Source of the DNA: a virus
Length of the DNA: 64,000 nt
Reading direction: 5' to 3' (one strand)
Virus record (IMG/VR): IMGVR_UViG_3300021168_000025
Coordinates: 1-64,000 of that record
The position numbers and the translations under genes are program-made. Positions 1-64,000 of the stretch are shown here, piece after piece. Positions within the stretch are counted from its first letter, which is position 1. The number at the start of each line of letters is the position of its first letter. The notes under the pieces were generated by a model. The model was given only the letters and a program-made list of their open reading frames with translations, did not search any database and had not been told where the DNA came from.

Positions 1-38
1 TTTACCCGTCCACCTTCTCGTATGCTGACGGCATTTAA
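1..38 (+). CDS. 3' end of an upstream gene (partial)
   Basis: Only the last 11 or so codons are in the window. The frame ending in TAA at 36-38 has G/C-rich third positions like the neighbouring genes, whereas the frame ending at 42 does not, so the first is preferred. Product cannot be told; in this position a capsid or decoration gene would be expected, which is inference only. Confidence 0.35.
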   Translation, partial: YPSTFSYADGI

Positions 39-95
39 GTAACCGTCACCGAGAAAAGTAACGGGTTAGTGGCTAGTCACAAGGAGGGCTAGGTT

Positions 96-596
96 ATGGC
101 CGAAGTCTATGTCACCAACCGCACGAATGTGCATCTGGCTCCGACGCAAGACAACCCGAATGGCAGTGTTGTTGTCTTTCAGCCGGGGCTTAACACGGTA
201 CCGCCGGGCGCGGAAACCGACCCGACGATTGCGAATCTGATCACGACCAGTGCAGACGAGGTGGCGTTGGCACACCAAGCGCAAGGTGCGCAGGTACTTG
301 TTGACGAGCATCTCGCCGAGGCCTTGGCGGCGATTCAAACCGCCGAGAAGCAGCGGCTCGATGACAAGACCGCAGCCGGTGAGGAGTGGACCGCCGCTAA
401 TCAGGCGGCGATTGATGCCGGGCTGCCGTTTTCCGATCCCCATCCCGATCCGGTGGTGCGGCAGTCGGTGGTGCTGACCTCTGCACCGCATGTCTACGCC
501 AGCCTGCCGGCAGGAACGGTAACGGTACCGCCGACTAACGGTGCCACAGGTGCTACGGGTGCCACAGGCAGTACGCGTGTCCTGCCTGAGGCCTAA
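96..596 (+). CDS. Virion-associated hypothetical protein with collagen-like C-terminal tag
   Basis: A 166-aa protein of unknown function. The ATG follows a strong AAGGAGGG Shine-Dalgarno at 80-87. The N-terminal half is soluble and hydrophilic, the middle (about 90-125) is Ala/Glu-rich and probably helical, and residues about 148-157 form a short Gly-Ala-Thr collagen-like tract before an unstructured end. Similar Gly-X-Thr tracts occur at the C-termini of two other proteins here and inside the spike/fibre protein, suggesting a shared surface module. It sits just upstream of a terminator and a virion glycosidase, so a head decoration or fibre role is plausible but unproven. Confidence 0.75.
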   Translation: MAEVYVTNRTNVHLAPTQDNPNGSVVVFQPGLNTVPPGAETDPTIANLITTSADEVALAHQAQGAQVLVDEHLAEALAAIQTAEKQRLDDKTAAGEEWTAANQAAIDAGLPFSDPHPDPVVRQSVVLTSAPHVYASLPAGTVTVPPTNGATGATGATGSTRVLPEA

Positions 597-627
597 ACGG
601 TTTGGGGATTGCGCTTGGGGTGGTTGG

Positions 628-657
628 GGGGCGAGTCACTAAACTCGCCCCTTTTTT
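628..657 (+). terminator. Rho-independent terminator
   Basis: Perfect 8-bp stem (628-635 with 644-651), 8-nt loop, then six Ts. It separates the first gene from the glycosidase gene. Confidence 0.85.
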
Positions 658-675
658 GTATGAGGAGCCGCAGTA

Positions 676-1764
676 ATGGCTATGTCACCCCGCGCCTACC
701 ACGCGATAGACACCACCGGGCTTCCGGCACACCGTTACACGGATCGCCGTACCGATGATTTGGCGGTGACATTGGCTGCCCCAAAGAGTGACGTACCGAT
801 CCCGCCACCAGCGGAGGGCGGTTGGGGTTACGTGCCCGAGTGGGGTTGGGGTAACTTTCCGCCGGGTACACCGCCAGCACCGGAACCCGAGCCGCCGGAT
901 CAGGTGGTGGTATTTGAAGACATGTTCCGTGACGGTAAGCTCGATCAAAGCAAGTGGTTCACCCGTTACATCTACACGGGACCGGATGGACCGGGAACCC
1001 TCGACTACCTCAATGACGAGTGGCAGCGTTTCCGCGAAACCGGTAACCATGTGTTCGATGCTGGTGGACTCTGTTTGGCTGCGTTACCGCCGGCCGCGCC
1101 ACCACCGGACACCAATGGTGGTAACTGGTACCCGAGCGGTATGCTGCGTTCAAAGGAACTGTTTGATCTGGCGTCCGGTGATGAGTTCTATTTCGAGTGT
1201 AACGCAAAGGTACCGCGCGGCAAAGGCGTGTGGCCCGCGTTCTGGCTCGCCGCCGACGCGCAGATACCCAACGATCTCTTGACGGTGCGTTGGCCACCCG
1301 AGATCGACATCATGGAGATTGTCAACAACGCTGGCGAAGACACTACCTATATGCTGGGTGCGCGTTGCCAAGTGCTCAACTGGGACACCAATCCGCAAAA
1401 GTACTCCTTCACCGAGGTAGCCGAAGGTTACAATGGTGACTTTTCGGTATGGTACGCGCCGTTTGATTTTGCCGATGATTTCCACCAATTCGGCTTGTAT
1501 TACAAAAGACCCAATTTCACGATTTATTGTGACCGTTCGCTGATCGTATCGGGTGTCTATGACTGGGTGTGGGATGACGGTACGCCCGCACCCCCGGCGC
1601 ATATCCTGTGTAACCTCGCCATCGGTGGTTCCTGGGCCGGGCGTTACGGTGTCGATGACAGCGCGTTCCCGCAGGCACTGCAAGTGGATTACATCCGGGT
1701 GTACGCGAAGCACGCAATGACCTTACCGCAGGGTCAGATCGGTAGGGATTACGAGGTGACGTGA
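676..1764 (+). CDS. Glycoside hydrolase family 16 (endo-beta-glucanase/laminarinase-like) protein
   Basis: 362 aa. The GH16 signature EIDIME lies at about residues 209-214; by family knowledge the first Glu is the nucleophile, the Asp assists and the last Glu is the acid/base. Supporting family features are the NLAIGG strand near 313-318 and the C-terminal VDYIRVYA strand near 337-344. A Pro/Gly/Trp-rich linker (about 40-75) precedes the catalytic domain and the first 40 residues may anchor it to the virion. There is no signal peptide. GH16 enzymes cut beta-1,3/1,4-linked glucans or galactans, so the likely job is degradation of host exopolysaccharide. Its SD (GAGGAG) is at 662-667. The precise polysaccharide cannot be inferred. 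Confidence 0.88.
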   Translation: MAMSPRAYHAIDTTGLPAHRYTDRRTDDLAVTLAAPKSDVPIPPPAEGGWGYVPEWGWGNFPPGTPPAPEPEPPDQVVVFEDMFRDGKLDQSKWFTRYIYTGPDGPGTLDYLNDEWQRFRETGNHVFDAGGLCLAALPPAAPPPDTNGGNWYPSGMLRSKELFDLASGDEFYFECNAKVPRGKGVWPAFWLAADAQIPNDLLTVRWPPEIDIMEIVNNAGEDTTYMLGARCQVLNWDTNPQKYSFTEVAEGYNGDFSVWYAPFDFADDFHQFGLYYKRPNFTIYCDRSLIVSGVYDWVWDDGTPAPPAHILCNLAIGGSWAGRYGVDDSAFPQALQVDYIRVYAKHAMTLPQGQIGRDYEVT

Positions 1765-1824
1765 CCGACAATCGGTCACAATTGTACGGTAGAAGAACGA
1801 GGTTCACTCAGAGGAGCAGATGCA

Positions 1825-2574
1825 ATGCCTTATATCGCTTATAGCCGCTCACCGATTCATGTTCGTCAAACCAGCGGCGGCGTTGATCCTGGTTTTGGTG
1901 TCGAGGGACCGGTTGATCCGGGCTTTGGTGGCGGTATCAAACCGCCGGTCGATCCCGGTTATGGCCACCCCGATATCGGCCCAATTGATCCTGGGTTTGG
2001 TGTCGGGTTGCCGCCTATCGCTTCGCACCCGCTGCCACCCGCGCCGGGGCGTCCCGATAACGGGCTGCCGACCTATCCGGTAGTGCCGGGTCACGATCTG
2101 CCGCAACCGCCAAATGTGTGGCCGCGCCCGCCGCGTCCGGTTCGGCCGTCCCATCCGATTGCACCCGGTGGTGGTGGTGGTGCTACGCCAACCCCGCCGA
2201 TTGCCGGTGGTGGTGGTCGCCCGAGCCACCCGATTGCGCCACCGCCGGTTCCGATCTCGCCGGAACACCCGATCTATCTGCCGGGTGGGCCGGACAACTC
2301 GTTGCCGCTGCCCCCAGGTGCGGTGTGGCCACCGCTACCGCCTGCTTTGGATGATACCGAGTTGATGTGCCTTGTCTGGATTGTGGGTGTTGGCTACCGC
2401 TGGACGGTGATCGACACGTCGCTCAAGCCGGACAATGAGTTGCCGCCGACCACAGTGCCGCCGGCACCCGATCAAGGCTTGCCGACGACACCGCCTGCGC
2501 CGACGCATCCGACCGCGCCACCGGCTACCGGTTCGACCGGGGCTACCGGTCCCGCACCTACGCCGACGCGGTAA
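1825..2574 (+). CDS. Pro/Gly-rich low-complexity protein with DPGFG repeats
   Basis: 249 aa with no recognisable globular domain. Residues about 20-60 carry four or five copies of a (V/I)DPG(F/Y)G repeat, followed by Pro-rich stretches with recurrent SHPIAP and PDNGLP motifs. A short segment near 175-195 (MCLVWIVGVGYRW) is the only hydrophobic stretch. The C-terminus ends in a brief collagen-like GSTGATG tract. Start chosen at 1825 because GAGGAG lies about 9 nt upstream. Likely an extended linker or decoration protein of the virion; function unknown. Confidence 0.7.
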   Translation: MPYIAYSRSPIHVRQTSGGVDPGFGVEGPVDPGFGGGIKPPVDPGYGHPDIGPIDPGFGVGLPPIASHPLPPAPGRPDNGLPTYPVVPGHDLPQPPNVWPRPPRPVRPSHPIAPGGGGGATPTPPIAGGGGRPSHPIAPPPVPISPEHPIYLPGGPDNSLPLPPGAVWPPLPPALDDTELMCLVWIVGVGYRWTVIDTSLKPDNELPPTTVPPAPDQGLPTTPPAPTHPTAPPATGSTGATGPAPTPTR

Positions 2575-2590
2575 AAAGAGGAATGATGGT

Positions 2591-2612
2591 GGGGTCGCTG
2601 AAAGGCGACCCC
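2591..2612 (+). other. Intercistronic hairpin
   Basis: Perfect 8-bp GC-rich stem (2591-2598 with 2605-2612), 6-nt loop, but no T-tract after it. It is better read as an mRNA-stabilising or processing hairpin than as a terminator. Confidence 0.5.
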
Positions 2613-2632
2613 CTCATTAAAGAGGTGACACA

Positions 2633-3208
2633 ATGCCCCTGAACTCGAAAGGAACCAAAATCAAGGCCGCGATGCAGAAGCAGTACGGCGAGGAAAAGGG
2701 CGAAAACGTATTCTGGGCGAGTAAACAAAAAGGAACTATTTCAGGTGTGGATACTGCCACTAAGATCACCCACTCCCGCTCGATCCCCGGCTTAGGGAGA
2801 ACGACTGTGACTCATACCAACGACACAAACACGGTTGATAGCTGGTTTCGTGACGGGGATGGTGACAAGGGTGGTCCTTTGATGACCGGTCCCTATCAGG
2901 CTCCCGAACGCCACAAGGATTTGTTGGGTGAGGTATCGGAACCCGAATCAACGCCGCGCGGCCCGATGACTGAGGCTAAGGCCCCGGAACGCACCAAGAG
3001 TGCCGGTGACAAAAAGGCCAAGGATCAATCCTCAACCTTTTCAAACGTACAGTCCGGCGCGCCGATGAACAATCTCGGCATGGGTATTCCGTCACCCAAT
3101 GTCGCGGCCAAACCCGGTGTTACTACAAGTACCAGCACTGCCGCGACCGGTGACTCTTTGCGCGCGATGAACGCGCGTCACCGGGCGTTCTGGTCACGCA
3201 AGCGGTAA
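2633..3208 (+). CDS. Conserved hypothetical phage structural-region protein
   Basis: 191 aa. The first 40 residues (beginning MPLNSKGTKI and containing a Gly-Glu-x-Val-Phe-Trp-Ala-Ser-x-x-Lys-Gly-Thr pattern) match, from memory, a short basic domain common near the head and neck genes of proteobacterial phages. The rest is polar, Pro/Thr/Lys-rich and probably disordered. AGAGGTGACAC precedes the ATG. Position between accessory virion genes and the neck genes suggests a minor virion or assembly role. Confidence 0.75.
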   Translation: MPLNSKGTKIKAAMQKQYGEEKGENVFWASKQKGTISGVDTATKITHSRSIPGLGRTTVTHTNDTNTVDSWFRDGDGDKGGPLMTGPYQAPERHKDLLGEVSEPESTPRGPMTEAKAPERTKSAGDKKAKDQSSTFSNVQSGAPMNNLGMGIPSPNVAAKPGVTTSTSTAATGDSLRAMNARHRAFWSRKR

Positions 3209-3217
3209 CGGTGATAC

Positions 3218-4012
3218 ATGGCGCGTGTCTCGACCGGAGGTCCGTTCCCGGCGATCAGGCCGGATGAGACGGATTTCTTTACCTTCGATTTTAGCCGCAA
3301 GCTAGGGTCGTCCGGTAACATTACCGCCGCGACCTGGGTCTGTACGCTCGCATCGTATAGCCCGCCAGGGATAGTCGATCCCGATCCTAATAGTCACGTC
3401 ACACCACAGGATATTCCGGCACCCCCGCCACAGATCAACAAGGTGGCGGCGCTCTGTGGCGGATTTGTCGAGGGCGCGGCCTATACGCTGACCGTCCAGG
3501 TGGAGATCGATGACGGGCGCGTCCTGGCGCTCTCTGGTGACGTTAAATGCGTCCTAGGCACGACGACCGCCGAAGCCGACGAAACCTTCAGTGTCGAGGA
3601 GTTTCGCAGCAACTACCCGGCGTTCGCCGACGCCACCCGCTTTACCGACGCCGAGGTGCAGTATTGGATCGATCAAGCCTGCTCGCCGCCCAACTCGACG
3701 CCCGCGATCAACAAATATCGCTGGGGGCAGTTCTACCAGCTTGGCTTGCAGTTGTGGGTGGCGCATAATCTAGCTGTTCAGGACATGATGGCGCAGCGTG
3801 CCGGGCTGCCTGGGATGGGTGGGCCTAGCTACGTCACCTCCCCGATGACGGGGTCGGGCGTACCAGCTTCCAAGTCGGTCGATGGTGTTAGTATTAGTTA
3901 CGACAACCAGATCGGCTTAGAGCACGACGCTGGATGGTGGGGTTCGACGCCGTGGGGGAACCAGTTCCTCTACTACCTGCGTATGGCAGGTTCCGCCCCG
4001 ATCCAGTTGTGA
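3218..4012 (+). CDS. Head-tail connector protein, DUF4054 family, with extra N-terminal domain
   Basis: 264 aa. Residues about 122-264 resemble DUF4054 (a head-completion/adaptor family) in the FxxxYPAFAD segment, in the helix with VQYWIDQA and in the C-terminal region. Residues 1-115 form a separate beta-rich domain with a Pro-rich linker, so the protein is longer than a stand-alone DUF4054 (about 130 aa). It is followed by gp10-like and neck-terminator genes, the usual order in such phages. The SD is weak. Confidence 0.75.
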   Translation: MARVSTGGPFPAIRPDETDFFTFDFSRKLGSSGNITAATWVCTLASYSPPGIVDPDPNSHVTPQDIPAPPPQINKVAALCGGFVEGAAYTLTVQVEIDDGRVLALSGDVKCVLGTTTAEADETFSVEEFRSNYPAFADATRFTDAEVQYWIDQACSPPNSTPAINKYRWGQFYQLGLQLWVAHNLAVQDMMAQRAGLPGMGGPSYVTSPMTGSGVPASKSVDGVSISYDNQIGLEHDAGWWGSTPWGNQFLYYLRMAGSAPIQL

Positions 4013-4017
4013 CTCTT

Positions 4018-4218
4018 ATGGAACGGCGCACAGTCCTGACGATCAACGTCATCAGAGCACTGAAGGCGTTTTGGATCGCACAACCGGGTCAGATCGAGGA
4101 ATACAACGCCGAGCGGGAACTATCCCGCGCTCTCGACGCCTATCTTGGAGGTGACAATGAGTCCAAACATGCGGAAGAAGCTGGAACGCAATATCCAGTA
4201 TCACGCGGCGATGGCTGA
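4018..4218 (+). CDS. Small hypothetical protein in neck cluster
   Basis: 66 aa starting MERRTVLTIN, beginning 6 nt after the preceding stop and overlapping the next gene by 62 nt. The first 45 residues look coding (amphipathic helix, G/C-rich third positions); the tail inside the overlap looks less constrained. There is no good SD, so expression would depend on coupling. Unknown function. Confidence 0.5.
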   Translation: MERRTVLTINVIRALKAFWIAQPGQIEEYNAERELSRALDAYLGGDNESKHAEEAGTQYPVSRGDG

Positions 4219-4477
4219 GTATCACGGCGACGAAGCCAAAAAGAAGCAAGACGCGGCACCCCCGGACGGTACGCAGCAACCGACCGCATCCGCGTCACCA
4301 CCGGCACCCGATCCCGATGCCAAGCTGGCTGACACGCACAGCGAAACAGTGTCGCAGTTACAGGCACTGATCGATGCGGAACCGATTATCCCGGCGATCG
4401 TGTCGGCACAGCAGAGCCGCCCGGTGATGCGTAACATGAGCGCCGATGTCAGACCGTCTTCGGGGGTGTTCCACTAA
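4157..4477 (+). CDS. Hypothetical protein, helical N-terminus and disordered linker
   Basis: 106 aa. ATG at 4157 is preceded by GGAGGTGAC, which decides the start over an in-frame ATG 12 nt upstream. The N-terminal 30 residues are strongly charged and helical; residues 35-60 are Pro/Ala/Ser-rich. The stop codon abuts the ATG of the next gene (TAAATG). Not recognised; probably a small connector-region protein. Confidence 0.7.
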   Translation: MSPNMRKKLERNIQYHAAMAEYHGDEAKKKQDAAPPDGTQQPTASASPPAPDPDAKLADTHSETVSQLQALIDAEPIIPAIVSAQQSRPVMRNMSADVRPSSGVFH

Positions 4478-5092
4478 ATGGCCCAAGGTCGGCGAGTCAA
4501 CGCACACCTTACGGTGTTGGAAGACAACAGCCAGATGGTGGCCGATGCGATCAAACGACTGGCCAATACTACCGTTATGGTCGGTATCCCGTCCGATCAG
4601 GAACAGCCACACTACGATGAAAAAGGGTCACAAGCCAAGGGAGCCGAAAAGCGTACCGACACCCCAAGCGGTATCGGTAACGCCAACATCGGGTACATCC
4701 ACGAAACCGGCGCGCCAGCGGCGCACATCCCGGCGCGTCCCTGGCTTGGCCCCGGTGTCAGGGTCAACCAACGACAATGGACCGCGTATATGATCCGCGC
4801 CGGTCACTTGGCGTTTGCTGGGAAGATCGAGGGTGCCGACAAGGCGTGGCACGCCGCAGGCATGACGGCGGTTGATGGCGTGAAGGATCATATCCAGTCC
4901 AACATCCCGCCGCCGCTGTCACAGGTAACGGTAGACCGCCGCCGCCAGCGTTCTACGGGTAGCAGTTACCGGCGCAAGGCGACGACCGCCAGTGATACCA
5001 CCACGCTGATCGATACGGCGCAGATGATTAATAGTGTCTCCTATGTCATTCGTCACCGTGGGCGAGGTGGTCAAGGTGGAGGAACTACCTGA
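4478..5092 (+). CDS. HK97-gp10-like neck/tail-completion protein
   Basis: 204 aa. The segment at about 71-90 (IGYIHETGAP then IPARPWLGPG) is the hallmark of the HK97 gp10-like/virion morphogenesis family: a conserved GxxHExG-x-x-x-x-IPARPF-like motif. The N-terminal VxVGIP strand and a Lys/Arg-rich C-terminus also fit. Such proteins form a ring at the head-tail interface. It overlaps the next gene by one base (TGATG). Confidence 0.75.
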   Translation: MAQGRRVNAHLTVLEDNSQMVADAIKRLANTTVMVGIPSDQEQPHYDEKGSQAKGAEKRTDTPSGIGNANIGYIHETGAPAAHIPARPWLGPGVRVNQRQWTAYMIRAGHLAFAGKIEGADKAWHAAGMTAVDGVKDHIQSNIPPPLSQVTVDRRRQRSTGSSYRRKATTASDTTTLIDTAQMINSVSYVIRHRGRGGQGGGTT

Positions 5093-5505
5093 TGCCGAGT
5101 CTCGATGTCACCGACGCTTTTGATGTCTCTTTTTGGGATCAGATTGTGGTGATTCGGCGGGTGGCGTCGATCAACAACATGGGCCGGGTGACGACTAAAG
5201 ATACTTCGATGTCGGCGTTGGCAGTTGTCACCGCAGCGTCACCGGTTGACCTCCAGCGAGTTCCCGAATGGGGGATGATGAACAAGACGATCTCGCTTTA
5301 CACCCCGTTCCGTATCCAGGGACCGGCGACCGATGAAGCGGGAAATGTCACTCACCCCGATGAGATACTGTGGCGGAACTCGCTCTTCATCGTCAATTTT
5401 ATGGAGGATTACTCCGGTTACGGCCGAGGCTTTGTCCACGCGGTCGCCACCTCGAAGCAGAATGTGGACTACCCGCCGATACCTGATCCGATGGGGAATG
5501 CCTGA
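5092..5505 (+). CDS. Putative head-tail joining / head-closure protein
   Basis: 137 aa, predicted beta-rich. Position between the gp10-like protein and the neck-terminator gene matches the head-closure slot in related gene orders. The stretch RVPEWGMMNKTISLYTPF followed by DEILW and FIVNFMEDY suggests a small beta-barrel. Assignment is by synteny, not by a clear motif. Confidence 0.6.
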   Translation: MPSLDVTDAFDVSFWDQIVVIRRVASINNMGRVTTKDTSMSALAVVTAASPVDLQRVPEWGMMNKTISLYTPFRIQGPATDEAGNVTHPDEILWRNSLFIVNFMEDYSGYGRGFVHAVATSKQNVDYPPIPDPMGNA

Positions 5506-6197
5506 TGCCGTTTGTTACTGACAGCCGGTTTGCCGGGTATCTGGGTCCGGTAACACCGGGACCGGCTCCGCTCGAAGACGATGCGTGGGAAGACTTCCTG
5601 CATGATGTCTTTGCCGGTGTCACGGGTTTGCCGCCGACCCTGGTGCGTCCGCGTTGGCAGGAGGAACCGCCGCTGCGACCGGATATCAGTGTCGATTGGA
5701 TGGCATTTGGTACCCAGGCAGTTCGCACCGATTTCGCGCCGGTACAGTATCACATCGATACTCCCGGTGACGGTTACGATGCGTTACAGGAGATGGAGGA
5801 GCGCGATATCATTTGTTCCTTTTATGGACCGAACTCCGAAAAGTATTCATCGTATTTCCGTCGTGGTTTGTACATCGACCAGAATCAAGCCGTGTTCCGC
5901 GCTAACGCGGTTGGCATGGTGGGTACCACCCCCTTCACTCGCGCAGCCGAACTGGTGAAGGAACGCTGGTGGCCGAGACAGGACATAACGGTGACTCTGC
6001 GTCGCGAGGTTCGTTACAACTATAATGTCTTTAACTTGTTAGCGGCTCAGGTCGAAATCCGCGCCAATCCGCCCGGCGAAACCCGTATTCTGAGCGAGAC
6101 TGTCACTGCCGGTACGCCCGCACCGGCACCCGGCACGACTTGGGATTCCGGTGCGACTGAATGGGATAGTGGTAGTACCATGTGGGATGTGTCATGA
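5505..6197 (+). CDS. Neck terminator protein (gp12-like / LIC_12616-like family)
   Basis: 230 aa. The segment IICSFYGPN followed by a helix and a YIDQNQAVFRANAVGM-type strand, then a DITVTLRREV strand, resembles the phage neck-terminator gp12-like fold found beside DUF3383 sheath genes. The C-terminus carries three Trp-Asp repeats about 8 residues apart (WDSG, WDSG, WDV) on a Pro/Thr-rich tail, which is unusual and may be a binding tag. The last codons overlap the next start as ATGA. Confidence 0.65.
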   Translation: MPFVTDSRFAGYLGPVTPGPAPLEDDAWEDFLHDVFAGVTGLPPTLVRPRWQEEPPLRPDISVDWMAFGTQAVRTDFAPVQYHIDTPGDGYDALQEMEERDIICSFYGPNSEKYSSYFRRGLYIDQNQAVFRANAVGMVGTTPFTRAAELVKERWWPRQDITVTLRREVRYNYNVFNLLAAQVEIRANPPGETRILSETVTAGTPAPAPGTTWDSGATEWDSGSTMWDVS

Positions 6198-6724
6198 CCT
6201 CTGCGATCGACCCAACCAAACCAACCGCAGGCGAGGCACTGACCGCTGATGTGCGGCAGAACTTTGCTACTGCTGCCAGTGAAATAACCGATGCCCAGAA
6301 CCGGTTATCAACGGCGGAAGGTACTCTGACCACGGTACAGGCACAGGCAGGCGTCATCGGCGGGTCATGGACTTACCGGCAGTTACCTAACTGGTTTGTA
6401 GCGCCTTATTCGATGATTGGGTTTGATAATGATGATCTGACTCAGGCAACAAACTTCAAGGCGTCACAACACGATAGTAACGGTGTCGATTTCTCTTATA
6501 TGTTCGGCAACTTGCAGCCGGGTGACCGCGTTCTGATCCGCGAGACAGATCAAGTCACTGGCACTGTCTACAGTGGCGTGCGCGCCACTATTGCCGCCAG
6601 CCCGCCAACTATCGATGGCAATGGTTTTTGGTTGTTTCCGATCCAGCCGGGTTCTGCGGTCCCCTACGGTCCCGCCCCACCGGGGACCGGCCAACCTTGC
6701 AGTGTCTACTTCACCTATCTCTGA
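6194..6724 (+). CDS. Tail-associated protein with fibre-like N-terminal motif
   Basis: 176 aa. The start PTKPTAGEALTADVRQNF followed by a short heptad-like helix is a motif seen at the N-termini of many phage fibre proteins. The rest is an all-beta domain with conserved-looking Gly/Pro turns. ATG at 6194 overlaps the upstream stop (ATGA) and is preferred over a GTG 12 nt upstream. It probably decorates the neck or tail; precise role unknown. Confidence 0.65.
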   Translation: MTSAIDPTKPTAGEALTADVRQNFATAASEITDAQNRLSTAEGTLTTVQAQAGVIGGSWTYRQLPNWFVAPYSMIGFDNDDLTQATNFKASQHDSNGVDFSYMFGNLQPGDRVLIRETDQVTGTVYSGVRATIAASPPTIDGNGFWLFPIQPGSAVPYGPAPPGTGQPCSVYFTYL

Positions 6725-6736
6725 GGAGCGTGAGTC

Positions 6737-8227
6737 ATGGCACAGGGTCTTTCTGTCAGTCGCGTTGTCGATGTTATGGTGAACTTCTCACCGCAGGCGA
6801 TCCCGACCCAACGGTTTGACACTCTGCTGGCGATGGGTGACAGCGGGGTGATTGATACCGGTGAGGCGATCCGCGAATACAACGCTATCGCCGATGTTGC
6901 CAATGACTTTGGTACCACCGCACCCGAGTACCTCGCGGCCTTGGAGTTCTTTGGCCAGACACCGCAACCGGCGTTGATGTATATCGGCGAGTGGGCGAAT
7001 ACCGCGACCAAAGGTAGGCTCACGGGCGGGTTACTGACAGCGCAACAGCAATTGATCTCGAATTGGACCGGCATCGTCAACGGCGAGTTCAGTGTCATAC
7101 TCGATGGCGGCGCGGCGACGCCGATCAGTGCGTTGAGCTTTGCCGGGGCGACCAATCTTAATTCCGTGGCCGCGACCATCCAGGCGGCAATGCGTACAGC
7201 GGCGAGCGCACCAGCACTGACCTTTATCTGGAACGGGACGCAGTTTATCTGTCAGAGTGGGACCACCGGTCCCACCTCTTCGGTGAGCTTCTTCACCGCA
7301 GGGACTGGCGGCACCGATATTTCGGCACAATTGATGATGACCAGTGCGACCGCAATCCGCAGTACCGCCGGCATCGCCGTCGAAACCCCGGTGGCGGCTG
7401 TCGCTCGCGTTGACGGGCGCGGTTGGTACGCGGTGACTTTTGCCGCGTCGCGCACATTGACCGACCCGGAACATTTGGCGGTGTCGGCTTATGTCGAGGC
7501 ATCTGATGACAAGCATATGTACGGCATCACGACCAGTGAGCAGACTTGTCTCGATCCGGCAAATGTTACCGATATCGGCAGCCAAGCGATGCTGGCCGAT
7601 TACATGCGGACAACGATTCAGTGGTCACTGACCAATCCCTACGCTGTGTGTTCCTTTTTCGGTCGGGCACTGACCGTGAACTTCGAGGGTAGTAACACCA
7701 CGATTACCATGAAGTTCAAGCCAGAGCCGGGCGTGTTCCCGCAGATACTGACCGGGTCGCAGGCAACGACACTCGCCGATAAGCGCCTCAATGTCTACGC
7801 CCAGTACAATAACGGCGCGGCGATCACCCAGGAAGGTGTCATGTCGGGCCGTGCCTATTTTGACGAGATGCACGGGCTGGATTGGCTGGCGAACCGGATA
7901 CAAAACGATCTGTTCAACGTGTTGTATACGTCACCAAAAGTTCCGCAGACCAACCCCGGTGTCCACGTTCTTGTCACAACCTGTGACGCCAGTTTGTCAC
8001 AGGGCGTGCAGAACGGGTTGATCGCGCCGGGTGTGTGGAACGCACCGGGTTTTGGCGAACTGCAACAGGGTGACACCTTGCACTATGGTTGGTACACCTT
8101 TGCCAATAATGTTGATACACAGTCACAGGCCGATCGCGAGGCGCGTATCGCGCCCTTGATCCAGATCGCTGTGAAGTTGGCTGGTGCCATCCATTTTGCG
8201 GACGTGTTGATCAATGTCAACAGGTGA
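6737..8227 (+). CDS. Tail sheath protein (DUF3383 family)
   Basis: 496 aa. N-terminus, size and position match the DUF3383 tail-sheath-like family: a beta-strand start (SVSRVVDVMVNFS), a DTLLAMGDSG segment, an ALEFFGQTPQP segment and a C-terminal helix ending in VLINVNR. Sheath subunits polymerise around the tube and contract to drive it through the host envelope. This gene is the main evidence for a contractile tail. SD GAGGAG at 6723-6728. Confidence 0.85.
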   Translation: MAQGLSVSRVVDVMVNFSPQAIPTQRFDTLLAMGDSGVIDTGEAIREYNAIADVANDFGTTAPEYLAALEFFGQTPQPALMYIGEWANTATKGRLTGGLLTAQQQLISNWTGIVNGEFSVILDGGAATPISALSFAGATNLNSVAATIQAAMRTAASAPALTFIWNGTQFICQSGTTGPTSSVSFFTAGTGGTDISAQLMMTSATAIRSTAGIAVETPVAAVARVDGRGWYAVTFAASRTLTDPEHLAVSAYVEASDDKHMYGITTSEQTCLDPANVTDIGSQAMLADYMRTTIQWSLTNPYAVCSFFGRALTVNFEGSNTTITMKFKPEPGVFPQILTGSQATTLADKRLNVYAQYNNGAAITQEGVMSGRAYFDEMHGLDWLANRIQNDLFNVLYTSPKVPQTNPGVHVLVTTCDASLSQGVQNGLIAPGVWNAPGFGELQQGDTLHYGWYTFANNVDTQSQADREARIAPLIQIAVKLAGAIHFADVLINVNR

Positions 8228-8273
8228 CTCTTAGTCGGGACATTGACCGAGACTGTGATGAGAGGAGGGCAGC

Positions 8274-8747
8274 GTGGCGACCTACAGTTTCAACGACAAT
8301 ATGTGCGCGATCAGCGGACCCAACGGTGCCTTTAGCCTGGGGTACGGATCGTGTAACTCCGAAGGCGGTATCTCGGTGAACATGGTCGAAGACAAGAGCA
8401 CCATGACCATCGGCGCGGACGGTTGTGTCATGCACAGCCTGCATTCGGGCAAGGGCGCGACAGTCACTATTCGGCTGCTCAAAACCAGCCCGACCAACGC
8501 GTTGCTGTCACAAATGTACGGCATGGACACTAACACCGCCGGTAACCCCGGTGCTTCGGCCAATCACGGACAGAACCAGATTAGTATCCGTGATCTGCAA
8601 CGCAATGATGTGATCACCTGTCAGCAATGTGCTTTTGCGAAGTTCCCCGATGTCACCTTTGCCAAAGAAGGCGGCGAAATGGTGTGGACGTTCCATGCTG
8701 GTGTCGTTGACTTTGTGCTAGGTTCGGGACTCGCGGTCGCGTTCTGA
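8274..8747 (+). CDS. Tail tube protein (DUF3277 family)
   Basis: 157 aa, GTG start with GAGGAGGG 6 nt upstream. The N-terminal SFNDNMCAISGPNG, the ISV strand with DKSTMTIGADG and the VTIRLLKTSP strand match the DUF3277 tube family, which always follows the DUF3383 sheath gene. Tube subunits form the inner rigid cylinder of the tail. Confidence 0.85.
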   Translation: MATYSFNDNMCAISGPNGAFSLGYGSCNSEGGISVNMVEDKSTMTIGADGCVMHSLHSGKGATVTIRLLKTSPTNALLSQMYGMDTNTAGNPGASANHGQNQISIRDLQRNDVITCQQCAFAKFPDVTFAKEGGEMVWTFHAGVVDFVLGSGLAVAF

Positions 8748-8774
8748 CATTAGTCGCTTAGGGAGGGTGACAAA

Positions 8775-9227
8775 ATGGAAGAACTGGAACTCGGCGGTAC
8801 GTGGTATCGCACCGGCAAGCTCGACGCGTTCAAGCAGTTTCACCTGTTCCGCAAATTGATGCCCCTGTTCAGCGGGATGGGTGAGACTGCGGCTGTGCGT
8901 ATAGCACGGGAAGCGGGCGCGAATAACGAGGTTCTTAACTGGGCCGGACTCGGGCCGATAGCGCAAGCCGTCGCCGAGATGTCACAGGCAGACAGTGAGT
9001 TTATCATCAAGACCTGTCTGACGGTGTGCCAGAGAAAGAACCCGACCGGACAATGGGTGCGAGTTACCACGCCGCAGGGTGATTTGATGTTTGAGGACAT
9101 CGATCTCCAGGTGATGTTACAGTTGTCATTCTCGGTGATTCAGGACAACCTCGCACCTTTTTTTCCAGGCCGCTCCCTCAACGGTTCGGGAGCCGAGGTG
9201 GCCCCAGCATCGAACCCGTCGATATGA
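8775..9227 (+). CDS. Tail assembly chaperone (G-like)
   Basis: 150 aa. Position between tube and tape measure and the leading segment LELGGTWYRTGKLDAFKQFHLFRK fit the tail-assembly chaperone family of DUF3383/DUF3277 phages. The C-terminal part contains a run of seven Ts read CCT-TTT-TTT, a -1 slippery heptamer. The final codons overlap a 59-aa ORF as ATGA. By analogy with lambda G/GT, the short product and a frameshifted long product would both chaperone the tape measure. Confidence 0.8.
   Translation: MEELELGGTWYRTGKLDAFKQFHLFRKLMPLFSGMGETAAVRIAREAGANNEVLNWAGLGPIAQAVAEMSQADSEFIIKTCLTVCQRKNPTGQWVRVTTPQGDLMFEDIDLQVMLQLSFSVIQDNLAPFFPGRSLNGSGAEVAPASNPSI
9158..9164 (+). other. Probable programmed -1 frameshift site (T TTT TTT)
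   Basis: The heptamer lies in register as X XXY YYZ (codons CCT TTT TTT). After a -1 shift the ribosome reads from 9164 with no stop through 9224 and into the downstream ORF frame, giving a fusion of 130 + 79 = 209 aa. The register match and the open path are directly visible. Confidence 0.75.
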
Positions 9228-9403
9228 CGGATGGCGAGTACTGGATCATGCGCCCGGTACTCGAAGGGATGTGTAACTACGAATCGTTGGTAAACGGCGC
9301 ATTAGATTTAGCCGATGTGTCACGGATGAACGAGGCAATAGACGTGCGCAATGAGATGCGTGCGCGTGTCCAGGACATCGTAGAGTCGGAGCGGAATCGC
9401 TGA
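9224..9403 (+). CDS. Tail assembly chaperone, second (T-like) ORF
   Basis: 59 aa starting MTDGEYWIMRPVLEG, in the -1 frame relative to the preceding gene. It resembles the DUF6889-type short ORF found after the chaperone gene in this phage group (WxxRPVxxGMCxYESL, LDLADxxxMNxAxDV). It could start at its own ATG (ATGA overlap, no SD) or, more likely, be made as the C-terminal part of a frameshift fusion. The tape measure gene starts two bases after its stop. Confidence 0.8.
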   Translation: MTDGEYWIMRPVLEGMCNYESLVNGALDLADVSRMNEAIDVRNEMRARVQDIVESERNR

Positions 9404-9404
9404 C

Positions 9405-12137
9405 ATGGCCGATACGGTCCTAGAATCATTCCTCATCAAACTCGGCTATCAGGTTGATCAGTCGAGCCAGAAGAACTTTTTGTCAGCGATTTCTGGCGCT
9501 CTTGGCATGGTTGGCAAGTTCGTTGGCGAATTGGTGGCACTGTCAATTGCGGTTGAGGAGATGGTGCGCCGGACAGCGGCGCAGATGGCGCGGTTACATT
9601 TTACGGCGGAACTGGCGAACAGCAGTTCCCTGGCGATGAAACGTTACGCCGAAGCGGTGCAGTCTGTTGGTGGTAGTTACGAACAGGCGATACAGTCACA
9701 GGAGAAGTTTGGTCAGTTCCTGTTGCAGCAGCCGTGGATGAAGGGTTACGCCGCTGCGGCAATCGGACGGGAATTTGCTAATACCAGTGACTTTATGGAG
9801 GCTGCCACCCAAAAGTACCACCAGTTATCGCAGCAATTTGGTGAGGATAGCAAGGAAGTCCAGGCCTACCGTATCGAGCTTGAGCAGGTTCTCGGCATCG
9901 ATATGAAGCCACTGATCCTGGCGGATAAGGATTGGGAAGGTCACACCAAGGCGATTGAGCAAGCCAATCGGGCGACCGAAGCGTTCGGTTCCCGGTGGAA
10001 TGAGACAGAGGTACAAGCTGTCAGACTCACGCGCAGCTTCGGCTTCCTGACGGACACCGCAGACCGTTACTATAAGACCTCGATGAAAGGTCTTATGGAG
10101 TTTTTGACGACCATCTTTGACGCAGTCAACAATTGGTTACTAAGCCAAGCGCCGAAGTTCGAATCGTGGATGGATGAACTAGAACAAAATTTCAGAGAGG
10201 GTAACTGGGAAAAGCTTGGTGAGCAGATTGGTGACTTAATCCTTAACGCCATTACCAAAAGTATCGATTACATCGGTCAGCATTTGGAGGGTTGGGTAGA
10301 GGCCGGGTTGAAGGCTGGTGAAGCCTTTGCCAACGGCTTTGAGAATTCGTTGCTGAAAGTGTTACCGACCTGGATGAGTGACGCCATCGCCAAGATCGAA
10401 GGGCGACCGGGTTCCGAGAAGATTGAGTGGGGCAAAATCCTTCATGACTTTATCGGCTTACCGCCGGAGATGGATAAGTGGCTGCGGAACTTGAACAATG
10501 AGCCGGGTTTCCAGCCGGGTCCGCATTACAACGGGGAACCAAATCTGACACCCGGCAAGCCGCCCGGCAGTTACCAGCATGGTGGTATTGTTCCCATCAA
10601 CGCGCACCCCGGCGAGATGGTACTGCCAAAAGTGATTAGTGACGGGTTACAGTCATTTTATGGCGGCGGTGAAGAGAACACCTGGATGGATGATGTGAGT
10701 CGCTGGTTGGAGGGTGACACTGCCTTTGAGCCGATGGTGAATTTTGTTGATGAGGTTTATACCAAGCTGACTGATGTGTTTGAGGACGCGCTTCTCCGTG
10801 TCGGTGGCGGTGCCGGTGCCGGCGGTGGCGGTGCCGGTGGCGGCGATAAGCCTAGTACGGGTGACGGCGATAAGCCCAGTGGTGATAAGCCCAGTGACGG
10901 TGATTCTACCAAGGCTGTACCATCACTCTCCGGTGGCTCGAAGCAACAGCAGGCGATGGATTACTTTATCAAAGCCGGATGGACAAAGGAACAGGCAGCC
11001 GGGATTGTCGCTAATTTGTCGGTCGAAACCGGCGGTACCTTTGATCCGAAATCAAAGGGTGACAGCGGTCAGGCTTATGGTGTCGGTCAGTGGCACCCGG
11101 ATCGTCAGGCGAAGTTCAAGGAGATTTTTGGCAAGGATATCAAAGAATCGACGTACGCGGAACAATTGGCCTACGTCAATTGGGAACTCCGAAACGGCGG
11201 GCCATTAGAGCGTAAGGCTGGTGAGGAACTCAAGAAGCAGTTGACCGCCGAAACATCGGGCGCGACAGTCAGTCGGCGCTACGAGCGCCCCGCCGCCGCC
11301 GACTACAATGCGCGGTTACGCGGGCAGAAAGCGGCCGAGATCGCCCGAACCTATCAGCCCGGTGACACTGCCACCCTACCTGATCAACAACAGTTACCAA
11401 AAGATAGTTTCGGCGGCGGTGGCGGTGGTGCGGTGGGGAATGTAGTCGATCAGATGATCGCCCTCTCCGGTGGCCGTGGCGCGGCGGTGCGTGAGTTTCT
11501 CCGCAACCCGAAAGGTGTCATTGAGCGCGATCCCGATCTCGGTTTGTGGTGCGCCGAGTTCACCAATGCTTACCTGCAACATTCTGGTGTTCCGCACCCG
11601 CCCGGTTTATTTGCACGCTCGTACGCGGCTTGGGGTTACGCTGTCGCAGCCAAAAACTTGCGCAAGGGTGACGTGCTATTGAACCTCAATCGAGCGCATG
11701 TCGGTGTCGCAACCGGCAAGACATGGCTCAATACGCCGGGTCACAAGCCGGGTGAGGTCGAGGAGATATCATCAAACACGCTTGGACCGCATGGTGAGTT
11801 GCTGAATATTCCGGGAACGCGGTGGCGCAGCGATGTTGAAGTGCGGCGTTCGGCTGAGCTTGCAAAGCTCCAGGAACAAACCAATCAGGTTGAGGTGGCA
11901 CAGAAGGCGCAGGAACTCAAAAAGAACCAAGACCAAGCTGCCCAGCGTGACATCCAGTACAGTTCCGGTCTGAAACCTGTTGCTGCAAACGATCAGTCAC
12001 GGCCGATCACTGATAACAGTACCAATATAACGCACATTCACGGCGTCACTAATTACCACGACGCGATACCGGGGCAGGTTACCGGAGATCGTCGTGACGC
12101 CTATCAGAAACGCTATCAGAGGACGTATTACGCATGA
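9405..12137 (+). CDS. Tape measure protein with tail lysozyme and CHAP-like peptidase domains
   Basis: 910 aa. The N-terminal 250 residues are helical with hydrophobic patches typical of tape measures. A Gly-rich QHGGIV...PGEMVLP segment (about 390-410) is common in tape-measure C-halves. After a Gly/Asp/Lys linker, residues about 512-645 look like a phage tail lysozyme domain (YFIKAGWTKEQAAGIVANLSVE, then YGVGQWHPDRQ), with the Glu of SVE as candidate acid. Residues about 690-800 resemble the CHAP/TIGR02594-type Cys peptidases: LWCAEF with Cys716 and His765 in NRAHVG. The tail therefore carries two wall-cutting activities for DNA entry. It overlaps the next gene by ATGA. Confidence 0.82.
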   Translation: MADTVLESFLIKLGYQVDQSSQKNFLSAISGALGMVGKFVGELVALSIAVEEMVRRTAAQMARLHFTAELANSSSLAMKRYAEAVQSVGGSYEQAIQSQEKFGQFLLQQPWMKGYAAAAIGREFANTSDFMEAATQKYHQLSQQFGEDSKEVQAYRIELEQVLGIDMKPLILADKDWEGHTKAIEQANRATEAFGSRWNETEVQAVRLTRSFGFLTDTADRYYKTSMKGLMEFLTTIFDAVNNWLLSQAPKFESWMDELEQNFREGNWEKLGEQIGDLILNAITKSIDYIGQHLEGWVEAGLKAGEAFANGFENSLLKVLPTWMSDAIAKIEGRPGSEKIEWGKILHDFIGLPPEMDKWLRNLNNEPGFQPGPHYNGEPNLTPGKPPGSYQHGGIVPINAHPGEMVLPKVISDGLQSFYGGGEENTWMDDVSRWLEGDTAFEPMVNFVDEVYTKLTDVFEDALLRVGGGAGAGGGGAGGGDKPSTGDGDKPSGDKPSDGDSTKAVPSLSGGSKQQQAMDYFIKAGWTKEQAAGIVANLSVETGGTFDPKSKGDSGQAYGVGQWHPDRQAKFKEIFGKDIKESTYAEQLAYVNWELRNGGPLERKAGEELKKQLTAETSGATVSRRYERPAAADYNARLRGQKAAEIARTYQPGDTATLPDQQQLPKDSFGGGGGGAVGNVVDQMIALSGGRGAAVREFLRNPKGVIERDPDLGLWCAEFTNAYLQHSGVPHPPGLFARSYAAWGYAVAAKNLRKGDVLLNLNRAHVGVATGKTWLNTPGHKPGEVEEISSNTLGPHGELLNIPGTRWRSDVEVRRSAELAKLQEQTNQVEVAQKAQELKKNQDQAAQRDIQYSSGLKPVAANDQSRPITDNSTNITHIHGVTNYHDAIPGQVTGDRRDAYQKRYQRTYYA

Positions 12138-13639
12138 GTGGTGGTGGTGACTTTGGTGGTGGCGGTGACTTTCCGTCCGATCAGGGCGGGGGGAACTTTA
12201 GTGGTGGCGGTGACTTTCCTACGGGTACTCTAGATAAGACCCGTTTCGCCAACACATCCACCCAAAGCAACAACTTCTCGGTGTCGGACCTCAGTAAGGA
12301 TTCGGCTTTGACCGAAGGCTGGCGCAAGCTTGCGTACCAGATGCAACCGTCAGAGGGTGCAGGCTCTGGTCAGCTTGACCCTTCATCGATCAACAATGAC
12401 GCGCAGTGGTTACGAGTCTTCAGTTTGATTGTGTACAAGTCCGGCGCACTTGCTGCGAACACCGGGAACTCGCCTACCCACGCTTCCTCTGCGGCTGCTG
12501 CGCCACAGGGTGCGCGTGTCGTACCGTTCCCGCGCTCGCGTGTAGCGACGCCGCGTGATACGCCCTCGACCACCCTCGACCCGGTCGAGGTTACCGCCCC
12601 GGCAAACCAGCCGCAGCAGCCGCAACAGGATCGTGGGATCGACCTGTCCAATTTGCGGTGTGTGTTCAATATCAACAAGACGACAAATCAGTCACCAAAC
12701 ATATTGTACGCCAGGGTGTATAACCTGTCACCGACAACCCTAGCCAAGGTACTTGAGTTCACTCGCGTGCAAATCAGTGCCGGGTACCGCTACGCCAATT
12801 ACGGGCTGATCTTTGATGGCAAGGTTGTGCAGTACCGGCGCGGCAAGGAGACACCGGTTGACACCTATCTTGAGATACATGCGGGTGACGGCGACGCTGC
12901 GATAAACGGCGCGATGTATTGGGCGGTGACTCACGGTGGTACCAAGGCGGCTGACATGATAAAAAACCTCCAAGCCGCGCAGAAGGAATATGACAAAGAT
13001 TTAAAGGAACCCGCACCCATCGATCCTAAACTGTACCCCGGTTACATCAGAAAGACGCGGGTCGATTTTGATCACTGGAAGCGGTTACAGTACGAATTCG
13101 ATAACGCCTATGGAACCCAGGCGATAATCGATAACGGGCAGCAGATCATTCTGTCCAAGGGGGCTTACCGTACCGGCGAAGCGGTGGTCTTGTCACCAAA
13201 GACCGGTTTGATCGGTTTGCCGGAAGTGACGCCGCAGGGTATCCAGGCAAAGTGTCTATTGAACCCGCGCATTCAGTTGGGCGGTTTGGTGAAGATCGAT
13301 TCGGCGGTTTTGTCGGGCGTGGCGTATACCCCAGGCACCGCAGCCCAGGTTGATCCGAATACCGGGAACATTGTTGCCGGTGCGCCGACCGGCGGTCTTA
13401 CGACCGGTGACCTCGCCGTTGCGATCCGGGGACAGAAGCTCGAAACAGCCTGGACGAGTCCGATTGGACTGTACAAGGTACTGTTGATGAACATCAACGG
13501 TGACACTCGCGGTAACCCTTGGTACAACGATTTGATCATGGTTGCGCTAGATAGTAACGGTAACCTGATGCGCGACGCGAACCCGTCCAACGCGTTTCGC
13601 CGCGCTAGTACCGCCGCGATCAACGCCCCGGTGAGGTAG
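12134..13639 (+). CDS. Baseplate hub protein
   Basis: 501 aa. A Gly-rich N-terminus with repeated GGGDF motifs and a Pro/Thr linker (to about 170) precede a domain whose strands (LRCVFNINKT, ILYARVYNLS, VQISAGYRYANYGLIFDGKV) and late segment (GLYKVLLMNINGDTRGNPWYNDL) match the hub protein family of DUF3383-type myoviruses. In such phages it forms the tail-tube-to-spike connection. The repeated N-terminal GGDF segments are an addition not usual for the family. Confidence 0.75.
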   Translation: MSGGGDFGGGGDFPSDQGGGNFSGGGDFPTGTLDKTRFANTSTQSNNFSVSDLSKDSALTEGWRKLAYQMQPSEGAGSGQLDPSSINNDAQWLRVFSLIVYKSGALAANTGNSPTHASSAAAAPQGARVVPFPRSRVATPRDTPSTTLDPVEVTAPANQPQQPQQDRGIDLSNLRCVFNINKTTNQSPNILYARVYNLSPTTLAKVLEFTRVQISAGYRYANYGLIFDGKVVQYRRGKETPVDTYLEIHAGDGDAAINGAMYWAVTHGGTKAADMIKNLQAAQKEYDKDLKEPAPIDPKLYPGYIRKTRVDFDHWKRLQYEFDNAYGTQAIIDNGQQIILSKGAYRTGEAVVLSPKTGLIGLPEVTPQGIQAKCLLNPRIQLGGLVKIDSAVLSGVAYTPGTAAQVDPNTGNIVAGAPTGGLTTGDLAVAIRGQKLETAWTSPIGLYKVLLMNINGDTRGNPWYNDLIMVALDSNGNLMRDANPSNAFRRASTAAINAPVR

Positions 13640-13642
13640 GCG

Positions 13643-14428
13643 ATGGCAGCCAATGTTCCATCAACCACGCTGCAATACGGGAACTGGTCACCGGCCTTCT
13701 TCCGTCCGCACGCGCGGTCGATTGGTGGCATCGTTGCACAGGTGACAATCGATGAGCAGGGTAGTGACGATGTACAGATCACGGAGCATCCGGTCGAACA
13801 GGGTGCGCCGATAGCGGATCACGCATTTAAGCGCCCCGCAACTGTGGCAATACGCGCGGGGTGGACAAGACAGATTGCATGGGATTTAAGTGCCGAAACC
13901 GGTGTCTACGGTTTGTTACTGTCGTGGCAGGCGGCGTTGTTACCGTTCGATGTGTACACCGGCAAGCGCAAGTACACCAATATGCTGATCGAGCGGTTAC
14001 AGGTGACGACAGATAATCATACCGAGTTCGCCTTGATGGCGACGATCACCTGTCGGCAAGTGATTATTGTCTCCACCGCGAGCACGACAAACACCGGTTT
14101 GTCGAACAACCCCAACGATCAGAACAACCCGGCACAAACTGGACAGGAGTCAAACGGCGGTAACAAGCAGGCGACGCAAAGCGGTTACTCGACAGGCGGT
14201 GCCGCGCAGTTGACGACTCCGGTGGCGGGAGAGGGTCTTCAGCCACCACCGACCGCGCAGCCGCCCAGCTATGCGCCGACAGAGCCGTCATCGGGCATGC
14301 TCGCGGGTGGTGCGCTCAGCTTTACGACACCACAGGCGAACGCTGTGGGGCTTGGAATGGCAGCCAACGGCGCGGAGGTACCAAACAACCCGCCGGTCGA
14401 TCCGATCACATTTGAAAGCCCGATTTGA
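13643..14428 (+). CDS. Dit-like baseplate protein
   Basis: 261 aa. Residues about 30-140 fit the Dit-like N-terminal domain: a VQITEHPVEQGAPIADHAFKRP segment followed by WQAALLPFDVYTGKRKYTNMLI and a strand with a TCRQVI end. The C-terminal 110 residues are Asn/Gln/Thr/Pro-rich and probably disordered. Dit-like proteins form the baseplate ring that joins tube and central hub. Confidence 0.8.
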   Translation: MAANVPSTTLQYGNWSPAFFRPHARSIGGIVAQVTIDEQGSDDVQITEHPVEQGAPIADHAFKRPATVAIRAGWTRQIAWDLSAETGVYGLLLSWQAALLPFDVYTGKRKYTNMLIERLQVTTDNHTEFALMATITCRQVIIVSTASTTNTGLSNNPNDQNNPAQTGQESNGGNKQATQSGYSTGGAAQLTTPVAGEGLQPPPTAQPPSYAPTEPSSGMLAGGALSFTTPQANAVGLGMAANGAEVPNNPPVDPITFESPI

Positions 14429-14757
14429 TGAGCACGATTTGGCAAGTCCCGCTATCACCGCGTAACCAGCAACTGGTGCTGGATATCGGTGGTACGAGCT
14501 ACACACTACATTTTAATTACAATGTGGTTAACCAGACCTGGATTGTCGATGTCGCCGATGCGAACGACAATCCTATATGTAACGGGATATCGTTGGTTAC
14601 TGGTGTAGACCTGTTTGGCCAGTTCCGTTACCTGGGTATAGGAGGCGGGGTACCGATGATCACGATGACGATGGGTGTTGGTCACTCACCGGATGAGATA
14701 CCGACTTTTGACAATCTCGGTATCGAGGCCCAAGTGTTCTTTCAGACGCTGGTGTAG
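14428..14757 (+). CDS. Baseplate plug protein
   Basis: 109 aa, ATG overlapping the upstream stop by one base (TGATG). [17 protein letters not shown] start, a tryptophan-rich WIVDVAD strand and a [14 protein letters not shown] turn match the small baseplate plug family that follows Dit-like proteins in these phages. It probably seals the tube end. Confidence 0.75.
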
Positions 14758-14759
14758 CT

Positions 14760-17700
14760 ATGGGCAGCGGTAACGGTGTTTTTGATCTCTCCGAACGGTT
14801 TGTCGATTACGAAGAAACCGTGCGGCAAGAGCAGGCAGCCCATCAGGCGTGTATCTGGACCGCGTTGCCTTGCATCATCAACAAGCACATACCGGAAAAG
14901 AACACGGTCGAATCACAGCCCGCGATCCAACTTAATGTGGTTGATGTCAACACCGGGCAGAGCAAGTGGCAGAGTATCCCGGCTGGTGATGACCAACCGT
15001 TATTGTTACTCGGCGGCGGCGGGACGGCGATTACCATCCCGGTGCAGCAAGGTGACGAGGGGCTGGCGATTTATTCGAGCCGGTGTACCGAGAATTGGTT
15101 TTGTGACGGCGGGGTCAAGCCGCAAGCGTCCGCGCGGATGCACAACCTGTCCGATGCGTTTGTGATCCCCGGCTTTCGTTCCCAGCCGAATAAGATACCC
15201 AAAGTCAGTACCACAAGTTGGCAGCTTCGTACCTATGACGGTACGTCATTTATGGACTTTAAGCCGAAACCGGCACCGGGTGCGGCACCACATGCGTCCG
15301 GCAACCCGCTGCCGACCTTGACGATGAGTATCGAGTCGGCGATCAGCGTCAATTCCTTTGCCGGGAGTATCATTCACGCCGCCGGGGTACCGCTGCCGCA
15401 AATCCCTAATGTTCAGAATATTATTGGGAGTATCGTTCACGCTGCCGGGGTTCCTATACCGAGTATCCCGTCCGGTGTCGGCCAAATCCTCCATTCGGCA
15501 CTGAACACGATTAGTCACGCGACCCAACTCGGTGACATCCTGCACAACGCGAGTGTTGGGAGTATCCTGCATGCGGCAGGGCTGAACTTCTCGGCCAACG
15601 CTTCTGTCACGGCATCCCTTGGCGGTGTGGCGACTGTCAAGATCAATGCCGGTACCTCGGCGATGCTCGCCAGTATGGAACCGCGCTTTGCGGCGGGTGT
15701 CAGTATCAATCTCAATTCACCGATTGTACAGATCAGTGCCGACCTTAAGGCGTTTGGCAAAATCGATGCTTCGGGCGGGTTTTTTGTCAATGGTGTTCCT
15801 ATCGGTGGTGGCGGTGGTGGTGGTGGGATTACGAGTGTCACTCTAATCGGTGATGTTGTTGGTACCGGTGCGGAAACCGTACCAACTACCGTGGTCGCGA
15901 TGCATGGTCGATCGGTGCCGGATGTGGCACCGAATGACGGCCAGCTACTGGGTTGGTCGAACAACGCTTGGATACCGCTTGATCCCGGTAGTGGTCCTGC
16001 CGGTCCTCCGGGTCCGACAGGTCCGCAAGGTCCGGCAGGCCCGACCGGGGCTACCGGACCACAGGGTCTTCAGGGTCTGCCGGGGCCGATCGGCGCGACC
16101 GGTGATCCTGGTCCGCAGGGTGATGCCGGCCCACCCGGCGCAACCGGCGGCACGGGTCCACAGGGTCCGGCAGGGGCGCAGGGCAGTCCCGGCACCCCTG
16201 GTGCGACAGGTGGCACCGGACCACAGGGTCCAGCGGGTCCACAGGGTCCACAGGGTCCACAGGGCGTTACAGGTGCCGCCTCCACTGTACCGGGTCCGGC
16301 GGGGCCGACAGGGGCCACAGGCGCAACCGGTGGCGTGGGTCCACAAGGTCCAGCGGGTCCACAGGGCGCTACGGGTGCCACAGGCGCAGCCTCTACCGTG
16401 CCGGGTCCAACGGGACCGCAGGGTCCGATCGGCTTGACGGGGGCAACCGGTCCTGCGGGGCCGACAGGGGCTATCGGGCCGACAGGCGCGACAGGCTCGC
16501 AGGGTGTGCCGGGGACGCCGGGTGCTACGGGTGCTACAGGACCGCAGGGTCCGATCGGCTTGACAGGCGCTACCGGTCCCACAGGCGCGACAGGCGCGAC
16601 AGGTGCCGCCTCGACCGTACCGGGTCCAGCAGGGCCGACAGGCGCTACCGGAGCGACCGGTGCTACCGGTCCAGGTGTCGCGGTAGGCGGCACAGCCGGG
16701 CAAGTGCTGTCAAAAATTGACGCGACCAACTACAACACGCAGTGGATCACAATTGGCGCGGGCACGATAACCGGTGTCACGGCAGGAACCGGACTCACAG
16801 GCGGCGGCACGACCGGCACCGTCACTCTTAACCTCGCGGTGCCGGTTACTGTACCAAACGGCGGTACCGGTAACACGACGTTTGATCCTTCCCAGGCTTT
16901 GCCGACAAACATCTTTGCCGGGTCCGTACCGGTTCTGGTCGGTAATGGCACTTCGGCGGTTACAACCAACAGCTTGATCCAGCCTTACACCAACGGTGTC
17001 GCGATCAAAGGCCGTGACACCGGAGCTACAGCCACCCTGCAATTGTACAGCACACGGACCCCGACCACTGGCCAAGTTATAGCGGTGATCGGGGCCAACG
17101 CACTTGTCAGCGCGGGTACCGCTTCGCCTTCCAGCGGTATTATCCAGTTTACCGCGCGCGAGAACATCTCATCGACCACTCTTGGAACGATGATCGTTTT
17201 TAGAACGACGCCGATTGGAAGTGCCTCACCGACACAAAACTCGGTTTTTGGAGACGGTATACAGGTCGGTACCCCCACTGGCGGTGACATGGGGGTGGGC
17301 ACGGTTAATGCGAGTAACTATTACATTAATGGAACAGCCTTGTCAGGAACTTTCCTACCACTGACCGGTGGCACGGTTACCGGGCGACTCACTGTGTCAT
17401 TGGCTGATACCGCGCCGATGTTCCTGATAGCGGGCACCACCGATGGCATCCGCTTTTTTACGAATTCGACCGGTTCTTCAATTGAGGGTGTTGATAGGAC
17501 TGGTACCGTCTCATACCAGCCGTTATTTGTGGGTGGTAGTTCAGTCACTTTGGAACTTAGCGGCAGTGCCTACGTCGAAGTCACTCCGTCTTTGATGTTG
17601 ATCCATGAGTTGACCAAGGTTGATTTCAACAGCAGTGTCGCCAGCCAGACGCCACCTGTTGGGACGATGTTCTGGCTCGATCCACCTGATGGGCAGACGG

Positions 17701-18587
17701 CGCGGTTTCTCTTTGACAGTCACGGTACAGTCCAGTCGGTGATGTCCTTTCGCGCGGCGCGAGGGACACGGGCCGCGCCGACCGCCTCGCAGACCAATGA
17801 CGTATTGGGCGCGGCAAACGCTTTTGGCTACGGCGCGACGGCGTATTCGACCGGGGCCAAGGCCGTTCTCCAGTTTGTCGCCGCCGAGAACTGGACCGAC
17901 ACTGCGCAGGGTACACAAATCCGCTTTATGACGACACCGGTTGGGACGACGGCAAACGCGGTTGTCGCGACGCTCGATGGCATTGGTCACCTTGGGCTTA
18001 ATGCTACTCCCGGTACCGCTGAACTGCAATTCTCAGCCGCATACACTGGTTCACCCCCGGTTGTTAATAAGATCGACTTTTACGGTGGTGGACCTGGAGG
18101 GTTTGGTATCGGTCTTTCGGGCGGCTCGGTCGATTACATTTCGCAAACCCACGATTTTTATGCTAACAGCGTTCGCGTCCTTGCCATCGCGTCCACCGGT
18201 CTGTCACCCGGTGCCGATAATACAATCAATCTCGGAACGACCGCATTGGCGTGGGCTAACGTGTACTCCCACGCCTACCCGGCTCCCTCCGATATTCGGT
18301 TGAAGCGTGATATTAGTGACCTCCCTGACTGCCTCGATTTGGTCAAGAGAGTTACTCCGCAAAGGTTCCGCTGGCGGCATGGCTGCGATCAGGAACGGGT
18401 CAATTGGGGGTTTATCGCGCAGGATGTCGCGGCGGTGATGGAAGAGACGGGGCATGAATTTGGCGGTCACCGGGTCGAGTGTGACACTCATGCGCTCGAA
18501 TACAACCAATTAACCGCTGTTTTATGGAAAGCGGTACAGGAACTCGCCGCTGAAGTTCAGTCACTCAAAGCGAGAATGCTCCAGTAA
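14760..18587 (+). CDS. Baseplate spike fused to collagen-like stalk and S74-chaperoned tail fibre
   Basis: 1275 aa. Residues 1-170 resemble the Gp138-type central spike N-domain ([22 protein letters not shown], then [17 protein letters not shown]). Residues about 200-280 hold repeated HAAG segments ([26 protein letters not shown]). A Gly-rich hinge leads to about 230 residues of Gly-X-Y collagen-like sequence (about 409-640), then beta-rich fibre modules, two of them related (FTARENIS...FRTTP and FVAAENWT...FMTTP). The last 100 residues (from [10 protein letters not shown]) are a Peptidase_S74 intramolecular chaperone that normally cleaves itself off after trimerisation. Spike and fibre are usually separate genes, so this fusion is notable. 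Confidence 0.85.
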
Positions 18588-18605
18588 CCCAAAGGAGGAC
18601 AGGTT

Positions 18606-18884
18606 ATGCAGTCACAAACACCAACGCCGGTTCCGCCGAATTATCCTATGGCGGTGCAACTCGAAGCGCAGCAGTGGAACCAAGTGATTGCCTCGTTGGC
18701 TGATGCGCCGTGGCGGGTTGCCGCGCCGTTGATCGAATCGATCACTAGCCAATTGTCGGCGTTGACGCGTCAACAAGATCAGGTTCCGGCGGCACCGTCA
18801 CCGGTTGGTAACGGGCTGAGTTCCAGTCCAATGCCACCAATGGAAATCGTATCTGATGTGACAAAGGAGAACGAGCATGGCTGA
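18606..18884 (+). CDS. Small hypothetical protein in baseplate cluster
   Basis: 92 aa with a strong AAAGGAGGAC SD. A Pro-rich N-terminus precedes a helix with WNQVIASLADAPWRVAAPLIESI and a Gln/Pro/Ser-rich tail. Overlaps the next gene by 8 nt. The pattern resembles small helical proteins beside fibre genes, perhaps an assembly factor; no family recognised. Confidence 0.7.
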   Translation: MQSQTPTPVPPNYPMAVQLEAQQWNQVIASLADAPWRVAAPLIESITSQLSALTRQQDQVPAAPSPVGNGLSSSPMPPMEIVSDVTKENEHG

Positions 18885-19275
18885 GTATACCGATGTGCCC
18901 GACATCAACACGCTTTATATCGAGAACGAGCAGGTCAACACAGCAATCGGTTTGTTACAGGGAACCGGTACGATGCTGTTTTTTACGATCGGCGAGACAC
19001 CGGCTTCTGGTTCAACGCCTCAGATGTGGATGGGTACGAGGATAAATTCCTACCCTCCGGCTATCGATGCTACGCTCACACAGAGCATACTCAATTACTT
19101 GACTCAGAAGTCGAGTGACATCCAAACGCAACTTGCTAATTTGGGAGTGGTTAACCCGGCACCGCCGCCATCGGGTGCTACCGGGGCTACCGGAGCTACC
19201 GGTTCGATTGGTCCAACCGGTACAGTCGGTGCCAGCGGAGCCGGTGCCACGGGTGCGTCGGTTAGAGGCGCGTGA
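18877..19275 (+). CDS. Hypothetical protein with collagen-like C-terminal tail
   Basis: 132 aa. The first 95 residues form a small, probably mixed alpha/beta or helical domain. After a Pro-rich hinge come about 35 residues of Gly-Ala-Thr/Gly-X-Thr collagen-like sequence ending at the C-terminus. SD AAAGGAG lies within the end of the preceding gene. The module is the same as in the first gene of the window and in the spike/fibre protein. Virion surface location is inferred. Confidence 0.72.
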   Translation: MAEYTDVPDINTLYIENEQVNTAIGLLQGTGTMLFFTIGETPASGSTPQMWMGTRINSYPPAIDATLTQSILNYLTQKSSDIQTQLANLGVVNPAPPPSGATGATGATGSIGPTGTVGASGAGATGASVRGA

Positions 19276-19279
19276 TCTC

Positions 19280-19726
19280 ATGCGGCTGAGAAAACAAGAC
19301 GCGAGCGGTGACTACCAATTCGGCCACAACGGGGCTGATTTCTGGTATAACCAAGTTGAGGGAGTCGGGCAGTCGATAGAAACCCGACTCCTACTTTATC
19401 GTGGTGAATGGTTCCTCGATTTGCAAGAGGGTACGCCGTGGGGTGGGTTCCCGCTCAATCCGGCGGTTGTCCGGCAGGGGCAAATCCTCGGGGCGCACAC
19501 GGAACTGACGCGCGACGTGGCACTTCGTACCCGTGTGCTTGAGACTGTCGGTGTGCAGTCTATTGACTTGTATGCTTCGCAAGTCGATCCCAACACCCGG
19601 CAGTTTTCGGTGCAGATGATCATCACTACGGTGTACGGGAAGTTGGCGGTACAGGTGACACCGATAGTGGAACGTCCGCATTTTGTGCTTAATTGGTCGG
19701 CGCTGACCGGGAGTGCCCCGCTATGA
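19280..19726 (+). CDS. Baseplate wedge protein, gp25-like
   Basis: 148 aa. The sequence features an Asp-x-x-Gly-Asp-Tyr-x-Phe-Gly start, then LLYRGEWFLDLQEGTPW, ILGAHT and RVLETVGVQSI, all typical of gp25-like wedge proteins of DUF3383-type myoviruses. ATG at 19280 lies 5 nt after the previous stop and marks where recognisable homology begins. gp25-like proteins join the wedge to the sheath and may trigger contraction. ATGA overlap with baseplate J. Confidence 0.85.
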   Translation: MRLRKQDASGDYQFGHNGADFWYNQVEGVGQSIETRLLLYRGEWFLDLQEGTPWGGFPLNPAVVRQGQILGAHTELTRDVALRTRVLETVGVQSIDLYASQVDPNTRQFSVQMIITTVYGKLAVQVTPIVERPHFVLNWSALTGSAPL

Positions 19727-21153
19727 CGACACCGGTTATAGTTACCATTGATGCGAACGGGATCAAAGCGGTTCCGTTCGAACAGGTACTGGCTTATTTC
19801 CAGTCACAGTTTCGTACCATTTATGGTGCGGACATCGTGATCGATCCCGATACCCAAGACGGTCAGTTACTCGGTATCTATTCTCAGGCGTTGGATGACA
19901 CCAATAATGCAGCGATTGCCGCTTTTAATTCGTTCCGCCCTAGCTTTGCGGTTGGTACTGGTCTTTCGAGCATTGTCAAAATCAACGGGATTAGCAGGAA
20001 GATCGCCACCAACAGCTTGGTGACGGTTACCTTGGGTGGAACAGTCGGTACGGCGATCCAAAATGTATATGTGAGTGACAATTTAAACCTCAATACCCAA
20101 TGGTTTATTCCGGGACCGGTGACCATCCCACCCGCTGGGGTAATCGATACGCAGGCGGTTTGTACTCTGGCGGGCGCGACTGTTGCGGCACCTAATACCC
20201 TTACCAACATCGATACTCCCGTTCCTGGGTGGCAAACGGTTACCAACGCCGCTCCGTCGATTGTCGGCGCACCGGTCGAGAACGATGCGCAGCTACGGCG
20301 GCGGCAAACCAAATCGACCGCGAACCCGGCGCAGACGGTTTTGTCATCGATCCAGGGGAACCTGTTGGCGGTACCCAGCGTGACTCGCGCGCGGGTGTAC
20401 GAGAACACCACGTTTGTCACCGATGCCAACGGTATCCCGTCACACAGTATCGCCGCTGTGGTCGAAGGTGCCGATCCGGTGGCGATTGCGACCAGCATCG
20501 CGAACACTAAGCCACCGGGTATCCCGACCTATGGCAATGTGACACAAACGATTATCGATAGCAAAGGGATGCCCGCGACGATCAACTATTTCCAGATGGT
20601 CAAGTCGGAAATTTACGGACTGATACACGCTAAGGCGGTTCTCGGTTACTCGGATACGATTGGTACCTATGCGACACAAGCCCTTGCCCAGTACATCAAT
20701 GATCTGGAGATTGGTAACAGTATCCATATCGGTGATGTTTACTCACCCGTGAACCTCGATGGTGACGCGGCTATTGCGGCAACTGGTCTGAACCAGACAC
20801 AGCTTGATCCGCTGGGAGCCACGTATTCCATTGTCACCCCTTACGGTTTGGCGCTGGCGCGTTCCGACATGTATGTCATCGGCGGTCCTTATACCGTTAA
20901 CGGGGTCAATGTCGCGAACCCCGGCTTATTCAGTGTCGGCGAGGCTATCTGGTTGACACTGAATACCAACACCTTTTTTCAGTCGATAATCACCTCGATT
21001 AGTGGCACCGCGATCTTCTTCGCCGACAACATCCCGATCGGATCAAATGTACCTCCGGGTGCGGTGGTCTACGGCGTGGCCGATATACCAATAGATTTCT
21101 ACGGAGCAGCCTCGGTGTCTGACCTCAGCCAACTAACCTTTATGGTGTCGTGA
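19723..21153 (+). CDS. Baseplate J-like protein
   Basis: 476 aa. Typical baseplate J features: an N-terminal FEQVLAYFQSQFRTIYG helix with a Pro-Asp-x-x-Asp-Gly-Gln-Leu-Leu-Gly-Ile motif, an AFNSFRPSFAVGTGLSSIVKINGI segment, and an ENDAQLRRRQ motif near 190-200. It forms the arms of the baseplate wedge. Its start overlaps the gp25-like stop and its stop overlaps the DUF2612 start. Confidence 0.9.
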   Translation: MTTPVIVTIDANGIKAVPFEQVLAYFQSQFRTIYGADIVIDPDTQDGQLLGIYSQALDDTNNAAIAAFNSFRPSFAVGTGLSSIVKINGISRKIATNSLVTVTLGGTVGTAIQNVYVSDNLNLNTQWFIPGPVTIPPAGVIDTQAVCTLAGATVAAPNTLTNIDTPVPGWQTVTNAAPSIVGAPVENDAQLRRRQTKSTANPAQTVLSSIQGNLLAVPSVTRARVYENTTFVTDANGIPSHSIAAVVEGADPVAIATSIANTKPPGIPTYGNVTQTIIDSKGMPATINYFQMVKSEIYGLIHAKAVLGYSDTIGTYATQALAQYINDLEIGNSIHIGDVYSPVNLDGDAAIAATGLNQTQLDPLGATYSIVTPYGLALARSDMYVIGGPYTVNGVNVANPGLFSVGEAIWLTLNTNTFFQSIITSISGTAIFFADNIPIGSNVPPGAVVYGVADIPIDFYGAASVSDLSQLTFMVS

Positions 21154-21905
21154 TGATTGATGGAACCGAACCGCCGCCGTCTCGCAATGGTATCGCGGAT
21201 ATCACCAATTACCTCGATGAAGTCACTTCGGAGCACAACCAGAAACCGAAGTATATCGAGATGCTCATCGCGTTGCTCCAGCCGTTTGGTGACGATACCT
21301 GGATGCAGACGCACTACTATCTGTATTACGATATCGATCTCGCGATCGGTGCCCAACTCGACGCGGTGGGTGAGTGGGTGGGGCGCAACCGGTTCCTGAC
21401 GATACCGATCGAAGGTTACTTTAGTTGGGACATCGAGGGGCTGGGGTGGAATCAGGCTCCATGGAAGCGACCGTTTGATCCCGACACAGGTACCACAGCA
21501 TTGCCGGACGACGCTTACCGGATATTGCTCAAGGCGGTGATCGAGGCGAATCATTGGGATGGGACGATCCCCGGTGCCTATGTGGCCTACGATAAGCTGT
21601 TTGGTGGCACCGGGTACTCCGTCGCGATCCAGGACTGGGGCAATCTCACAATGGGGTTGTTGCTGCTCGGACCACGACCACCCGATGTGATCACCCAGGC
21701 TTTGTTCACAACCGGCGAACTCGACCTAAGACCGGCAGCGATCGGGATTACTCACTACCTGCCGAGTGTGTGGCCCGCCGGTCCTGGCGGTACCCCGGCG
21801 TTTGGGTTTGATTGCATGGATTCAACGATCGCGGGTTGGGATGTCGGTGCCTGGGCCGAGTTGGTGGAGACACCCGACACGGTTAGAACTCCACCCGTTC
21901 CTTGA
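21153..21905 (+). CDS. DUF2612 family tail/baseplate protein
   Basis: 250 aa. The central part (LDAVGEWVGRNR, then FSWDIEGLGWNQAPWK, then DAYRILLKAVIEANHWDGT) is characteristic of DUF2612 proteins, which follow baseplate J and precede fibres. They are thought to attach fibres to the wedge. ATG at 21153 overlaps the preceding stop by one base; a GTG just upstream is less likely. Confidence 0.85.
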   Translation: MIDGTEPPPSRNGIADITNYLDEVTSEHNQKPKYIEMLIALLQPFGDDTWMQTHYYLYYDIDLAIGAQLDAVGEWVGRNRFLTIPIEGYFSWDIEGLGWNQAPWKRPFDPDTGTTALPDDAYRILLKAVIEANHWDGTIPGAYVAYDKLFGGTGYSVAIQDWGNLTMGLLLLGPRPPDVITQALFTTGELDLRPAAIGITHYLPSVWPAGPGGTPAFGFDCMDSTIAGWDVGAWAELVETPDTVRTPPVP

Positions 21906-21922
21906 GATAGGGGGCTATACCG

Positions 21923-23698
21923 ATGGCGCAAAATGACTACTTACCGTTCGCCACCGGAGCAGGGGCGAATGTCATCGACCAGCCGACCTGGGCTGCTAGC
22001 TCGGTGCGCGCGGAGGGGTTCTTTGCCGGGTTAGCCAAGTCTATCGAGGCTAACAAGGCGCTTCGGCAGGGAACCTTTGTCGCGGCATCGATTTCCGAGT
22101 GGGTCAACGGACAATTAGTGACTGTACCCATTCTCGATGACGGCAATGTCGGAACATGGGTGTCGAATTTTGATGCGGCACTGGTTCACCGTATCCAGAC
22201 CATTGTTGGTGGTGATCTTACTGCCTACCTGCCGTTGGTCGGTGGTACGCTTTACCTCGCTGGTGCGAGTGACCGTTTGGTGATGCAAGCCGATGCCGGG
22301 CAGAACGCCCGGATCAGGTACTATGTTGCTGGTCAGGATATCTGGTCGGCTGGTCTTGATTATAATGGTATGTTTGCTGTTGCTGACGAAACCGCCGGGC
22401 GGTTAACCCTTGGAATGACGGCTGCCGGTGTTTCGATATACCCCCCATTGGCGATCGGTAGCACTATCAACGGTCACGCTCTTAGTGGGAACGGTATCGG
22501 ATACCCGGCTTATAGTGGACACTATGTTGCTTTCGAGTGGACCGGCGCGTATCTAGTTGGACATGTCGATGGCACAAATGCGCCGGGTGCGCTTGCGGCG
22601 TTAAATCAACCAGCAACCTTTAGCAGCTTGGGGGCTACCGGCGATCTGTCTGTCAACGGGAACATTTGGTCTGGAGGATCAATTAGTGCCGTTTTGGATG
22701 TGGGGGCCAATCGTAACCTGTCGGTTGGCAATGTCGGTACTTTCGGGAACTATATCACTGTCGGTGGTATTACACTACAGAACAATGGCGGTTTTCTCTA
22801 CAGCCCAAGCGGCATTCGATCGGCGAATCAGCTTTATACCGATGGTACTCTTGGCGTTGTCGGGCAGGCGACCTTCGCTGGTGGTGGTACCGCTGTTTAT
22901 GCGCCCAATGGTAATATAAGTACCAATCAAGTTATCACTGCGGGTTTGGATGTGGTGGCTAGTCGTAACATATCCGCCGCCGGTAGTATATATTCCAGCA
23001 ATGACATATCCGCCCAGGGTAATATATATGGCGCCCATGACATATCCGTCACTGGTAGTATCACTGCTGGGAATGTTGTGTACACGCCTTATATTAACGG
23101 CACCCAACCGAATGGTAATGTGGTTGTTAACGGTGGTACGGTTTGTTTTCCCGCAAGCGGCGCGCAAGTTGCTCTCACGCTCCAAGGTAACCTTCAGATC
23201 AACGGTAACGAAGTTCAGGGACCAAATGGTGGGCTTAACTTTTATGGCGGCATCATCGTCCAGGTTATATCAGGAAACCTCGATTCGCAGTGGAACTACG
23301 GCAACATACGTATTTTTAATGGTAGCGGGTATCAGGTGGGAGGCGGGATGTGGTTAGACTCCTCGGACCAGCGGACCAAAAAGGATATCGAACCTTATGC
23401 GTGCGGTCTTGATGAGATACGCCGCCTGCGCCCGGTCAGGTATAAATTCAACGGTCTTGGGGGTACCATTGATGACGGTAAGACTTATCACGGTCTGATT
23501 GCTCAGGACACCCTCGACATTATGCCTGAGATGGTCGCTGAGGAACCTGCTCCCCGACATGATCGACAGTTAGCGCCAACAGGCCCAGAGGACGAGAAGT
23601 TCTACACGATGAATTGCACCCCGTTGTTTTTTGCTTTGGTCAATGCGGTGTCTGAACTGGTCGATCGCATCGAGCAGTTGGAAGCGAAAGGGAAGTGA
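21923..23698 (+). CDS. Tail fibre protein with C-terminal S74 chaperone domain
   Basis: 591 aa. Residues 1-75 look like a baseplate attachment domain (PFATGAGANV...QPTW). The shaft (about 90-460) is beta-rich with a repeated pattern of about 15 residues (NISAAGSIYSS, DISAQGNIYGA, DISVTGSITAG). From about residue 480 (SSDQRTKKDIEP) a Peptidase_S74 domain follows, ending in a C-terminal helix. This is the second S74 fibre of the window, so two receptor-binding structures are likely. Confidence 0.85.
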   Translation: MAQNDYLPFATGAGANVIDQPTWAASSVRAEGFFAGLAKSIEANKALRQGTFVAASISEWVNGQLVTVPILDDGNVGTWVSNFDAALVHRIQTIVGGDLTAYLPLVGGTLYLAGASDRLVMQADAGQNARIRYYVAGQDIWSAGLDYNGMFAVADETAGRLTLGMTAAGVSIYPPLAIGSTINGHALSGNGIGYPAYSGHYVAFEWTGAYLVGHVDGTNAPGALAALNQPATFSSLGATGDLSVNGNIWSGGSISAVLDVGANRNLSVGNVGTFGNYITVGGITLQNNGGFLYSPSGIRSANQLYTDGTLGVVGQATFAGGGTAVYAPNGNISTNQVITAGLDVVASRNISAAGSIYSSNDISAQGNIYGAHDISVTGSITAGNVVYTPYINGTQPNGNVVVNGGTVCFPASGAQVALTLQGNLQINGNEVQGPNGGLNFYGGIIVQVISGNLDSQWNYGNIRIFNGSGYQVGGGMWLDSSDQRTKKDIEPYACGLDEIRRLRPVRYKFNGLGGTIDDGKTYHGLIAQDTLDIMPEMVAEEPAPRHDRQLAPTGPEDEKFYTMNCTPLFFALVNAVSELVDRIEQLEAKGK

Positions 23699-23702
23699 CG
23701 CC

Positions 23703-24329
23703 ATGGCTATGGAAGGCTTCTATTACGGTGGTTACCCGTGGCGGGACTTTGGTATCCTCACTGCTGGTGACCTCAACTCGGCGATTGGGATAGCGATCCA
23801 GCAAGGTAGTGGCAGTGGTGGTGGTAGTGGATCAATTGATCCCGGCAGTATCACCAATGACAAGCTGGCGACGCCGTGGGTGATGGTCGGTTCCACGCAG
23901 TTAATACTCGGCCAGACCGGTAACAACGTGCTCAGTGGTATGAGTGACCCGACAAACGCGGGTGACTACGCGACCAAGCGTTATGTCGATACCCAGATCG
24001 CGGGTGTGAGCGGTGCGGGATTAACGGTGACTGCTTCCAAGGTTGTTCCTACTTCCGGTGCTACAGTTGCCGCGCCGTCCGGTGGTGCGATCACCGCGTT
24101 GTTGATCGTCCCAGTATCGTCACTGGCGAATCTGACCATTGTCGCGCCCCCGACACCATCCAATCTCGAAGTGTTTGAGTTGAGCACCACACAGTATATC
24201 GACAACCTCACTGTTCTGGCAGCTACGGGTAACATTATCAGTAACGGCGCGGTCGGCAGCCTGGGTGCCGGTGGCGGTAGAAGCTGGCGATTCTGGACAT
24301 CCGACAATACGTGGTACGGGAGATACTGA
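23703..24329 (+). CDS. Fibre-associated protein
   Basis: 208 aa. The motif IDPGSITNDKLA followed by GDYATKRYVDTQIAG is common in phage fibre shafts. The C-terminal domain is beta-rich and ends in WRFWTSDNTWYGRY. It has no S74 domain and probably forms a fibre tip or an accessory to the preceding fibre. Its last base overlaps the next start (TGATG). Confidence 0.7.
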   Translation: MAMEGFYYGGYPWRDFGILTAGDLNSAIGIAIQQGSGSGGGSGSIDPGSITNDKLATPWVMVGSTQLILGQTGNNVLSGMSDPTNAGDYATKRYVDTQIAGVSGAGLTVTASKVVPTSGATVAAPSGGAITALLIVPVSSLANLTIVAPPTPSNLEVFELSTTQYIDNLTVLAATGNIISNGAVGSLGAGGGRSWRFWTSDNTWYGRY

Positions 24330-26953
24330 TGAGCAAGCTTTCGGCATTGGTACTCGCGCTGTTATTGTCACTCAGCGGGACAGCGGCGGCGCAGTTTACC
24401 GCGAGCAGCCCGCTCAACTTTGGTCCGAACTTTAACAAAAACCCGACAAACGGGCAGATCGGTATCCAGTACTTTGACAATTGGGTTCAAGACCCGTTCC
24501 CGGTGCGGAGCTATCAGCCGGTGACAGGTATAACGGCTGTCAATAATGGTGATGTGACGGGGTGGCGTACAAGTTGTACCACCAACTCGACGGGTACGCC
24601 CGGCGCGCTCGACACCGGTTGGACGAATATCACCTGTGGTCGTATCTACATGAACTTTTTTCACGGTACGAACACGGGTGCGGCAAAGACTACCGACATG
24701 GCGTTACAGCTTAACAACATTACTTTTGGTGCGGGGCAGAGCTTTGGTATGAATGTCAGCTTGAACAGTCTCGCCGCACACGATCACCAGAACATTGTTG
24801 TTAGTAACACTTATTATGGCGGTATCGCGTCGGCGGGTGACGAGGGACCGGTTGGTTACGGTATGAGTATGACCAACCCCGATTGGTACGACACCGCTCA
24901 TGTCTACGGTAACATTATCAGAGGTGCCGGCAGCGCCCACACCACCGCCGCGCTCACCGCTCGTAACAGTATCCAGTCAATTCCGGTCGATAATGTCACC
25001 GGGTTCGCAGTCGGTGAGTGGGTGGAGATCAACAACACGGACCCGGCCTACGGTACCGGTTACCGACAGGCGATGAAGATCACCGCTGTAGGCCCCGGTA
25101 ACACCATCTCCGGTTTGGTTGAAATCGATCAGGTATCAGGCGTACCGATCACTCCCGCGACCTTGATCCCGATTAACATCCAGACCGAATGGGCCGATTA
25201 CGGTGAGCACCGCTGGGTGGTCAATCTCAATGCCGCGAGTTACAGCGCGGGCACGATGACCTGGGCTTACGCTCCTGACGCGACAACGGGTTCAGGTAGC
25301 AATCGAGTCACCGGTACCAGTACCGCTTTCTCAAACAGTATGGTTGGTGGGGATGTCAATGTACCGGGGTGCGTTTCCCAGGATAGTGATACGAACCACT
25401 ACGGATCACCCGCGTGGTTCCCGATTAAGTCAGTCGATTCGCCAACACAATTGACTACGATCGTCCAGCGGCAGACTGACCCGGTACCGCTGACCGGTGC
25501 CGCTTACCACATAAAACCGTGTGCGGAAATCCTGCGGATACTCGGTTTTGACGTTCCGGGTACTGTCACCGGTTACCTGATTGTGGAAACCAACAGCTTC
25601 CCATGGCCCAACGGGTCGTTGATCGAAACCGCGATCGGGCCAAGTGTCGGCGCTAATGGTGCCACATACAACATGTTCGACTATGTGACGGAGTCGCGGT
25701 CTGTTTCATTGCAGTTGAACGAAGAGGGCCAGATGGCCCCGCTCGGAGCTATGTTGTCGATACGTAACTTTGGCCAGAATGTTCGCACTGTTGGTGGTGC
25801 CCAGCAAAGTGCCTTTATTGAGGGTATTGCTGCTTCTTCTATCACTCCCGGCTTTACCAGCGGATCGATCGGGAACGGTATTTTTATGAGCGGTATGAGA
25901 GATGGGGTGACCTTTGCTTACGGTTCCCACGGATCGACCGCTCTTGATCACTACGGCGTGCTAAACAATTCGACACAGGAGAACAGTTCCGCCGATTTTC
26001 TTGCTTACCGTTATTGCTGTAGTATGGAGACTGACCCGATCTGGAACTTTACCGATCGCCAGCACGTTGCTTGGGGTGGGTTTGTTACCGATAATTCGGG
26101 TCGCACCGATAACAAACTGATCTCCATCAAATACGACAACGGCACCACAGGCGGGCCGCAGGAGAAGTTTGCGGTTGACACCAATGGTACGATTCTTAAG
26201 GGCCAGTTTTCAGCTAACAATCCAGGTATCACGATCCCGTTGATGTCGGCGATCCCGTTCGTTCTGGCGGGTGACGGATCGTTTGGTGCTAATGGTGCCT
26301 TTACACTCACCAACCCGCTCAATGCCGTTTATAGTACCGCCTACATGTACTTTCCGGCCAATGCGATTGGTGCCGGTATACCGGCGGGCTGGTACTATTG
26401 TGAGATGGATCACCCGAATAGCGGGCACTGCTACAACAACTTGTATGGGGGTGGTATACCGATTCTTTACTACGGGCTGCCGACTAGGTTACCGTTTACC
26501 ACGACTGGTGCCGCGTACACGCAGACGGTCAACACGCCGATCCCGGCGATGTACTATACCGCCAAAGCTAATACAGTTAGTAACCGTGCAGCCTACCGGA
26601 CCACTTTGTGGGTTGCCACCTCTGCCGACACAAACACCAAGCAATGGCAAGTGACTTACGGTGGGGTACCGGTAGGCATGGGCGCTCTTACCACTGCCGC
26701 TCAGTTTGGACAACGTGGAACGGTTATGTTGACACCGCAATCTGACCTCCAGTTTTCGCAAATCAGTAACTACGCCAGCAACGATAGCGGCTTCAACAAC
26801 GGGTTTACTGCGTCACCGATCATCGCGAGTGTAAACTCGCAAGCCGATCAACCGCTCGCCGTGACTCTGTCGATCAGCAACGGCGCGTCGTACATGGTAC
26901 TCGACTTTATGAGTGTCGAGTTTATGAATGCTGGCGGCACCCGGACCAATTAA
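24329..26953 (+). CDS. Large beta-rich protein with Sec signal peptide
   Basis: 874 aa. The N-terminus MSKLSALVLALLLSLSGTAA followed by AQF is a textbook signal peptide: positive n-region, Leu-rich h-region, AXA-type cleavage site around residues 20-22. The mature part is Gly/Asn/Thr-rich and beta-strand-rich like fibre or carbohydrate-binding domains; no catalytic motif recognised. A signal peptide is unexpected for a virion protein, so it may be exported by the infected cell or have been captured from a host secreted protein. ATG at 24329 is preferred to an upstream GTG because it begins the signal peptide and overlaps the preceding stop. Confidence 0.78.
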   Translation: MSKLSALVLALLLSLSGTAAAQFTASSPLNFGPNFNKNPTNGQIGIQYFDNWVQDPFPVRSYQPVTGITAVNNGDVTGWRTSCTTNSTGTPGALDTGWTNITCGRIYMNFFHGTNTGAAKTTDMALQLNNITFGAGQSFGMNVSLNSLAAHDHQNIVVSNTYYGGIASAGDEGPVGYGMSMTNPDWYDTAHVYGNIIRGAGSAHTTAALTARNSIQSIPVDNVTGFAVGEWVEINNTDPAYGTGYRQAMKITAVGPGNTISGLVEIDQVSGVPITPATLIPINIQTEWADYGEHRWVVNLNAASYSAGTMTWAYAPDATTGSGSNRVTGTSTAFSNSMVGGDVNVPGCVSQDSDTNHYGSPAWFPIKSVDSPTQLTTIVQRQTDPVPLTGAAYHIKPCAEILRILGFDVPGTVTGYLIVETNSFPWPNGSLIETAIGPSVGANGATYNMFDYVTESRSVSLQLNEEGQMAPLGAMLSIRNFGQNVRTVGGAQQSAFIEGIAASSITPGFTSGSIGNGIFMSGMRDGVTFAYGSHGSTALDHYGVLNNSTQENSSADFLAYRYCCSMETDPIWNFTDRQHVAWGGFVTDNSGRTDNKLISIKYDNGTTGGPQEKFAVDTNGTILKGQFSANNPGITIPLMSAIPFVLAGDGSFGANGAFTLTNPLNAVYSTAYMYFPANAIGAGIPAGWYYCEMDHPNSGHCYNNLYGGGIPILYYGLPTRLPFTTTGAAYTQTVNTPIPAMYYTAKANTVSNRAAYRTTLWVATSADTNTKQWQVTYGGVPVGMGALTTAAQFGQRGTVMLTPQSDLQFSQISNYASNDSGFNNGFTASPIIASVNSQADQPLAVTLSISNGASYMVLDFMSVEFMNAGGTRTN

Positions 26954-26967
26954 AAGGAGTTAGTGGT

Positions 26968-27516
26968 ATGCGTATCACAACGATTGTCATCGCCGTGTCA
27001 TTGTGGGCGCTTATATTCGATCCTGTTGTGGCTCAGGAAGCTCCAAAGCCCGCACCGCTGCCGCCGCTGCAACAAGATCAGGCCAACCAGCAGCAGATAC
27101 AGCGGCGGCAGCAGGAACTGGAGCAGCAGCACGAACAACGACTACAGCGTCATCCTCGACCAGGGACACCAAGACCGGGGCAGAACCCGCTAGGAGAACA
27201 GTCGGCAGTTGAGGGACCGTGCAGGCGCACCGAACAGCAGATAACGATTGGTGGTGTCGATCAGGATGCCACCAATTGTTTCGAATCCAACTTGGGTGAT
27301 GTCATTGATAGTCTGGGGTTGCAACTGACCGCGCAACTGAAGAAGGAGGCGGGGATCAGAGCGAAGTTTACCTTGATGGAACAGGACAAGGATGATTTGC
27401 AGAATCGCTACGACCGGATGATGCAGTCACTGACCTACTATCAGGACTATTTCAACAGTGTGGAACCGGTGTTGGAGAAGGCGGCGCAGGATAAATTGTC
27501 TGAGAGCAGCAAATGA
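26968..27516 (+). CDS. Exported protein, Pro/Gln-rich with coiled coil
   Basis: 182 aa with a second apparent signal peptide (MRITTIVIAVSLWALIF, cleavage after about VVAQ). The mature N-terminus is Pro-rich, followed by a Gln/Arg/Glu-rich coiled coil (about 40-70) and a C-terminal helical region (about 120-180). There is no lipobox Cys at the cleavage site. Being just upstream of membrane and lysis candidates, it could act in the periplasm, for example as a spanin-like protein, but this is inference. SD AAAGGAG at 26954-26960. Confidence 0.7.
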   Translation: MRITTIVIAVSLWALIFDPVVAQEAPKPAPLPPLQQDQANQQQIQRRQQELEQQHEQRLQRHPRPGTPRPGQNPLGEQSAVEGPCRRTEQQITIGGVDQDATNCFESNLGDVIDSLGLQLTAQLKKEAGIRAKFTLMEQDKDDLQNRYDRMMQSLTYYQDYFNSVEPVLEKAAQDKLSESSK

Positions 27517-27746
27517 GTGACAGTAGCGGCAATGGTACTATCGTCGGCGCGACCTCGCGTCTTGGTCAGGCGTTGATTGGTGCGCTGCCGCCCGCGTTTG
27601 TCATGTTGTGCCTGATTAATGTAGGGTTCCTTGGGTTGGTGATGTGGTTCTTAAACGGTCAAATGGAACAACGCACCGCATTAGTGACTAAAGTGTTTGA
27701 TCGCTGTTTTGAGATCGCACTAGAGCACCCGCCTCCGGGTAAGTGA
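27513..27746 (+). CDS. Small membrane protein in lysis cassette
   Basis: 77 aa with one strong transmembrane segment (about 24-47, ALPPAFVMLCLINVGFLGLVMWFL) and a short charged C-terminus. The ALPPAF-x-x-x-x-LIN-x-x-F-x-GLV-x-WF pattern is, from memory, widespread next to lysis genes in alphaproteobacterial phages. Candidate holin accessory or inner-membrane spanin subunit. ATGA overlap with the previous gene. Confidence 0.7.
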   Translation: MSDSSGNGTIVGATSRLGQALIGALPPAFVMLCLINVGFLGLVMWFLNGQMEQRTALVTKVFDRCFEIALEHPPPGK

Positions 27747-27976
27747 TGGATAAAATCACGCGGCTAGCTCTCTGGGGGATCGGGTCTATCGTGATCTGTT
27801 TTATGATCGTTACACTGGCTTCGATGGTGAATTGTATCTATCAGGGGCAAACCTGCCCGCCGCAAGGTTCTCTACGCGAGGTTCTGGAAGACGTTCTGGC
27901 ACTGCTGGTTGGTTTTGTGGGTGGTCGCATGTCTGCGAGGAGAAGCAGACACGACAGTTTAGGAGAAAAGGAATGA
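27746..27976 (+). CDS. Putative holin
   Basis: 76 aa. One clear transmembrane helix (about 10-32) and a weaker hydrophobic segment (about 48-62) followed by a basic tail (RMSARRSRH). Size and topology suit a small holin. TGATG overlap upstream and ATGA overlap with the putative peptidoglycan hydrolase downstream support a lysis role. Confidence 0.6.
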   Translation: MDKITRLALWGIGSIVICFMIVTLASMVNCIYQGQTCPPQGSLREVLEDVLALLVGFVGGRMSARRSRHDSLGEKE

Positions 27977-28482
27977 CACCGGAACAGTTCCTTTCGTCGG
28001 TCATCGAGCCGGGGATCACCGATCTGCATCGGTTGGGTGGTCCGACAGTGTCGCGTGACGCGCAGCGCATGCTGCTCGCCATCGCGCTGCAAGAATCGGG
28101 ACCGAATCTCAACGCCCGGTATCAGTCGAGTCCCTCGACAAGTCCGGGGCCGGCGCGTGGCTGGTGGCAATTCGAGCAGGGGGGCGGCGTGGCCGGCGTC
28201 CTGGCGCACGGGAGCAGTAAAGACCTCGCGGGTAAGGCTTGCGCCTTGTACAGCGTGGTCGCCGCCCAGGCGGCTGTCTGGCGCGCCCTGGAGGGGCATG
28301 ACAGGCTCGCCGCCTGTTTTGCCCGGCTGTTGTTGTTGACCGATCCCCCGGCGCTCCCAACGAGCCAGCAAGCGGGATGGGATTGCTACATGCGGCTGTG
28401 GCGTCCAGGGAAGCCGCACCCGGAGAACTGGCCGGCCAACTGGCAGACCGCGACCCAGAGCACTGCGGCAACAACAACGTGA
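27973..28482 (+). CDS. Putative peptidoglycan hydrolase (endolysin candidate)
   Basis: 169 aa. The segment LLAIALQESG (Glu41) followed by ARGWWQFEQGGGVAGVL resembles the active-site region of lytic transglycosylase/goose-lysozyme-like folds, where such a Glu acts as general acid. The C-terminal LWRPGKPHPENWPANW motif is shared, from memory, by a conserved phage family lacking an official name. AGGAG SD at 27961-27965 supports the ATG at 27973. Enzymatic assignment is inference from motif and context. Confidence 0.6.
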   Translation: MTPEQFLSSVIEPGITDLHRLGGPTVSRDAQRMLLAIALQESGPNLNARYQSSPSTSPGPARGWWQFEQGGGVAGVLAHGSSKDLAGKACALYSVVAAQAAVWRALEGHDRLAACFARLLLLTDPPALPTSQQAGWDCYMRLWRPGKPHPENWPANWQTATQSTAATTT

Positions 28483-28485
28483 CCT

Positions 28486-28719
28486 GTGCCAAAACCACCG
28501 TTCGACATGCTGCGGGCGTGTTTCCTGCTTCTGGCGATTGTCGTCCTGGTGATCATGTCCGAGACACTGGCGGTGATGGCTGGTTGCTTCTGGCTGATTG
28601 TGATCGAGAGTCGTGAACCGCTCGGTGCCTGCGCTAACCAAGGCGCGATGATTCGCGATATTCTGTCTGAGGTACTGACCGCCGTCCTGGCCTTGATCGC
28701 CGCTTCGCGCGGCGGTTAG
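28486..28719 (+). CDS. Small membrane protein, possible holin/antiholin
   Basis: 77 aa, GTG start (an internal ATG at 28507 is an alternative; neither has a clear SD). Hydrophobic segments at about 9-42 and 58-73 suggest two transmembrane helices with a short polar loop. Last gene of the rightward lysis cassette, followed by a hairpin. Confidence 0.6.
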   Translation: MPKPPFDMLRACFLLLAIVVLVIMSETLAVMAGCFWLIVIESREPLGACANQGAMIRDILSEVLTAVLALIAASRGG

Positions 28720-28733
28720 TGACTAATCGAAGA

Positions 28734-28760
28734 CCCCGTTGGGGGTAAGCCCCAGCGGGG
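28734..28760. terminator. Convergent-junction hairpin (probable bidirectional terminator)
   Basis: 11-bp stem with one G-T pair (28734-28744 with 28750-28760), 5-nt loop. T-tracts are weak on both sides, but the hairpin lies exactly where the rightward structural operon meets the leftward early operon. Confidence 0.6.
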
Positions 28761-28827
28761 TTCTCGACCCGTCGCGAAGTAACGGTCCCACCGCGAGGGA
28801 AAGGAGGCCCTCCGTGGTACTTCGGTG

Positions 28828-28948
28828 TTATTCCTCTTCCAGGCCACGCACCACAAGCTCAGGAAAAGCCGACACCGCCGACTGGTCGGACGCGAACGCC
28901 GGAATGAGCAAACCGGCAGCCTCGCGCGGGGCTGTGTGTGTTGGTCAT
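28828..28948 (-). pseudogene. Small ORF with apparent +1 frameshift
   Basis: The ATG (28948-28946) overlaps the upstream stop as ATGA, as elsewhere in this operon. Read straight, it becomes an Arg/Gly-rich nonsense-like peptide. If one G of the GGGG at 28928-28931 is skipped, a sensible 39-aa protein appears with LLIPAFASDQSAV and ending VVRGLEEE. Either an indel, a homopolymer sequencing error, or +1 frameshifting at CCC-G. Function unknown. Confidence 0.45.
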
Positions 28949-29148
28949 AGCTGCCTCGGTATGACGGGCTTGAAGTGTAAGACACCCGGTGCCATCAGTC
29001 CATTTTTACGACACACGGGGCAGAACGCCCCGTGCGGGTATGGGTTGTCTTTTACTGGTACCGGGTGATCAAACCAAGTTCCACATATTCCGCACCGACC
29101 TTCCCAAAACGGTAGGTCTTCCGGGTCATCGTAGTCTCTGTCACGCAT
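28945..29148 (-). CDS. Small zinc-binding-like protein
   Basis: 67 aa. Two Cys pairs, CGIC (about 19-22) and CPVC (about 43-46), spaced like a zinc ribbon with conserved Trp and His between. The start ATG overlaps the stop of the upstream gene (TAATG). Function unknown; such proteins often bind host RNA polymerase or nucleic acid. Confidence 0.7.
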   Translation of the reverse strand: MRDRDYDDPEDLPFWEGRCGICGTWFDHPVPVKDNPYPHGAFCPVCRKNGLMAPGVLHFKPVIPRQL

Positions 29149-29270
29149 TAGTGCGCCGCCGTGTTGATACCGCTGTTGATAAACCACGCCAGGACAAAGA
29201 TGCAAGAGACGATGAGAACAGTCACAAATATCTCGTAGGCGTAACGGTAGGGATCGTATTTGTGTTTCAT
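29148..29270 (-). CDS. Tiny membrane protein
   Basis: 40 aa: a charged N-terminus (MKHKYDPYRY) then one transmembrane helix (about 13-33). Coupled on both sides (ATGA with upstream gene, TAATG with downstream). Real because of the coupling and typical topology, but no function can be given. Confidence 0.65.
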   Translation of the reverse strand: MKHKYDPYRYAYEIFVTVLIVSCIFVLAWFINSGINTAAH

Positions 29271-29509
29271 GTCAGTCTCGCATCGTCTGGCCACTGCTTC
29301 TCGGCGGCGTGGAAGCAAGCGGCGAGAAAGGCAGCGGGTTCCATCCCGGCGTTCTCGGCGGCGATCATCGCGGCTAAGGACAACAGCGCGGCGATCAGTT
29401 CCGGGACGAATTCGTCGCTAGGGACGCCGCGTTCGCGCAGCCGGTTCTGCACGGTGATGATGGGTTGCGCTAGCTGGGCGCGCAGGATTGCACGTTCCTC
29501 ATCGGTCAT
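29267..29509 (-). CDS. Small hypothetical helical protein
   Basis: 80 aa. The start is set by GGGAGGGACC just upstream of ATG. Predicted helical with an alanine-rich amphipathic stretch (about 36-70). No family recognised. Confidence 0.7.
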   Translation of the reverse strand: MTDEERAILRAQLAQPIITVQNRLRERGVPSDEFVPELIAALLSLAAMIAAENAGMEPAAFLAACFHAAEKQWPDDARLT

Positions 29510-29519
29510 GGTCCCTCCC

Positions 29520-29741
29520 TCAGTCATCGTCTTCATTGTGGTTGCGCCGGAAGATTTGCTCAAAGGTGAGTCGTGGGCTGATCTTAACGATCTCGGTCAT
29601 CTCGGCAACGGTCAGGTTGGGGGCGTCGGCGGCGATCTCAAAGTGACAGCCTTCGTGCTGGCTGTCAAAGTTCCGCATGTGTTGTAACCAAGCCTGGGCA
29701 AGATTTTCGGGTACGTGGGCAATGGTGAAGATTTTTATCAC
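29520..29741 (-). CDS. Small hypothetical protein
   Basis: 73 aa, GTG start with GGGGAGGAACC upstream. An alpha/beta pattern (IKIFTIAHVP, then helix, then a His-x-Cys-His-Phe-Glu strand) and an acidic C-terminus. Part of the leftward early operon. Not recognised. Confidence 0.7.
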   Translation of the reverse strand: MIKIFTIAHVPENLAQAWLQHMRNFDSQHEGCHFEIAADAPNLTVAEMTEIVKISPRLTFEQIFRRNHNEDDD

Positions 29742-29757
29742 GGTTCCTCCCCTAGGT

Positions 29758-29940
29758 TTAGAGTTCGTCTAGCTCAACAATTTGGTAGTCGGCTTGACCG
29801 CTATCAAACAGCGCGTTACTCAATGCGTACGCGGCGGCGGCATCAAAATGTGGGAACACTGTCATGGTACCGTCCGGGTCCGACACATACTCAACCAGTC
29901 GCAAGCTGCCCCTAGTCCGGTAAAGGATCACGCATTCCAT
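29758..29940 (-). CDS. Small hypothetical protein
   Basis: 60 aa. Beta strand start (ECVILYRTRGSLRLVEYV) with a DPDGTMTVFPHFDAAAAYALS helix, similar in layout to small phage proteins with a ferredoxin-like fold. ATG 29940 is preferred to the adjacent GTG. SD AAAGGAACC. Confidence 0.65.
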   Translation of the reverse strand: MECVILYRTRGSLRLVEYVSDPDGTMTVFPHFDAAAAYALSNALFDSGQADYQIVELDEL

Positions 29941-29950
29941 CACGGTTCCT

Positions 29951-30040
29951 TTAGTGACCGAGTAACCATCGAACGATCAGGAACATTGCATACATCATGC
30001 CACCAAAGACGATCAGCTTGGCGAGCAGATCAAAGATCAC
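29951..30040 (-). CDS. Tiny membrane peptide
   Basis: 29 aa with a GTG start overlapping the upstream stop (GTGA). Almost entirely one hydrophobic helix with two basic residues. Below usual gene-calling limits; supported by coupling and by several similar micro-membrane genes nearby. Confidence 0.5.
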   Translation of the reverse strand: MIFDLLAKLIVFGGMMYAMFLIVRWLLGH

Positions 30041-30267
30041 CTACCGGACCAAGGATCATCGGCGACTTGGACAAAGCAGATGTTCTGTCCGCATTTACCA
30101 CAGTCGATTTTGAGTAACCCAAGTTGGTTGTCGTAAGACACTTCGCAGTCAGCCTCCATGTGACACCGGGCGTGAAAGTAGTGTATCGTGGAGTGATTTT
30201 TGTGATCGCAGTTCGGCATCTGGCACTGCATCACGTCGAGTTCTTTTCGTGACATTATATTTGGCAT
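30037..30267 (-). CDS. Small Cys/His-rich protein
   Basis: 76 aa, SD GAGGAAG just upstream of the ATG. CQMPNC near the N-terminus, His-rich middle and a C-terminal CGKCGQNIC suggest one or two zinc sites. It overlaps the upstream SciP-like gene by 119 nt in another frame, unusually long for this genome; an internal start (for example at 30255 or 30231) would shorten but not remove the overlap. Confidence 0.6.
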   Translation of the reverse strand: MPNIMSRKELDVMQCQMPNCDHKNHSTIHYFHARCHMEADCEVSYDNQLGLLKIDCGKCGQNICFVQVADDPWSGR

Positions 30268-30469
30268 GAGACTTCCTCGGTCGGGGTTTGGTTTTACGGA
30301 TCGCTTTTGGTGTCTTTGAAGCAAAGACACCAATGACGCGCCACTCCAACAGTTCCTCTTCACTCGTCGCATAGAGCTTACACGCGTCTGCTACAGTGAG
30401 TTTGCCTTTGGCGATCTGGGCGAGTACCGCTTTCTTGCGATTGGCGGTCCAACGCTGTCCGGGCTTCAC
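30149..30469 (-). CDS. SciP/DUF1153-like regulator
   Basis: 106 aa. The first 45 residues (KPGQRWTANRKKAVLAQIA, then KGKLTVADACKLYATSEEELLEW) match the pattern of DUF1153/SciP, an alphaproteobacterial helix-turn-helix protein that binds the response regulator CtrA and blocks transcription activation. The C-terminal 50 residues are basic and unrelated. GTG start overlaps the preceding stop (GTGA). A phage copy could redirect the host cell-cycle programme; binding to CtrA is inference. Confidence 0.6.
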   Translation of the reverse strand: MKPGQRWTANRKKAVLAQIAKGKLTVADACKLYATSEEELLEWRVIGVFASKTPKAIRKTKPRPRKSHAKYNVTKRTRRDAVPDAELRSQKSLHDTLLSRPVSHGG

Positions 30470-30678
30470 TTCTTGGGGAAGTGTATGATGTTGGTGACTT
30501 CGCGCATCGGGCGGTTTTGTAGCTTAGCCTGGACGGCTTCGGTACAGATACTGAAGATCATACCAAACGCCTTCGCGTAGCGCGGGTCGATGTTCTCGTT
30601 TTCCTGATAAAGCGGGTAACATTCCGACACCATCCGCCTGATGTTCAGGAAGACATGCTTAGCATCATCGTCGTCCAC
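30466..30678 (-). CDS. Small hypothetical protein
   Basis: 70 aa, GTG start preceded by the common leader TCTAGGAGGA. Helical, with an Asp-rich start (DDDDAKHVF) and a conserved-looking YAKAFGMIFSICTEAV helix. Function unknown. Confidence 0.7.
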   Translation of the reverse strand: MDDDDAKHVFLNIRRMVSECYPLYQENENIDPRYAKAFGMIFSICTEAVQAKLQNRPMREVTNIIHFPKK

Positions 30679-30688
30679 GTAGTTCCTC

Positions 30689-30907
30689 CTAGAGCAGAGG
30701 CGTCAATCCAACCCTGTCCCTGAGTGATTGTAGCAGGTACTTCTCGGTAGCAATGACACCGAATTCGTGTCTGCTGACCGGGCAGCCACCCATCTGGTCG
30801 GCCATGCTGGGCGGGGCCTCGATATAGACCCAGCGGATACCGGGCAGATCGGCGAAAGTCACCGGCTTGCTCGGAACATAGCGGTACTGGTAACCGGTTA
30901 TCGACAT
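30689..30907 (-). CDS. Small hypothetical protein
   Basis: 72 aa; ATG at 30907 with a GGGGGG SD formed by the end of the upstream gene. Contains PVTFADLPGIRWVYIEAP. Not recognised. Confidence 0.65.
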   Translation of the reverse strand: MSITGYQYRYVPSKPVTFADLPGIRWVYIEAPPSMADQMGGCPVSRHEFGVIATEKYLLQSLRDRVGLTPLL

Positions 30908-30908
30908 C

Positions 30909-31139
30909 TTACCCCCCAAACACGGCTTCGAGCCGCACGAATGAATACCCTATATCCTCGAATTGACGCAAGAGCAGAAGCAGCGGTTCCATCGTTGCGC
31001 TGCGCGCCTCCGCGCCATAGCGATGGTCGTCGTTTTTGGTTACTATCAAGCGATAGCCGACCAAGGTTCCCTGGTGCAGCCCGCCGTGCGGCGGCTCGGC
31101 GGGCGTGCCCATGCGGATTTCGCCGCCACTAAACGTCAT
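30909..31139 (-). CDS. Small hypothetical protein
   Basis: 76 aa; start chosen at 31139 because AGAGGAAGA precedes it; overlaps the upstream stop by 11 nt. A YRLIVTKNDDHRYGAEA strand-turn and a helix LLLLLRQFEDIGYSFVRLEAV. Function unknown. Confidence 0.65.
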   Translation of the reverse strand: MTFSGGEIRMGTPAEPPHGGLHQGTLVGYRLIVTKNDDHRYGAEARSATMEPLLLLLRQFEDIGYSFVRLEAVFGG

Positions 31140-31470
31140 CGTCTTCCTCTTGCTTTGGCGGGTCACCGAGTGCCTTGGCCGCGATAGCGCGTACTGGTGA
31201 CCCAATGGGGCTATCAGCGATATCGGTTAGTGCCCGTTTGTAACGTTGCAGTGTGACTGCAAGCGCGTCGATCTCGACTTGAGCCTCGGGATCGTCTGGT
31301 GCCTCGGCGTCACGCAGACCGACTACCACTTCGTAACTGTTCCTAAACCGCAGAACAACGGTGGGTAGTCCGTATGCCCAAATCTCATCGGACACTGCAA
31401 CGACACTGTCGATAGCCGACATCGCGAATCGGCGGAACTGTTCCTTGGTGATCTTGTCATCTACTTCCAT
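31129..31470 (-). CDS. Hypothetical protein
   Basis: 113 aa, start set by ACGGAGGTAACG. Helical N-terminus, central beta segment (TVVLRFRNSYEVVVGLRDAE), helical C-terminus with an acidic Glu/Asp end. Not recognised. Confidence 0.68.
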   Translation of the reverse strand: MEVDDKITKEQFRRFAMSAIDSVVAVSDEIWAYGLPTVVLRFRNSYEVVVGLRDAEAPDDPEAQVEIDALAVTLQRYKRALTDIADSPIGSPVRAIAAKALGDPPKQEEDDDV

Positions 31471-31723
31471 CGTTACCTCCGTCGTGACCAAAGTTGGGAT
31501 TACCTTGTAACTGCGAAAACATCGAACCGGCGAATCTGATGATAAATCCGTCACTGTCGGCTATAGCCTGCAAGTTTTTCGGGTCCACGCCCTGCATGAG
31601 CATGATGTCGATGATGCGGACGAGGGTTGCTCCGAGAATCGGATTAAAGAGACTCAGCGCCGGGTACGCATCGAGCAGCTTCGTGAAGTCGATTTGGTTG
31701 CGGACTGATAGCTCTTCGTTCAT
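31457..31723 (-). CDS. Hypothetical helical protein
   Basis: 88 aa with AGAGAGG SD. Mostly helical with hydrophobic heptads (LFNPILGATLVRIIDIMLM) and a disordered Asn/Gly tail. Overlaps the next gene. Not recognised. Confidence 0.68.
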   Translation of the reverse strand: MNEELSVRNQIDFTKLLDAYPALSLFNPILGATLVRIIDIMLMQGVDPKNLQAIADSDGFIIRFAGSMFSQLQGNPNFGHDGGNDGSR

Positions 31724-31896
31724 CTGGGTACCTCTCTCGTCTGCTTCTGGCGCAGCCGGTTGTATGCAGCGGTTAGATTAGTCAGTGACTTCTTTAGCTC
31801 AATTGGTAACTTTTCGAAATCATCGTCTTTCAGATACGCGGCTTCGCGTACCACTGCTCTTGCGTATTTGATTACGTGTTCGTTTGCCTTATTCAT
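31720..31896 (-). CDS. Small helical protein
   Basis: 58 aa, basic and helical, SD AAAGGAA 6 nt from the ATG. ATGA overlaps with both neighbours. Not recognised. Confidence 0.65.
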   Translation of the reverse strand: MNKANEHVIKYARAVVREAAYLKDDDFEKLPIELKKSLTNLTAAYNRLRQKQTREVPR

Positions 31897-32198
31897 CGCA
31901 GTTCCTTTCCATCGGGGCCAAAAATACGGCGGGTGTAACCGAGAGTGCGTAGTACCATCTCGACGGTGGCATTTTGTGGTCGCTTGGTCTGGCCGTTTTG
32001 CCACTTGCGGATAGTGGGTGCACAGACACCGGACTTGTCTTCGATCCTCTTGAGTGACCACCCGCTGTCGGTGACCGCTCTAGACACCAATTCGAGGACC
32101 GGGTCGCGACCATCGGTGAAGCGGTATCCACTGTCGCGATTGACGTGGGCCGGATTGCGTACCGGAGCCGGCGGCGGTTTCGCCTTGCTCTTGGTCAT
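31893..32198 (-). CDS. XRE-like helix-turn-helix DNA-binding protein
   Basis: 101 aa. A basic, Pro-rich N-terminal arm (1-35) precedes an HTH of the Cro/C1 type: VSRAVTDSGWSLKRIEDKSGV (helices 1-2), then CAPTIRKWQNGQTKRPQ as recognition helix and turn, then a third helix. Likely a phage transcription regulator; target operators unknown. Confidence 0.75.
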   Translation of the reverse strand: MTKSKAKPPPAPVRNPAHVNRDSGYRFTDGRDPVLELVSRAVTDSGWSLKRIEDKSGVCAPTIRKWQNGQTKRPQNATVEMVLRTLGYTRRIFGPDGKELR

Positions 32199-32211
32199 GT
32201 GCTTGCCTCTG

Positions 32212-32595
32212 TTAAGGTGGTGGATCGTTGCTGCCAATGTCATCCCCTCCATTAAAGTCTAGTTGGCACGCGTCATAGTCGGCTTGCAGGCGGGCAGCGA
32301 TGGCGGTGACCTCGGGGGGCCGGCGATTGGCCTTGCGCCCCCACCGGCTGCCTTTGTAGGGCTGCGCGGCGTGCAGCGCGGCGATCTTGGCTTGGGCGAT
32401 CCCCATCAGGCTGGTGCGGTCGGTGGCATTCTCGAATGCGATGATCACCGGGCAGCGTTTGGGTACCTTGGTTGACTTGTTGCTGCGGGTGCCAGATTCG
32501 ACCACATTGTGACTGATCGGGATGCGGTACTCGTTCGCCCAAATTGACAGGAACCCGGCGAAGTTCAGTGACGGTACGATCAGTGTGTAACTCAT
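32212..32595 (-). CDS. Hypothetical protein
   Basis: 127 aa. ATGA coupling to the upstream micro-membrane gene. A segment GSRWGRKANRRPPEVTAIAARLQADYDA (split by a basic loop) and FENATDRTSLMGIAQAKIAAL helix. Possibly nucleic-acid binding, unproven. Confidence 0.65.
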   Translation of the reverse strand: MSYTLIVPSLNFAGFLSIWANEYRIPISHNVVESGTRSNKSTKVPKRCPVIIAFENATDRTSLMGIAQAKIAALHAAQPYKGSRWGRKANRRPPEVTAIAARLQADYDACQLDFNGGDDIGSNDPPP

Positions 32596-32750
32596 GGTGG
32601 CTTCCCGTCTTGAATAATGTGTATCTCGATCACCTGTGGCTGTCGTGGCAGCTTCGAGACGAAGACTGTAATAGCCCCAACCAGGACGGCCCCGATGACA
32701 AAAGCTCCTATCGCTGCCACCGGTACCCAGTATTCCGATTCCCACTTCAT
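32592..32750 (-). CDS. Small membrane protein
   Basis: 52 aa with an N-terminal transmembrane helix (about 10-32) and a short polar tail. ATGA coupled on both sides. Function unknown. Confidence 0.65.
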   Translation of the reverse strand: MKWESEYWVPVAAIGAFVIGAVLVGAITVFVSKLPRQPQVIEIHIIQDGKPP

Positions 32751-33781
32751 GTGCGGACCTCATAGCCTTGGCGCAGGTTACCGGAACCGCCGCGACCGCG
32801 ACCGTGTGGTGCCCACCAATACACACCCGATTTCCGTACTTTAAAGTGACCCCTCACCAAATGATACCGGGCCTGTTCGTGTGTCATCCCCTTGGATGCC
32901 GCACGGTTCCCCACAACCTTCGAGATACGCAAGCGCGTGGTGGTGAATTCCTTGAGCGGCGGTTTCTTGTTTTTGCGCCGCGCGTTGTTCAGCTTGGTGA
33001 AGTTGTCGCGCACCTGAGTGACGATGCTGTTCTTCGAGTTGAGCAGTAGGTAGAACGACTCGACAAACGGTAACTCGCCTGCGAGATCATCGACAAACGA
33101 TTCGTACCATTCCGCGCCGGGTACGATGTTGTAGTTCACAAGGAACTTTACAAAGATTTCCAGCGGGACGATGTCACCGCGCACGCTGAGCTTGGCCGAT
33201 GCCTCGCGCTCCACGGGATTGTCACTAAACCGGGTCCACTTGTCGGGCATCTTACTGGTACGCAGATCACCGAACTTGGTGGTGAGGAACTTGTTCATCC
33301 ACGCTATATCAGTTTGCCCGTAGACCGCCCTGAGATAGTCACTGATCACCGGGTCGGGGTTCGTGCTGTCCCAGTCAAAGATCAGCCCCAGCGGGTTGAC
33401 CTGGATGTCTCCGTTGTGGTGCATCCACGCCAGGATCATGTAACCGCGCGAGCACGTCTCATTGGTGATCGTCAGCGCGCCGACTCGCTTGGGCTGCGGC
33501 TTGTGGTGACTAAAGATGTCGTGGTTGTCGCGGATGTTGTTACGCTTGCTCGGGGTCCATTCGACCCAGGTGTATTCGTAGGGCGCGCGGATCATGTCGA
33601 TGGCGCTGAGCAGGGTTGACGGCCGGGTCTGGCATACGTCACCGGCAGCAAACGAGATGTCTTCCGATAGCTCGAAGCACTGCGCTTTTTCGAGTTCCCG
33701 CACAAATACGGTAACACCGCCTAGCATTATCTGATCCAACTCACCGCCCGGCATGGTGAGCAGCTTGTCGTAGAGTCTCAT
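32747..33781 (-). CDS. Conserved hypothetical phage protein
   Basis: 344 aa. A globular protein of unknown fold. The C-terminus contains a motif RGHFKVRKSGVYWWAPHGRG seen in many otherwise diverse phage and plasmid proteins (from memory), probably binding nucleic acid or metal; the central region has regular Trp/His-rich segments (WVEWTPSKRNN, MILAWMHHNGD). One of the larger genes in the early operon. Confidence 0.7.
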   Translation of the reverse strand: MRLYDKLLTMPGGELDQIMLGGVTVFVRELEKAQCFELSEDISFAAGDVCQTRPSTLLSAIDMIRAPYEYTWVEWTPSKRNNIRDNHDIFSHHKPQPKRVGALTITNETCSRGYMILAWMHHNGDIQVNPLGLIFDWDSTNPDPVISDYLRAVYGQTDIAWMNKFLTTKFGDLRTSKMPDKWTRFSDNPVEREASAKLSVRGDIVPLEIFVKFLVNYNIVPGAEWYESFVDDLAGELPFVESFYLLLNSKNSIVTQVRDNFTKLNNARRKNKKPPLKEFTTTRLRISKVVGNRAASKGMTHEQARYHLVRGHFKVRKSGVYWWAPHGRGRGGSGNLRQGYEVRT

Positions 33782-34134
33782 AGGTCACCAGGAGTCCAGT
33801 GGATACCGGCTTCACCACAACATTTTTCATCCCGGCTTTCGCGCATAACCGTGCAGTGATACTGGTTGTCCGGCTCGTATTGGCCGGTTGCCAGGAATGT
33901 ACCCTGGCTTTTCACCGATGTGGGGTGCATGCATTTGGCTGATGAGAAACTGCGCCGACTAAAAGTTGGGTGGCGTGGCGCAACCCAACGGCAGTCCCGG
34001 CAAAACTTGTTGGTGTCGTCGTCGGCGACAATGATGGTAACGCGTCGCTCATGTCGCTTTTCGCGCGAGCCGATAACGTAAACGAGCACGCCACCAATGG
34101 CGTAAATCACGCCCATGTAAAGGAGGAAGGTCAT
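33778..34134 (-). CDS. Membrane-anchored Cys-rich protein
   Basis: 118 aa. N-terminal transmembrane helix (about 2-22), then a soluble domain with eight or so Cys/His residues (FCRDC, CMH, YHC, CCGE), reminiscent of small zinc-binding domains. Start uncertain: ATG 34134 or GTG 34146, neither with a strong SD; it follows a terminator hairpin. Confidence 0.65.
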   Translation of the reverse strand: MTFLLYMGVIYAIGGVLVYVIGSREKRHERRVTIIVADDDTNKFCRDCRWVAPRHPTFSRRSFSSAKCMHPTSVKSQGTFLATGQYEPDNQYHCTVMRESRDEKCCGEAGIHWTPGDL

Positions 34135-34155
34135 TACTGTGGTCACTTTTAGCGC

Positions 34156-34202
34156 AAAAAAAGATACCCCCGGCGAACCCTAGAAGGTTCAGCCAGGGGT
34201 AT
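34156..34202 (-). terminator. Intrinsic terminator / leader hairpin
   Basis: Long stem with a single-base bulge, followed on the minus strand by seven Ts. Lies between two leftward genes. Confidence 0.85.
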
Positions 34203-34229
34203 AGCAGAGAAGGAACTTACCCGCAAGGC

Positions 34230-34784
34230 TTACATACGGCCACCGGAGTTTTGATACGCCTCAACCTCTTCCGGCGCAGCCCGGCGCAGCATGTCGAACT
34301 GCACGGTTACCGGAGAGGTACCCGGCAGTTGGATGTTCGCGTGACCGCGTACCGCCTCGGCGGTTTCCTTGTCGGTACCAAAGATGCGGACCAGCTTGGC
34401 GGGCCGGCCGCGACCGGCGACAACGATGTCACCGATCCGCAGGTTGTAGGGGTTGTCCGGCAGTGCCTGCCCGCCCGCTGTCGGTGTCTCTTGTGCAGCG
34501 GGTGCCGGCGGGTGTTTTAGAGTTACCGCGAACGATGACACCGCGTCGAGTGACAAAACCACCCGACCCTGCGCCACCGATGCGTCTTCCATTAACTGTG
34601 CCACCGTGCGGGCGTCATTGACGACGGCGGCGTCTTCGCCCTCCTTCTCGCGCATCTCGGCCCACAGCCGGATCAGTGCCGGGGCGTGCCGGTCACGCTG
34701 GCGAAAGACAAAGACCTGTTCATCGTCACTGGCGCGTGACCAGCACGAATTCGGGTCTTCGAAGTTTTCGAGTTTTGTCGCCAT
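34230..34784 (-). CDS. Hypothetical protein
   Basis: 184 aa with AAGGAGTGACTC before the ATG. Two parts: a helical N-half (RLWAEMREKEGEDAAVVNDARTV) and a C-half with NLRIGDIVVAGRGRPAKLVRIFG, resembling an SH3- or KOW-like barrel. The C-half pattern suggests nucleic acid or protein binding. Not recognised further. Confidence 0.65.
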   Translation of the reverse strand: MATKLENFEDPNSCWSRASDDEQVFVFRQRDRHAPALIRLWAEMREKEGEDAAVVNDARTVAQLMEDASVAQGRVVLSLDAVSSFAVTLKHPPAPAAQETPTAGGQALPDNPYNLRIGDIVVAGRGRPAKLVRIFGTDKETAEAVRGHANIQLPGTSPVTVQFDMLRRAAPEEVEAYQNSGGRM

Positions 34785-34794
34785 GAGTCACTCC

Positions 34795-35115
34795 TTAGCA
34801 GGTAGTGGTACCGCCGCCACCGGTATCGGTTGAACTATACGAAGTGTCAACGTGGTGGTGGCTACCGCCGATGTCACTGTGGTGTGTTGTGTGACTGTGG
34901 TGGTGCGACGAATTACCGGTGTCGGTATTCCGGTGGTGTGTTTCCGCTGCCGGCTTGGGAGTGTCCGTTATCAGCGATGTGACCAGTACGGTATTCATCG
35001 TCGTGTTCATTGTCGCCTCATCGTCGTCGCGCTTCTTGCGAGCGGCTTCGGCTTCCTGGCGGGCGCGCGCCTCCTGTTGCTGGCGACGTGCCTCGCGGTG
35101 TCTTTTCCACAACAT
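34795..35115 (-). CDS. Small basic protein with His/Thr/Ser-rich tail
   Basis: 106 aa. N-terminal 35 residues are Arg/Glu/Gln-rich and helical (coiled-coil-like). The last 45 residues are extremely rich in His, Thr, Ser, Asp and Gly with HHHSHTTHH-type runs, possibly metal-binding. SD AAAAGGAGTGACTC, nearly identical to that of the next gene. It lies directly after a 36-bp repeat array. Confidence 0.6.
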   Translation of the reverse strand: MLWKRHREARRQQQEARARQEAEAARKKRDDDEATMNTTMNTVLVTSLITDTPKPAAETHHRNTDTGNSSHHHSHTTHHSDIGGSHHHVDTSYSSTDTGGGGTTTC

Positions 35116-35271
35116 GAGTCACTCCTTTTCAATGCTTCTGTCCTGGAGAGGATTGGTTCACTCCCGAATGGTGTTTCTGTCATTCAACTGGGTTCACTCT
35201 TGAGATTTGTGTCTGTCTCTTCATTGGGTTCACTTTCCCCTGGTGTGTCTGTCATCCAACTGGGTTCACTT
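35116..35271. repeat. 36-bp tandem repeat array A
   Basis: Units begin GGTTCACTC or close variants at 35116, 35155, 35191, 35227 and 35263; the last four are exactly 36 bp apart. A second block (TGTKTCTGTC-like) follows 16 bp into each unit; the intervening 7 and 9 bp vary. The last unit overlaps the stop codon of the methyltransferase-like gene and the first merges with the SD of the next gene. In the minus-strand 12-codon frame the blocks read T-(D/E)-T and S-E-P. Confidence 0.85.
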
Positions 35272-36126
35272 CACATCGAGTGCGCGGTCGATCAGTAACT
35301 CAGTCTGTAAGGTGCCTAAGGCAAACTGGGTCAGCATCGCGCGATCCGCCGGATCGACAGCGGGGCTGATCGCGGTTTGCAGTGTTACCGCGACATACGC
35401 CAGCTTAGGGTAACGCTTGTGATGCTGCTCGACAAGCGGCAGCCCTACATGCTGGCAGAAGCGCAGATAATTCGCCTGGGTGGCGTTGCTCTCGACCGAA
35501 CCCGGCAGCTTGAGCGCCATCATCCAGTGGATGAAGTCAAACTCCTGCCCCCAGAACCCGACTTCCTTGGCCTTGATGTTGGTCTGTAACCGTTGGGTGA
35601 TTTCGAGTGCATCGTGGTCACCCAGGTACGGCCAGATGTCGGCGTAGAGGAAGTCCACCGGGAACCCCGGCTGGTAGCTGTGCGCGTCACCGATGATCAG
35701 TTCCACTTTGCGGAACCCGACCCACTCGTTTGGGTCGATGGTACGCTTCCATAGGTTCACCACGCTCTTGTCCTTTTCGAGGACAATGACGCGGGTCACC
35801 TCAGGCTTGCGGATGATGTTGTACAAATAGAACCCCATACCCAGCCCGGCGACGACGACAACCCCCCTTGCCGCCGCGATGTGAGGCTGGTGTGACTCAA
35901 GTTCCATCGGTGTCAGTGACATCCACTTGAGCCAGTTGTTCTTGACCTTTTGCACAAACATCCAGCCGTTAGGCACAAAGTTGTGCGGTCGCCAGTAACC
36001 TATGACACGGTCACCGGACGGGTACGGGGCGCATTTCCACTTACCGATGTTGACCGATTTGTAACTGGGTACAAACGGGTCGGGCCACGGCAGCGGGTAG
36101 TGTGGGAAGAGAATTGTTTTTGTCAT
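35266..36126 (-). CDS. Putative SAM-dependent methyltransferase
   Basis: 286 aa. Residues about 85-105 (VVVVAGLGMGFYLYNII) look like the glycine-rich motif I of class I methyltransferases, followed by an acidic strand end (VIVLEKDKSV) that would bind the SAM ribose, and VELIIGDAHSYQPG then VDFLYADIWPYLG as motifs II and IV. The layout resembles spermidine-synthase-like methyltransferases. Substrate unknown. Flanked on both sides by 36-bp repeat arrays. Confidence 0.65.
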   Translation of the reverse strand: MTKTILFPHYPLPWPDPFVPSYKSVNIGKWKCAPYPSGDRVIGYWRPHNFVPNGWMFVQKVKNNWLKWMSLTPMELESHQPHIAAARGVVVVAGLGMGFYLYNIIRKPEVTRVIVLEKDKSVVNLWKRTIDPNEWVGFRKVELIIGDAHSYQPGFPVDFLYADIWPYLGDHDALEITQRLQTNIKAKEVGFWGQEFDFIHWMMALKLPGSVESNATQANYLRFCQHVGLPLVEQHHKRYPKLAYVAVTLQTAISPAVDPADRAMLTQFALGTLQTELLIDRALDVK

Positions 36127-36145
36127 AGTCTGTCCCTCCTAGAAA

Positions 36146-36401
36146 GGTTCACTCTACTGGTCTGTGTCTGTCGATGGGATTGGTTCACTCGATTTCCGTG
36201 TTTCTATCCGCACGCGAGGCTCACTCAACTCTGTTGTTTCTGTCTTGACACTGGGTTCACTCATCGTGTGTGATTCTATTTTTCCCTGATGGGTTCACTC
36301 TGCCTTCACACTATCGACTCGTCATTTCTGAAGCGCACTCCTGGTGCGATGTTTCTGTGTCCGCAACTATGGTTCGTTCGGGGATCATGTGTCTAGCCGA
36401 T
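36146..36401. repeat. 36-bp tandem repeat array B
   Basis: About seven units; starts at 36146, 36182, 36218 and 36254 are exactly 36 bp apart, then 36292, about 36332 and 36371 with drift and decay. Between 36264 and 36154 on the minus strand they form a 36-codon reading frame starting M-S-E-P with three 12-residue repeats. There is no SD before that ATG. Confidence 0.85.
36154..36264 (-). CDS. Possible repeat peptide (three 12-aa repeats)
   Basis: 36 aa made of SEP-x-x-x-(T/I)-E/D-T-x-x-x repeats: SEPSVKTETTEL, SEPRVRIETRKS and SEPIPSTDTDQ. Encoded wholly within array B. The frame is open from ATG to TAG, but no SD is visible and other arrays interrupt the frame with stops, so this may be a by-product of 36-bp regulatory repeats. 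Confidence 0.3.
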   Translation of the reverse strand: MSEPSVKTETTELSEPRVRIETRKSSEPIPSTDTDQ

Positions 36402-36410
36402 CGCGTGACT

Positions 36411-36445
36411 AAAAGAAAACCCCGCCCGGATCAAACCGGGCGGGG
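36411..36445 (-). terminator. Intrinsic terminator
   Basis: Perfect 10-bp GC stem (36420-36429 with 36436-36445), then TTTTCTTTT on the minus strand, directly after the DUF7694-like gene. Confidence 0.9.
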
Positions 36446-36450
36446 CAGTG

Positions 36451-36957
36451 TTACTTCCTCTTGTGTTGCCGTGACTCAGGATCACACACGGGTAGCGGAC
36501 GTTGCCGCATCCCGTTAGGCACATTCTTCTCCTGTTCCGCCACATCTCGCTCGGACCAGCCGAAGGGGATGCGGTGTTCGTCGTCGGCGGTTAGGATACA
36601 CCAAATGTGGTACTTGTTGGTCTGATCCACTTTACGTGACTCAGCCGGGTAGATTTCCAGCCCCTCACACTCGGGACCGGCAAGCTGGTTCTTGATCGCC
36701 TGGAAGTCTCGCCAGTCACGAAAGATCACCCCACCGTCACGACGGCGGATGTTGATCTGCATACACGGACCAAGCTGCGGGTGATCAAAGGTGTGTGTCG
36801 CAATTTGGTACTTGTCGTTGACCCAGATGGTTTCCCGCGCGATCTCGTCATTGAGAATCTTGCGGGCTTCCTCGAAGCTGACCCCCATTGTACGCACGGT
36901 CGCCTCGATCAGCTTGTCGTCGGCTTTGAACTTGTCTGCCTTGATTAGTGGTGTCAC
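36451..36957 (-). CDS. DUF7694-like phage protein
   Basis: 168 aa, GTG start with TCTAGGAGGAG upstream. The central segment (INIRRRDGGVIFRDWRDFQAIKNQLAGPE, then EGLEIYPAESRKVDQTNKYHIWC) matches a conserved phage domain usually annotated DUF7694, from memory. Its C-terminus contains PFGWSERDV. Function unknown; it lies between repeat arrays B and C. Confidence 0.7.
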   Translation of the reverse strand: MTPLIKADKFKADDKLIEATVRTMGVSFEEARKILNDEIARETIWVNDKYQIATHTFDHPQLGPCMQINIRRRDGGVIFRDWRDFQAIKNQLAGPECEGLEIYPAESRKVDQTNKYHIWCILTADDEHRIPFGWSERDVAEQEKNVPNGMRQRPLPVCDPESRQHKRK

Positions 36958-36975
36958 TTTCTCCTCCTAGATGAA

Positions 36976-37170
36976 GGTACTCTAATCACATGATTCCATC
37001 GCTACGGATGGTTCACTCCGAACTTATGTTTCTGTCCTCACACGGGGTTCACTCTCTCTTGTTGTGTCTGTCTAGCTGATTGGTTCACTCTGTTCATGTG
37101 TGTCTGTCATACGGGATGGCTCGTTACCCTTGACGTGATTCGGTCGCGTGTTTTGACTCGTTCCGTCAGA
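36976..37170. repeat. 36-bp tandem repeat array C
   Basis: Units at 36976, 37010, 37046, 37082, 37118 and a decayed copy near 37155. Four consecutive starts are exactly 36 bp apart. It fills the gap between the DUF7694-like gene and the IS110-like gene. The minus-strand frame reads T-D-T...S-E-P repeatedly but is broken by stops. Confidence 0.85.
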
Positions 37171-37172
37171 AA

Positions 37173-37198
37173 CGCGCCACCGGTTTCCCGATGGCGCG
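37173..37198 (-). terminator. Hairpin after the IS110-like gene
   Basis: 11-bp stem with one G-T pair and a GAAA tetraloop on the minus strand; only three Ts follow (GTTTCTGAC), so termination may be weak. Confidence 0.6.
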
Positions 37199-37236
37199 CA
37201 TGCTTTCATCTTGTGATTCAGTTCCTACCTCTGGCT

Positions 37237-38370
37237 CTAAGCGGCCTTCCTGCGCGGAATCGGTGACGGGATGTAGTGCGCGTGACCGAGTTGCGCGATG
37301 GCGAACGGTGCCGGTGCGTCTTTGCCGTGATGCCGCCAGTACCACTCCTCATGCAAGTGACTGAGGAATATCTTGACGGTGAAGCGCCGCGCCATGGCGT
37401 CGATATGTGCCGGCGGCAGGATACCCGTGCTGTACGCTTTGTACGCATCGGTAGTCTTGCCTACGGTTTCCGCGCGCACCTTGGCAACCTCGCGGAACTC
37501 ACCCATCTCGTTGCGCGTGACCTCGCGCTCCTTGCGGCGGCGGTACAGTTGCCCATAGAAGCACTTCTCGTCGTTGCTGAACATCATGAATGAGTGACCA
37601 GCCTTCCAGCACAGGGTTTTGAACCCGGCGTTCCACGGGCGCTTCTCGCCCTTTGTCCACGGACGGTTACCGGAGAACGCGCGGAAGCTGCGGTCTACAC
37701 CGATGATCCGGGGGATGCTGTCGAGGATCGCCGGGTGCGCCGCATCGCTCTCGATCACTACCTGGAAGAACGCGTGCGAGTCACCGTCAGGGTAAAGGTA
37801 TGTGGCCTGATATGGCGGCTCCAGGTGTAGTGTCGGGATGACACCCTGCGGGATCGGGTTCCGGTAAGCGACACGGTAGACCGCACGCTTAAGCTCGGTA
37901 TTGGTCACCGGACCCGCGATACCGGCGTAACTCCAAATGTGACCGACTGTAGGTGCCCGCTCGATCTTGATGTGCGCGAGCAGCCCGGCCGAGATCACCG
38001 GGCCGATACCGTACACCTCGCGCATCCAGCCGCCCATCATGTGGGATTGGGTGTAGACATCGAGCGCGGCCTTGATCTGTCCCTCCATGGTGGAGTTCTG
38101 GGTCTTTAGCCATGTGATGATTTCGTGCGGCTCGTTGGACGCGTTGAGCGCCCGTTCCTGGCCGGCGGCGCGTTTGCGGTTTTCCTGCATGATGTAGTAA
38201 GCGTCAACTAGGAAACGCGCCTCGGTGTCACCGAGTGTCGCCGCGCCCTTACGCAGATCGCGGGTGAGCCGGGTGACCGGGTTTAGTTCCAGATCGAAGT
38301 CGGGTTCACCGCGCATGCATTCACCGCGCGGCCACGGGCAGCGGTGCTCCAGCAGTGTCGTGTCAGACAT
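37237..38370 (-). CDS. HhH protein related to the IS110/IS116 transposase C-terminal domain
   Basis: 377 aa. Residues about 118-152 (VYGIGPVISAGLLAHI, then TVGHIWSYAGIAGP) match the Transposase_20 (IS116/IS110) helix-hairpin-helix region. There is no IS110-type DEDD catalytic domain ahead of it: the first 110 residues are helical with a Cys/Pro-rich start. Related phage proteins without a transposase function are known from memory. It probably binds branched or structured DNA. SD GGAAGGAG. Confidence 0.65.
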   Translation of the reverse strand: MSDTTLLEHRCPWPRGECMRGEPDFDLELNPVTRLTRDLRKGAATLGDTEARFLVDAYYIMQENRKRAAGQERALNASNEPHEIITWLKTQNSTMEGQIKAALDVYTQSHMMGGWMREVYGIGPVISAGLLAHIKIERAPTVGHIWSYAGIAGPVTNTELKRAVYRVAYRNPIPQGVIPTLHLEPPYQATYLYPDGDSHAFFQVVIESDAAHPAILDSIPRIIGVDRSFRAFSGNRPWTKGEKRPWNAGFKTLCWKAGHSFMMFSNDEKCFYGQLYRRRKEREVTRNEMGEFREVAKVRAETVGKTTDAYKAYSTGILPPAHIDAMARRFTVKIFLSHLHEEWYWRHHGKDAPAPFAIAQLGHAHYIPSPIPRRKAA

Positions 38371-38614
38371 GGGTTACTCCTTCCGTTAGACTTGGAACTG
38401 TGGGAACGGGACCACAGTAGGAACATATTTTCAGCGATAAGCCCGTGCTTTGGGCGTAAGTTAAGGCAGCGGTGTAGGTAGCGTGCTCTGTGTATTTCCC
38501 TTGGTTGTGTTGATGCACGCCGCCGCGTTTTCTGAGTTGTCCGCAACTGCTTTTGTGGATTGAGACGTGCGGATTGTGTGTGTTTTCGTAGGTCGTGAAA
38601 GGCATCGAAGGCAT
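38363..38614 (-). CDS. Small Cys/His protein
   Basis: 83 aa, SD CTAGGAGGAG. Pattern NPHVSIHKSSC, then GGVHQHNQGKYTEH, then a helix, then KICSYC suggests a zinc site (two His/Cys clusters). A similar domain occurs in many phage and actinobacterial proteins, from memory. Function unknown. Confidence 0.7.
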   Translation of the reverse strand: MPSMPFTTYENTHNPHVSIHKSSCGQLRKRGGVHQHNQGKYTEHATYTAALTYAQSTGLSLKICSYCGPVPTVPSLTEGVTHV

Positions 38615-38666
38615 GGAAGCGTCTCCTCCTAGATAGGGGGTTTAAAGGAAGCCTTATCCTATTACC

Positions 38667-38700
38667 GAAAAAATCCCGGCAGGGCAAGCCCCACCGGGAT
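38667..38700 (-). terminator. Intrinsic terminator / leader hairpin
   Basis: Stem of 7 + 4 bp with a small internal loop, then TTTTTTC on the minus strand. Confidence 0.8.
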
Positions 38701-38706
38701 CGGGTT

Positions 38707-38883
38707 CTAATGCTGGAACTTTTGGATGAGCCGCTCGACCGGGGCAGTGGTCCGGTCGATCAGCGCGTGTCCCTGTGCCGGGTTGCGGCGTAGGGCTTCG
38801 AGTGAGTCAGCGGCGACCTTGCGTAACCATGACTGTAACGCTCGTAAGATCACCGCACGCTCTTCTGGTGTCAATTCCTCCAA
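38707..38883 (-). CDS. Small helical protein
   Basis: 58 aa. No ATG lies at a useful place; TTG at 38883 follows AAGGGAGG with proper spacing. Helical throughout, basic and Arg/Ala/Leu-rich. Not recognised. Confidence 0.55.
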   Translation of the reverse strand: MEELTPEERAVILRALQSWLRKVAADSLEALRRNPAQGHALIDRTTAPVERLIQKFQH

Positions 38884-38903
38884 TCTATCCTCCCTTGTGA
38901 AGC

Positions 38904-39056
38904 TCAGTAGTGGTAGACGACGGTGTGGTGACTGGCACACGATCCGATGATCAGTAACAGGATGAGTACCAGTAGACACCCACCGAAGTTACGGGACATG
39001 CCCATGATGACGTGGGCGATAAGCACGCCCACGACCACCAGCAGGATGATGTGCAT
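38904..39056 (-). CDS. Small membrane protein / possible lipoprotein
   Basis: 50 aa. ATG at 39056 overlaps the upstream stop (TGATG), giving a first hydrophobic helix (2-19) and a second (about 27-41) that ends in a lipobox-like I-G-S-C. An in-frame ATG at 38999 would give a 31-aa product with a classic lipoprotein signal (MSRNFGGCLLVLILLLIIGS then C). Dual starts are possible. Candidate surface-exclusion or spanin-like lipoprotein, unproven. Confidence 0.5.
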   Translation of the reverse strand: MHIILLVVVGVLIAHVIMGMSRNFGGCLLVLILLLIIGSCASHHTVVYHY

Positions 39057-39532
39057 CACGTACCTTTCTGCGGTTGGATGAGTCCCTCGATCATCTTCCC
39101 TCCGCTGTTCTCCAGCCGCGTCATGGGTTCCAGAGCGATCAGCCGGTTTCGCATACCGGGTGATAGATCGCGGACCATGTGCAACAGGATTGACGCGTTG
39201 CCGGTAGTGTTGCCCGCCGTGATGTGCACCACCTCGATACGGTCAGGGCTTTGGCTTGGTTGCACCTCGGGCGCGTCCTTGTCGAGATGGAGTGACCACC
39301 CTTCGCTGACAAAGACGAAGGCGCGACAGGTGATCTCCTGCGCCATGTTCTTGACCATCGCGAATTGCAGTGATTTTTGCAGATCGTTCTCCCACGCACA
39401 CTGCATGATGTGGTGGGAATCGTCGGCACCGATCAGGTGATACGTCGCTATCAGTTCCTTGTGCCGGCGTTCTAGTAGTACCTTGCGGGCGAACTCCTCG
39501 CCCATTTCGAGCAGTGTCTCAAGTTCGGTCAT
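39056..39532 (-). CDS. Hypothetical protein
   Basis: 158 aa with TCTAGGAGGAACC SD. Globular alpha/beta; segments SEGWSLHLDKDAPEV and DRIEVVHITAGN recall a conserved phage family of unknown function. Preceded by a terminator hairpin. Confidence 0.68.
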   Translation of the reverse strand: MTELETLLEMGEEFARKVLLERRHKELIATYHLIGADDSHHIMQCAWENDLQKSLQFAMVKNMAQEITCRAFVFVSEGWSLHLDKDAPEVQPSQSPDRIEVVHITAGNTTGNASILLHMVRDLSPGMRNRLIALEPMTRLENSGGKMIEGLIQPQKGT

Positions 39533-39555
39533 TGGTTCCTCCTAGATTTTGGTCA

Positions 39556-39587
39556 CAAAAAACCCCCGGCACCGAAGCGCCGGGGGG
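39556..39587 (-). terminator. Intrinsic terminator / leader hairpin
   Basis: 8-bp CCCCCGGC stem, GAAG-type loop, TTTTTTG tail on the minus strand. Confidence 0.85.
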
Positions 39588-39607
39588 ATACTATCACGCC
39601 GCCGTGA

Positions 39608-39991
39608 TCACGCCGACTCTGCTTCTGTCGGCAATTGCTCGATGGCGTCAATGTGCTCGAAGTCGGGCGCGTCGGGTAGTTCGGGTGTCTCGACCTCATC
39701 GAGATCGAGTCCCTCCCATTCATCGATCCAGGCTTCGTAGGCCTGCCCGGCGTCGCCCTCCTGCCACTTGTCGGAACGCTCCTCCTGGTAGTCTCGCATA
39801 TCTTGCACGATGCCGTCGCGCCATTCGGTGACAGCGGCAAGGGAAGCGTTGTACGCATCGATGGCGGTGGCGAGTTCGTTGTGTGCCAGTTCGAACTTCT
39901 CCCAGGCGTCATCGATCTCCCCCTTCTTGGTGGCGAGATCGGTAATATGGGCATTAAGTTCGCCCTGTTGTGTCTTATTGAACTTCTTCAC
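39608..39991 (-). CDS. Acidic coiled-coil protein
   Basis: 127 aa, GTG start with CTAGGAGGATC upstream. A basic first ten residues are followed by a long helix (about 10-75) and an acidic Glu/Asp/Pro-rich tail. Possibly a DNA-mimic or host-protein binder; no direct evidence. Confidence 0.65.
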   Translation of the reverse strand: MKKFNKTQQGELNAHITDLATKKGEIDDAWEKFELAHNELATAIDAYNASLAAVTEWRDGIVQDMRDYQEERSDKWQEGDAGQAYEAWIDEWEGLDLDEVETPELPDAPDFEHIDAIEQLPTEAESA

Positions 39992-40036
39992 TGTGATCCT
40001 CCTAGAGGTTTGGTGGTTAGTGACGGGATGTCACAC

Positions 40037-40070
40037 AAAAAGAAAACCCGGTCACCGAAGTGACCGGGTT
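40037..40070 (-). terminator. Intrinsic terminator / leader hairpin
   Basis: 11-bp AACCCGGTCAC stem with CGAA loop, TTCTTTTTGTG tail on the minus strand. Confidence 0.88.
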
Positions 40071-40098
40071 ACTTTCTACCACACCGCGATAGGTGGGG

Positions 40099-40329
40099 CT
40101 AGTGGGTTTGTGTCTCATCGCGGAACTTAGCCACAACCTTTTGTGCGGTCGCGCCGTAGCGCGTCAGCTTGCGTTCAGCCAATCTGCCTTTTGATGACAG
40201 GTAACGCACAAAGACATGCGGCCGATCACTCCACGCTTTGTGAATCCGGTATTCTCCGGTGCGTAGTTTGACAATTCCATCGCCGGGCCGATCTTCGGGC
40301 GGCGGTGGCCATACCATGACGCTGGTCAT
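40099..40329 (-). CDS. Small basic protein
   Basis: 76 aa, SD TAGGAGAT. A beta strand region (EYRIHKAWSDRPHVFVRYLSS) with high basic content. ATGA overlap with the upstream gene. Unknown. Confidence 0.65.
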   Translation of the reverse strand: MTSVMVWPPPPEDRPGDGIVKLRTGEYRIHKAWSDRPHVFVRYLSSKGRLAERKLTRYGATAQKVVAKFRDETQTH

Positions 40330-40535
40330 TGGATATCTCCTAGCAGTTCTTCGGGTCGTTTGATCACCTCGGTGGTGATGTCAAACCGGGACAGCCGCAC
40401 CCGGTTCATCGCCGGGTAGACCTTCCAGGCTAGCGCGAGGTAGTGCCTCGCTTCCTCCTCGGTGTCAAAGGTACGCTCGCTGGCGGGGATATTGCTATCG
40501 GTTAGCCGCCACCTTGTTAGTGTCTTTTGTGTCAT
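40326..40535 (-). CDS. Small hypothetical protein
   Basis: 69 aa, SD AAGGAGAAC. Contains FDTEEEARHYLALAWKVYP, a helix-strand pattern seen in small phage proteins. Unknown. Confidence 0.65.
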   Translation of the reverse strand: MTQKTLTRWRLTDSNIPASERTFDTEEEARHYLALAWKVYPAMNRVRLSRFDITTEVIKRPEELLGDIQ

Positions 40536-40810
40536 TTGTTCTCCTTGATGCAGCGTCCGAATTTGCAAGTGTTAGGGGTTGTGCAGTTACCGCAGTAGAT
40601 CGCACGATTGAACTCCGTTGTTGCGGGGATTTCCTGAAGCCGCTTCCTAATGAGTTCCGCGTGTACTGTGCGTTCGTGCTGTTGCACACCCTGCGCCGTC
40701 TTAAAGACTTTGGCGCAGAACCCGCACACAACGACACCGGCACCCGCGACACTCGGGGGTGCGGTGCCGCGCCGCGTGCGGCGGTGCCAGTCACCACGTT
40801 CAGACTTCAT
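40532..40810 (-). CDS. C2H2 zinc-finger-like protein
   Basis: 92 aa. CGFC (about 28-31) followed 12 residues later by H-x4-H (QQHERTVH) is a classic C2H2 finger. A second C-terminal Cys cluster (CGNCTTPNTC...C) suggests another metal site. Basic N-terminus. Probably DNA- or RNA-binding. Confidence 0.72.
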   Translation of the reverse strand: MKSERGDWHRRTRRGTAPPSVAGAGVVVCGFCAKVFKTAQGVQQHERTVHAELIRKRLQEIPATTEFNRAIYCGNCTTPNTCKFGRCIKENK

Positions 40811-41015
40811 CGTCCTCATCCTCGGGGAATAATCGATCGAACTCCTCCTCGGTGGCACCGCTGAGCAGGAACTCCCGCTGTCCCGGTGTCAGGTTTGGGA
40901 ACACATCCTGGATCAATGCGCCGGTATTCTGCCAGCGGTCGATCTGCGCTTGAGTCACCGGAAGCTCCAACTCGGTTTCCACCCCGGTGAAGATGGATTT
41001 GCGTTTGACTAGCAT
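40800..41015 (-). CDS. Conserved small phage protein
   Basis: 71 aa, SD CCTAGGAGGAG. The pattern ITG-like strand, LELPVTQAQIDRWQNTGALIQDVFPNLTPGQREFLLSG is very common in phage early regions (from memory, no assigned function). Acidic C-terminus; overlaps next gene by 11 nt. Confidence 0.75.
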   Translation of the reverse strand: MLVKRKSIFTGVETELELPVTQAQIDRWQNTGALIQDVFPNLTPGQREFLLSGATEEEFDRLFPEDEDDEV

Positions 41016-41040
41016 GTTACTCCTCCTAGGTTAGGTTACA

Positions 41041-41072
41041 CAAAAGAAAACCCCCGGCACGAATGCCGGGGG
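41041..41072 (-). terminator. Intrinsic terminator / leader hairpin
   Basis: CCCCCGGCA stem, 3-5 nt loop, TTTTCTTTTGTGTAAC on the minus strand. Confidence 0.88.
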
Positions 41073-41086
41073 TCAAGTGTAACATC

Positions 41087-41425
41087 CTACGCGTACGCTC
41101 CGGTAGCGGTGTCGTCGTGCGGCTTGATTGATCGACGCACGATGACGCGTTGCACCTTACCGCGTGACTGCGGTCCAACCAGATAGTATCCGTTGTCGGT
41201 CAGTTCCTTTTTTATGGCAGCTTCCTGATCGACTGTTGCCCCGTTCTTTTTGGCCCAAGCACAAGCTGCACCGCGTGTGGCGCGGATGCCGTCCTTGTCG
41301 GTACGATCTTTTGGCATCGGGAAGTATTCCGTCTGCCCGTTGTCGTTAAAACGGACAACGAGAAAGCCGCCTTCGATCCGCACACTCATTCGTCTGGTGG
41401 ATTTATGATGAAAGTAGGCACCCAT
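41087..41425 (-). CDS. Hypothetical protein
   Basis: 112 aa, SD AAAGGA 9 nt upstream. Strand-rich N-terminus (MSVRIEGGFLVVRFND) with helical middle. Basic C-terminus (KVQRVIVRRSIK). Unknown. Confidence 0.68.
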   Translation of the reverse strand: MGAYFHHKSTRRMSVRIEGGFLVVRFNDNGQTEYFPMPKDRTDKDGIRATRGAACAWAKKNGATVDQEAAIKKELTDNGYYLVGPQSRGKVQRVIVRRSIKPHDDTATGAYA

Positions 41426-41460
41426 AACACACAGTCCTTTTTGTAGTGGTTAGTGACACC

Positions 41461-41494
41461 AAAAGAAACCCCCGGCACCTGGATGCCGGGGGTT
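41461..41494 (-). terminator. Intrinsic terminator / leader hairpin
   Basis: AACCCCCGGCA stem, 6-nt loop, TTTCTTTTGGTG tail on the minus strand. Confidence 0.88.
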
Positions 41495-41498
41495 TAGG

Positions 41499-41702
41499 TC
41501 AGCGCCCCGCGAGTGCGCGAGCCTGAGTCAACCGCGCGAGCGCGAGATGGCGGTGTGCCATTTCGAGATGCGAGATCGCGATCAGGTATTGCTGCGTCGC
41601 GACCGGATCGGCACCGTCAGTCTCGGTACCAAACAGGAAGTTTTGGTACAGATCATGCACGCGCTTCTCGTAGTCTTGGAGCGTGCTGTGTGTGAACTCC
41701 AC
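41499..41702 (-). CDS. Small helical protein
   Basis: 67 aa. GTG at 41702 follows AAGGAGGT at good spacing, which lies in the end of the upstream gene; another GTG at 41711 is too close to the SD. All helical, with a TQQYLIAISHLEMAHRHLALA helix. Unknown. Confidence 0.65.
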   Translation of the reverse strand: MEFTHSTLQDYEKRVHDLYQNFLFGTETDGADPVATQQYLIAISHLEMAHRHLALARLTQARALAGR

Positions 41703-41707
41703 TAAAA

Positions 41708-42502
41708 TCACCTCCTTCCGATACGGTTGGGGTTGATGTTACCGCCGACTTGCTGGTCTAGGCCGATCCGGTCACCGGCTTTCCAGCCGGCCACCGCGCC
41801 ACCCTGGTGCTCGATGTTGGCGAGGCTGGTAGCCTTGGGATCGGGCAGGATGCCCTGCTGCCGCAGGTAGTCCCGTGCCGCGTCCTGCGCCTGCTCGTAG
41901 AGCGAGCGAACCGCCGGCAGGTTGGTGCCGGGGATGCCGCTTTCCTGCGCCTCTAGAAGCTTCTGGTGCAGGCGGTAGCGCACCCTAGCGGTGCAGGCGT
42001 TCATAAACGACACCCGGAACGCCGGCCGCTCTTTGGTCGGCCATTTCCGCACCTCCTCGCGGCATAGGGTCTGCATCGCGCGAGCGATGTACTGACCCAT
42101 CGCCTTGGCCACCGTCACGTCAACCGGCTTGCCGATAAAGTTGTGTCGCAGGTAGGCTGTCCGGTGGTTACCGGCGATCAGCGGGAACAGCCCGTCGTTC
42201 AGCCCGTGTTTTTCGATCCAGTCGGCCGGGAACGTTTCGTAGTAGTAGCCACAGAGGTACAGTTGTGCCACCCCGTTCAACAGTGACTTGATCCATTCGG
42301 ACGAATCCGTCAGGAAGTCAGTGTCACGGATGATGGTGTCGCCGGCCTTGGCCACGTCCGACATCGACAGGTGGTACTTGACCAGAAGTTCCTGTACCTT
42401 ACCGGAACAGGCGTCGATCTCGGCCTCGGTGCGGCCGGCGGTTTCGAGCAGAGCCTTGATCCGGCGGATCGCCGACTCACGCTCCTTTCTTTCGTCACTC
42501 AT
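41708..42502 (-). CDS. DUF2786-domain protein
   Basis: 264 aa. N-terminal residues 8-50 match DUF2786 (AIRRIKALLETAGRTEAEIDACSGKVQELLVKYHL split by turns). The central part (VAQLYLCGYYYET, IGKPVDVTVAKAMGQYIARAM) matches the DUF7168-type partner domain. Widespread in bacteria and phages, function unknown. ATGA overlap with the upstream micro-membrane gene. Confidence 0.78.
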   Translation of the reverse strand: MSDERKERESAIRRIKALLETAGRTEAEIDACSGKVQELLVKYHLSMSDVAKAGDTIIRDTDFLTDSSEWIKSLLNGVAQLYLCGYYYETFPADWIEKHGLNDGLFPLIAGNHRTAYLRHNFIGKPVDVTVAKAMGQYIARAMQTLCREEVRKWPTKERPAFRVSFMNACTARVRYRLHQKLLEAQESGIPGTNLPAVRSLYEQAQDAARDYLRQQGILPDPKATSLANIEHQGGAVAGWKAGDRIGLDQQVGGNINPNRIGRR

Positions 42503-42597
42503 TGTCCACCTCCTAGAAGCTGGGCGATAATGACACCTATTGCTACGGGGAACTGGGCGAGGATGATTAGCCCCACCGCTATTTTGACGTATTTCAT
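42499..42597 (-). CDS. Tiny membrane peptide
   Basis: 32 aa; one hydrophobic helix with two N-terminal Lys. SD TCTAGGAGGAC directly after a terminator hairpin; ATGA overlap with the DUF2786 gene. Too short for standard gene callers, but its leader is the same as for the larger genes. Confidence 0.62.
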   Translation of the reverse strand: MKYVKIAVGLIILAQFPVAIGVIIAQLLGGGQ

Positions 42598-42623
42598 CGT
42601 GTCCTCCTAGATGAGAGCTACAC

Positions 42624-42658
42624 CAAAAGAAAACCCCGCCGTGTTACCGGCGGGGTTT
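42624..42658 (-). terminator. Intrinsic terminator / leader hairpin
   Basis: AACCCCGCCG stem, TTTTCTTTTGGTGTAGC tail on the minus strand. Confidence 0.88.
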
Positions 42659-42662
42659 TGGG

Positions 42663-43010
42663 TTAGGGTCTAGTGACCGGTTGCCAATCGTCGTTGGGGT
42701 CGCGCTTCTTGGGCGGCAGCAAGGCATCGAGCCATGGGCGCGGTTCCATCTTGCGCTTTGCCGGTACAGCCTGGGTGATGGTGGCGACTACCTGCGGTGT
42801 TGAACCGTTAGTGACGGCGGTGATCACCATTGGCGGCTGGTTCTTGTGCTTGTTTCCACAAGCCATGAAGAAGCAGATAATCCAGCCGATGATCGTCCAC
42901 CCGAGTAACAGGTTCAGGAACAGTATCTGTCCCCATCGGGCGTGACCGCGACACGCGGCGATGACGGTAGGCGTGAAGTACAAGATCAGGAAAACGGCAG
43001 CTAGTAACAT
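42663..43010 (-). CDS. Superinfection immunity (Imm-like) membrane protein
   Basis: 115 aa. Two transmembrane helices (about 2-20 and 27-50) with the characteristic PTVIAACRGH loop and LNLLLGWTIIGWI second helix of the superinfection immunity family (T4 Imm type, Pfam PF14373). Such proteins sit in the inner membrane and block DNA entry of related phages. The C-terminal 65 residues are cytoplasmic, Pro/Lys-rich and specific to this protein. SD CTAGGAGGAAC. Confidence 0.82.
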   Translation of the reverse strand: MLLAAVFLILYFTPTVIAACRGHARWGQILFLNLLLGWTIIGWIICFFMACGNKHKNQPPMVITAVTNGSTPQVVATITQAVPAKRKMEPRPWLDALLPPKKRDPNDDWQPVTRP

Positions 43011-43039
43011 TGGAAGTTCCTCCTAGATGCGAGTTACAC

Positions 43040-43072
43040 AAAAGAAAACCCCCGGCACCGAATGCCGGGGGT
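43040..43072 (-). terminator. Intrinsic terminator / leader hairpin
   Basis: CCCCCGGCA stem, TTTTCTTTTGTGTAAC on the minus strand. Confidence 0.88.
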
Positions 43073-43086
43073 TGTTTAGTGACGGG

Positions 43087-44091
43087 TTAGGCCTTGGCGA
43101 ACTCGACCGCCATTTCGAGCGCGCGGCGCTTCATCTGCGCACCGTTGCCGTGCCACACCGAGAACAGCCGGTTGTCGTCACGACCCATGACGTGGTCAAC
43201 ACAATAGGTGACCGCATTGAACGCGTTCCACCAAGTGTCACGGAACAGTTCCTGTCCCGGCGCGGTGAGCAGCGACTCACGCAACCGCTTCATGTTGCGG
43301 TTGTCCTCGAAGTCGATCATCTCGGCTTCGGTCACCTCCTCGTCGTGCTCCAGCCGCAGCACGCCATGGAAGAAGTCGGTGACATCATCCTCGCGCGCCC
43401 GGACGCCCGACAGCAGCTTGGCGGTATGTGAGTACGCCTTGATGCCTTCGTGCGCCAAGCCCAGCGTGCGCTCAGCCTCGGCCTTGACTTCGTCATCAAA
43501 CGGCCGGTTGTGGAGGTGGCGGAAGGCACCGACCTTGTTCTTGCCGTCCAGGGTGCCGCCCAGAGAACTGGTGAGGGTGTTCTCGCAGACGACCCGCACT
43601 GCCGTCATGCAGGCGTTGAGCGCATAGCCGAGAACGTGCGGCTGCGACAGCAGCACGTAGCACTCGGTCTTGTCGCCCCTGCCCAGCGTGAACGCGCCGT
43701 CCTTGATCTTGGCCAGCACCCAGACAAAGCGACCGTTCCTGAGCGCGCCGGCCGTTTCCATCTCCATGTCACCGGCTTCCACGAACCGCTTGAAGAAATC
43801 AAACACGTCGTGGTTCTGCACCGGAATGTAACCGCGACCAACGGTGTCGAGCACCGTATAGTCTTTGTTACGGACGAGCGCGAACTCGTCTGGTACGATC
43901 CGCATCCGCTGCTTCTCGCCCGGTGCCACCGGCATCGGGAAGTAGAGCGGGTGCTTGGACACCGTCCAGTCAAGCCCGGCCGCGACAAGCATGTCATCGA
44001 CCGACATATCGTTATCGACCGGAACACCTTCACCGTGCCAGGGCAAGCCACCGGCCTTGCGATACGCAATCGATTCGACGTTAGCAGGCAT
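43087..44091 (-). CDS. DUF932 (TIGR03299-like) protein
   Basis: 334 aa. Clear DUF932 features: PWHGEGVPVDNDMSVDDMLVAAGLDW, then VRNKDYTVLDTVGRGYIPVQNHDVFDFF, then CMTAVRVVCENTL and a C-terminal WNAFNAVTYCVDH. DUF932 proteins are frequent in phages and plasmids; function is unknown. SD TAGGAGGAGAG. Confidence 0.9.
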   Translation of the reverse strand: MPANVESIAYRKAGGLPWHGEGVPVDNDMSVDDMLVAAGLDWTVSKHPLYFPMPVAPGEKQRMRIVPDEFALVRNKDYTVLDTVGRGYIPVQNHDVFDFFKRFVEAGDMEMETAGALRNGRFVWVLAKIKDGAFTLGRGDKTECYVLLSQPHVLGYALNACMTAVRVVCENTLTSSLGGTLDGKNKVGAFRHLHNRPFDDEVKAEAERTLGLAHEGIKAYSHTAKLLSGVRAREDDVTDFFHGVLRLEHDEEVTEAEMIDFEDNRNMKRLRESLLTAPGQELFRDTWWNAFNAVTYCVDHVMGRDDNRLFSVWHGNGAQMKRRALEMAVEFAKA

Positions 44092-44146
44092 GTTACTCTC
44101 CTCCTAGAGGGGATCGGGTAGTGACGGGATTGTCACCCACCCACAC

Positions 44147-44183
44147 AAACAGAAAACCCCACCGGGTTGGAACCGGTGGGGTT
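44147..44183 (-). terminator. Intrinsic terminator / leader hairpin
   Basis: 13-bp AACCCCACCGGTT-type stem, TTTTCTGTTTG on the minus strand. Confidence 0.88.
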
Positions 44184-44197
44184 TGGTTACATCCATG

Positions 44198-44437
44198 TCA
44201 CATCCTTCTGGCGACACCCGTGTCGCCGCGCGTGATCTCGGGCACCATACCCCAGATCGTGTCATAGACCTTGCTGGTGACAAGGTGCCACGGGGCATCG
44301 ACCATGTCGGTACCCATCCAGCGGCGTGGCCCGCCGTCCTGGTAACAAGCCCAGAACTTGATCTCGACACCTTCCGGTGTCTGGGTCAGGTCGGCTTGGT
44401 AGTGACCCAGTTTGCTCGCGATGGTTAGTGTCTTCAT
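44198..44437 (-). CDS. Small hypothetical protein
   Basis: 79 aa; ATG overlaps the upstream stop by one base (TGATG). A mixed alpha/beta protein with a Trp-rich middle (FWACYQDGGPRRWMG). Unknown. Confidence 0.65.
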   Translation of the reverse strand: MKTLTIASKLGHYQADLTQTPEGVEIKFWACYQDGGPRRWMGTDMVDAPWHLVTSKVYDTIWGMVPEITRGDTGVARRM

Positions 44438-44676
44438 CACCGCACCCGTTCCAGTTTGTCGGTGTCCAGGTTCAGCTTGGCGGGTTTCCACCGCGCCTCG
44501 CCGACCAACGTCAAAATCATGCACTGACGCTCACCGTGTTCGTCCACTTCGTAGAACATCTGGACGTTGTCTCTCGTCGGCCCGACTTCGGCCCAAACAC
44601 TGACGGGCTTGCTAGCACCGTCTTCCTTGTAGGTGAGCCGGCAGTATTCTGGGCCATGTTCCAGATACCGTTTCAT
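44437..44676 (-). CDS. Small hypothetical protein
   Basis: 79 aa, SD CTGGAGGACAAC. Beta-rich with QMFYEVDEHGERQCMILTLVGEARW. Unknown. Confidence 0.66.
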   Translation of the reverse strand: MKRYLEHGPEYCRLTYKEDGASKPVSVWAEVGPTRDNVQMFYEVDEHGERQCMILTLVGEARWKPAKLNLDTDKLERVR

Positions 44677-44715
44677 GTTGTCCTCCAGTGACGGTAACAG
44701 ATACCGTCACCCTAA

Positions 44716-44748
44716 CAAAAAACCCTGCCGGTGCGATCCGGCAGGGTT
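44716..44748 (-). terminator. Intrinsic terminator / leader hairpin
   Basis: CCCTGCCGG stem, 6-nt loop, TTTTTTG tail on the minus strand. Confidence 0.86.
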
Positions 44749-44752
44749 AGTG

Positions 44753-44983
44753 TCATCGTCCGGCTTTCTCGTTGTCCTGGCCCGCTGCCCAAGCAGCGTA
44801 GGCGAGGCTGTTGCGCAGGTAGCGGCTGGGCTGACCATCGTAGCCGTTCCAATACGCACTGCGGTGCCCTGCGCCTCGGAGAGGCTTACCGTTCCACCAG
44901 AACTCGCCGGTCTTGTCCAGCCCGGTCACCCGGCAGGTTTCGTACATTTCCTGCATCTTGGGGTCTTTGAACCGCCGCTTCAT
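44753..44983 (-). CDS. Small hypothetical protein
   Basis: 76 aa. SD GGAG lies in the last codons of the upstream gene. Contains FWWNGKPLRGAGHRSAYWNGYDG, a Trp/Gly-rich motif seen in several phage and plasmid ORFs (from memory). Unknown. Confidence 0.68.
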   Translation of the reverse strand: MKRRFKDPKMQEMYETCRVTGLDKTGEFWWNGKPLRGAGHRSAYWNGYDGQPSRYLRNSLAYAAWAAGQDNEKAGR

Positions 44984-44984
44984 G

Positions 44985-45491
44985 TCACATCTCCATCTTT
45001 TTGGAACATTCTGGACCGATCCCAGCTTCGACACTGGATGGGACCGTAAGTGTCCTACCGCAGCGGCCACAATTGCCCGAATGCCGGACAATCATGTCGT
45101 TCGGGATGTGACCGCGCTCGACATGGGTCCAGAAGTACACAAAACCCTTCACGCACGGGGCATCGGCCTTGAACTTGGCCTTTGCCGTCTGCCGGAACAG
45201 GCAGCCGTTGAGCCGGGTTTCGATCAGCCCGATGTACGAATAGTCACTATCGTTATCGGGACCGCTCAGGACACCGACAAACCACCGGCCTGCCGGTGAC
45301 CCGTCGTCGTTCTTCGCGCGGTTGATCTTGTACGTGAAGTGCTTGCCGGTGCGCCGTGACTCTAACGTGATCGTCGCGTGACCGGCCATCGTGTATGCGG
45401 AAGCCGCCGCCGCATCGGTAAAACCGTTGACGTTGACCAAGCCCTCGGCCGAATCGTTATCGACGGCGAGCCTGAGATCGTTGCGTGCCAT
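44985..45491 (-). CDS. DUF6011-like zinc-ribbon protein
   Basis: 168 aa. The C-terminus has CGRCGRTLTVPSSVEAGIGPEC, the DUF6011 signature, often found at the end of phage and bacterial host-interaction proteins. The N-terminal 110 residues are beta-rich. SD CTAGGAGGATC. Confidence 0.78.
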   Translation of the reverse strand: MARNDLRLAVDNDSAEGLVNVNGFTDAAAASAYTMAGHATITLESRRTGKHFTYKINRAKNDDGSPAGRWFVGVLSGPDNDSDYSYIGLIETRLNGCLFRQTAKAKFKADAPCVKGFVYFWTHVERGHIPNDMIVRHSGNCGRCGRTLTVPSSVEAGIGPECSKKMEM

Positions 45492-45522
45492 TTGATCCTC
45501 CTAGATTGAGGGGTTACACATA

Positions 45523-45556
45523 TAGAAAAACCCCCGGCACCGCAATGCCGGGGGTT
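45523..45556 (-). terminator. Intrinsic terminator / leader hairpin
   Basis: CCCCCGGCA stem, TTTTTCTATATGTGTAAC on the minus strand. Confidence 0.88.
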
Positions 45557-45567
45557 CCTTGGTACCT

Positions 45568-45774
45568 CTAGAGGATAACGAAGTCTGCAAGCTTGTTGTA
45601 ACGGATGCGGACGTTCTGCCCCGCCCAGTCACTTTTGGACGTGTACTTACCGTCCCACCGGTTACCGATGTCGGCGATGCGGAAGTCCTTACCCGCATCC
45701 CAGTCCTTTTGCACCGCCTCCGGTGTCTGGTAGTCGCGCCCATAGGCGGGAACCAAATTGACTGCGTAGATCAT
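45568..45774 (-). CDS. Small conserved phage protein
   Basis: 68 aa, SD TAGGAGAT. LVPAYGRDYQTPEAVQKDWDAGKDFRI followed by VRIRYNKL is a small family common in phage early regions (from memory, unnamed). Function unknown. Confidence 0.72.
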   Translation of the reverse strand: MIYAVNLVPAYGRDYQTPEAVQKDWDAGKDFRIADIGNRWDGKYTSKSDWAGQNVRIRYNKLADFVIL

Positions 45775-45783
45775 GAGTATCTC

Positions 45784-46065
45784 CTACTCGTTCAGGATTG
45801 TGAGCCGAAGCTCGGGATGTGCTTTCGACGCGGACTTGAAGCGCATCAGCTTCCAGTCACCGCTCGGCGTGTTCACCACTTGGTCAACTTCGAACACCAC
45901 CTCGCCGCCGGTCTTTTCGTTCCGCACGGTGATGAGCGTGTTGAAATTGTGACCGTGACGCTGTGACAGGTTGGTAAACAACCCGACAAAGGTCTTGGTC
46001 CTGGTGTCGTAGGTGAACAGGCAGGCGGGGATCACTTCGTTATGAAGTGCCTTTCGACCTGACAT
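45784..46065 (-). CDS. Hypothetical protein
   Basis: 93 aa, SD CTAGGAGGACAC. Alpha/beta with VVFEVDQVV and a basic C-terminus. Unknown. Confidence 0.66.
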   Translation of the reverse strand: MSGRKALHNEVIPACLFTYDTRTKTFVGLFTNLSQRHGHNFNTLITVRNEKTGGEVVFEVDQVVNTPSGDWKLMRFKSASKAHPELRLTILNE

Positions 46066-46090
46066 TGTGTGTCCTCCTAGATCAGACACC

Positions 46091-46125
46091 AAAGGAAAAC
46101 CCCCGGCACCTGAATGCCGGGGGTT
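46091..46125 (-). terminator. Intrinsic terminator / leader hairpin
   Basis: AACCCCCGGCA stem, TTTTCCTTTGGTG on the minus strand. Confidence 0.88.
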
Positions 46126-46131
46126 TGGTGT

Positions 46132-46539
46132 CTAATCGGCAAAGTCCCACGGCAGCTTGTTGTATGCCGGTAGATTGTGGGGGCTTTGACCCTTTTTGAG
46201 TTTGTACTTGACCGCGATCTGTTTCGCGAGATCGTCCTCGACCTGTTCCAGCAAGTTGAACAGCGCCGTTTCGGGAACAGTACCTTCGCTGCACTGGTAG
46301 GTCAGGCAAGACACCGCCTTGAACCGGGCGAGCACCGGGTCGGCATCATCATGGTTGCGGTGGGCGTAGGTGAACGCCAGCGGTTTGTCACCGTAGCGTT
46401 GCCGTAACGCTTCCATGTTGAGCTTGATCAGTTCCGCACCCAACGCATCGGGCAGCATCGGCGGGTTCTCGTTGTTGAACGCGAGCACCGCGCTGACCGC
46501 GCGATCAATCGTACCGTCGTTGACCATAAACGCACTCAT
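46132..46539 (-). CDS. Conserved hypothetical phage/plasmid protein
   Basis: 135 aa, SD TAGGAGGAGC. N-terminus MSAFMVNDGTIDRAVSAVL is typical of a widespread family in plasmids and phages; a C-terminal KLPWDFAD end. Function unknown. Confidence 0.72.
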   Translation of the reverse strand: MSAFMVNDGTIDRAVSAVLAFNNENPPMLPDALGAELIKLNMEALRQRYGDKPLAFTYAHRNHDDADPVLARFKAVSCLTYQCSEGTVPETALFNLLEQVEDDLAKQIAVKYKLKKGQSPHNLPAYNKLPWDFAD

Positions 46540-46566
46540 TTGCTCCTCCTAGATGAGAGTTACACT

Positions 46567-46599
46567 AAAAGAAAACCCCCGGCATCTCTGCCGGGGGTT
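46567..46599 (-). terminator. Intrinsic terminator / leader hairpin
   Basis: CCCCCGGCA stem with 3-4 nt loop, TTTTCTTTTAGTGTAAC on the minus strand. Confidence 0.88.
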
Positions 46600-46603
46600 A
46601 GTG

Positions 46604-46837
46604 TCACCTGTCCGCTACAAAGTTGAAGTAGAAGCGGGGGCTGTGGGTGAATTCGAGGACACCCTTCACACCGTCAACCTTGCGGGTGACGATGACAAAC
46701 GGGGCCATGAAACCGTGGACGGTGAAGTCACGGCGCAGCGCCTCGGTGTCCCACCGCAGTTCAGCCGCTTCGAGATCGCGCTCGGGCTGGTTGTTGGCGA
46801 GCATCGCGCGGCGCAGGTTTTCAGTCTCGTCTGTCAC
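46604..46837 (-). CDS. Small conserved phage protein
   Basis: 77 aa, GTG start with TAGGAGGAAC. Pattern NNQPERDLEAAELRWDTEAL, then GFMAPFVIVTRKVDG and FTHSPRFYFNF is a familiar phage/plasmid ORF family, unnamed. Unknown function. Confidence 0.72.
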   Translation of the reverse strand: MTDETENLRRAMLANNQPERDLEAAELRWDTEALRRDFTVHGFMAPFVIVTRKVDGVKGVLEFTHSPRFYFNFVADR

Positions 46838-46863
46838 TAGTTCCTCCTAGAGGTTGGTTACAT

Positions 46864-46898
46864 AAAAGAAAACCCCGCCGGTTTGACCCGGCGGGGTT
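46864..46898 (-). terminator. Intrinsic terminator / leader hairpin
   Basis: AACCCCGCCGG stem, TTTTCTTTTATGTAAC on the minus strand. Confidence 0.88.
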
Positions 46899-46910
46899 AT
46901 GGTGACACTC

Positions 46911-47591
46911 CTAGGCTTTCTCCTTCTTTGCCTTAGGTGGCGGCACTAACCGCTTCCCGGCCGCGTTGAGGAACCCGGCGGCGTCGAGCGTGGTGACGAT
47001 ATCGTCAAACGCCACCCGCACGTACTTGGCGGTGGCCATCGCCAGGACCGCGTCCTTGGCCAAGGCTTCCTGCCCGATGTGCGGTCGCTTGACAATCACC
47101 CGCGCACCCCGCAGGAACGATGACTCGCTCTTGGAGTAGCGCGGCGGCTCGCGGAACTTTTTCACCCGCTCACCCGTGTTGTCGAGTTCGACATCATCAA
47201 ACCCAAACTCGATGTCATCCTCATCATCGATGGGGCTGTCATCGATCAGCACGCGCACGACCGGTGGGGCGGTGACCACCTGTACCGGTGCCGCAGCCGA
47301 AGCTGCCTTCTTGGCGCGCGGGGGTGGTGTCACCTTCACCGGTTCGGTGCTAAAGCCCGACCGGCGGGTCATCTCGGCGTCGTGTTCCTTGCGGACAGCG
47401 ACCGCTTCCTGGACCGCGTTGTCCAGCTTGCGGTGAGTGTAGAACCCACGCTTGCTGGGGTCATTGGTACCTTGGTAAAAGCTAGCGATGATCGGATCGT
47501 CAACCCGGTAGTTGCCGAGATTGTCACGGCTGACTTCCAGGTGGAACTTCTTGACCACCGTTTGCAGTGCCAGGGACATTTGGATTGCCAT
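46911..47591 (-). CDS. Hypothetical protein with disordered centre
   Basis: 226 aa. An N-terminal domain (about 1-75), a Pro/Ala/Lys linker (about 85-110), an acidic patch (DDSPIDDEDDIEFGFDD at about 115-135), and a C-terminal helical domain ending in a Lys-rich tail. Unknown; layout suggests a scaffold or adaptor. Confidence 0.65.
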   Translation of the reverse strand: MAIQMSLALQTVVKKFHLEVSRDNLGNYRVDDPIIASFYQGTNDPSKRGFYTHRKLDNAVQEAVAVRKEHDAEMTRRSGFSTEPVKVTPPPRAKKAASAAAPVQVVTAPPVVRVLIDDSPIDDEDDIEFGFDDVELDNTGERVKKFREPPRYSKSESSFLRGARVIVKRPHIGQEALAKDAVLAMATAKYVRVAFDDIVTTLDAAGFLNAAGKRLVPPPKAKKEKA

Positions 47592-47631
47592 AACGTTGGT
47601 TCCCTAGTGGTCGGATACGGAGTGTACCCAT

Positions 47632-47668
47632 AGAAAAACCCCGGTCACCATTCAAGGTGACCGGGGTT
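47632..47668 (-). terminator. Intrinsic terminator / leader hairpin
   Basis: AACCCCGGTCACC stem, 6-nt loop, TTTTTCTATGGGTAC on the minus strand. Confidence 0.88.
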
Positions 47669-47672
47669 TAGG

Positions 47673-47846
47673 TTACACTTTTCCGGCGTTCCGCGCCGCC
47701 TCGTCGCGCTTGCGGGCGATGTAACTGTCAATCTCCCGTGTGAGTTGTTGCAGCCGGTCTAACTCCTTGCAGGCGTCCGGCCAGTTTTGCTGCATCACAG
47801 TGAGTGTCAGCCGCTCACTGATGATTCGCAGATCGTTGAGGTTCAT
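47673..47846 (-). CDS. Small helical protein
   Basis: 57 aa, SD AGAAGGAGTAAC. All-helical with heptad-like Leu/Ile spacing (coiled coil about 20-48) and a basic C-terminus. Reads cleanly to a stop just inside the terminator region. Unknown. Confidence 0.65.
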   Translation of the reverse strand: MNLNDLRIISERLTLTVMQQNWPDACKELDRLQQLTREIDSYIARKRDEAARNAGKV

Positions 47847-47848
47847 CG

Positions 47849-48181
47849 TTACTCCTTCTTCTGGTCAGGGGTCTTGCGCGCGGTGACCCGAACAGAGGCT
47901 TTCCGCGTGCTGTCCTTGGTGTGGGCGGCGAACCATTCGTCACCCATCTCGGTCTTGACAAAGTCGGTGTCAAGCGACGTGACGGTGCATTCCGGCACGA
48001 TGGTGGCGGTGTACAGGTTACCGTCGATGTACTTCCGGTCACCGGCCCGCGTCAGGAGTTCCGCGACAAACGCCTTCTTTTTCTTTTCGAAGTCGGCGAC
48101 GATTGCGGAGATACGACCGATCTCGTCAACGAGTTCGGCAGTACCCATCACGGGGGTTTTGGCTTTCGGCTTAGTCTTCAT
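47849..48181 (-). CDS. Hypothetical protein with coiled coil
   Basis: 110 aa, SD CTAGGAGGATC. Helix of about 40 residues (AELVDEIGRISAIVADFEKKKKAFVAELL) then a beta segment with YIDGNLYTATIVPEC, and a basic tail. The helix-plus-strands layout is reminiscent of small phage nuclease-inhibitor-like proteins, but this is not strong. Confidence 0.6.
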   Translation of the reverse strand: MKTKPKAKTPVMGTAELVDEIGRISAIVADFEKKKKAFVAELLTRAGDRKYIDGNLYTATIVPECTVTSLDTDFVKTEMGDEWFAAHTKDSTRKASVRVTARKTPDQKKE

Positions 48182-48204
48182 GTGATCCTCCTAGAGGTTA
48201 CACC

Positions 48205-48239
48205 ATAAGAAAACCCCGGTCACCGAAGTGACCGGGTTT
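48205..48239 (-). terminator. Intrinsic terminator / leader hairpin
   Basis: CCCCGGTCAC stem with CGAA-type loop, TTTTCTTATGGTGTAAC on the minus strand. Confidence 0.88.
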
Positions 48240-48242
48240 GTG

Positions 48243-48428
48243 TTAGGCGAAGCCCCATTCGGCCAAGCCCTCGACCAGCGAGCCGACATAGCGCGGCTCG
48301 ACAACCAAGGCACCACCGAACCACTGCGCTTCCGCATCGACGTGGTCTTCGAGGAAGATGCGGCACTCTTCAGTGATCGGGGTGATCAGGACGATTGAGC
48401 CGTGATCGGCAATGGTGAACTCAGGCAT
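48243..48428 (-). CDS. Small conserved phage protein
   Basis: 61 aa. ATG at 48428 suits GGGAGA at 10 nt spacing; an in-frame ATG 9 nt upstream is too close. A family of small phage proteins shares HGSIVLITPITEE and AQWFGGALVVEPRYV. Function unknown. Confidence 0.68.
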   Translation of the reverse strand: MPEFTIADHGSIVLITPITEECRIFLEDHVDAEAQWFGGALVVEPRYVGSLVEGLAEWGFA

Positions 48429-48501
48429 TGTGACCATTCTCCCTAGTGAGAGGTTCTTTGGAACCCGGTGACCAACCACTGGTCACCGACTTCACACCCA
48501 T

Positions 48502-48533
48502 AGAAAAACCCCCGGTCACGAATGACCGGGGGT
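48502..48533 (-). terminator. Intrinsic terminator / leader hairpin
   Basis: CCCCCGGTCA stem, TTTTTCTATGGGTGTG on the minus strand. Confidence 0.88.
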
Positions 48534-48539
48534 TAGGTG

Positions 48540-48794
48540 TTAGCGATGCTCTTCGCTCAGTTCCTCGGCGACCCGAAGCAGGTAAGCGGCGATGTCCTTC
48601 GCCTCCTGCTTGGTCACTGTCGCCGTGCTGATCCGCTTTTGTGTGCCCTTGCGGGTGCGGACCTGGACGGTGATGGTGAACGGGCTGTCGCGGTAGATGC
48701 GCAACGCTTGGTCAAACTCATCCGACACCGGGTGCTTGGGTGAGATCACCCGGCTGTCGGCGTAGGGTTTCATCAACAGGATTTGGTCAGTCAT
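48540..48794 (-). CDS. Small hypothetical protein
   Basis: 84 aa, SD GAGGTAAC. A strand pair (FTITVQVRTRKGTQKRISTATV) then helix with AKDIAAYLLRVAEEL. Unknown. Confidence 0.66.
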   Translation of the reverse strand: MTDQILLMKPYADSRVISPKHPVSDEFDQALRIYRDSPFTITVQVRTRKGTQKRISTATVTKQEAKDIAAYLLRVAEELSEEHR

Positions 48795-48796
48795 TG

Positions 48797-49030
48797 TTAC
48801 CTCCGTACGAAAGCCACACCATTGTGGGCTAGGGTGATTGCAGATTGGACCTGAGCCTCGCTCGGCAGCACGACCGGGTAGAACCGGCCGGCCGGCGTGG
48901 CGGCGATCAGGTAGGTGAGGTTTTCATCGGTACCGCCCAGCTTGGCCACCGTCTTGTGGAGCGCCTTCTCGGCGTTCTCGTAAGTGGCGTAGGTGCGCGG
49001 CATGTCGTCACTAAATGCCTTGCGTAACAT
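48797..49030 (-). CDS. Small hypothetical protein
   Basis: 77 aa, SD GAGGAGC. Contains TYATYENAEKALHKTVAKLG and YLIAATPAGRFYPVV, a pattern shared by small phage proteins. Unknown. Confidence 0.66.
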   Translation of the reverse strand: MLRKAFSDDMPRTYATYENAEKALHKTVAKLGGTDENLTYLIAATPAGRFYPVVLPSEAQVQSAITLAHNGVAFVRR

Positions 49031-49064
49031 GGTAGCTCCTCTGTGGCCCCTAGTGGTCACACCA

Positions 49065-49099
49065 TAAGAAAAACCCCGCCGTGTTACCGGCGGGGTTTT
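49065..49099 (-). terminator. Intrinsic terminator / leader hairpin
   Basis: AACCCCGCCG stem, TTTTTCTTATGGTGTGAC on the minus strand. Nearly identical to the one at 42624-42658. Confidence 0.88.
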
Positions 49100-49101
49100 G
49101 G

Positions 49102-49320
49102 TCACTTCAGCGCGTTATCCAGTTTCATACCGTAGATGTGGACGCGGGCTTTTTGTGCCGCCTCGGTCTTGGTGCGCCAGCTACCGTTCTCGAAGCCGGT
49201 GTTGATGATGGTGAAAGACCATGCCGCCGCGTGGCGATCCCACGGGATCGTCACCTTCTTCACATCGTAAGTGACGCGGCAGAAGCTGTCCCGGTAGTGA
49301 CCGGCGCTAACCCGTAACAT
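49102..49320 (-). CDS. Small hypothetical protein
   Basis: 72 aa, SD AAGGAGGGAGC. Contains WDRHAAAWSFTIINTGFENGSW then a helix. Overlaps upstream gene. Unknown. Confidence 0.66.
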   Translation of the reverse strand: MLRVSAGHYRDSFCRVTYDVKKVTIPWDRHAAAWSFTIINTGFENGSWRTKTEAAQKARVHIYGMKLDNALK

Positions 49321-49528
49321 GTGCTCCCTCCTTTTCTTCCGGCAGAAATGGCTTCAGGCTATTGGCGATATAGCCGACCGCGATATTGGCCCGCATCACC
49401 TGTTTGCGGCCCTCAATCTGCTGCTCGCGGGTTAGGCCGTCTTCGTCCTCGACGCGGAAAAAATCGGCCCAGGCGAGCGCCTCGGCGTCGATTGCTAGCT
49501 CGATCTGTTGTGCGGTGTACTCGGTCAT
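49307..49528 (-). CDS. Small helical acidic protein
   Basis: 73 aa, SD CGGAGA. Helical with an acidic centre (FRVEDEDGLTREQQIEGRKQVM) and an IAVGYIANSLKPFLP helix. Unknown. Confidence 0.65.
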   Translation of the reverse strand: MTEYTAQQIELAIDAEALAWADFFRVEDEDGLTREQQIEGRKQVMRANIAVGYIANSLKPFLPEEKEGAHVTG

Positions 49529-49555
49529 CTGAAGTCTCCGAAGTGTGTCACACTT

Positions 49556-49592
49556 AAACAAAAACCCCCGGTCACGAATGACCAGGGGTTTA
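49556..49592 (-). terminator. Intrinsic terminator / leader hairpin
   Basis: CCCCxGGTCA stem, TTTTTGTTTAAGTGTGAC on the minus strand. Confidence 0.86.
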
Positions 49593-49595
49593 GGG

Positions 49596-49772
49596 TTAGT
49601 CACGGTAGTGACGTTCGGCCCAAGCGTCGTTGCGGCGCTCGGTTTCCCGACCGTCATCCTCGGCCATGCCGGTGTCCGTGTCGAACGGCTCGACATCGGT
49701 ACCGCCGCAATGCGGGCAAGTATAAGCCGGTGACGGCTTGTTGCACTCGTAGCAGAACAGATCGTTACGCAT
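49596..49772 (-). CDS. Small zinc-ribbon protein
   Basis: 58 aa. CYEC (7-10) and CPHC (19-22) make a compact zinc ribbon, followed by an acidic stretch and a helix with WAERHYRD. SD ATAGGAGC. Below common length limits; clear from SD, clean frame and metal motif. Confidence 0.7.
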   Translation of the reverse strand: MRNDLFCYECNKPSPAYTCPHCGGTDVEPFDTDTGMAEDDGRETERRNDAWAERHYRD

Positions 49773-49811
49773 TTGGTTAGCTCCTATCTGTGACCCTAGT
49801 TGTCACACCAT

Positions 49812-49846
49812 AAGAAAAACCCCCGGCAAGTGAATGCCGGGGGTTT
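49812..49846 (-). terminator. Intrinsic terminator / leader hairpin
   Basis: AACCCCCGGCA stem, TTTTTCTTATGGTGTGAC on the minus strand. Confidence 0.88.
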
Positions 49847-49849
49847 GTG

Positions 49850-50044
49850 TTACAGTGGCAGTTCCGGCGCGATGCGGTCGCGCTCGGCGTAGATTTCCGC
49901 CGCCGCCTTCAGGCCGGCGCGCTTCGCTTGGGTGTAGGACGCGAAGAAACCCTTGCGGGTGACAATCTCTTCGTCCTCGTAGATGACGAATTCGTGCTTG
50001 CCGTGCAGGCGGTAGTCGCGACCGACCACCATCGAGAGTGCCAT
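49850..50044 (-). CDS. Small hypothetical protein
   Basis: 64 aa, SD CAAGGAGTAAC. A strand (GKHEFVIYEDEEIVTRKGFFASY) then helix (TQAKRAGLKAAAEIYAE). Similar layout to the next gene; may be divergent paralogues. Unknown. Confidence 0.66.
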   Translation of the reverse strand: MALSMVVGRDYRLHGKHEFVIYEDEEIVTRKGFFASYTQAKRAGLKAAAEIYAERDRIAPELPL

Positions 50045-50048
50045 GGTG

Positions 50049-50264
50049 TTACTCCTTGTTGTGGCGCGCGGCATACGCCGCCATCTGCGCCGCGTAGTTC
50101 GCCTCGACGTTGTCGAGGTACCGCTTCGCAAACGCGACCGCTTCGTCACGCGTCACAAACGCGTAACCGCGTACCTGTGACTGACGCCCGTCGTCATAAA
50201 CAACGACCGGCACGTACGGGTAGCGCGGGTTACGACCGTGTTTGAGGGCTGATGGTTTCGACAT
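50049..50264 (-). CDS. Small basic protein
   Basis: 71 aa, SD AAAGGAAC. Layout strand-turn-helix (VPVVVYDDGRQSQVRGYAFVTRDEAVAFAKRYLDNV split by a turn) as in the preceding entry. Unknown. Confidence 0.66.
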   Translation of the reverse strand: MSKPSALKHGRNPRYPYVPVVVYDDGRQSQVRGYAFVTRDEAVAFAKRYLDNVEANYAAQMAAYAARHNKE

Positions 50265-50305
50265 GGTAGTTCCTTTAGTGACATCCTAGTGTCACACCCT
50301 ACAAC

Positions 50306-50342
50306 GCAAAACGCCCCCAACCGATATGATCGGCGGGGGCGC
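50306..50342 (-). terminator. Intrinsic terminator at the end of the candidate ncRNA
   Basis: 6 + 5 bp stem with a small internal loop (GCCCCC..CCGAT with ATCGG..GGGGGC), then GTTTTGCGTTG on the minus strand. Confidence 0.85.
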
Positions 50343-50800
50343 TTGTGTATTTCTAGGTTTGGAGATTCCGCAACCCGCGAAGGGAAAGACCGTGCCCATC
50401 GTCACGCTTTCGCGTGACTTATCATTGACCCCAGGCTCCGGTGCCGCGCGACCCCCGTGCGGGGATGGCGGCTGCCTTGTGTCTCGGCCGAAGCCGGGGG
50501 ACACGCCGGGACCGCTACCCGCATGCGATGCGGGATAGGCCTCGGGCTGCCTGGGACAGGCATGGTGCTAGCGCGGCGGGCGATCCAAGGCACGGGAACC
50601 CATTTGAGGGAACCGGGCTTGAATGCCGATGCCGCTTGCGGGGCTGGCGGTCGTCTGCCAGAGCCTTGCTGACCGGGAACTTCTCTGGCCGGGTTGTCCG
50701 ACCAGCCCCTGACGGGGCATCCCTTCGGTGGCTCCCCCGGAGGCTCCCTCCCTGATGTTCCGGGAGGGACCACCCTCCGGGGTCCACCCTATAGATGGGG
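50343..50800 (-). ncRNA. Candidate large structured non-coding RNA
   Basis: About 460 nt with visibly higher G+C than its surroundings and no credible gene. On the minus strand many strong stems are visible: a 7-bp stem with GAAA loop (about 50401-50418), a stem with UUCG loop (about 50488-50499), a 6-7-bp stem near 50520-50536, CCCC/GGGG near 50706-50717, CCCTCCC/GGGAGGG near 50744-50766, and a nested long arm in which GGCTGG-CGG (around 50690-50705) pairs with CCG-CCAGCC (around 50642-50652) and encloses GCCAGAG/CTCTGGC. It ends in an intrinsic terminator and is preceded by repeat array D. Not recognised as tmRNA, RNase P or 6S; related in style to ornate phage RNAs such as GOLLD and ROOL. 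Confidence 0.6.
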
Positions 50801-50802
50801 AT

Positions 50803-50815
50803 TAAAGTTACTTTT
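50803..50815. promoter_or_regulatory. TAAAGTNACTTTA-like palindrome
   Basis: TAAAGTTACTTTT is an odd-centred 11-bp palindrome (AAAGT-T-ACTTT) just upstream of the candidate ncRNA. A 13-bp perfect copy occurs at 60930-60942. Possible operator. Confidence 0.35.
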
Positions 50816-50880
50816 TCAAGGTTTTTCTTTGCGTGACTTTTCAATGGGTTAGGCGGTGTCCACGCTTAAAGTTCTTCTTT

Positions 50881-51008
50881 GACTCAGTCACCTTTTATTG
50901 GGTGACTGTTTGCTCAGATCATATGTTTCTCTCGCCCATCGTGGCTCGTTCCGGGGCTTTGTTTCAGGTTCTCCAATTAAGACTCACTCTCTTCTAATGT
51001 TTCTTTCC
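50881..51008. repeat. 36-bp-type repeat array D (decayed)
   Basis: Three or four degenerate units: starts near 50912, 50943 (GGCTCGTTC) and 50981 (GACTCACTC), each followed by a TGTTTC block. One perfect 8-bp hairpin (50885-50908, CAGTCACC/GGTGACTG) lies at the distal end. The last unit overlaps the 3' end of the helicase gene. Confidence 0.65.
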
Positions 51009-52592
51009 CGGTTTAAGGTTTAGAGTCTTTTGTGGGTTGTCTACCAAGGCTTTCCACAAGTCACCGCCGGTCGCGTGGAACCCTAGTATTAGCTCATCAA
51101 CCGAGTCTTTGACAACAAGGTCGTAGATAAAGCAGCGGTGTTGCTGCCCGGTGCGGTGGATACGCCCTTCGGCCTCGGCGCGTGGTACGACGCCGACCGG
51201 TGACTCGTAGAATAGCTCGTAGGAGCCGACTTGCAGGTTCAGCCCCATCGATGCCTTGCGCCAGTTCGCCACCAGGAACCGGTACTTCGGGTCGGTGTTG
51301 AATGACTCCTTGATCAGTGTCCAATCCTTGGTACCGCCCCATAGCCAACCGTGCTTGATCTTTTCCTTGGTGAGCGCGTCACTGATCTTCTGGCCGGACA
51401 CGTTGAACTCATAGAATATGACACATTTGCGATCTTCGGGAATCTCCTTCACCAGTTCCATCAGTAACTCAAGCTTGGGGTTGACGGCGAACTCCACCTG
51501 GGCGCGCTCGCCGCTTTCGTCATCGATAAACCCGACAAACCCGGAACTGATCTGCCGCATGCGGAGGAACGCGTTACGACATTCGCGGAACTTACCCTTA
51601 CTGGCGAATAGTTCGTCGCGCGCCTTGATGAAATAGTTCCAGTTCTCGACCGGGAAGTCACAAGCCTTGATCACCTTTACCTTGGGTGGTAACTCGACGC
51701 ACTCCTCGACCGAGTACCGCAGTGACGATGAGGCGATGAACCGGGATAGGGTCGGTTGCAGCTTCTTGCGCAAGGTGTACTCGGTGCCGCCCCACTTCGG
51801 GAAGAACTTCGAATAGAACGCCTCGCGGAACATACCCATCTGGGTACCCAACGCCCGACCGTGATCGGCGAGGTACAGTTGTGCCCAGATCATCGCCGGG
51901 TCGCGGCCAAAGGCGCGGCCGGCTAGACCGTAGCGCACCTTGGCGTGGAGCGAGAAGTGTTTACAGACCTTATAGTTCAGCGAGCCGGTGTCACCGACAC
52001 TGGTTGACTGGTCAAAGAACACCGCATCGACATGCATGCCGACCTTGTCGAGTAACTCGGTTAGCGGCTGCCGTCGTTTGTGTCCGGTGTCGTGGCCGTT
52101 GCGATCCCGCCGGGTGACCATCTTGGATACCATCGCCGCGATCCCGGCGTAGGTACCGATAATCAAACCGTCACCGGTAAGTGTGGCCAATGTAAGCCAT
52201 TTTTGCGCACTCGACCCCTTACGCAGTGACACATACGGGAACGGGAACCCCCACTTGACGATCTCGTCTTCCCACGACTCGACCAGTTCGTCGGTCGGAC
52301 AGAACACGATGCCGCGCCGGATGGTACCGATGCGCAGGAAATAGTTGAAGAGTTCCAGTGACACGACGGTCTTGCCCAGACCGAGATCGGTCATAAACAG
52401 TATCTCGGGGTAGGCCGCGCCCAGGAGGAAGCAAATCTTCTGGTCGGTGCGCAGCGGCGCGGTAAACTTTGGGCGCGGCTTGACCAGCTTGAGGTCGGCG
52501 GTGACCGCTTCCGCGCTCAGTGACTTAATCCAGGAGAGTTCCTCGACTTCACGGCTGAGGTATTCGGTTACGGCTTTGGGGGAGATCGGCAT
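50994..52592 (-). CDS. SNF2/DEAD-like helicase
   Basis: 532 aa. Motif I TDLGLGKT (68-75), motif Ia-like region, motif II VFFDQST (191-197), motif III GLAGRA (222-227) and motif V/VI SMGLNLQVGS and EAEGRIHRTGQ (448-483) show an SNF2-like superfamily 2 ATPase. Motif II reads DQST rather than DEAH/DESH, so the usual Glu is Gln; ATPase could be impaired or altered. TGATG overlap with the upstream gene. Probably remodels DNA or displaces proteins in replication or repair. Confidence 0.85.
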   Translation of the reverse strand: MPISPKAVTEYLSREVEELSWIKSLSAEAVTADLKLVKPRPKFTAPLRTDQKICFLLGAAYPEILFMTDLGLGKTVVSLELFNYFLRIGTIRRGIVFCPTDELVESWEDEIVKWGFPFPYVSLRKGSSAQKWLTLATLTGDGLIIGTYAGIAAMVSKMVTRRDRNGHDTGHKRRQPLTELLDKVGMHVDAVFFDQSTSVGDTGSLNYKVCKHFSLHAKVRYGLAGRAFGRDPAMIWAQLYLADHGRALGTQMGMFREAFYSKFFPKWGGTEYTLRKKLQPTLSRFIASSSLRYSVEECVELPPKVKVIKACDFPVENWNYFIKARDELFASKGKFRECRNAFLRMRQISSGFVGFIDDESGERAQVEFAVNPKLELLMELVKEIPEDRKCVIFYEFNVSGQKISDALTKEKIKHGWLWGGTKDWTLIKESFNTDPKYRFLVANWRKASMGLNLQVGSYELFYESPVGVVPRAEAEGRIHRTGQQHRCFIYDLVVKDSVDELILGFHATGGDLWKALVDNPQKTLNLKPGKKH

Positions 52593-52798
52593 CACTCCTC
52601 CTTGGCGGCGAACAGTGTAGCTTCGGGACCGCATGCGCCCAGCGTCCGCATGGTTTCGACGGTGTGCACAATGGTCCGCGTGGTACCATACAGGTAGTCG
52701 TTTACCTCGATGTACGATTTGGGATGCAGACAGCGCGGCGTGGGGAAACCGCTCTCGTTGATGGGTCCGACATGGATACAGTCACGACACGCTTTCAT
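52592..52798 (-). CDS. Small Cys-rich protein
   Basis: 68 aa. CRDC (4-7), then RCLHP near 22-26 and a later Cys suggest a zinc-binding fold shared by small phage proteins. ATGA coupling upstream, TGATG downstream to the helicase. Unknown. Confidence 0.68.
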   Translation of the reverse strand: MKACRDCIHVGPINESGFPTPRCLHPKSYIEVNDYLYGTTRTIVHTVETMRTLGACGPEATLFAAKEE

Positions 52799-53001
52799 TT
52801 GGTGTCCCTCACAAACAGTGGTCCGGGGTAGTCCAGGATCATGGGTATGTCAATCGTCTCCGATTCTGGCTCCATGCCAACGTCACAGGGGTTTGAGGTA
52901 CACAGTTCCCGGACGTGGGCGCGCGCCTCTTCTGCGGTGTCACCGTGAACGGTGATCCAGTGTACTGTGGTAGTCACCACTTTGGCCTTGTATCGTTTCA
53001 T
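52795..53001 (-). CDS. Small hypothetical protein
   Basis: 68 aa. A strand-helix-strand start (YKAKVVTTTVHWITVHGDTAEEARAHVREL split by a turn) like the small YkuJ/ACT-type folds, then a Pro/Asp-rich tail. SD AAGGGAAC. Unknown. Confidence 0.65.
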   Translation of the reverse strand: MKRYKAKVVTTTVHWITVHGDTAEEARAHVRELCTSNPCDVGMEPESETIDIPMILDYPGPLFVRDTK

Positions 53002-54494
53002 CTCGCGAGTTCCCTTCTGAATCCTGGTTGATCTTCGTTGTCAGTGTCGCTGTCCTGTTCGTGACTCCGACCGATCCAGGTGGTGATCTTCGCGTCGAGA
53101 TCGGGACTCATGTAGTGCGCCTGTCCGGGGATACAGAACTGGCCGGACGGGTAGTGCTGACTGATGACGATGGTCTGCCGCGCCTTGTCGTTGCGGACCT
53201 TCTGGCTGTGCAGCCGGGCGATCCCGCTATTCTCTTCCGAATTGGTCTGGCTGTAGGTGATTGCATTGTCGGCGACCGACAGCATGCCGATAGACCCGCT
53301 GCCGTGGTGCCCGCGCACCTCTGTGGCGCTCTCGGCTGCCCTAGTGCCTTGCTGGGGTACCACCAGGGCGTAATCGCGCTCCACGGCGCTCCCACGTAGC
53401 TGGATGGCGAGGTCTTCGAGCTTCTCCCAGCGGTCGGCGTCGCCGCTGCGCAGCCGCATGATTTGCGGATAATCGATCATCACCATGTCCGGCTTGAAGT
53501 TTTCGAGTAACTCCATTTCGTCAAGGTCGCGTTCCAGCATCTCAAAGGACAGTGACCCGGTAGGGTACGATTTGATCCTCAGGTTGTCGAGAAAATAGTC
53601 ACGGTCCATCTTCTCGGCGAGGTACGCTTCGGTGTCTTCTTTGTCTTCGATGACAAAGTTGGGTTTCAGCACCGTGGTGCGGAGATCGGTTACACCGTGC
53701 CGTTCCTCAAACAGGGTGTAGTGATAGTCACCCTCGCGCTTGGTACCCGAATACAAGGTTTGGAAGTACCGTGCAGCGGTGAGTTCCCCCGAGTTCTCCA
53801 GGGTGTAGTGTACCGACCGCCAGCCTTTGAGCAGCGCGTGTTTGCCGCAGTGAGTGAGGAAGAAACTCTTACCACGGTTACGCGCCGCGATGAACAGTAA
53901 CATTTCCTTCTTGGTGGGACACAAGCCGATCCGGTCAAATGGTTCGATTCCGATGTGACAATAGTCACCGGGGTGACGGTTGAGGAACCCCAATGCCGCT
54001 GTCTCGGCTAGGGTGAACCCGGTGTTACGGGCGAGTGAATGGGTAGCTTTGAGTGACTGTCGGAAGATAGTGTCTATTTGGTCGGCCGCGTCTTCCGGGC
54101 TGTCCTGGTACAGTGCCGCCGCTCTCTGGATGGCGGCGCGTTGGTTCCGGCGGCGGTTAAATTCGTGTATCATGTCGGCGACGTACCGGGTATTGAGACT
54201 CCGCTCTAACCGTAACATCGAGGTCAGCACACGTTGGTAATTGTTGTGACGCCTGTCCTCCTTGTTACTCAGTACCACGGTGAACACGTCATCGATGTGC
54301 TCGCGGCCGGGTGCCTGTTTGTATTTCTTGCGGTAACTCAGACACCGGGCGACGATGTCATCAAGCGGCGGGTCGAGCAGAGTTACATCAACCGCACTAG
54401 CGACAAACGCCGCATTATCGTCGGTACCAAATGCGACACAGGTGGTGATTGATTCCTGTACCGACAGGGTGAAACGTTCGTCACTATTCGCCAT
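52998..54494 (-). CDS. dnaB-like: DnaB-like replicative helicase / RecA-fold ATPase
   Basis: 498 aa. An N-terminal helical domain (1-150) and a RecA-fold C-terminal domain. The P-loop region reads FIAARNRGKS (201-210): GKS is kept, but the first Gly of the Walker A motif is Ala. Walker B is MVMIDYPQIM (337-346), and VVPQQGTRAAESA fits the sensor/Gln motif of DnaB-type helicases (usually QLNR). C-terminal IARLHSQKVRNDKARQTIVIS also fits. Follows a small partner gene with an 11-nt overlap. It likely unwinds the phage fork. Confidence 0.78.
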   Translation of the reverse strand: MANSDERFTLSVQESITTCVAFGTDDNAAFVASAVDVTLLDPPLDDIVARCLSYRKKYKQAPGREHIDDVFTVVLSNKEDRRHNNYQRVLTSMLRLERSLNTRYVADMIHEFNRRRNQRAAIQRAAALYQDSPEDAADQIDTIFRQSLKATHSLARNTGFTLAETAALGFLNRHPGDYCHIGIEPFDRIGLCPTKKEMLLFIAARNRGKSFFLTHCGKHALLKGWRSVHYTLENSGELTAARYFQTLYSGTKREGDYHYTLFEERHGVTDLRTTVLKPNFVIEDKEDTEAYLAEKMDRDYFLDNLRIKSYPTGSLSFEMLERDLDEMELLENFKPDMVMIDYPQIMRLRSGDADRWEKLEDLAIQLRGSAVERDYALVVPQQGTRAAESATEVRGHHGSGSIGMLSVADNAITYSQTNSEENSGIARLHSQKVRNDKARQTIVISQHYPSGQFCIPGQAHYMSPDLDAKITTWIGRSHEQDSDTDNEDQPGFRRELAR

Positions 54495-54963
54495 CGTAAG
54501 GTACCACAAGCTGAAGTAACCGTGATTGCATGTAACCGGGAAAGGCTTCCTCAAGGGCGCGCGGTACCCAATCGATCCGGTCCATCATCGCCTTGAACGA
54601 CGGCGGGCTGTTGAACACCCGGAGCAGGAGGTTGGCTAGCTCCCTGGCGCAGACATGGCCAAGAGCGACGTGCTGCACCGGCATCAGCCCCGGCGCGCAT
54701 TCGGTGAGTAGCTCGCGCACGGCTTCCGACTTAGTGGCGAAGCTGGCGAAGCTGCCCGATTTCTTTATGTGGAAGGACCGGCCAACATAGATACCCCGGT
54801 GCTCGCACTCGCGCAGGACGCCTTCCAGTAACCAATCCTGTTCCTCAACATTGTCACTGCGGATGGATTGGTTTTGCATAAGTAACGCGCACCGCTTCCT
54901 TATGTCATCGAGTTGCTTTCTCTGTAGTAACGGTAACTCTTCCACGATGGTCTGGTAGGACAT
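54484..54963 (-). CDS. Hypothetical protein upstream of the helicase
   Basis: 159 aa, all-helical. First gene of the leftward early region, with GGGAGCGAC before ATG. Position next to a DnaB-like helicase suggests a helicase loader or primase partner, but no motif supports this. Confidence 0.65.
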   Translation of the reverse strand: MSYQTIVEELPLLQRKQLDDIRKRCALLMQNQSIRSDNVEEQDWLLEGVLRECEHRGIYVGRSFHIKKSGSFASFATKSEAVRELLTECAPGLMPVQHVALGHVCARELANLLLRVFNSPPSFKAMMDRIDWVPRALEEAFPGYMQSRLLQLVVPYDGE

Positions 54964-55023
54964 TAGTCGTCGCTCCCTGATTGGGTGGTGCTCCCTATTC
55001 TATTTATACGGTAGGCGCGGAGC

Positions 55024-55068
55024 CGAATCGGGCGCGCTAAATTTTTTTTCGCCGACCGCCCCGATTCG
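55024..55068. repeat. Inverted repeat flanking an A/T tract
   Basis: CGAATCGGG (55024-55032) and CCCGATTCG (55060-55068) are perfect 9-bp arms separated by 27 nt containing AAATTTTTTTT. Could be an origin element, operator or terminator. Confidence 0.5.
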
Positions 55069-55079
55069 CTATGCGCCGT

Positions 55080-55470
55080 CCGTCTAATTTAAGTAGGACA
55101 TAGCGGCTCGGAAGGCGTACTGCGGCGCAACGCCGGGGTCACCGCCTAGGGCAAGAGCGCACCGTAGAGCCGGTGGGCGGATGCCGACACGCCGCACTTT
55201 TGGTGAAAACTAACCCGGATTCCGGGGAAGGGCTGTTCACCAATCGTACCTAAAGCCCAGGAACTCTCTCCGGTCGCCGGAACGGCTGGTTGAGGGATGC
55301 ACACAGCCATGTCAAGCCGCATCAAAGAAAACCAGGGTGACGGCGACCCCATCCTGTACCCAAGTGGTCGATGCCAGTTCCGGTGTCTTTCGGCCCATAC
55401 CGCAACGATGGACACTCTTGCAGCCCAGCCAGTGACTCAGGTAGAGTTACTGTGCTGGGCGCATCGTGCC
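55080..55470 (+). ncRNA. Second candidate structured RNA / leader
   Basis: Contains a 6-bp GGTGAA/TTCACC arm closing a GC-rich loop (about 55201-55247) and a long hairpin at 55405-55467: ACGATG/CATCGT outer stem, then a 16-bp arm (55423-55438 with 55444-55460, one G-T pair and one bulge). No ORF of note. It precedes the HNH gene, so it may be a regulatory leader or a separate RNA; strand is uncertain. Confidence 0.4.
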
Positions 55471-55500
55471 TTTCTCCCTCCCGAACGATAGACAAAAGAG

Positions 55501-56055
55501 ATGACGAAGAGAACCGGTACCAAAAGCATTCCAGACAGACTCCGCGAGTTAGGGTTCAGTTCCTATCAGGACTATTTGAGGAGTGATCATTGGAGGGAAC
55601 TTCGGGTTCGTTACTTTCGGAGTAAATTGCCGAAAAGGAATGAAGAAGGTTTGGCTTTGTGTCAGTTTTGTGATCAGACTTCGGGTCTTAATCTCCACCA
55701 TAAAACCTACGGCAGGTTGGGAAACGAACGTTTGATGGATGTGATGCTGGTGTGTCGGGATCATCACGGGGTTATTCATCAGCTTGAACGTCATGGGTTC
55801 CAATTATGGCGCGCATCAAAAACGTCACCAAAAAAAGCGACTAAGTTACTAGCCGGACCTAATGCCTACGAACGCTCTCGGTTGCGGCGTGAAAAGATAC
55901 AAGCACGCAGAAGAGAGTGGCGGCAAGCATGTCGGGAGGCAAACCGGTTGTGGTTACAATTATGGCTGACACGGTATTGGTTACCGATACCGCCACATAA
56001 TTTCGAATATGTCACTCTGCGGCTTTTGCAAGCGATCTTGTACTTCCGTGCTTAA
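55501..56055 (+). CDS. HNH endonuclease-like protein
   Basis: 184 aa. CQFC (54-57) followed by LNLHHKTYGRLGNERLMDVMLVCRDHHGVIH gives a classic HNH core: His66-His67, Asn75, and the second zinc Cys85/His88 pair with a final His. The C-terminal 90 residues are Arg/Trp-rich and likely DNA-binding. Codon use is more A/T-rich than neighbours, as often for mobile HNH genes. Could be homing-type or a host-DNA nuclease. Confidence 0.78.
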   Translation: MTKRTGTKSIPDRLRELGFSSYQDYLRSDHWRELRVRYFRSKLPKRNEEGLALCQFCDQTSGLNLHHKTYGRLGNERLMDVMLVCRDHHGVIHQLERHGFQLWRASKTSPKKATKLLAGPNAYERSRLRREKIQARRREWRQACREANRLWLQLWLTRYWLPIPPHNFEYVTLRLLQAILYFRA

Positions 56056-56085
56056 ACGTGTGACCCTTAATGGAGGAGTCCGTCC

Positions 56086-56553
56086 ATGACAAAGCTGGTG
56101 ATCGCCGATAATTCCGTGATGACCGAAGGTGATGACGAGTACCACAACATACCGTGTCCGGGTTGCGGTAACTTCATCCTCCACCTGAGTGACGAACCGC
56201 ACACCTTTGGGCTGACCACGGCGTTGATCCCGATGCGTTGTGACTCTTGCAAGAAGCTGTGGGAACTCACGGTCATGTGGGACAAGCTTGGGGTTCCTCA
56301 CCTTGGTTGGGCTGTTGGTGACGAGACACCGAAACCGGAACTGGTCCGGCTCAACCGTCATCACGAAGCACGCAAGATGGAACCCTGGCTGTCGCATGAC
56401 CGTAAGGAAGAGATCGAGGAAATGGCGGTGATCGGGCGTGACCGTGACATCACCATCAACGCCAAGGAACTCCTGTCACTGATTGACGAGCTTACCTTCA
56501 CCAAGGACATGCTGTTCAGCGAGTTCCGGCGCGGCAAGCCGGATTTGGACTAG
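56086..56553 (+). CDS. Zinc-ribbon protein
   Basis: 155 aa, SD GGAGGAG. CPGC (24-27) and CDSC (52-55) form a zinc ribbon; the C-terminal 60 residues are charged and helical. Not recognised as any specific transcription factor. Likely a nucleic acid or polymerase binder. Confidence 0.7.
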   Translation: MTKLVIADNSVMTEGDDEYHNIPCPGCGNFILHLSDEPHTFGLTTALIPMRCDSCKKLWELTVMWDKLGVPHLGWAVGDETPKPELVRLNRHHEARKMEPWLSHDRKEEIEEMAVIGRDRDITINAKELLSLIDELTFTKDMLFSEFRRGKPDLD

Positions 56554-56614
56554 GTGGGGGTTTACCCATGTCATTTCCCATGGTAGCGTTCTACCCAACG
56601 ACCAGAGGTGACGG

Positions 56615-58015
56615 ATGCCTGATGACCTGACAAGGCTTATGTGGGTTGATCTGACTAAGGTGGGAGACAACCATTGCCGCGACTTTGCCGTTGATCCTAT
56701 TGATGACGCCATCGTTGAGGAGCTGTGTCGGTCTATCGATGAGCACGGGCTTTGGCCCGGTATGGTGCTTTACGCCTATAATGGTAGTCTCGATGATATC
56801 CGTATCGCTGCCGGTCACCACCGGGTGCGGGCGGCAGTACGGCGCGGGTATACTAAGGTGCAGTTTCCCGTCCGGTTGTCTATCACCGATGAGGAACTCA
56901 TCAGACTGTACGCGGAAGAGAACGCGACCCAGCGCGGCAACTACGGCACGGCGCAAGCCGGTTCGATTGCCAGTACCGTACACTTTCTAGCCAAGGCGGT
57001 GATGGTTGGCAACCTTGTCGAAATTTCGACAAGGTTCGATATGCCTACCAGAGCAATCGAAACGCTACGAGGTCAGATAGCTTCCGAACGCGGTCTTGGT
57101 AGGAAGTTGATCCTTAATTTTCTACACGATGTTCCCGGTATCAATCAACAAGCGGTTAATGAGCAAATCATCAATCTCAAATCTTCCGGTAACTACGCGC
57201 GGATCATCGGCGAAGTCGAGGCCGAGATCGTGCGTGAGGAACAGGAAGCTGCTGAAGCTCTGGAACGTGCCGAAGCCGAACGTGTCGCTGCCGTTGAACG
57301 CGCGCGGCTGGCGAAGGAGCGGGCCGAACGGGAGGCTGCCGAGAAGGCCGAACGGGAGGCTGCCGAGAAGGCGCGCGCGTTGGAAGAGTTACAAGCAAAC
57401 CGTGAAGAGGCGAGTAACCTTGCTGCAAAAGCTGCGGCTGCCGCCGAACAGGAAGTGACTTTTGATTATGCCGGCGTCGTTAAGCATTTAACGGTAGCTC
57501 ATCACATAAACACCTTTCGTGATGCAGTCACCGAACTTAAGGGCGTCAAACTTCCCGTTGAGAAGCAAGCGGAACTCGCTGCGTGTCTGGTTGCTTATGC
57601 GAAGGAGAGTGACAGGGAATTCACCGGCAGCTTTATCAAATTGTACATTCATGTAAAAGCAGAGGAGGTACTGACGGGGGTTCGGCGTGACGATGACGAA
57701 GCGCGCCGGTCGCGTTTGGAACAGGACATCTTGTTACAGATGCAGGATTATCAGAAAAAGTTCTCCACACATGTTCAACGTATGACAGGTGTCGGTGTCA
57801 AAATCCGTAACTGGTTGCGTGACTATCCGACCGTCGATCTTACCGTCGAAGCGGAATTTCGCAACGCGGTGACTGATGCACGGAAAATCATCAATGCGCT
57901 AGAAAGGGAGTTTGGACATGGCGAAAGGACGGAAACTGGTACAGGCAAAGCGGTTGCGCGCAGAAACTCTACGCAAGCGACGCGGCCAAACGGCAGACCG
58001 GCCTTGGGGGATTGA
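56615..58015 (+). CDS. ParB/sulfiredoxin-domain protein with coiled coil
   Basis: 466 aa. Residues about 25-120 match the ParB N-terminal (ParB/Srx) domain: IDEHGLWPGMVL, then IRIAAGHHRVRAAVRRGYTKVQFPVR and LYAEENATQRGNYG, with the G-x-H-R nucleotide-binding motif. Residues about 205-285 are a long Glu/Ala/Arg coiled coil. The C-terminal half has helical modules. Such proteins bind CTP or nucleotides and often act in partition or as nucleases. SD GAGGTGAC. Confidence 0.78.
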   Translation: MPDDLTRLMWVDLTKVGDNHCRDFAVDPIDDAIVEELCRSIDEHGLWPGMVLYAYNGSLDDIRIAAGHHRVRAAVRRGYTKVQFPVRLSITDEELIRLYAEENATQRGNYGTAQAGSIASTVHFLAKAVMVGNLVEISTRFDMPTRAIETLRGQIASERGLGRKLILNFLHDVPGINQQAVNEQIINLKSSGNYARIIGEVEAEIVREEQEAAEALERAEAERVAAVERARLAKERAEREAAEKAEREAAEKARALEELQANREEASNLAAKAAAAAEQEVTFDYAGVVKHLTVAHHINTFRDAVTELKGVKLPVEKQAELAACLVAYAKESDREFTGSFIKLYIHVKAEEVLTGVRRDDDEARRSRLEQDILLQMQDYQKKFSTHVQRMTGVGVKIRNWLRDYPTVDLTVEAEFRNAVTDARKIINALEREFGHGERTETGTGKAVARRNSTQATRPNGRPALGD

Positions 58016-58643
58016 TCGTCCTGTTGTTGGTGCCACTTCCCACGATCACGCTGTTTCGTTAGCTGAACGATTCGAGCTTGGGGTATATTTTGAGGCAAGG
58101 GACTTCGATTCTTGGGCAGTTGAATGTGGGTTACTATCGTCGCCGCCCCATCCACGCTCACCAGAATGGGCGAGCTTTGTCTATGCTCGTAATAAGCTGA
58201 TTCATCGTCTACGCAAAGCGGCGAAACACTCCCGTATGGCGGAAGAGATCGGTAACTCATTTGATTTGCGTTACGATCCGCATTCACAGAAGTGGATGTT
58301 GATGCCTAGTGACGAAGTTATTGCTCGTCAGGTTGTTTTGAAACCAATAGAGGATTATGTGGATTCTGAGCAGGAGAAGTTCTGGGCGTTGGCGCGCGGG
58401 GCGGAACTTGTTAAAGGCACACAGTTGTATAATCTGGCAAAGCATAGCAACGCCCAATTTGACGTGTTAAAGAAGGTAATTGTAGCACACATTGAGTCAA
58501 TGTTTACCGAAATAGAGGGTTTCAAACAGGAGCTTCAAGAAGAGTTACGCCTTCGACATCAGAGCAGCCGTGGTGGTGTCGGACACAATCGCCGGGTTCG
58601 TGTTATGATAGACGCGGAAGCATTGCTAGAGGCAGATGACTGA
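57918..58643 (+). CDS. Hypothetical protein
   Basis: 241 aa. ATG at 57918 with AGGGAG SD; overlaps the ParB-like gene by 98 nt in a different frame. Basic N-terminus (KGRKLVQAKRLRAETLRKRRG), a DFDSWAVECGLL segment, and a helical C-half. Unknown; DNA-binding is possible from the charge. Confidence 0.65.
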   Translation: MAKGRKLVQAKRLRAETLRKRRGQTADRPWGIDRPVVGATSHDHAVSLAERFELGVYFEARDFDSWAVECGLLSSPPHPRSPEWASFVYARNKLIHRLRKAAKHSRMAEEIGNSFDLRYDPHSQKWMLMPSDEVIARQVVLKPIEDYVDSEQEKFWALARGAELVKGTQLYNLAKHSNAQFDVLKKVIVAHIESMFTEIEGFKQELQEELRLRHQSSRGGVGHNRRVRVMIDAEALLEADD

Positions 58644-58658
58644 TCGGGAGAGAATCAA

Positions 58659-58865
58659 ATGCCGAAGGATACTCTGTTCGATGACGCGACACTCAAGCGC
58701 GTAATGCTGAAAATGTTCCAAAGTCCCACGGCTGATGTGGCAGGTTTCTGTAACACGCTTGGCTTAAACCCGAAGGAGTTTATAGCGTACCTCAAGGATG
58801 ACACTCGTAACGGTGACTGGCTGCGCGAGGTTCTAGATAAGGTAGGGGGTATGATCGTCATTTGA
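58659..58865 (+). CDS. Small hypothetical protein
   Basis: 68 aa, SD GGGAGAG. Helical; convergent with the next gene, overlapping by 8 nt at the 3' ends. Unknown. Confidence 0.65.
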   Translation: MPKDTLFDDATLKRVMLKMFQSPTADVAGFCNTLGLNPKEFIAYLKDDTRNGDWLREVLDKVGGMIVI

Positions 58866-59217
58866 CGGAGGGGGCGGGGAGATACTGCCGCATCTTGTCG
58901 AGGAGCAACGCGCCGCCAGGGAGCACGACGTGCCCGCCAAAGGCTTGTGCCGGTTCCTCGATACCGGATGCGACACTCTCCAGTTTTGCCTGGATCGCCA
59001 GCTTGACCGCGCGGTAAATCCGCTGCCGCCCCTGCGTGTGGGACGGCAGCGTGAAGCCGAAGCTGATTGTTAACCCGGCGTAGGAAAACTGAAATGCCGC
59101 GCGGTCGCTAGTGACAATGTGTTGAAAGCGGTCACCGCCGTAGCGGGCGAGGAGTACCGGTATCTCGGCGATGGTTTGTGCTACTGGTACCTTGGTGTTT
59201 TCGGCGAAGCGTCTCAT
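58858..59217 (-). CDS. Conserved hypothetical phage protein
   Basis: 119 aa beginning MRRFAENTKVPVAQTIAEIPVLLARYGGDRF, split here at the Pro: a common unnamed phage family (from memory). Beta-rich middle and LDKMRQYLP end. Start set at ATG 59217 where the family begins; an ATG 15 nt upstream is an alternative. Confidence 0.72.
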   Translation of the reverse strand: MRRFAENTKVPVAQTIAEIPVLLARYGGDRFQHIVTSDRAAFQFSYAGLTISFGFTLPSHTQGRQRIYRAVKLAIQAKLESVASGIEEPAQAFGGHVVLPGGALLLDKMRQYLPAPSVK

Positions 59218-59218
59218 G

Positions 59219-59413
59219 TTATTGCTCGTCATCAAGTTGTACACGGGTCCGTATCTGAAGCTTTGTTTTGCCCTGCTCGATCAGCCAGCGGATCATTTCG
59301 CTGCGGCTCGGCGGGATTTGTTGGTTGTTACGATAATGGTCGATCCAAGCCAGGACCGTGCTTGGTAGACGGATTTGTATCGTTTCCATGGGTTTTTTGG
59401 CGGTTCGCGGCAT
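59219..59413 (-). CDS. Ribbon-helix-helix DNA-binding protein
   Basis: 64 aa, SD AAAAGGAGAC. A strand TIQIRLPSTVL followed by two helices with PPSRSEMIRWLIEQG matches the CopG/Arc RHH fold. Probable small repressor. Overlaps the upstream gene by 86 nt. Confidence 0.72.
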   Translation of the reverse strand: MPRTAKKPMETIQIRLPSTVLAWIDHYRNNQQIPPSRSEMIRWLIEQGKTKLQIRTRVQLDDEQ

Positions 59414-60053
59414 GGCGTCTCCTTTTGGTCTTGCGACGGGATGCTTTAAGTACCCGTCCTACGGCTGCAACCATGTGTCGTCCCAGTCGTTGGGCTAGGT
59501 AGTCATGGACCGCCGCTTTGGTATCGTCTTTCCATTTCCATGTGTTACACACGTACCCGTCTATCTCCTTAACACAGTCATCGCAGATGATCGTGTTAAA
59601 CAGGCGGTATCCGTCGTAATAAGGTGTCGTGGGATCGATGATCCGGCTGTACGCTGCGCCGCCCTGATATCTCTCCGAAGGTTTTTTGACTTGGTGACAC
59701 AAAGCACAGGTAATACCGTGCCGATAGGCAATGCAGTTTGCCGTGTATGAAATATTAAAACGCGGTGCCCCACAGTACCACTCTAAATCTCGCTTTGGGT
59801 TATACAGGAGAGCGGCAATGAGTTCCTCGCTTGTTAAGTGACTAAATTCGCGACGTTCTATCAGAACACCGTAAGTTTCCAGCAGGGTGCGGTTATAGAT
59901 GTGACAGGGTTCAAAGGCGTCGTAAAGTGGCCAACAGTCACCCTCGCAGACCCTAACTCTGATATACTGGATCATCACATCTCCGATGACGCTGGGGTCT
60001 GTTTTGTCAACGCCCCAACACGTATCCGGGTGCGGAAACCTTCTTGACGACAT
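59328..60053 (-). CDS. Cys-rich hypothetical protein
   Basis: 241 aa, SD CGGAGGTGAG before ATG 60053. Middle region has CALCHQ and IICDDCVKEI, a zinc site pair, followed by a basic Lys/Arg-rich C-terminus (KASRRKTKRRRHAANRQKT). Nucleic acid binding is likely. The C-terminal 28 residues are encoded inside the RHH gene overlap. Confidence 0.65.
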   Translation of the reverse strand: MSSRRFPHPDTCWGVDKTDPSVIGDVMIQYIRVRVCEGDCWPLYDAFEPCHIYNRTLLETYGVLIERREFSHLTSEELIAALLYNPKRDLEWYCGAPRFNISYTANCIAYRHGITCALCHQVKKPSERYQGGAAYSRIIDPTTPYYDGYRLFNTIICDDCVKEIDGYVCNTWKWKDDTKAAVHDYLAQRLGRHMVAAVGRVLKASRRKTKRRRHAANRQKTHGNDTNPSTKHGPGLDRPLS

Positions 60054-60814
60054 CACTCACCTCCGATCCCGCAACGCAGTAGTGCCAATTCATCGGCCTC
60101 CGACAATTGATACAAGCCGCCGGGACCGGAGATAAACAGCCTGTCGGGTGGGAAGATGCCTGTGGTATGTGTACCGCGCTCGACTAGCTCCGCTTTGTAG
60201 CTACCCAATCGGTCACGAAAGGCCGCAGCCTCGCTTTCCTCGACAGTGTCAAAACCCGCACGGCGTGCGCGGGCTGTTCTTCGTGCTTCTTTGTCACGCT
60301 CCTGACCGATCTTCCCGGCTTTTTTCTCGGCGTCACGCAACCGGCGGAACTCTTTTTCGAGTTGGCCCATGCCGCCTTTGGTATTTATCCACAGTAACAC
60401 CTCGTCCGGTGTCAGTGGAACGTTTGCCAAGCCAAGTTCGCGCAGCAGCATGTCTACAGTGTAGCCTATTTGCCGTCTAAAGGCGGCAGTCCAGATCATC
60501 TGCACTTCAGGAATATCCGCCATAAGACTGCCGACCGTCCAGTTGATCATTTTTACACCGAAACTGTTCCCTGGAAAAATTTCGATCATCCGCCGGAAGT
60601 GGGGTTCGATGCCCCCGCGTCTGGATACCAGGACAGTGCAAAACAGGATTGCTGAAGCTTGTTCCGCCGATTGCGTAACCCCTTTCAAGTGGGTGACTAT
60701 TGTATTTTCAAATACCGACACAAAGTTTTCCAGTAGGTCACTAATTTCGTACCAAGAGGCTGGATCGCCCCCTTGTGCTATTTGATCTTTTAGCGCCGTA
60801 CGGAAACCCAGCAT
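60053..60814 (-). CDS. Hypothetical protein
   Basis: 253 aa, mainly helical with a basic coiled-coil region (FRRLRDAEKKAGKIGQERDKEARR) in the middle. SD AAAGGAAAAAG. Starts 23 nt after a bidirectional terminator hairpin, so it is expressed either by readthrough or from a promoter further upstream. Confidence 0.66.
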   Translation of the reverse strand: MLGFRTALKDQIAQGGDPASWYEISDLLENFVSVFENTIVTHLKGVTQSAEQASAILFCTVLVSRRGGIEPHFRRMIEIFPGNSFGVKMINWTVGSLMADIPEVQMIWTAAFRRQIGYTVDMLLRELGLANVPLTPDEVLLWINTKGGMGQLEKEFRRLRDAEKKAGKIGQERDKEARRTARARRAGFDTVEESEAAAFRDRLGSYKAELVERGTHTTGIFPPDRLFISGPGGLYQLSEADELALLRCGIGGE

Positions 60815-60836
60815 CGTCTTTTTCCTTTCCGACTTT

Positions 60837-60871
60837 AAAAAAACCCCGGTAAGATTGTACCGGGGTTTTTT
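60837..60871. terminator. Bidirectional intrinsic terminator
   Basis: AAAAACCCCGGTA / TACCGGGGTTTTT perfect 12-13-bp stem, 6-nt loop, with A/T tracts on both sides. Confidence 0.9.
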
Positions 60872-60929
60872 ACGGAGTGTCTAGTGTGTTTTTACTCCGA
60901 CTGGTTAGTGACTCTCTTTAGATCGGTTC

Positions 60930-60942
60930 TAAAGTAACTTTA
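60930..60942. promoter_or_regulatory. Perfect TAAAGTAACTTTA palindrome (candidate operator)
   Basis: 13-bp odd-centred perfect palindrome, four bases upstream of a -35-like element. A near copy lies at 50803-50815. Confidence 0.45.
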
Positions 60943-60946
60943 AGAC

Positions 60947-60975
60947 TTGTCACAGGACAATTCATAGGGTAACAT
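60947..60975 (+). promoter_or_regulatory. Candidate sigma70-like promoter
   Basis: TTGTCA (60947-60952), 17-bp spacer, TAACAT (60970-60975), about 25 nt before the ATG of the next gene. Confidence 0.5.
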
Positions 60976-60999
60976 TCGCGCTCATACAAGGAGGGCGAA

Positions 61000-61701
61000 A
61001 TGATGAGTGATTTTGACGACGCCACACAGGAAGCTGTGCGGCGGGGACAGCGGGCGTGGGAGTCACTGCGCAACGGCGAAAGCTGGGAGAACTGGATCAC
61101 GGTCGGCCGCGCCATCGAGGCGGGCAGGAACGCGATCATGCGGATACTGCATACCAATGTTCCGAAGGGTAAGGCGTACAACACGCACTTCACTCCGTTC
61201 TTGACCGAGACGGGATTTGACAAGATCGATGCGGCGGTTCGCACCCGGCTGCAAAAGTGTCTCGACAACTTGCCGGACATCGAGCAGTGGCGCTCCGGTA
61301 TCGGACTCGGTAGGCGGCTGGAACTCAACCATCCGACCGCCGTGTGGCGCGCCTACGAGAAGGCAAACAAGGTGCCGGAAGAACCGCCGGGTGATTCGGA
61401 TGATGATGATACTGATGCCGACACTGAGTCACTGACTAGGCCGAAAACCTTGAAGGAAGCTAATGTCTGGCTCCAGAACAAGGTTGATGCGCAGGAGCGG
61501 GTGATCAAGCGGCTCGAAGCGAATGATGACCGTGGTCCGCAAGTGACCGTCCACGACAGGCCGGAAGACATCGCGCGCGTGATTCTTGAATGGCTCCCGT
61601 TGTCAAAACGTCACCCGGTGGCCAGTGCAATGATGCGGGCACTTAAATCGACCGCACCATCGACCACGCGGCGCGCGCGGGCACAAGCCGAAGTAGACTA
61701 A
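61000..61701 (+). CDS. Hypothetical phage protein
   Basis: 233 aa, SD AAGGAGGGCG. N-terminal 120 residues (WENWITVGRAIEAGRNAIMR, then YNTHFTPFLTETGFDKID, then RLELNHPTAVWRAYEK) match an unnamed domain frequent near ParB-like genes in phages. A Glu/Asp-rich linker and a basic C-terminus follow. Possibly regulatory or DNA-binding. Confidence 0.7.
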   Translation: MMSDFDDATQEAVRRGQRAWESLRNGESWENWITVGRAIEAGRNAIMRILHTNVPKGKAYNTHFTPFLTETGFDKIDAAVRTRLQKCLDNLPDIEQWRSGIGLGRRLELNHPTAVWRAYEKANKVPEEPPGDSDDDDTDADTESLTRPKTLKEANVWLQNKVDAQERVIKRLEANDDRGPQVTVHDRPEDIARVILEWLPLSKRHPVASAMMRALKSTAPSTTRRARAQAEVD

Positions 61702-61713
61702 AGAGCCTCGTTT

Positions 61714-61745
61714 AACACGGTGGGACCGGATTGTCCCGCCGTGTT
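61714..61745 (+). terminator. Hairpin after the 233-aa gene
   Basis: 13-bp stem AACACGGTGGGAC / GTCCCGCCGTGTT with one G-T pair, 6-nt loop; no clear T-tract, but position after a stop suggests termination or mRNA protection. Confidence 0.65.
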
Positions 61746-61747
61746 AC

Positions 61748-61769
61748 TCGATCACGAAATCGTGATCGA
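61748..61769. promoter_or_regulatory. Perfect 10-bp inverted repeat
   Basis: TCGATCACGA-AA-TCGTGATCGA, a 22-bp dyad. Lies upstream of a ParB-like gene; candidate operator for a dimeric regulator or a partition-type site. Confidence 0.5.
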
Positions 61770-61902
61770 CGGGTAGATTGACGCAACAGTTCCTGATCGA
61801 GTAGCGGTTTTATGCGGTCAATCAGTGACCGTAACGCGACCTGATGCGAACGACTGGCGGGTCCGGTCATCTACGCTACGGTTGCAGAAAGGGAGAACGC
61901 GC

Positions 61903-62889
61903 ATGGCTATGCGTGAGGACTTGGCGAGTCAGTTGACCGCCAAAATTCTAGAAGTGGCGGACACCGCCACCAAAGACGAGCGACAACAAGTCGCCGATTG
62001 GATCACCAGAGCAAAAGACCACGACGGTGATCCGGTCATCGAGTTCCACGAAGTAACACCCGCTGTCGCGGCATTATTCTTTTTGGAACACAACAACTAC
62101 AACCGCGCTTGGGAGCCTCAATGGACGGGTCATCTGGCTCGCGTCATGGAGTCTGGCGGTTGGAAGGTGAACTCACAGGGGTACGCCCTCTACGGTGATA
62201 CCGGTGATGTCGGTGACGGAGCACACCGGTTGGGTGCCCAGGCAGTCTCCGGTACCACGCTCATGATGCCTATCTGCTTCGGTATCTCAAAAGATGCAGT
62301 GGGCACCTTGGATTGCGGCAAAAAGCGCACCGTCGCCGATGCCGCCTCCTTGGCCGGTATCTCCAATTCAACGGCAAAGGCGTCGTTGTTAAAGGCGATC
62401 TGGGCATATGAGCGTTCTGCCGGGTTCCCAGTCCCGGTGTCATCGGCCAACATCCCGGCAGTGGTTGATTATTTAAGACTCCACGAAGGGGCGCTGGCGC
62501 GGGCCATCGAACTGGCGCAGATGTCGCAAATGGATGCCTATGACCCGTTGCTGGGTGATAACCCGGCGGCGCGGATTATCGGTGTCTTGCTACGGCATCG
62601 TTGGCCCGAGGGTCGCGTTACCGAACGCCTCGATGAATTACAAACGAGTGACTTCACCAGCGATAAGGCACCGCTGGCGATTGCACGCACCTTCATCGAG
62701 CAACACCGCAAGCCCAAAGATACCATCGAGGGTGGCGGTGAGGCGGGTGTCATCATCAAGGCGATGATTCTGGCCGAAGAGCGTTCGACGGTGAACAAGA
62801 AAGGCGAGCAGGAAATCTTCAACGCCGCCAAGCATCCACCGAACCCCACGTACCCCGCAGCACAACAGTCACGGGCTGCGGCTGATTAA
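61903..62889 (+). CDS. ParB-like (DGxHR) domain protein
   Basis: 328 aa, SD AAGGGAG. Residues about 45-150: VTPAVAALFFLEHNNYNRAWE, then GWKVNSQGYALYGDTGDVGDGAHRLGAQAVSG (the DG-x-HRL motif), then LDCGKKRTVADAA. This is a ParB/Srx-like fold found in phages and actinobacteria. The C-half is helical. Start set where the SD is; an upstream in-frame ATG (61825) would add a poor N-terminus. Confidence 0.75.
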   Translation: MAMREDLASQLTAKILEVADTATKDERQQVADWITRAKDHDGDPVIEFHEVTPAVAALFFLEHNNYNRAWEPQWTGHLARVMESGGWKVNSQGYALYGDTGDVGDGAHRLGAQAVSGTTLMMPICFGISKDAVGTLDCGKKRTVADAASLAGISNSTAKASLLKAIWAYERSAGFPVPVSSANIPAVVDYLRLHEGALARAIELAQMSQMDAYDPLLGDNPAARIIGVLLRHRWPEGRVTERLDELQTSDFTSDKAPLAIARTFIEQHRKPKDTIEGGGEAGVIIKAMILAEERSTVNKKGEQEIFNAAKHPPNPTYPAAQQSRAAAD

Positions 62890-62895
62890 ATAACT

Positions 62896-62946
62896 GACCC
62901 TTGGAGCGGTGCCATTTTGGACCCAGCCGCTCCGGGGTCTTTTCTT
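62896..62946 (+). terminator. Intrinsic terminator
   Basis: GACCC-x-GGAGCGG stem with CCGCTCC-GGGGTC, large loop, then TTTTCTT. Confidence 0.8.
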
Positions 62947-62974
62947 GTGACTAAACCCTTGGGAGGAATCTCCT

Positions 62975-64000
62975 GTGACCAATCTACGACCTCCGCTACA
63001 CCCGGCCTGCGCCGTCTACCCGATGATGTCGGAAGAAGACCTTTTGGCACTCGGCCTCGATATCGAGAAGTTCGGACAGCGTGATCCTGTTGTGTTACTT
63101 CTAGGACAGCTACTCGATGGCAAGAACCGTTGGGAAGCCTGCTCACTCAACGGCATCGATGCGCTGACCCGCGAATTTGGCAGTGACCCAAATGACGGTG
63201 ACGATCCAGTCCGTTTTGTGTTCAGCAAGAACAATCTACGGCGACACCTCAGTTACAATGAACGGTGCATGGTAGCAGACGCCATCTCTGCGCTGTCGAT
63301 GCCCCATCGACCTGAGAAAACTAATTTAAATAAAATAGTTATTACACAAGAAGAAGCGGCAAAGCGACATGGGGTCAGCCAGAGCGGTGTATCTGCCGCG
63401 CGCACTATCAGACTGGCGCATAAAAATAAAGAGGTTCCCGATCAAGTGGTCGAGGACGTGAAGAAGGGTAAGAAGAGCATCCAAAAAATAGCCAACGAAA
63501 TACGCGCCAAGAGCCGCGCCGAGAACCCGGATAAGCCCAAGCGCGGACCCAAGAAAAAGACACCGACACCGGTTGTGACCAGCTTAGAGGAAGTGCGGGC
63601 CAAGCGTGAGGCGCGTGCCCGCAAGATCGAGGAAGCTCTCGCACAAGGTCAAAGACTCGAATGGGACAACAAGCCGGTCGTTATGTTTGGTGTCCAATTA
63701 TGGCCGGTAGCCGATGAGGACCGCCTTAAACTAGGTCACTACGATTACGACCAGTTGTTTTTTGGCATCGAGCAATTCGAGGCGTGGCGCACCCTCTTGC
63801 CGCCGACCGACGATTATGTATCACGTAGTGCCCGTTTGCACGAACGGGTGAAACCACTGCGGCTGTTTGCCGACCGCCGCATCCCGGAACCCGGCAAGAC
63901 TGAGATGAACCGGTTCATCGCCGTGTACCATCTCCTCTGTGACTTATACCAAAAAGACCCGACCGGCGAATGCAAGCCGCCGTTCGATTTGGTCATGCGG
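62975..64000 (+). CDS. ParB-like protein with HTH (partial, runs off window)
   Basis: At least 342 codons, open to the last base of the window. GTG start with GGGAGGA. N-terminus HPACAVYPMMSEEDLLALGLDI, then RDPVVLLLGQLLDGKNRWEAC is a ParB nuclease-like domain; SYNERCMVADAI and ITQEEAAKRHGVSQSGVSAAR form a KorB/ParB-type HTH. A basic linker (PKRGPKKKTPTP) follows. Third ParB-type gene of the region. Confidence 0.8.
   Translation, partial: MTNLRPPLHPACAVYPMMSEEDLLALGLDIEKFGQRDPVVLLLGQLLDGKNRWEACSLNGIDALTREFGSDPNDGDDPVRFVFSKNNLRRHLSYNERCMVADAISALSMPHRPEKTNLNKIVITQEEAAKRHGVSQSGVSAARTIRLAHKNKEVPDQVVEDVKKGKKSIQKIANEIRAKSRAENPDKPKRGPKKKTPTPVVTSLEEVRAKREARARKIEEALAQGQRLEWDNKPVVMFGVQLWPVADEDRLKLGHYDYDQLFFGIEQFEAWRTLLPPTDDYVSRSARLHERVKPLRLFADRRIPEPGKTEMNRFIAVYHLLCDLYQKDPTGECKPPFDLVMR

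Follow-up and report, generated by a model that had tools for sequence, protein, structure and literature searches.

GOLLD is a long, heavily paired phage noncoding RNA of unknown function that combines one conserved and one variable part, and ROOL is a phage-borne long structured RNA without a known protein partner; homo-oligomeric RNA assembly into nanocages has been reported for both (PMC12286853). Here we describe a minus-strand locus in a 64,000-nucleotide stretch of viral DNA (hereafter the window) whose predicted RNA resembles these systems. Like ROOL, it is phage-borne, long and structured, and like GOLLD it belongs to a phage, is long and heavily paired, and has a conserved and a variable part. 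However, GOLLD often exceeds 800 nt, compared with ~430–485 nt here, and its conserved part lies at the 3' end, whereas that of the present RNA lies at the 5' end. Moreover, GOLLD and ROOL are often found near phage tRNA genes, whereas an ARAGORN search of the whole window returned no tRNA.

Models of GOLLD, ROOL and OLE gave no match up to E 10, either at the RNA locus or in L002, a related contig that carries a homologue. On present tests the RNA is not a member of GOLLD or ROOL; by analogy, it may work as they do. An initial annotation, made from the sequence of the window, had matched the locus to no class, and the covariance-model search with cmscan against 4227 Rfam families (Rfam 15) agreed, leaving the window without a match at the gathering score. 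The likeness to ornate phage RNAs that the same annotation proposed stands as a likeness of style only, with no family match behind it. A weak match to Clostridiales-2 RNA (RF02937; 82 model positions, 50718–50794, minus strand) scored 21.8 bits, below the gathering score of 58.6, and had no match in L002, and we rejected it as chance or superficial.

A G+C-rich gap beside a helicase gene

The proposed gene (Table 1) lies in an intergenic gap at 50265–50993 (from the ORF list of the window), between a helicase gene (50994–52634) and a small gene (50049–50264), both on the minus strand. The initial annotation had described a 729-bp gap holding about 460 nt richer in G+C than their neighbours. 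The gap indeed measures 729 bp, and positions 50343–50800 have a G+C content of 66.8%, as against 42.5% at 50801–50993, 60.6% at 50049–50264 and 56.7% in the whole window, a level matched by only 1.7% of 458-nt windows.

Table 1. Proposed features of the locus, in window coordinates and ordered from 5' to 3' on the minus strand
Feature	Position	Strand	Details
Proposed noncoding RNA gene	50306–50790	-	~485 nt transcript; homologue in the same place; fold z -5.5 (50300–50810); no coding signature; ends predicted
Upstream direct repeats, candidate promoter/activator sites	50807–50844	-	TTGAAAAGTCACG 50832–50844; TTGAAAAAGTAAC 50807–50819
Candidate promoter -10 region / 5' end	50787–50798	-	CCATCTATAGGG (CCATCTATATGG in L002); conserved in L002; small hairpin as alternative
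Conserved 5' core	50735–50799	-	61/65 positions identical to L002 (alignment A3)
Long 5' hairpin, CCCCGGAGG-GUGG-UCCCUCCC-GGAnnAUCA-GGGAGGGA-G-CCUCCGGGG	50735–50782	-	17 pairs: 16 unchanged, one broken in L002
Three-way junction	50672–50729	-	compensatory changes; structure score of 50662–50739 beats 80 + 80 controls (0/80 and 0/80 reach it)
Hairpin-like motif CCGCAAGCGG, invariant	50632–50641	-	identical in L002
GGUUCC...GGUUCC hairpin, tip length varies	50595–50614	-	segment 50578–50671 borderline (2/40 controls match or beat its score)
Long-range helix around 3' domain, 5' arm GCCGCGC	50571–50577	-	both arms found in L002; 3' domain not significant for covariation
UUCG tetraloop hairpin	50486–50495	-	present on the minus strand
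Long-range helix, 3' arm GCGCGGC	50443–50449	-	both arms found in L002
GAAA tetraloop hairpin GUCACGCGAAAGCGUGAC	50401–50418	-	apparently absent from L002
Intrinsic terminator	50306–50342	-	inverted repeat I10; L002 counterpart CAAGCGCCCCC, arm, GGGGCGTTTG

A search with the helicase identified two IMG/VR contigs, L002 and L003, in which the helicase is 79% identical to that of the window. In both, a homologue of the RNA occupies the equivalent position 3' of this helicase and is followed by a terminator; in L002 the counterpart spans 8490–8916 (~427 nt). As the L002 and L003 copies differ at one base in 530, there are only two distinct sequences, that of the window and that of L002/L003, and we thus speak of a candidate rather than an established family. 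Conservation between the two is uneven. The first 65 nt at the 5' end are 94% identical, compared with 54% for third codon positions of the helicase gene (4/65 versus 243/529 positions differ; Fisher p = 2e-11), and the 3' part of the RNA is ~55–61% identical.

Further copies were sought in several ways. A hairpin-pattern scan of viral contigs returned only L002 and L003, and the patterns GCCGCGCTNGCACCATGNC, TGGACCCCNGAGGGTGG and CCCCGTCAGGGN{6,9}GACAACC, also run on viral contigs, returned the known contigs and unrelated loci. Scans of genome contigs gave 0 matches with a strict pattern and ten, all unrelated, with a looser one. Such pattern scans rely on exact short matches and could miss copies of the RNA that have diverged. 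A helicase-profile scan yielded 80 loci, with no RNA copy in those searched with model R1 (a covariance model of 50672–50799); a DnaB-like helicase query had no matches; a small-gene query led to three further phages, all without the RNA; and no similar DNA was present in phage and plasmid records.

Other elements were observed in the window and in other phages. The ORF at 48243–48479 is preceded by a noncoding leader that contains two hairpins (48437–48511, minus strand). This 5' leader, a second candidate regulatory RNA element, shares 90% identity over 72 nt with positions 12134–12205 of the related phage L117. Between 39 and 50.3 kb on the minus strand, and also in L117, many of the small genes are closed by an intrinsic terminator, with GTGTGAC ~10–15 nt further on, often within a GTGTGAC..CTAG..GTCAC palindrome immediately before the next ribosome-binding site, a layout common to both. 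The minus-strand protein at 37237–38370 matches phrog_4285 (transposase) without a Pfam match and is 81% identical in a related phage. In the unrelated phage L097, a gene-poor region (~6800–7835) contains repeated AATCCAAATGCGAAAGTCCTA-like units and the palindromic AACGTTCGAACGTT.

Folding and covariation of the minus strand

The minus strand of the locus folds to -258.7 kcal/mol when the terminator is included (z -5.5, 0/100 shuffles as low) and to -229.7 kcal/mol when terminator and promoter region are left off (z -4.3, 0/100 shuffles), all shuffles preserving dinucleotides. The plus strand folds less well (z -3.0). The full-length L002 homologue folds on par with its shuffles (z -0.9); extreme stability as such is therefore not conserved. 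The UUCG and GNRA loops and the long arm noted in the initial annotation are all present on the minus strand, the arm as a pairing of 50443–50460 with 50560–50577.

Beyond the 5' part the plain sequence alignments are poor and RNAalifold gained little from them, and we therefore used a home-made program that folds and aligns the window and L002 copies together; with two sequences and a scorer of our own making, its results are indications rather than proof. Controls were generated either by permuting only the differing letters or by shuffling alignment columns, both of which keep identity and gaps. For the 5' 128 nt the structure score exceeded those of all 80 + 80 controls, as it did for the junction segment (Table 1). 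The junction consists of an ACCG/CGGU stem, an inner stem, a CCCC-GUCA-GGGG hairpin and a second hairpin. Two of these carry compensatory changes: the inner stem is GGA/UCC in the window versus AAG/CUU in L002, and the second hairpin is CUGGU/GCCAG versus UUCGG/CCGAA. The long 5' hairpin is nearly invariant, and covariation therefore says little about it; sliding its partners by 1–3 columns lowered the share of paired cells from 98% to 30–69%.

Further 3' the signal fades. The tip of the hairpin at 50595–50614 is CCC-UCAAAU-GGG in the window and CC-GAAA-GG in L002, within the segment listed as borderline in Table 1. Covariation was not significant for 50443–50577 (9/40 controls reach the score) or for the 3' part as a whole (4/40). 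Covariation support thus appears only in 50662–50799. The significant quantity is the structure score and not the number of double changes: a pair count on a fixed alignment, which has low power at two sequences, found 3 double changes, a number that 61/500 shuffles also reached.

Absence of covariation in homologues had been named in the initial annotation as grounds for abandoning a structured RNA. What we find is mixed, with compensatory changes in 50662–50799 and no significant signal in the 3' two thirds. Of what it proposed, a structured noncoding minus-strand RNA that ends at the terminator can be retained; an ornate nested fold over the whole 460 nt has so far gained no support, as only 50662–50799 passes the covariation test.

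A probable stand-alone RNA gene and its alternatives

We favor the interpretation that the locus is a stand-alone phage noncoding RNA gene of ~430–485 nt from an undescribed family, to which we assign a probability of roughly two in three. This reading draws on the homologue, the sequence constraint, the compensatory changes in the 5' domain, the lack of a conserved frame, the retained terminator and the independence from both neighbours; expression of the RNA, its exact ends and its action in trans are inferred. As to the marks of a stand-alone unit, a terminator is present and kept in L002, and repeats upstream are conserved: TTGAAAAGTCACG and TTGAAAAAGTNAC are retained in L002 in the spacer alignment, and TTGAAAAGTCACG occurs once per related locus, always upstream of the RNA. 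No sigma-70 consensus promoter was found upstream of the RNA. The terminator at 50306–50342 and a minus-strand start after a repeat array had both been anticipated in the initial annotation; the terminator and the upstream repeats are seen here, the repeats being partly conserved.

The surroundings of the RNA bear on two alternatives. In L002 a gene for a TylF-like methyltransferase (7619–8359), absent from this place in the window, sits between helicase and RNA, and L003 likewise has a methyltransferase gene there. On the other side, the next gene 3' of the L002 RNA is the homologue of window 48797–49028, and the small genes just downstream of the RNA in the window (49072–50305) have no nucleotide match in L002. 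The RNA has thus stayed with its upstream repeats and terminator though both neighbours change. It therefore looks like its own unit, and this speaks against both a 3' UTR and a leader tied to a single gene.

It is unlikely, for these reasons, that the RNA is a long structured 3' UTR of the helicase transcript that protects or regulates that mRNA and has no promoter of its own. Such a reading would suit the position of the RNA directly 3' of the helicase gene on the same strand, its ending in the first terminator after that gene and the failure to find a sigma-70 consensus promoter, but it sits poorly with the intervening methyltransferase gene of L002 and with the A+T-rich spacer and its conserved repeats that separate helicase and RNA. 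It is more doubtful still that the RNA is a 5' leader controlling the downstream small genes through attenuation at the terminator. The order of structured RNA, terminator and gene is indeed the layout of riboswitch-like leaders; however, a terminator of this kind closes most cassettes here, the two phages have different genes after the RNA, and the intervening small genes of the window are without counterpart.

We regard as similarly improbable a role of the segment as DNA, namely as a replication origin or a regulatory element that bears iteron-like repeats and hairpins, next to replication genes. Direct repeats do lie in the A+T-rich flank beside helicase genes, and in the 5' domain neither strand folds better than the other: its reverse complement scores about the same as the minus strand, and that of the 3' part scores above the minus strand, with its controls rising too. 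As both strands fold comparably, folding does not decide the strand. Instead, the minus strand is favoured by the conserved terminator and by the UUCG and GAAA loops, which are of RNA type. These features speak against a DNA element, as does GC skew, which has no turning point near 50.5 kb.

A protein product of the locus, for example from the frame at 50515–50844 on the minus strand, is very unlikely on the pattern of substitutions. Open frames of 109–123 aa exist, and one of them is 46% identical to L002 over 89 aligned columns by BLASTP. However, such similarity arises in several frames and on both strands wherever the DNA is conserved, and the protein alignment contains 17 gaps and, past its first third, fails to convince. 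Between the window and L002, substitutions are spread evenly over codon positions (54/47/52), and most of the indels (1, 2, 2, 4, 2, 9, 2, 3 and 39 nt) break the frame, whereas the helicase gene, treated identically as a positive control, has substitutions of 100/61/243 and indels of 12 and 3. The even substitutions and frame-breaking indels indicate that the locus is not protein-coding, and we rejected the BLASTP similarity on the same codon-position grounds. In the initial annotation the long frames had looked like by-products of GC content, with a synonymous bias named as what would reveal a coding frame; no such codon signature is found. Finally, that the folding is a by-product of G+C-rich composition can be set aside with near certainty: the L002 fold only equals its shuffles and high G+C inflates pairing, but the copy in the window beats dinucleotide-preserving shuffles, and the covariation controls and the constraint on the 5' core speak against it.

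Possible mode of action and significance

If the locus is a stand-alone RNA gene, transcription of the minus strand would start near 50783–50790, shortly after the conserved TTGAAAA(A)GT repeats, and would stop at the intrinsic terminator. The product would comprise a nearly invariant 5' domain, made up of the long hairpin and the three-way junction, followed by a fast-changing G+C-rich 3' part. The RNA probably acts through the conserved 5' domain, judging from conservation alone (a sharply conserved 5' domain versus a drifting 3' part). In the likeliest mechanism, this domain, with its GGAnnAUCA-loop hairpin, would bind a partner, either a protein or another RNA, and the 3' part would serve as a structured spacer or stabiliser.

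More speculatively, these sequences might be the first members of a phage RNA class not yet described, either with the near-invariant 5' domain as a rigid module that binds a specific partner (protein or RNA) or with the RNA assembling with itself as ornate phage RNAs do; we hold this as a tentative proposal. If true, about 0.5 kb of the phage would be given over to an RNA machine. There are few long structured phage RNAs of unknown function, such as GOLLD and ROOL, and these turned out to have unexpected structures. The RNA described here would be another family, shorter than these, whose sharply conserved ~120-nt 5' domain would offer a concrete target for pull-down and structure determination.
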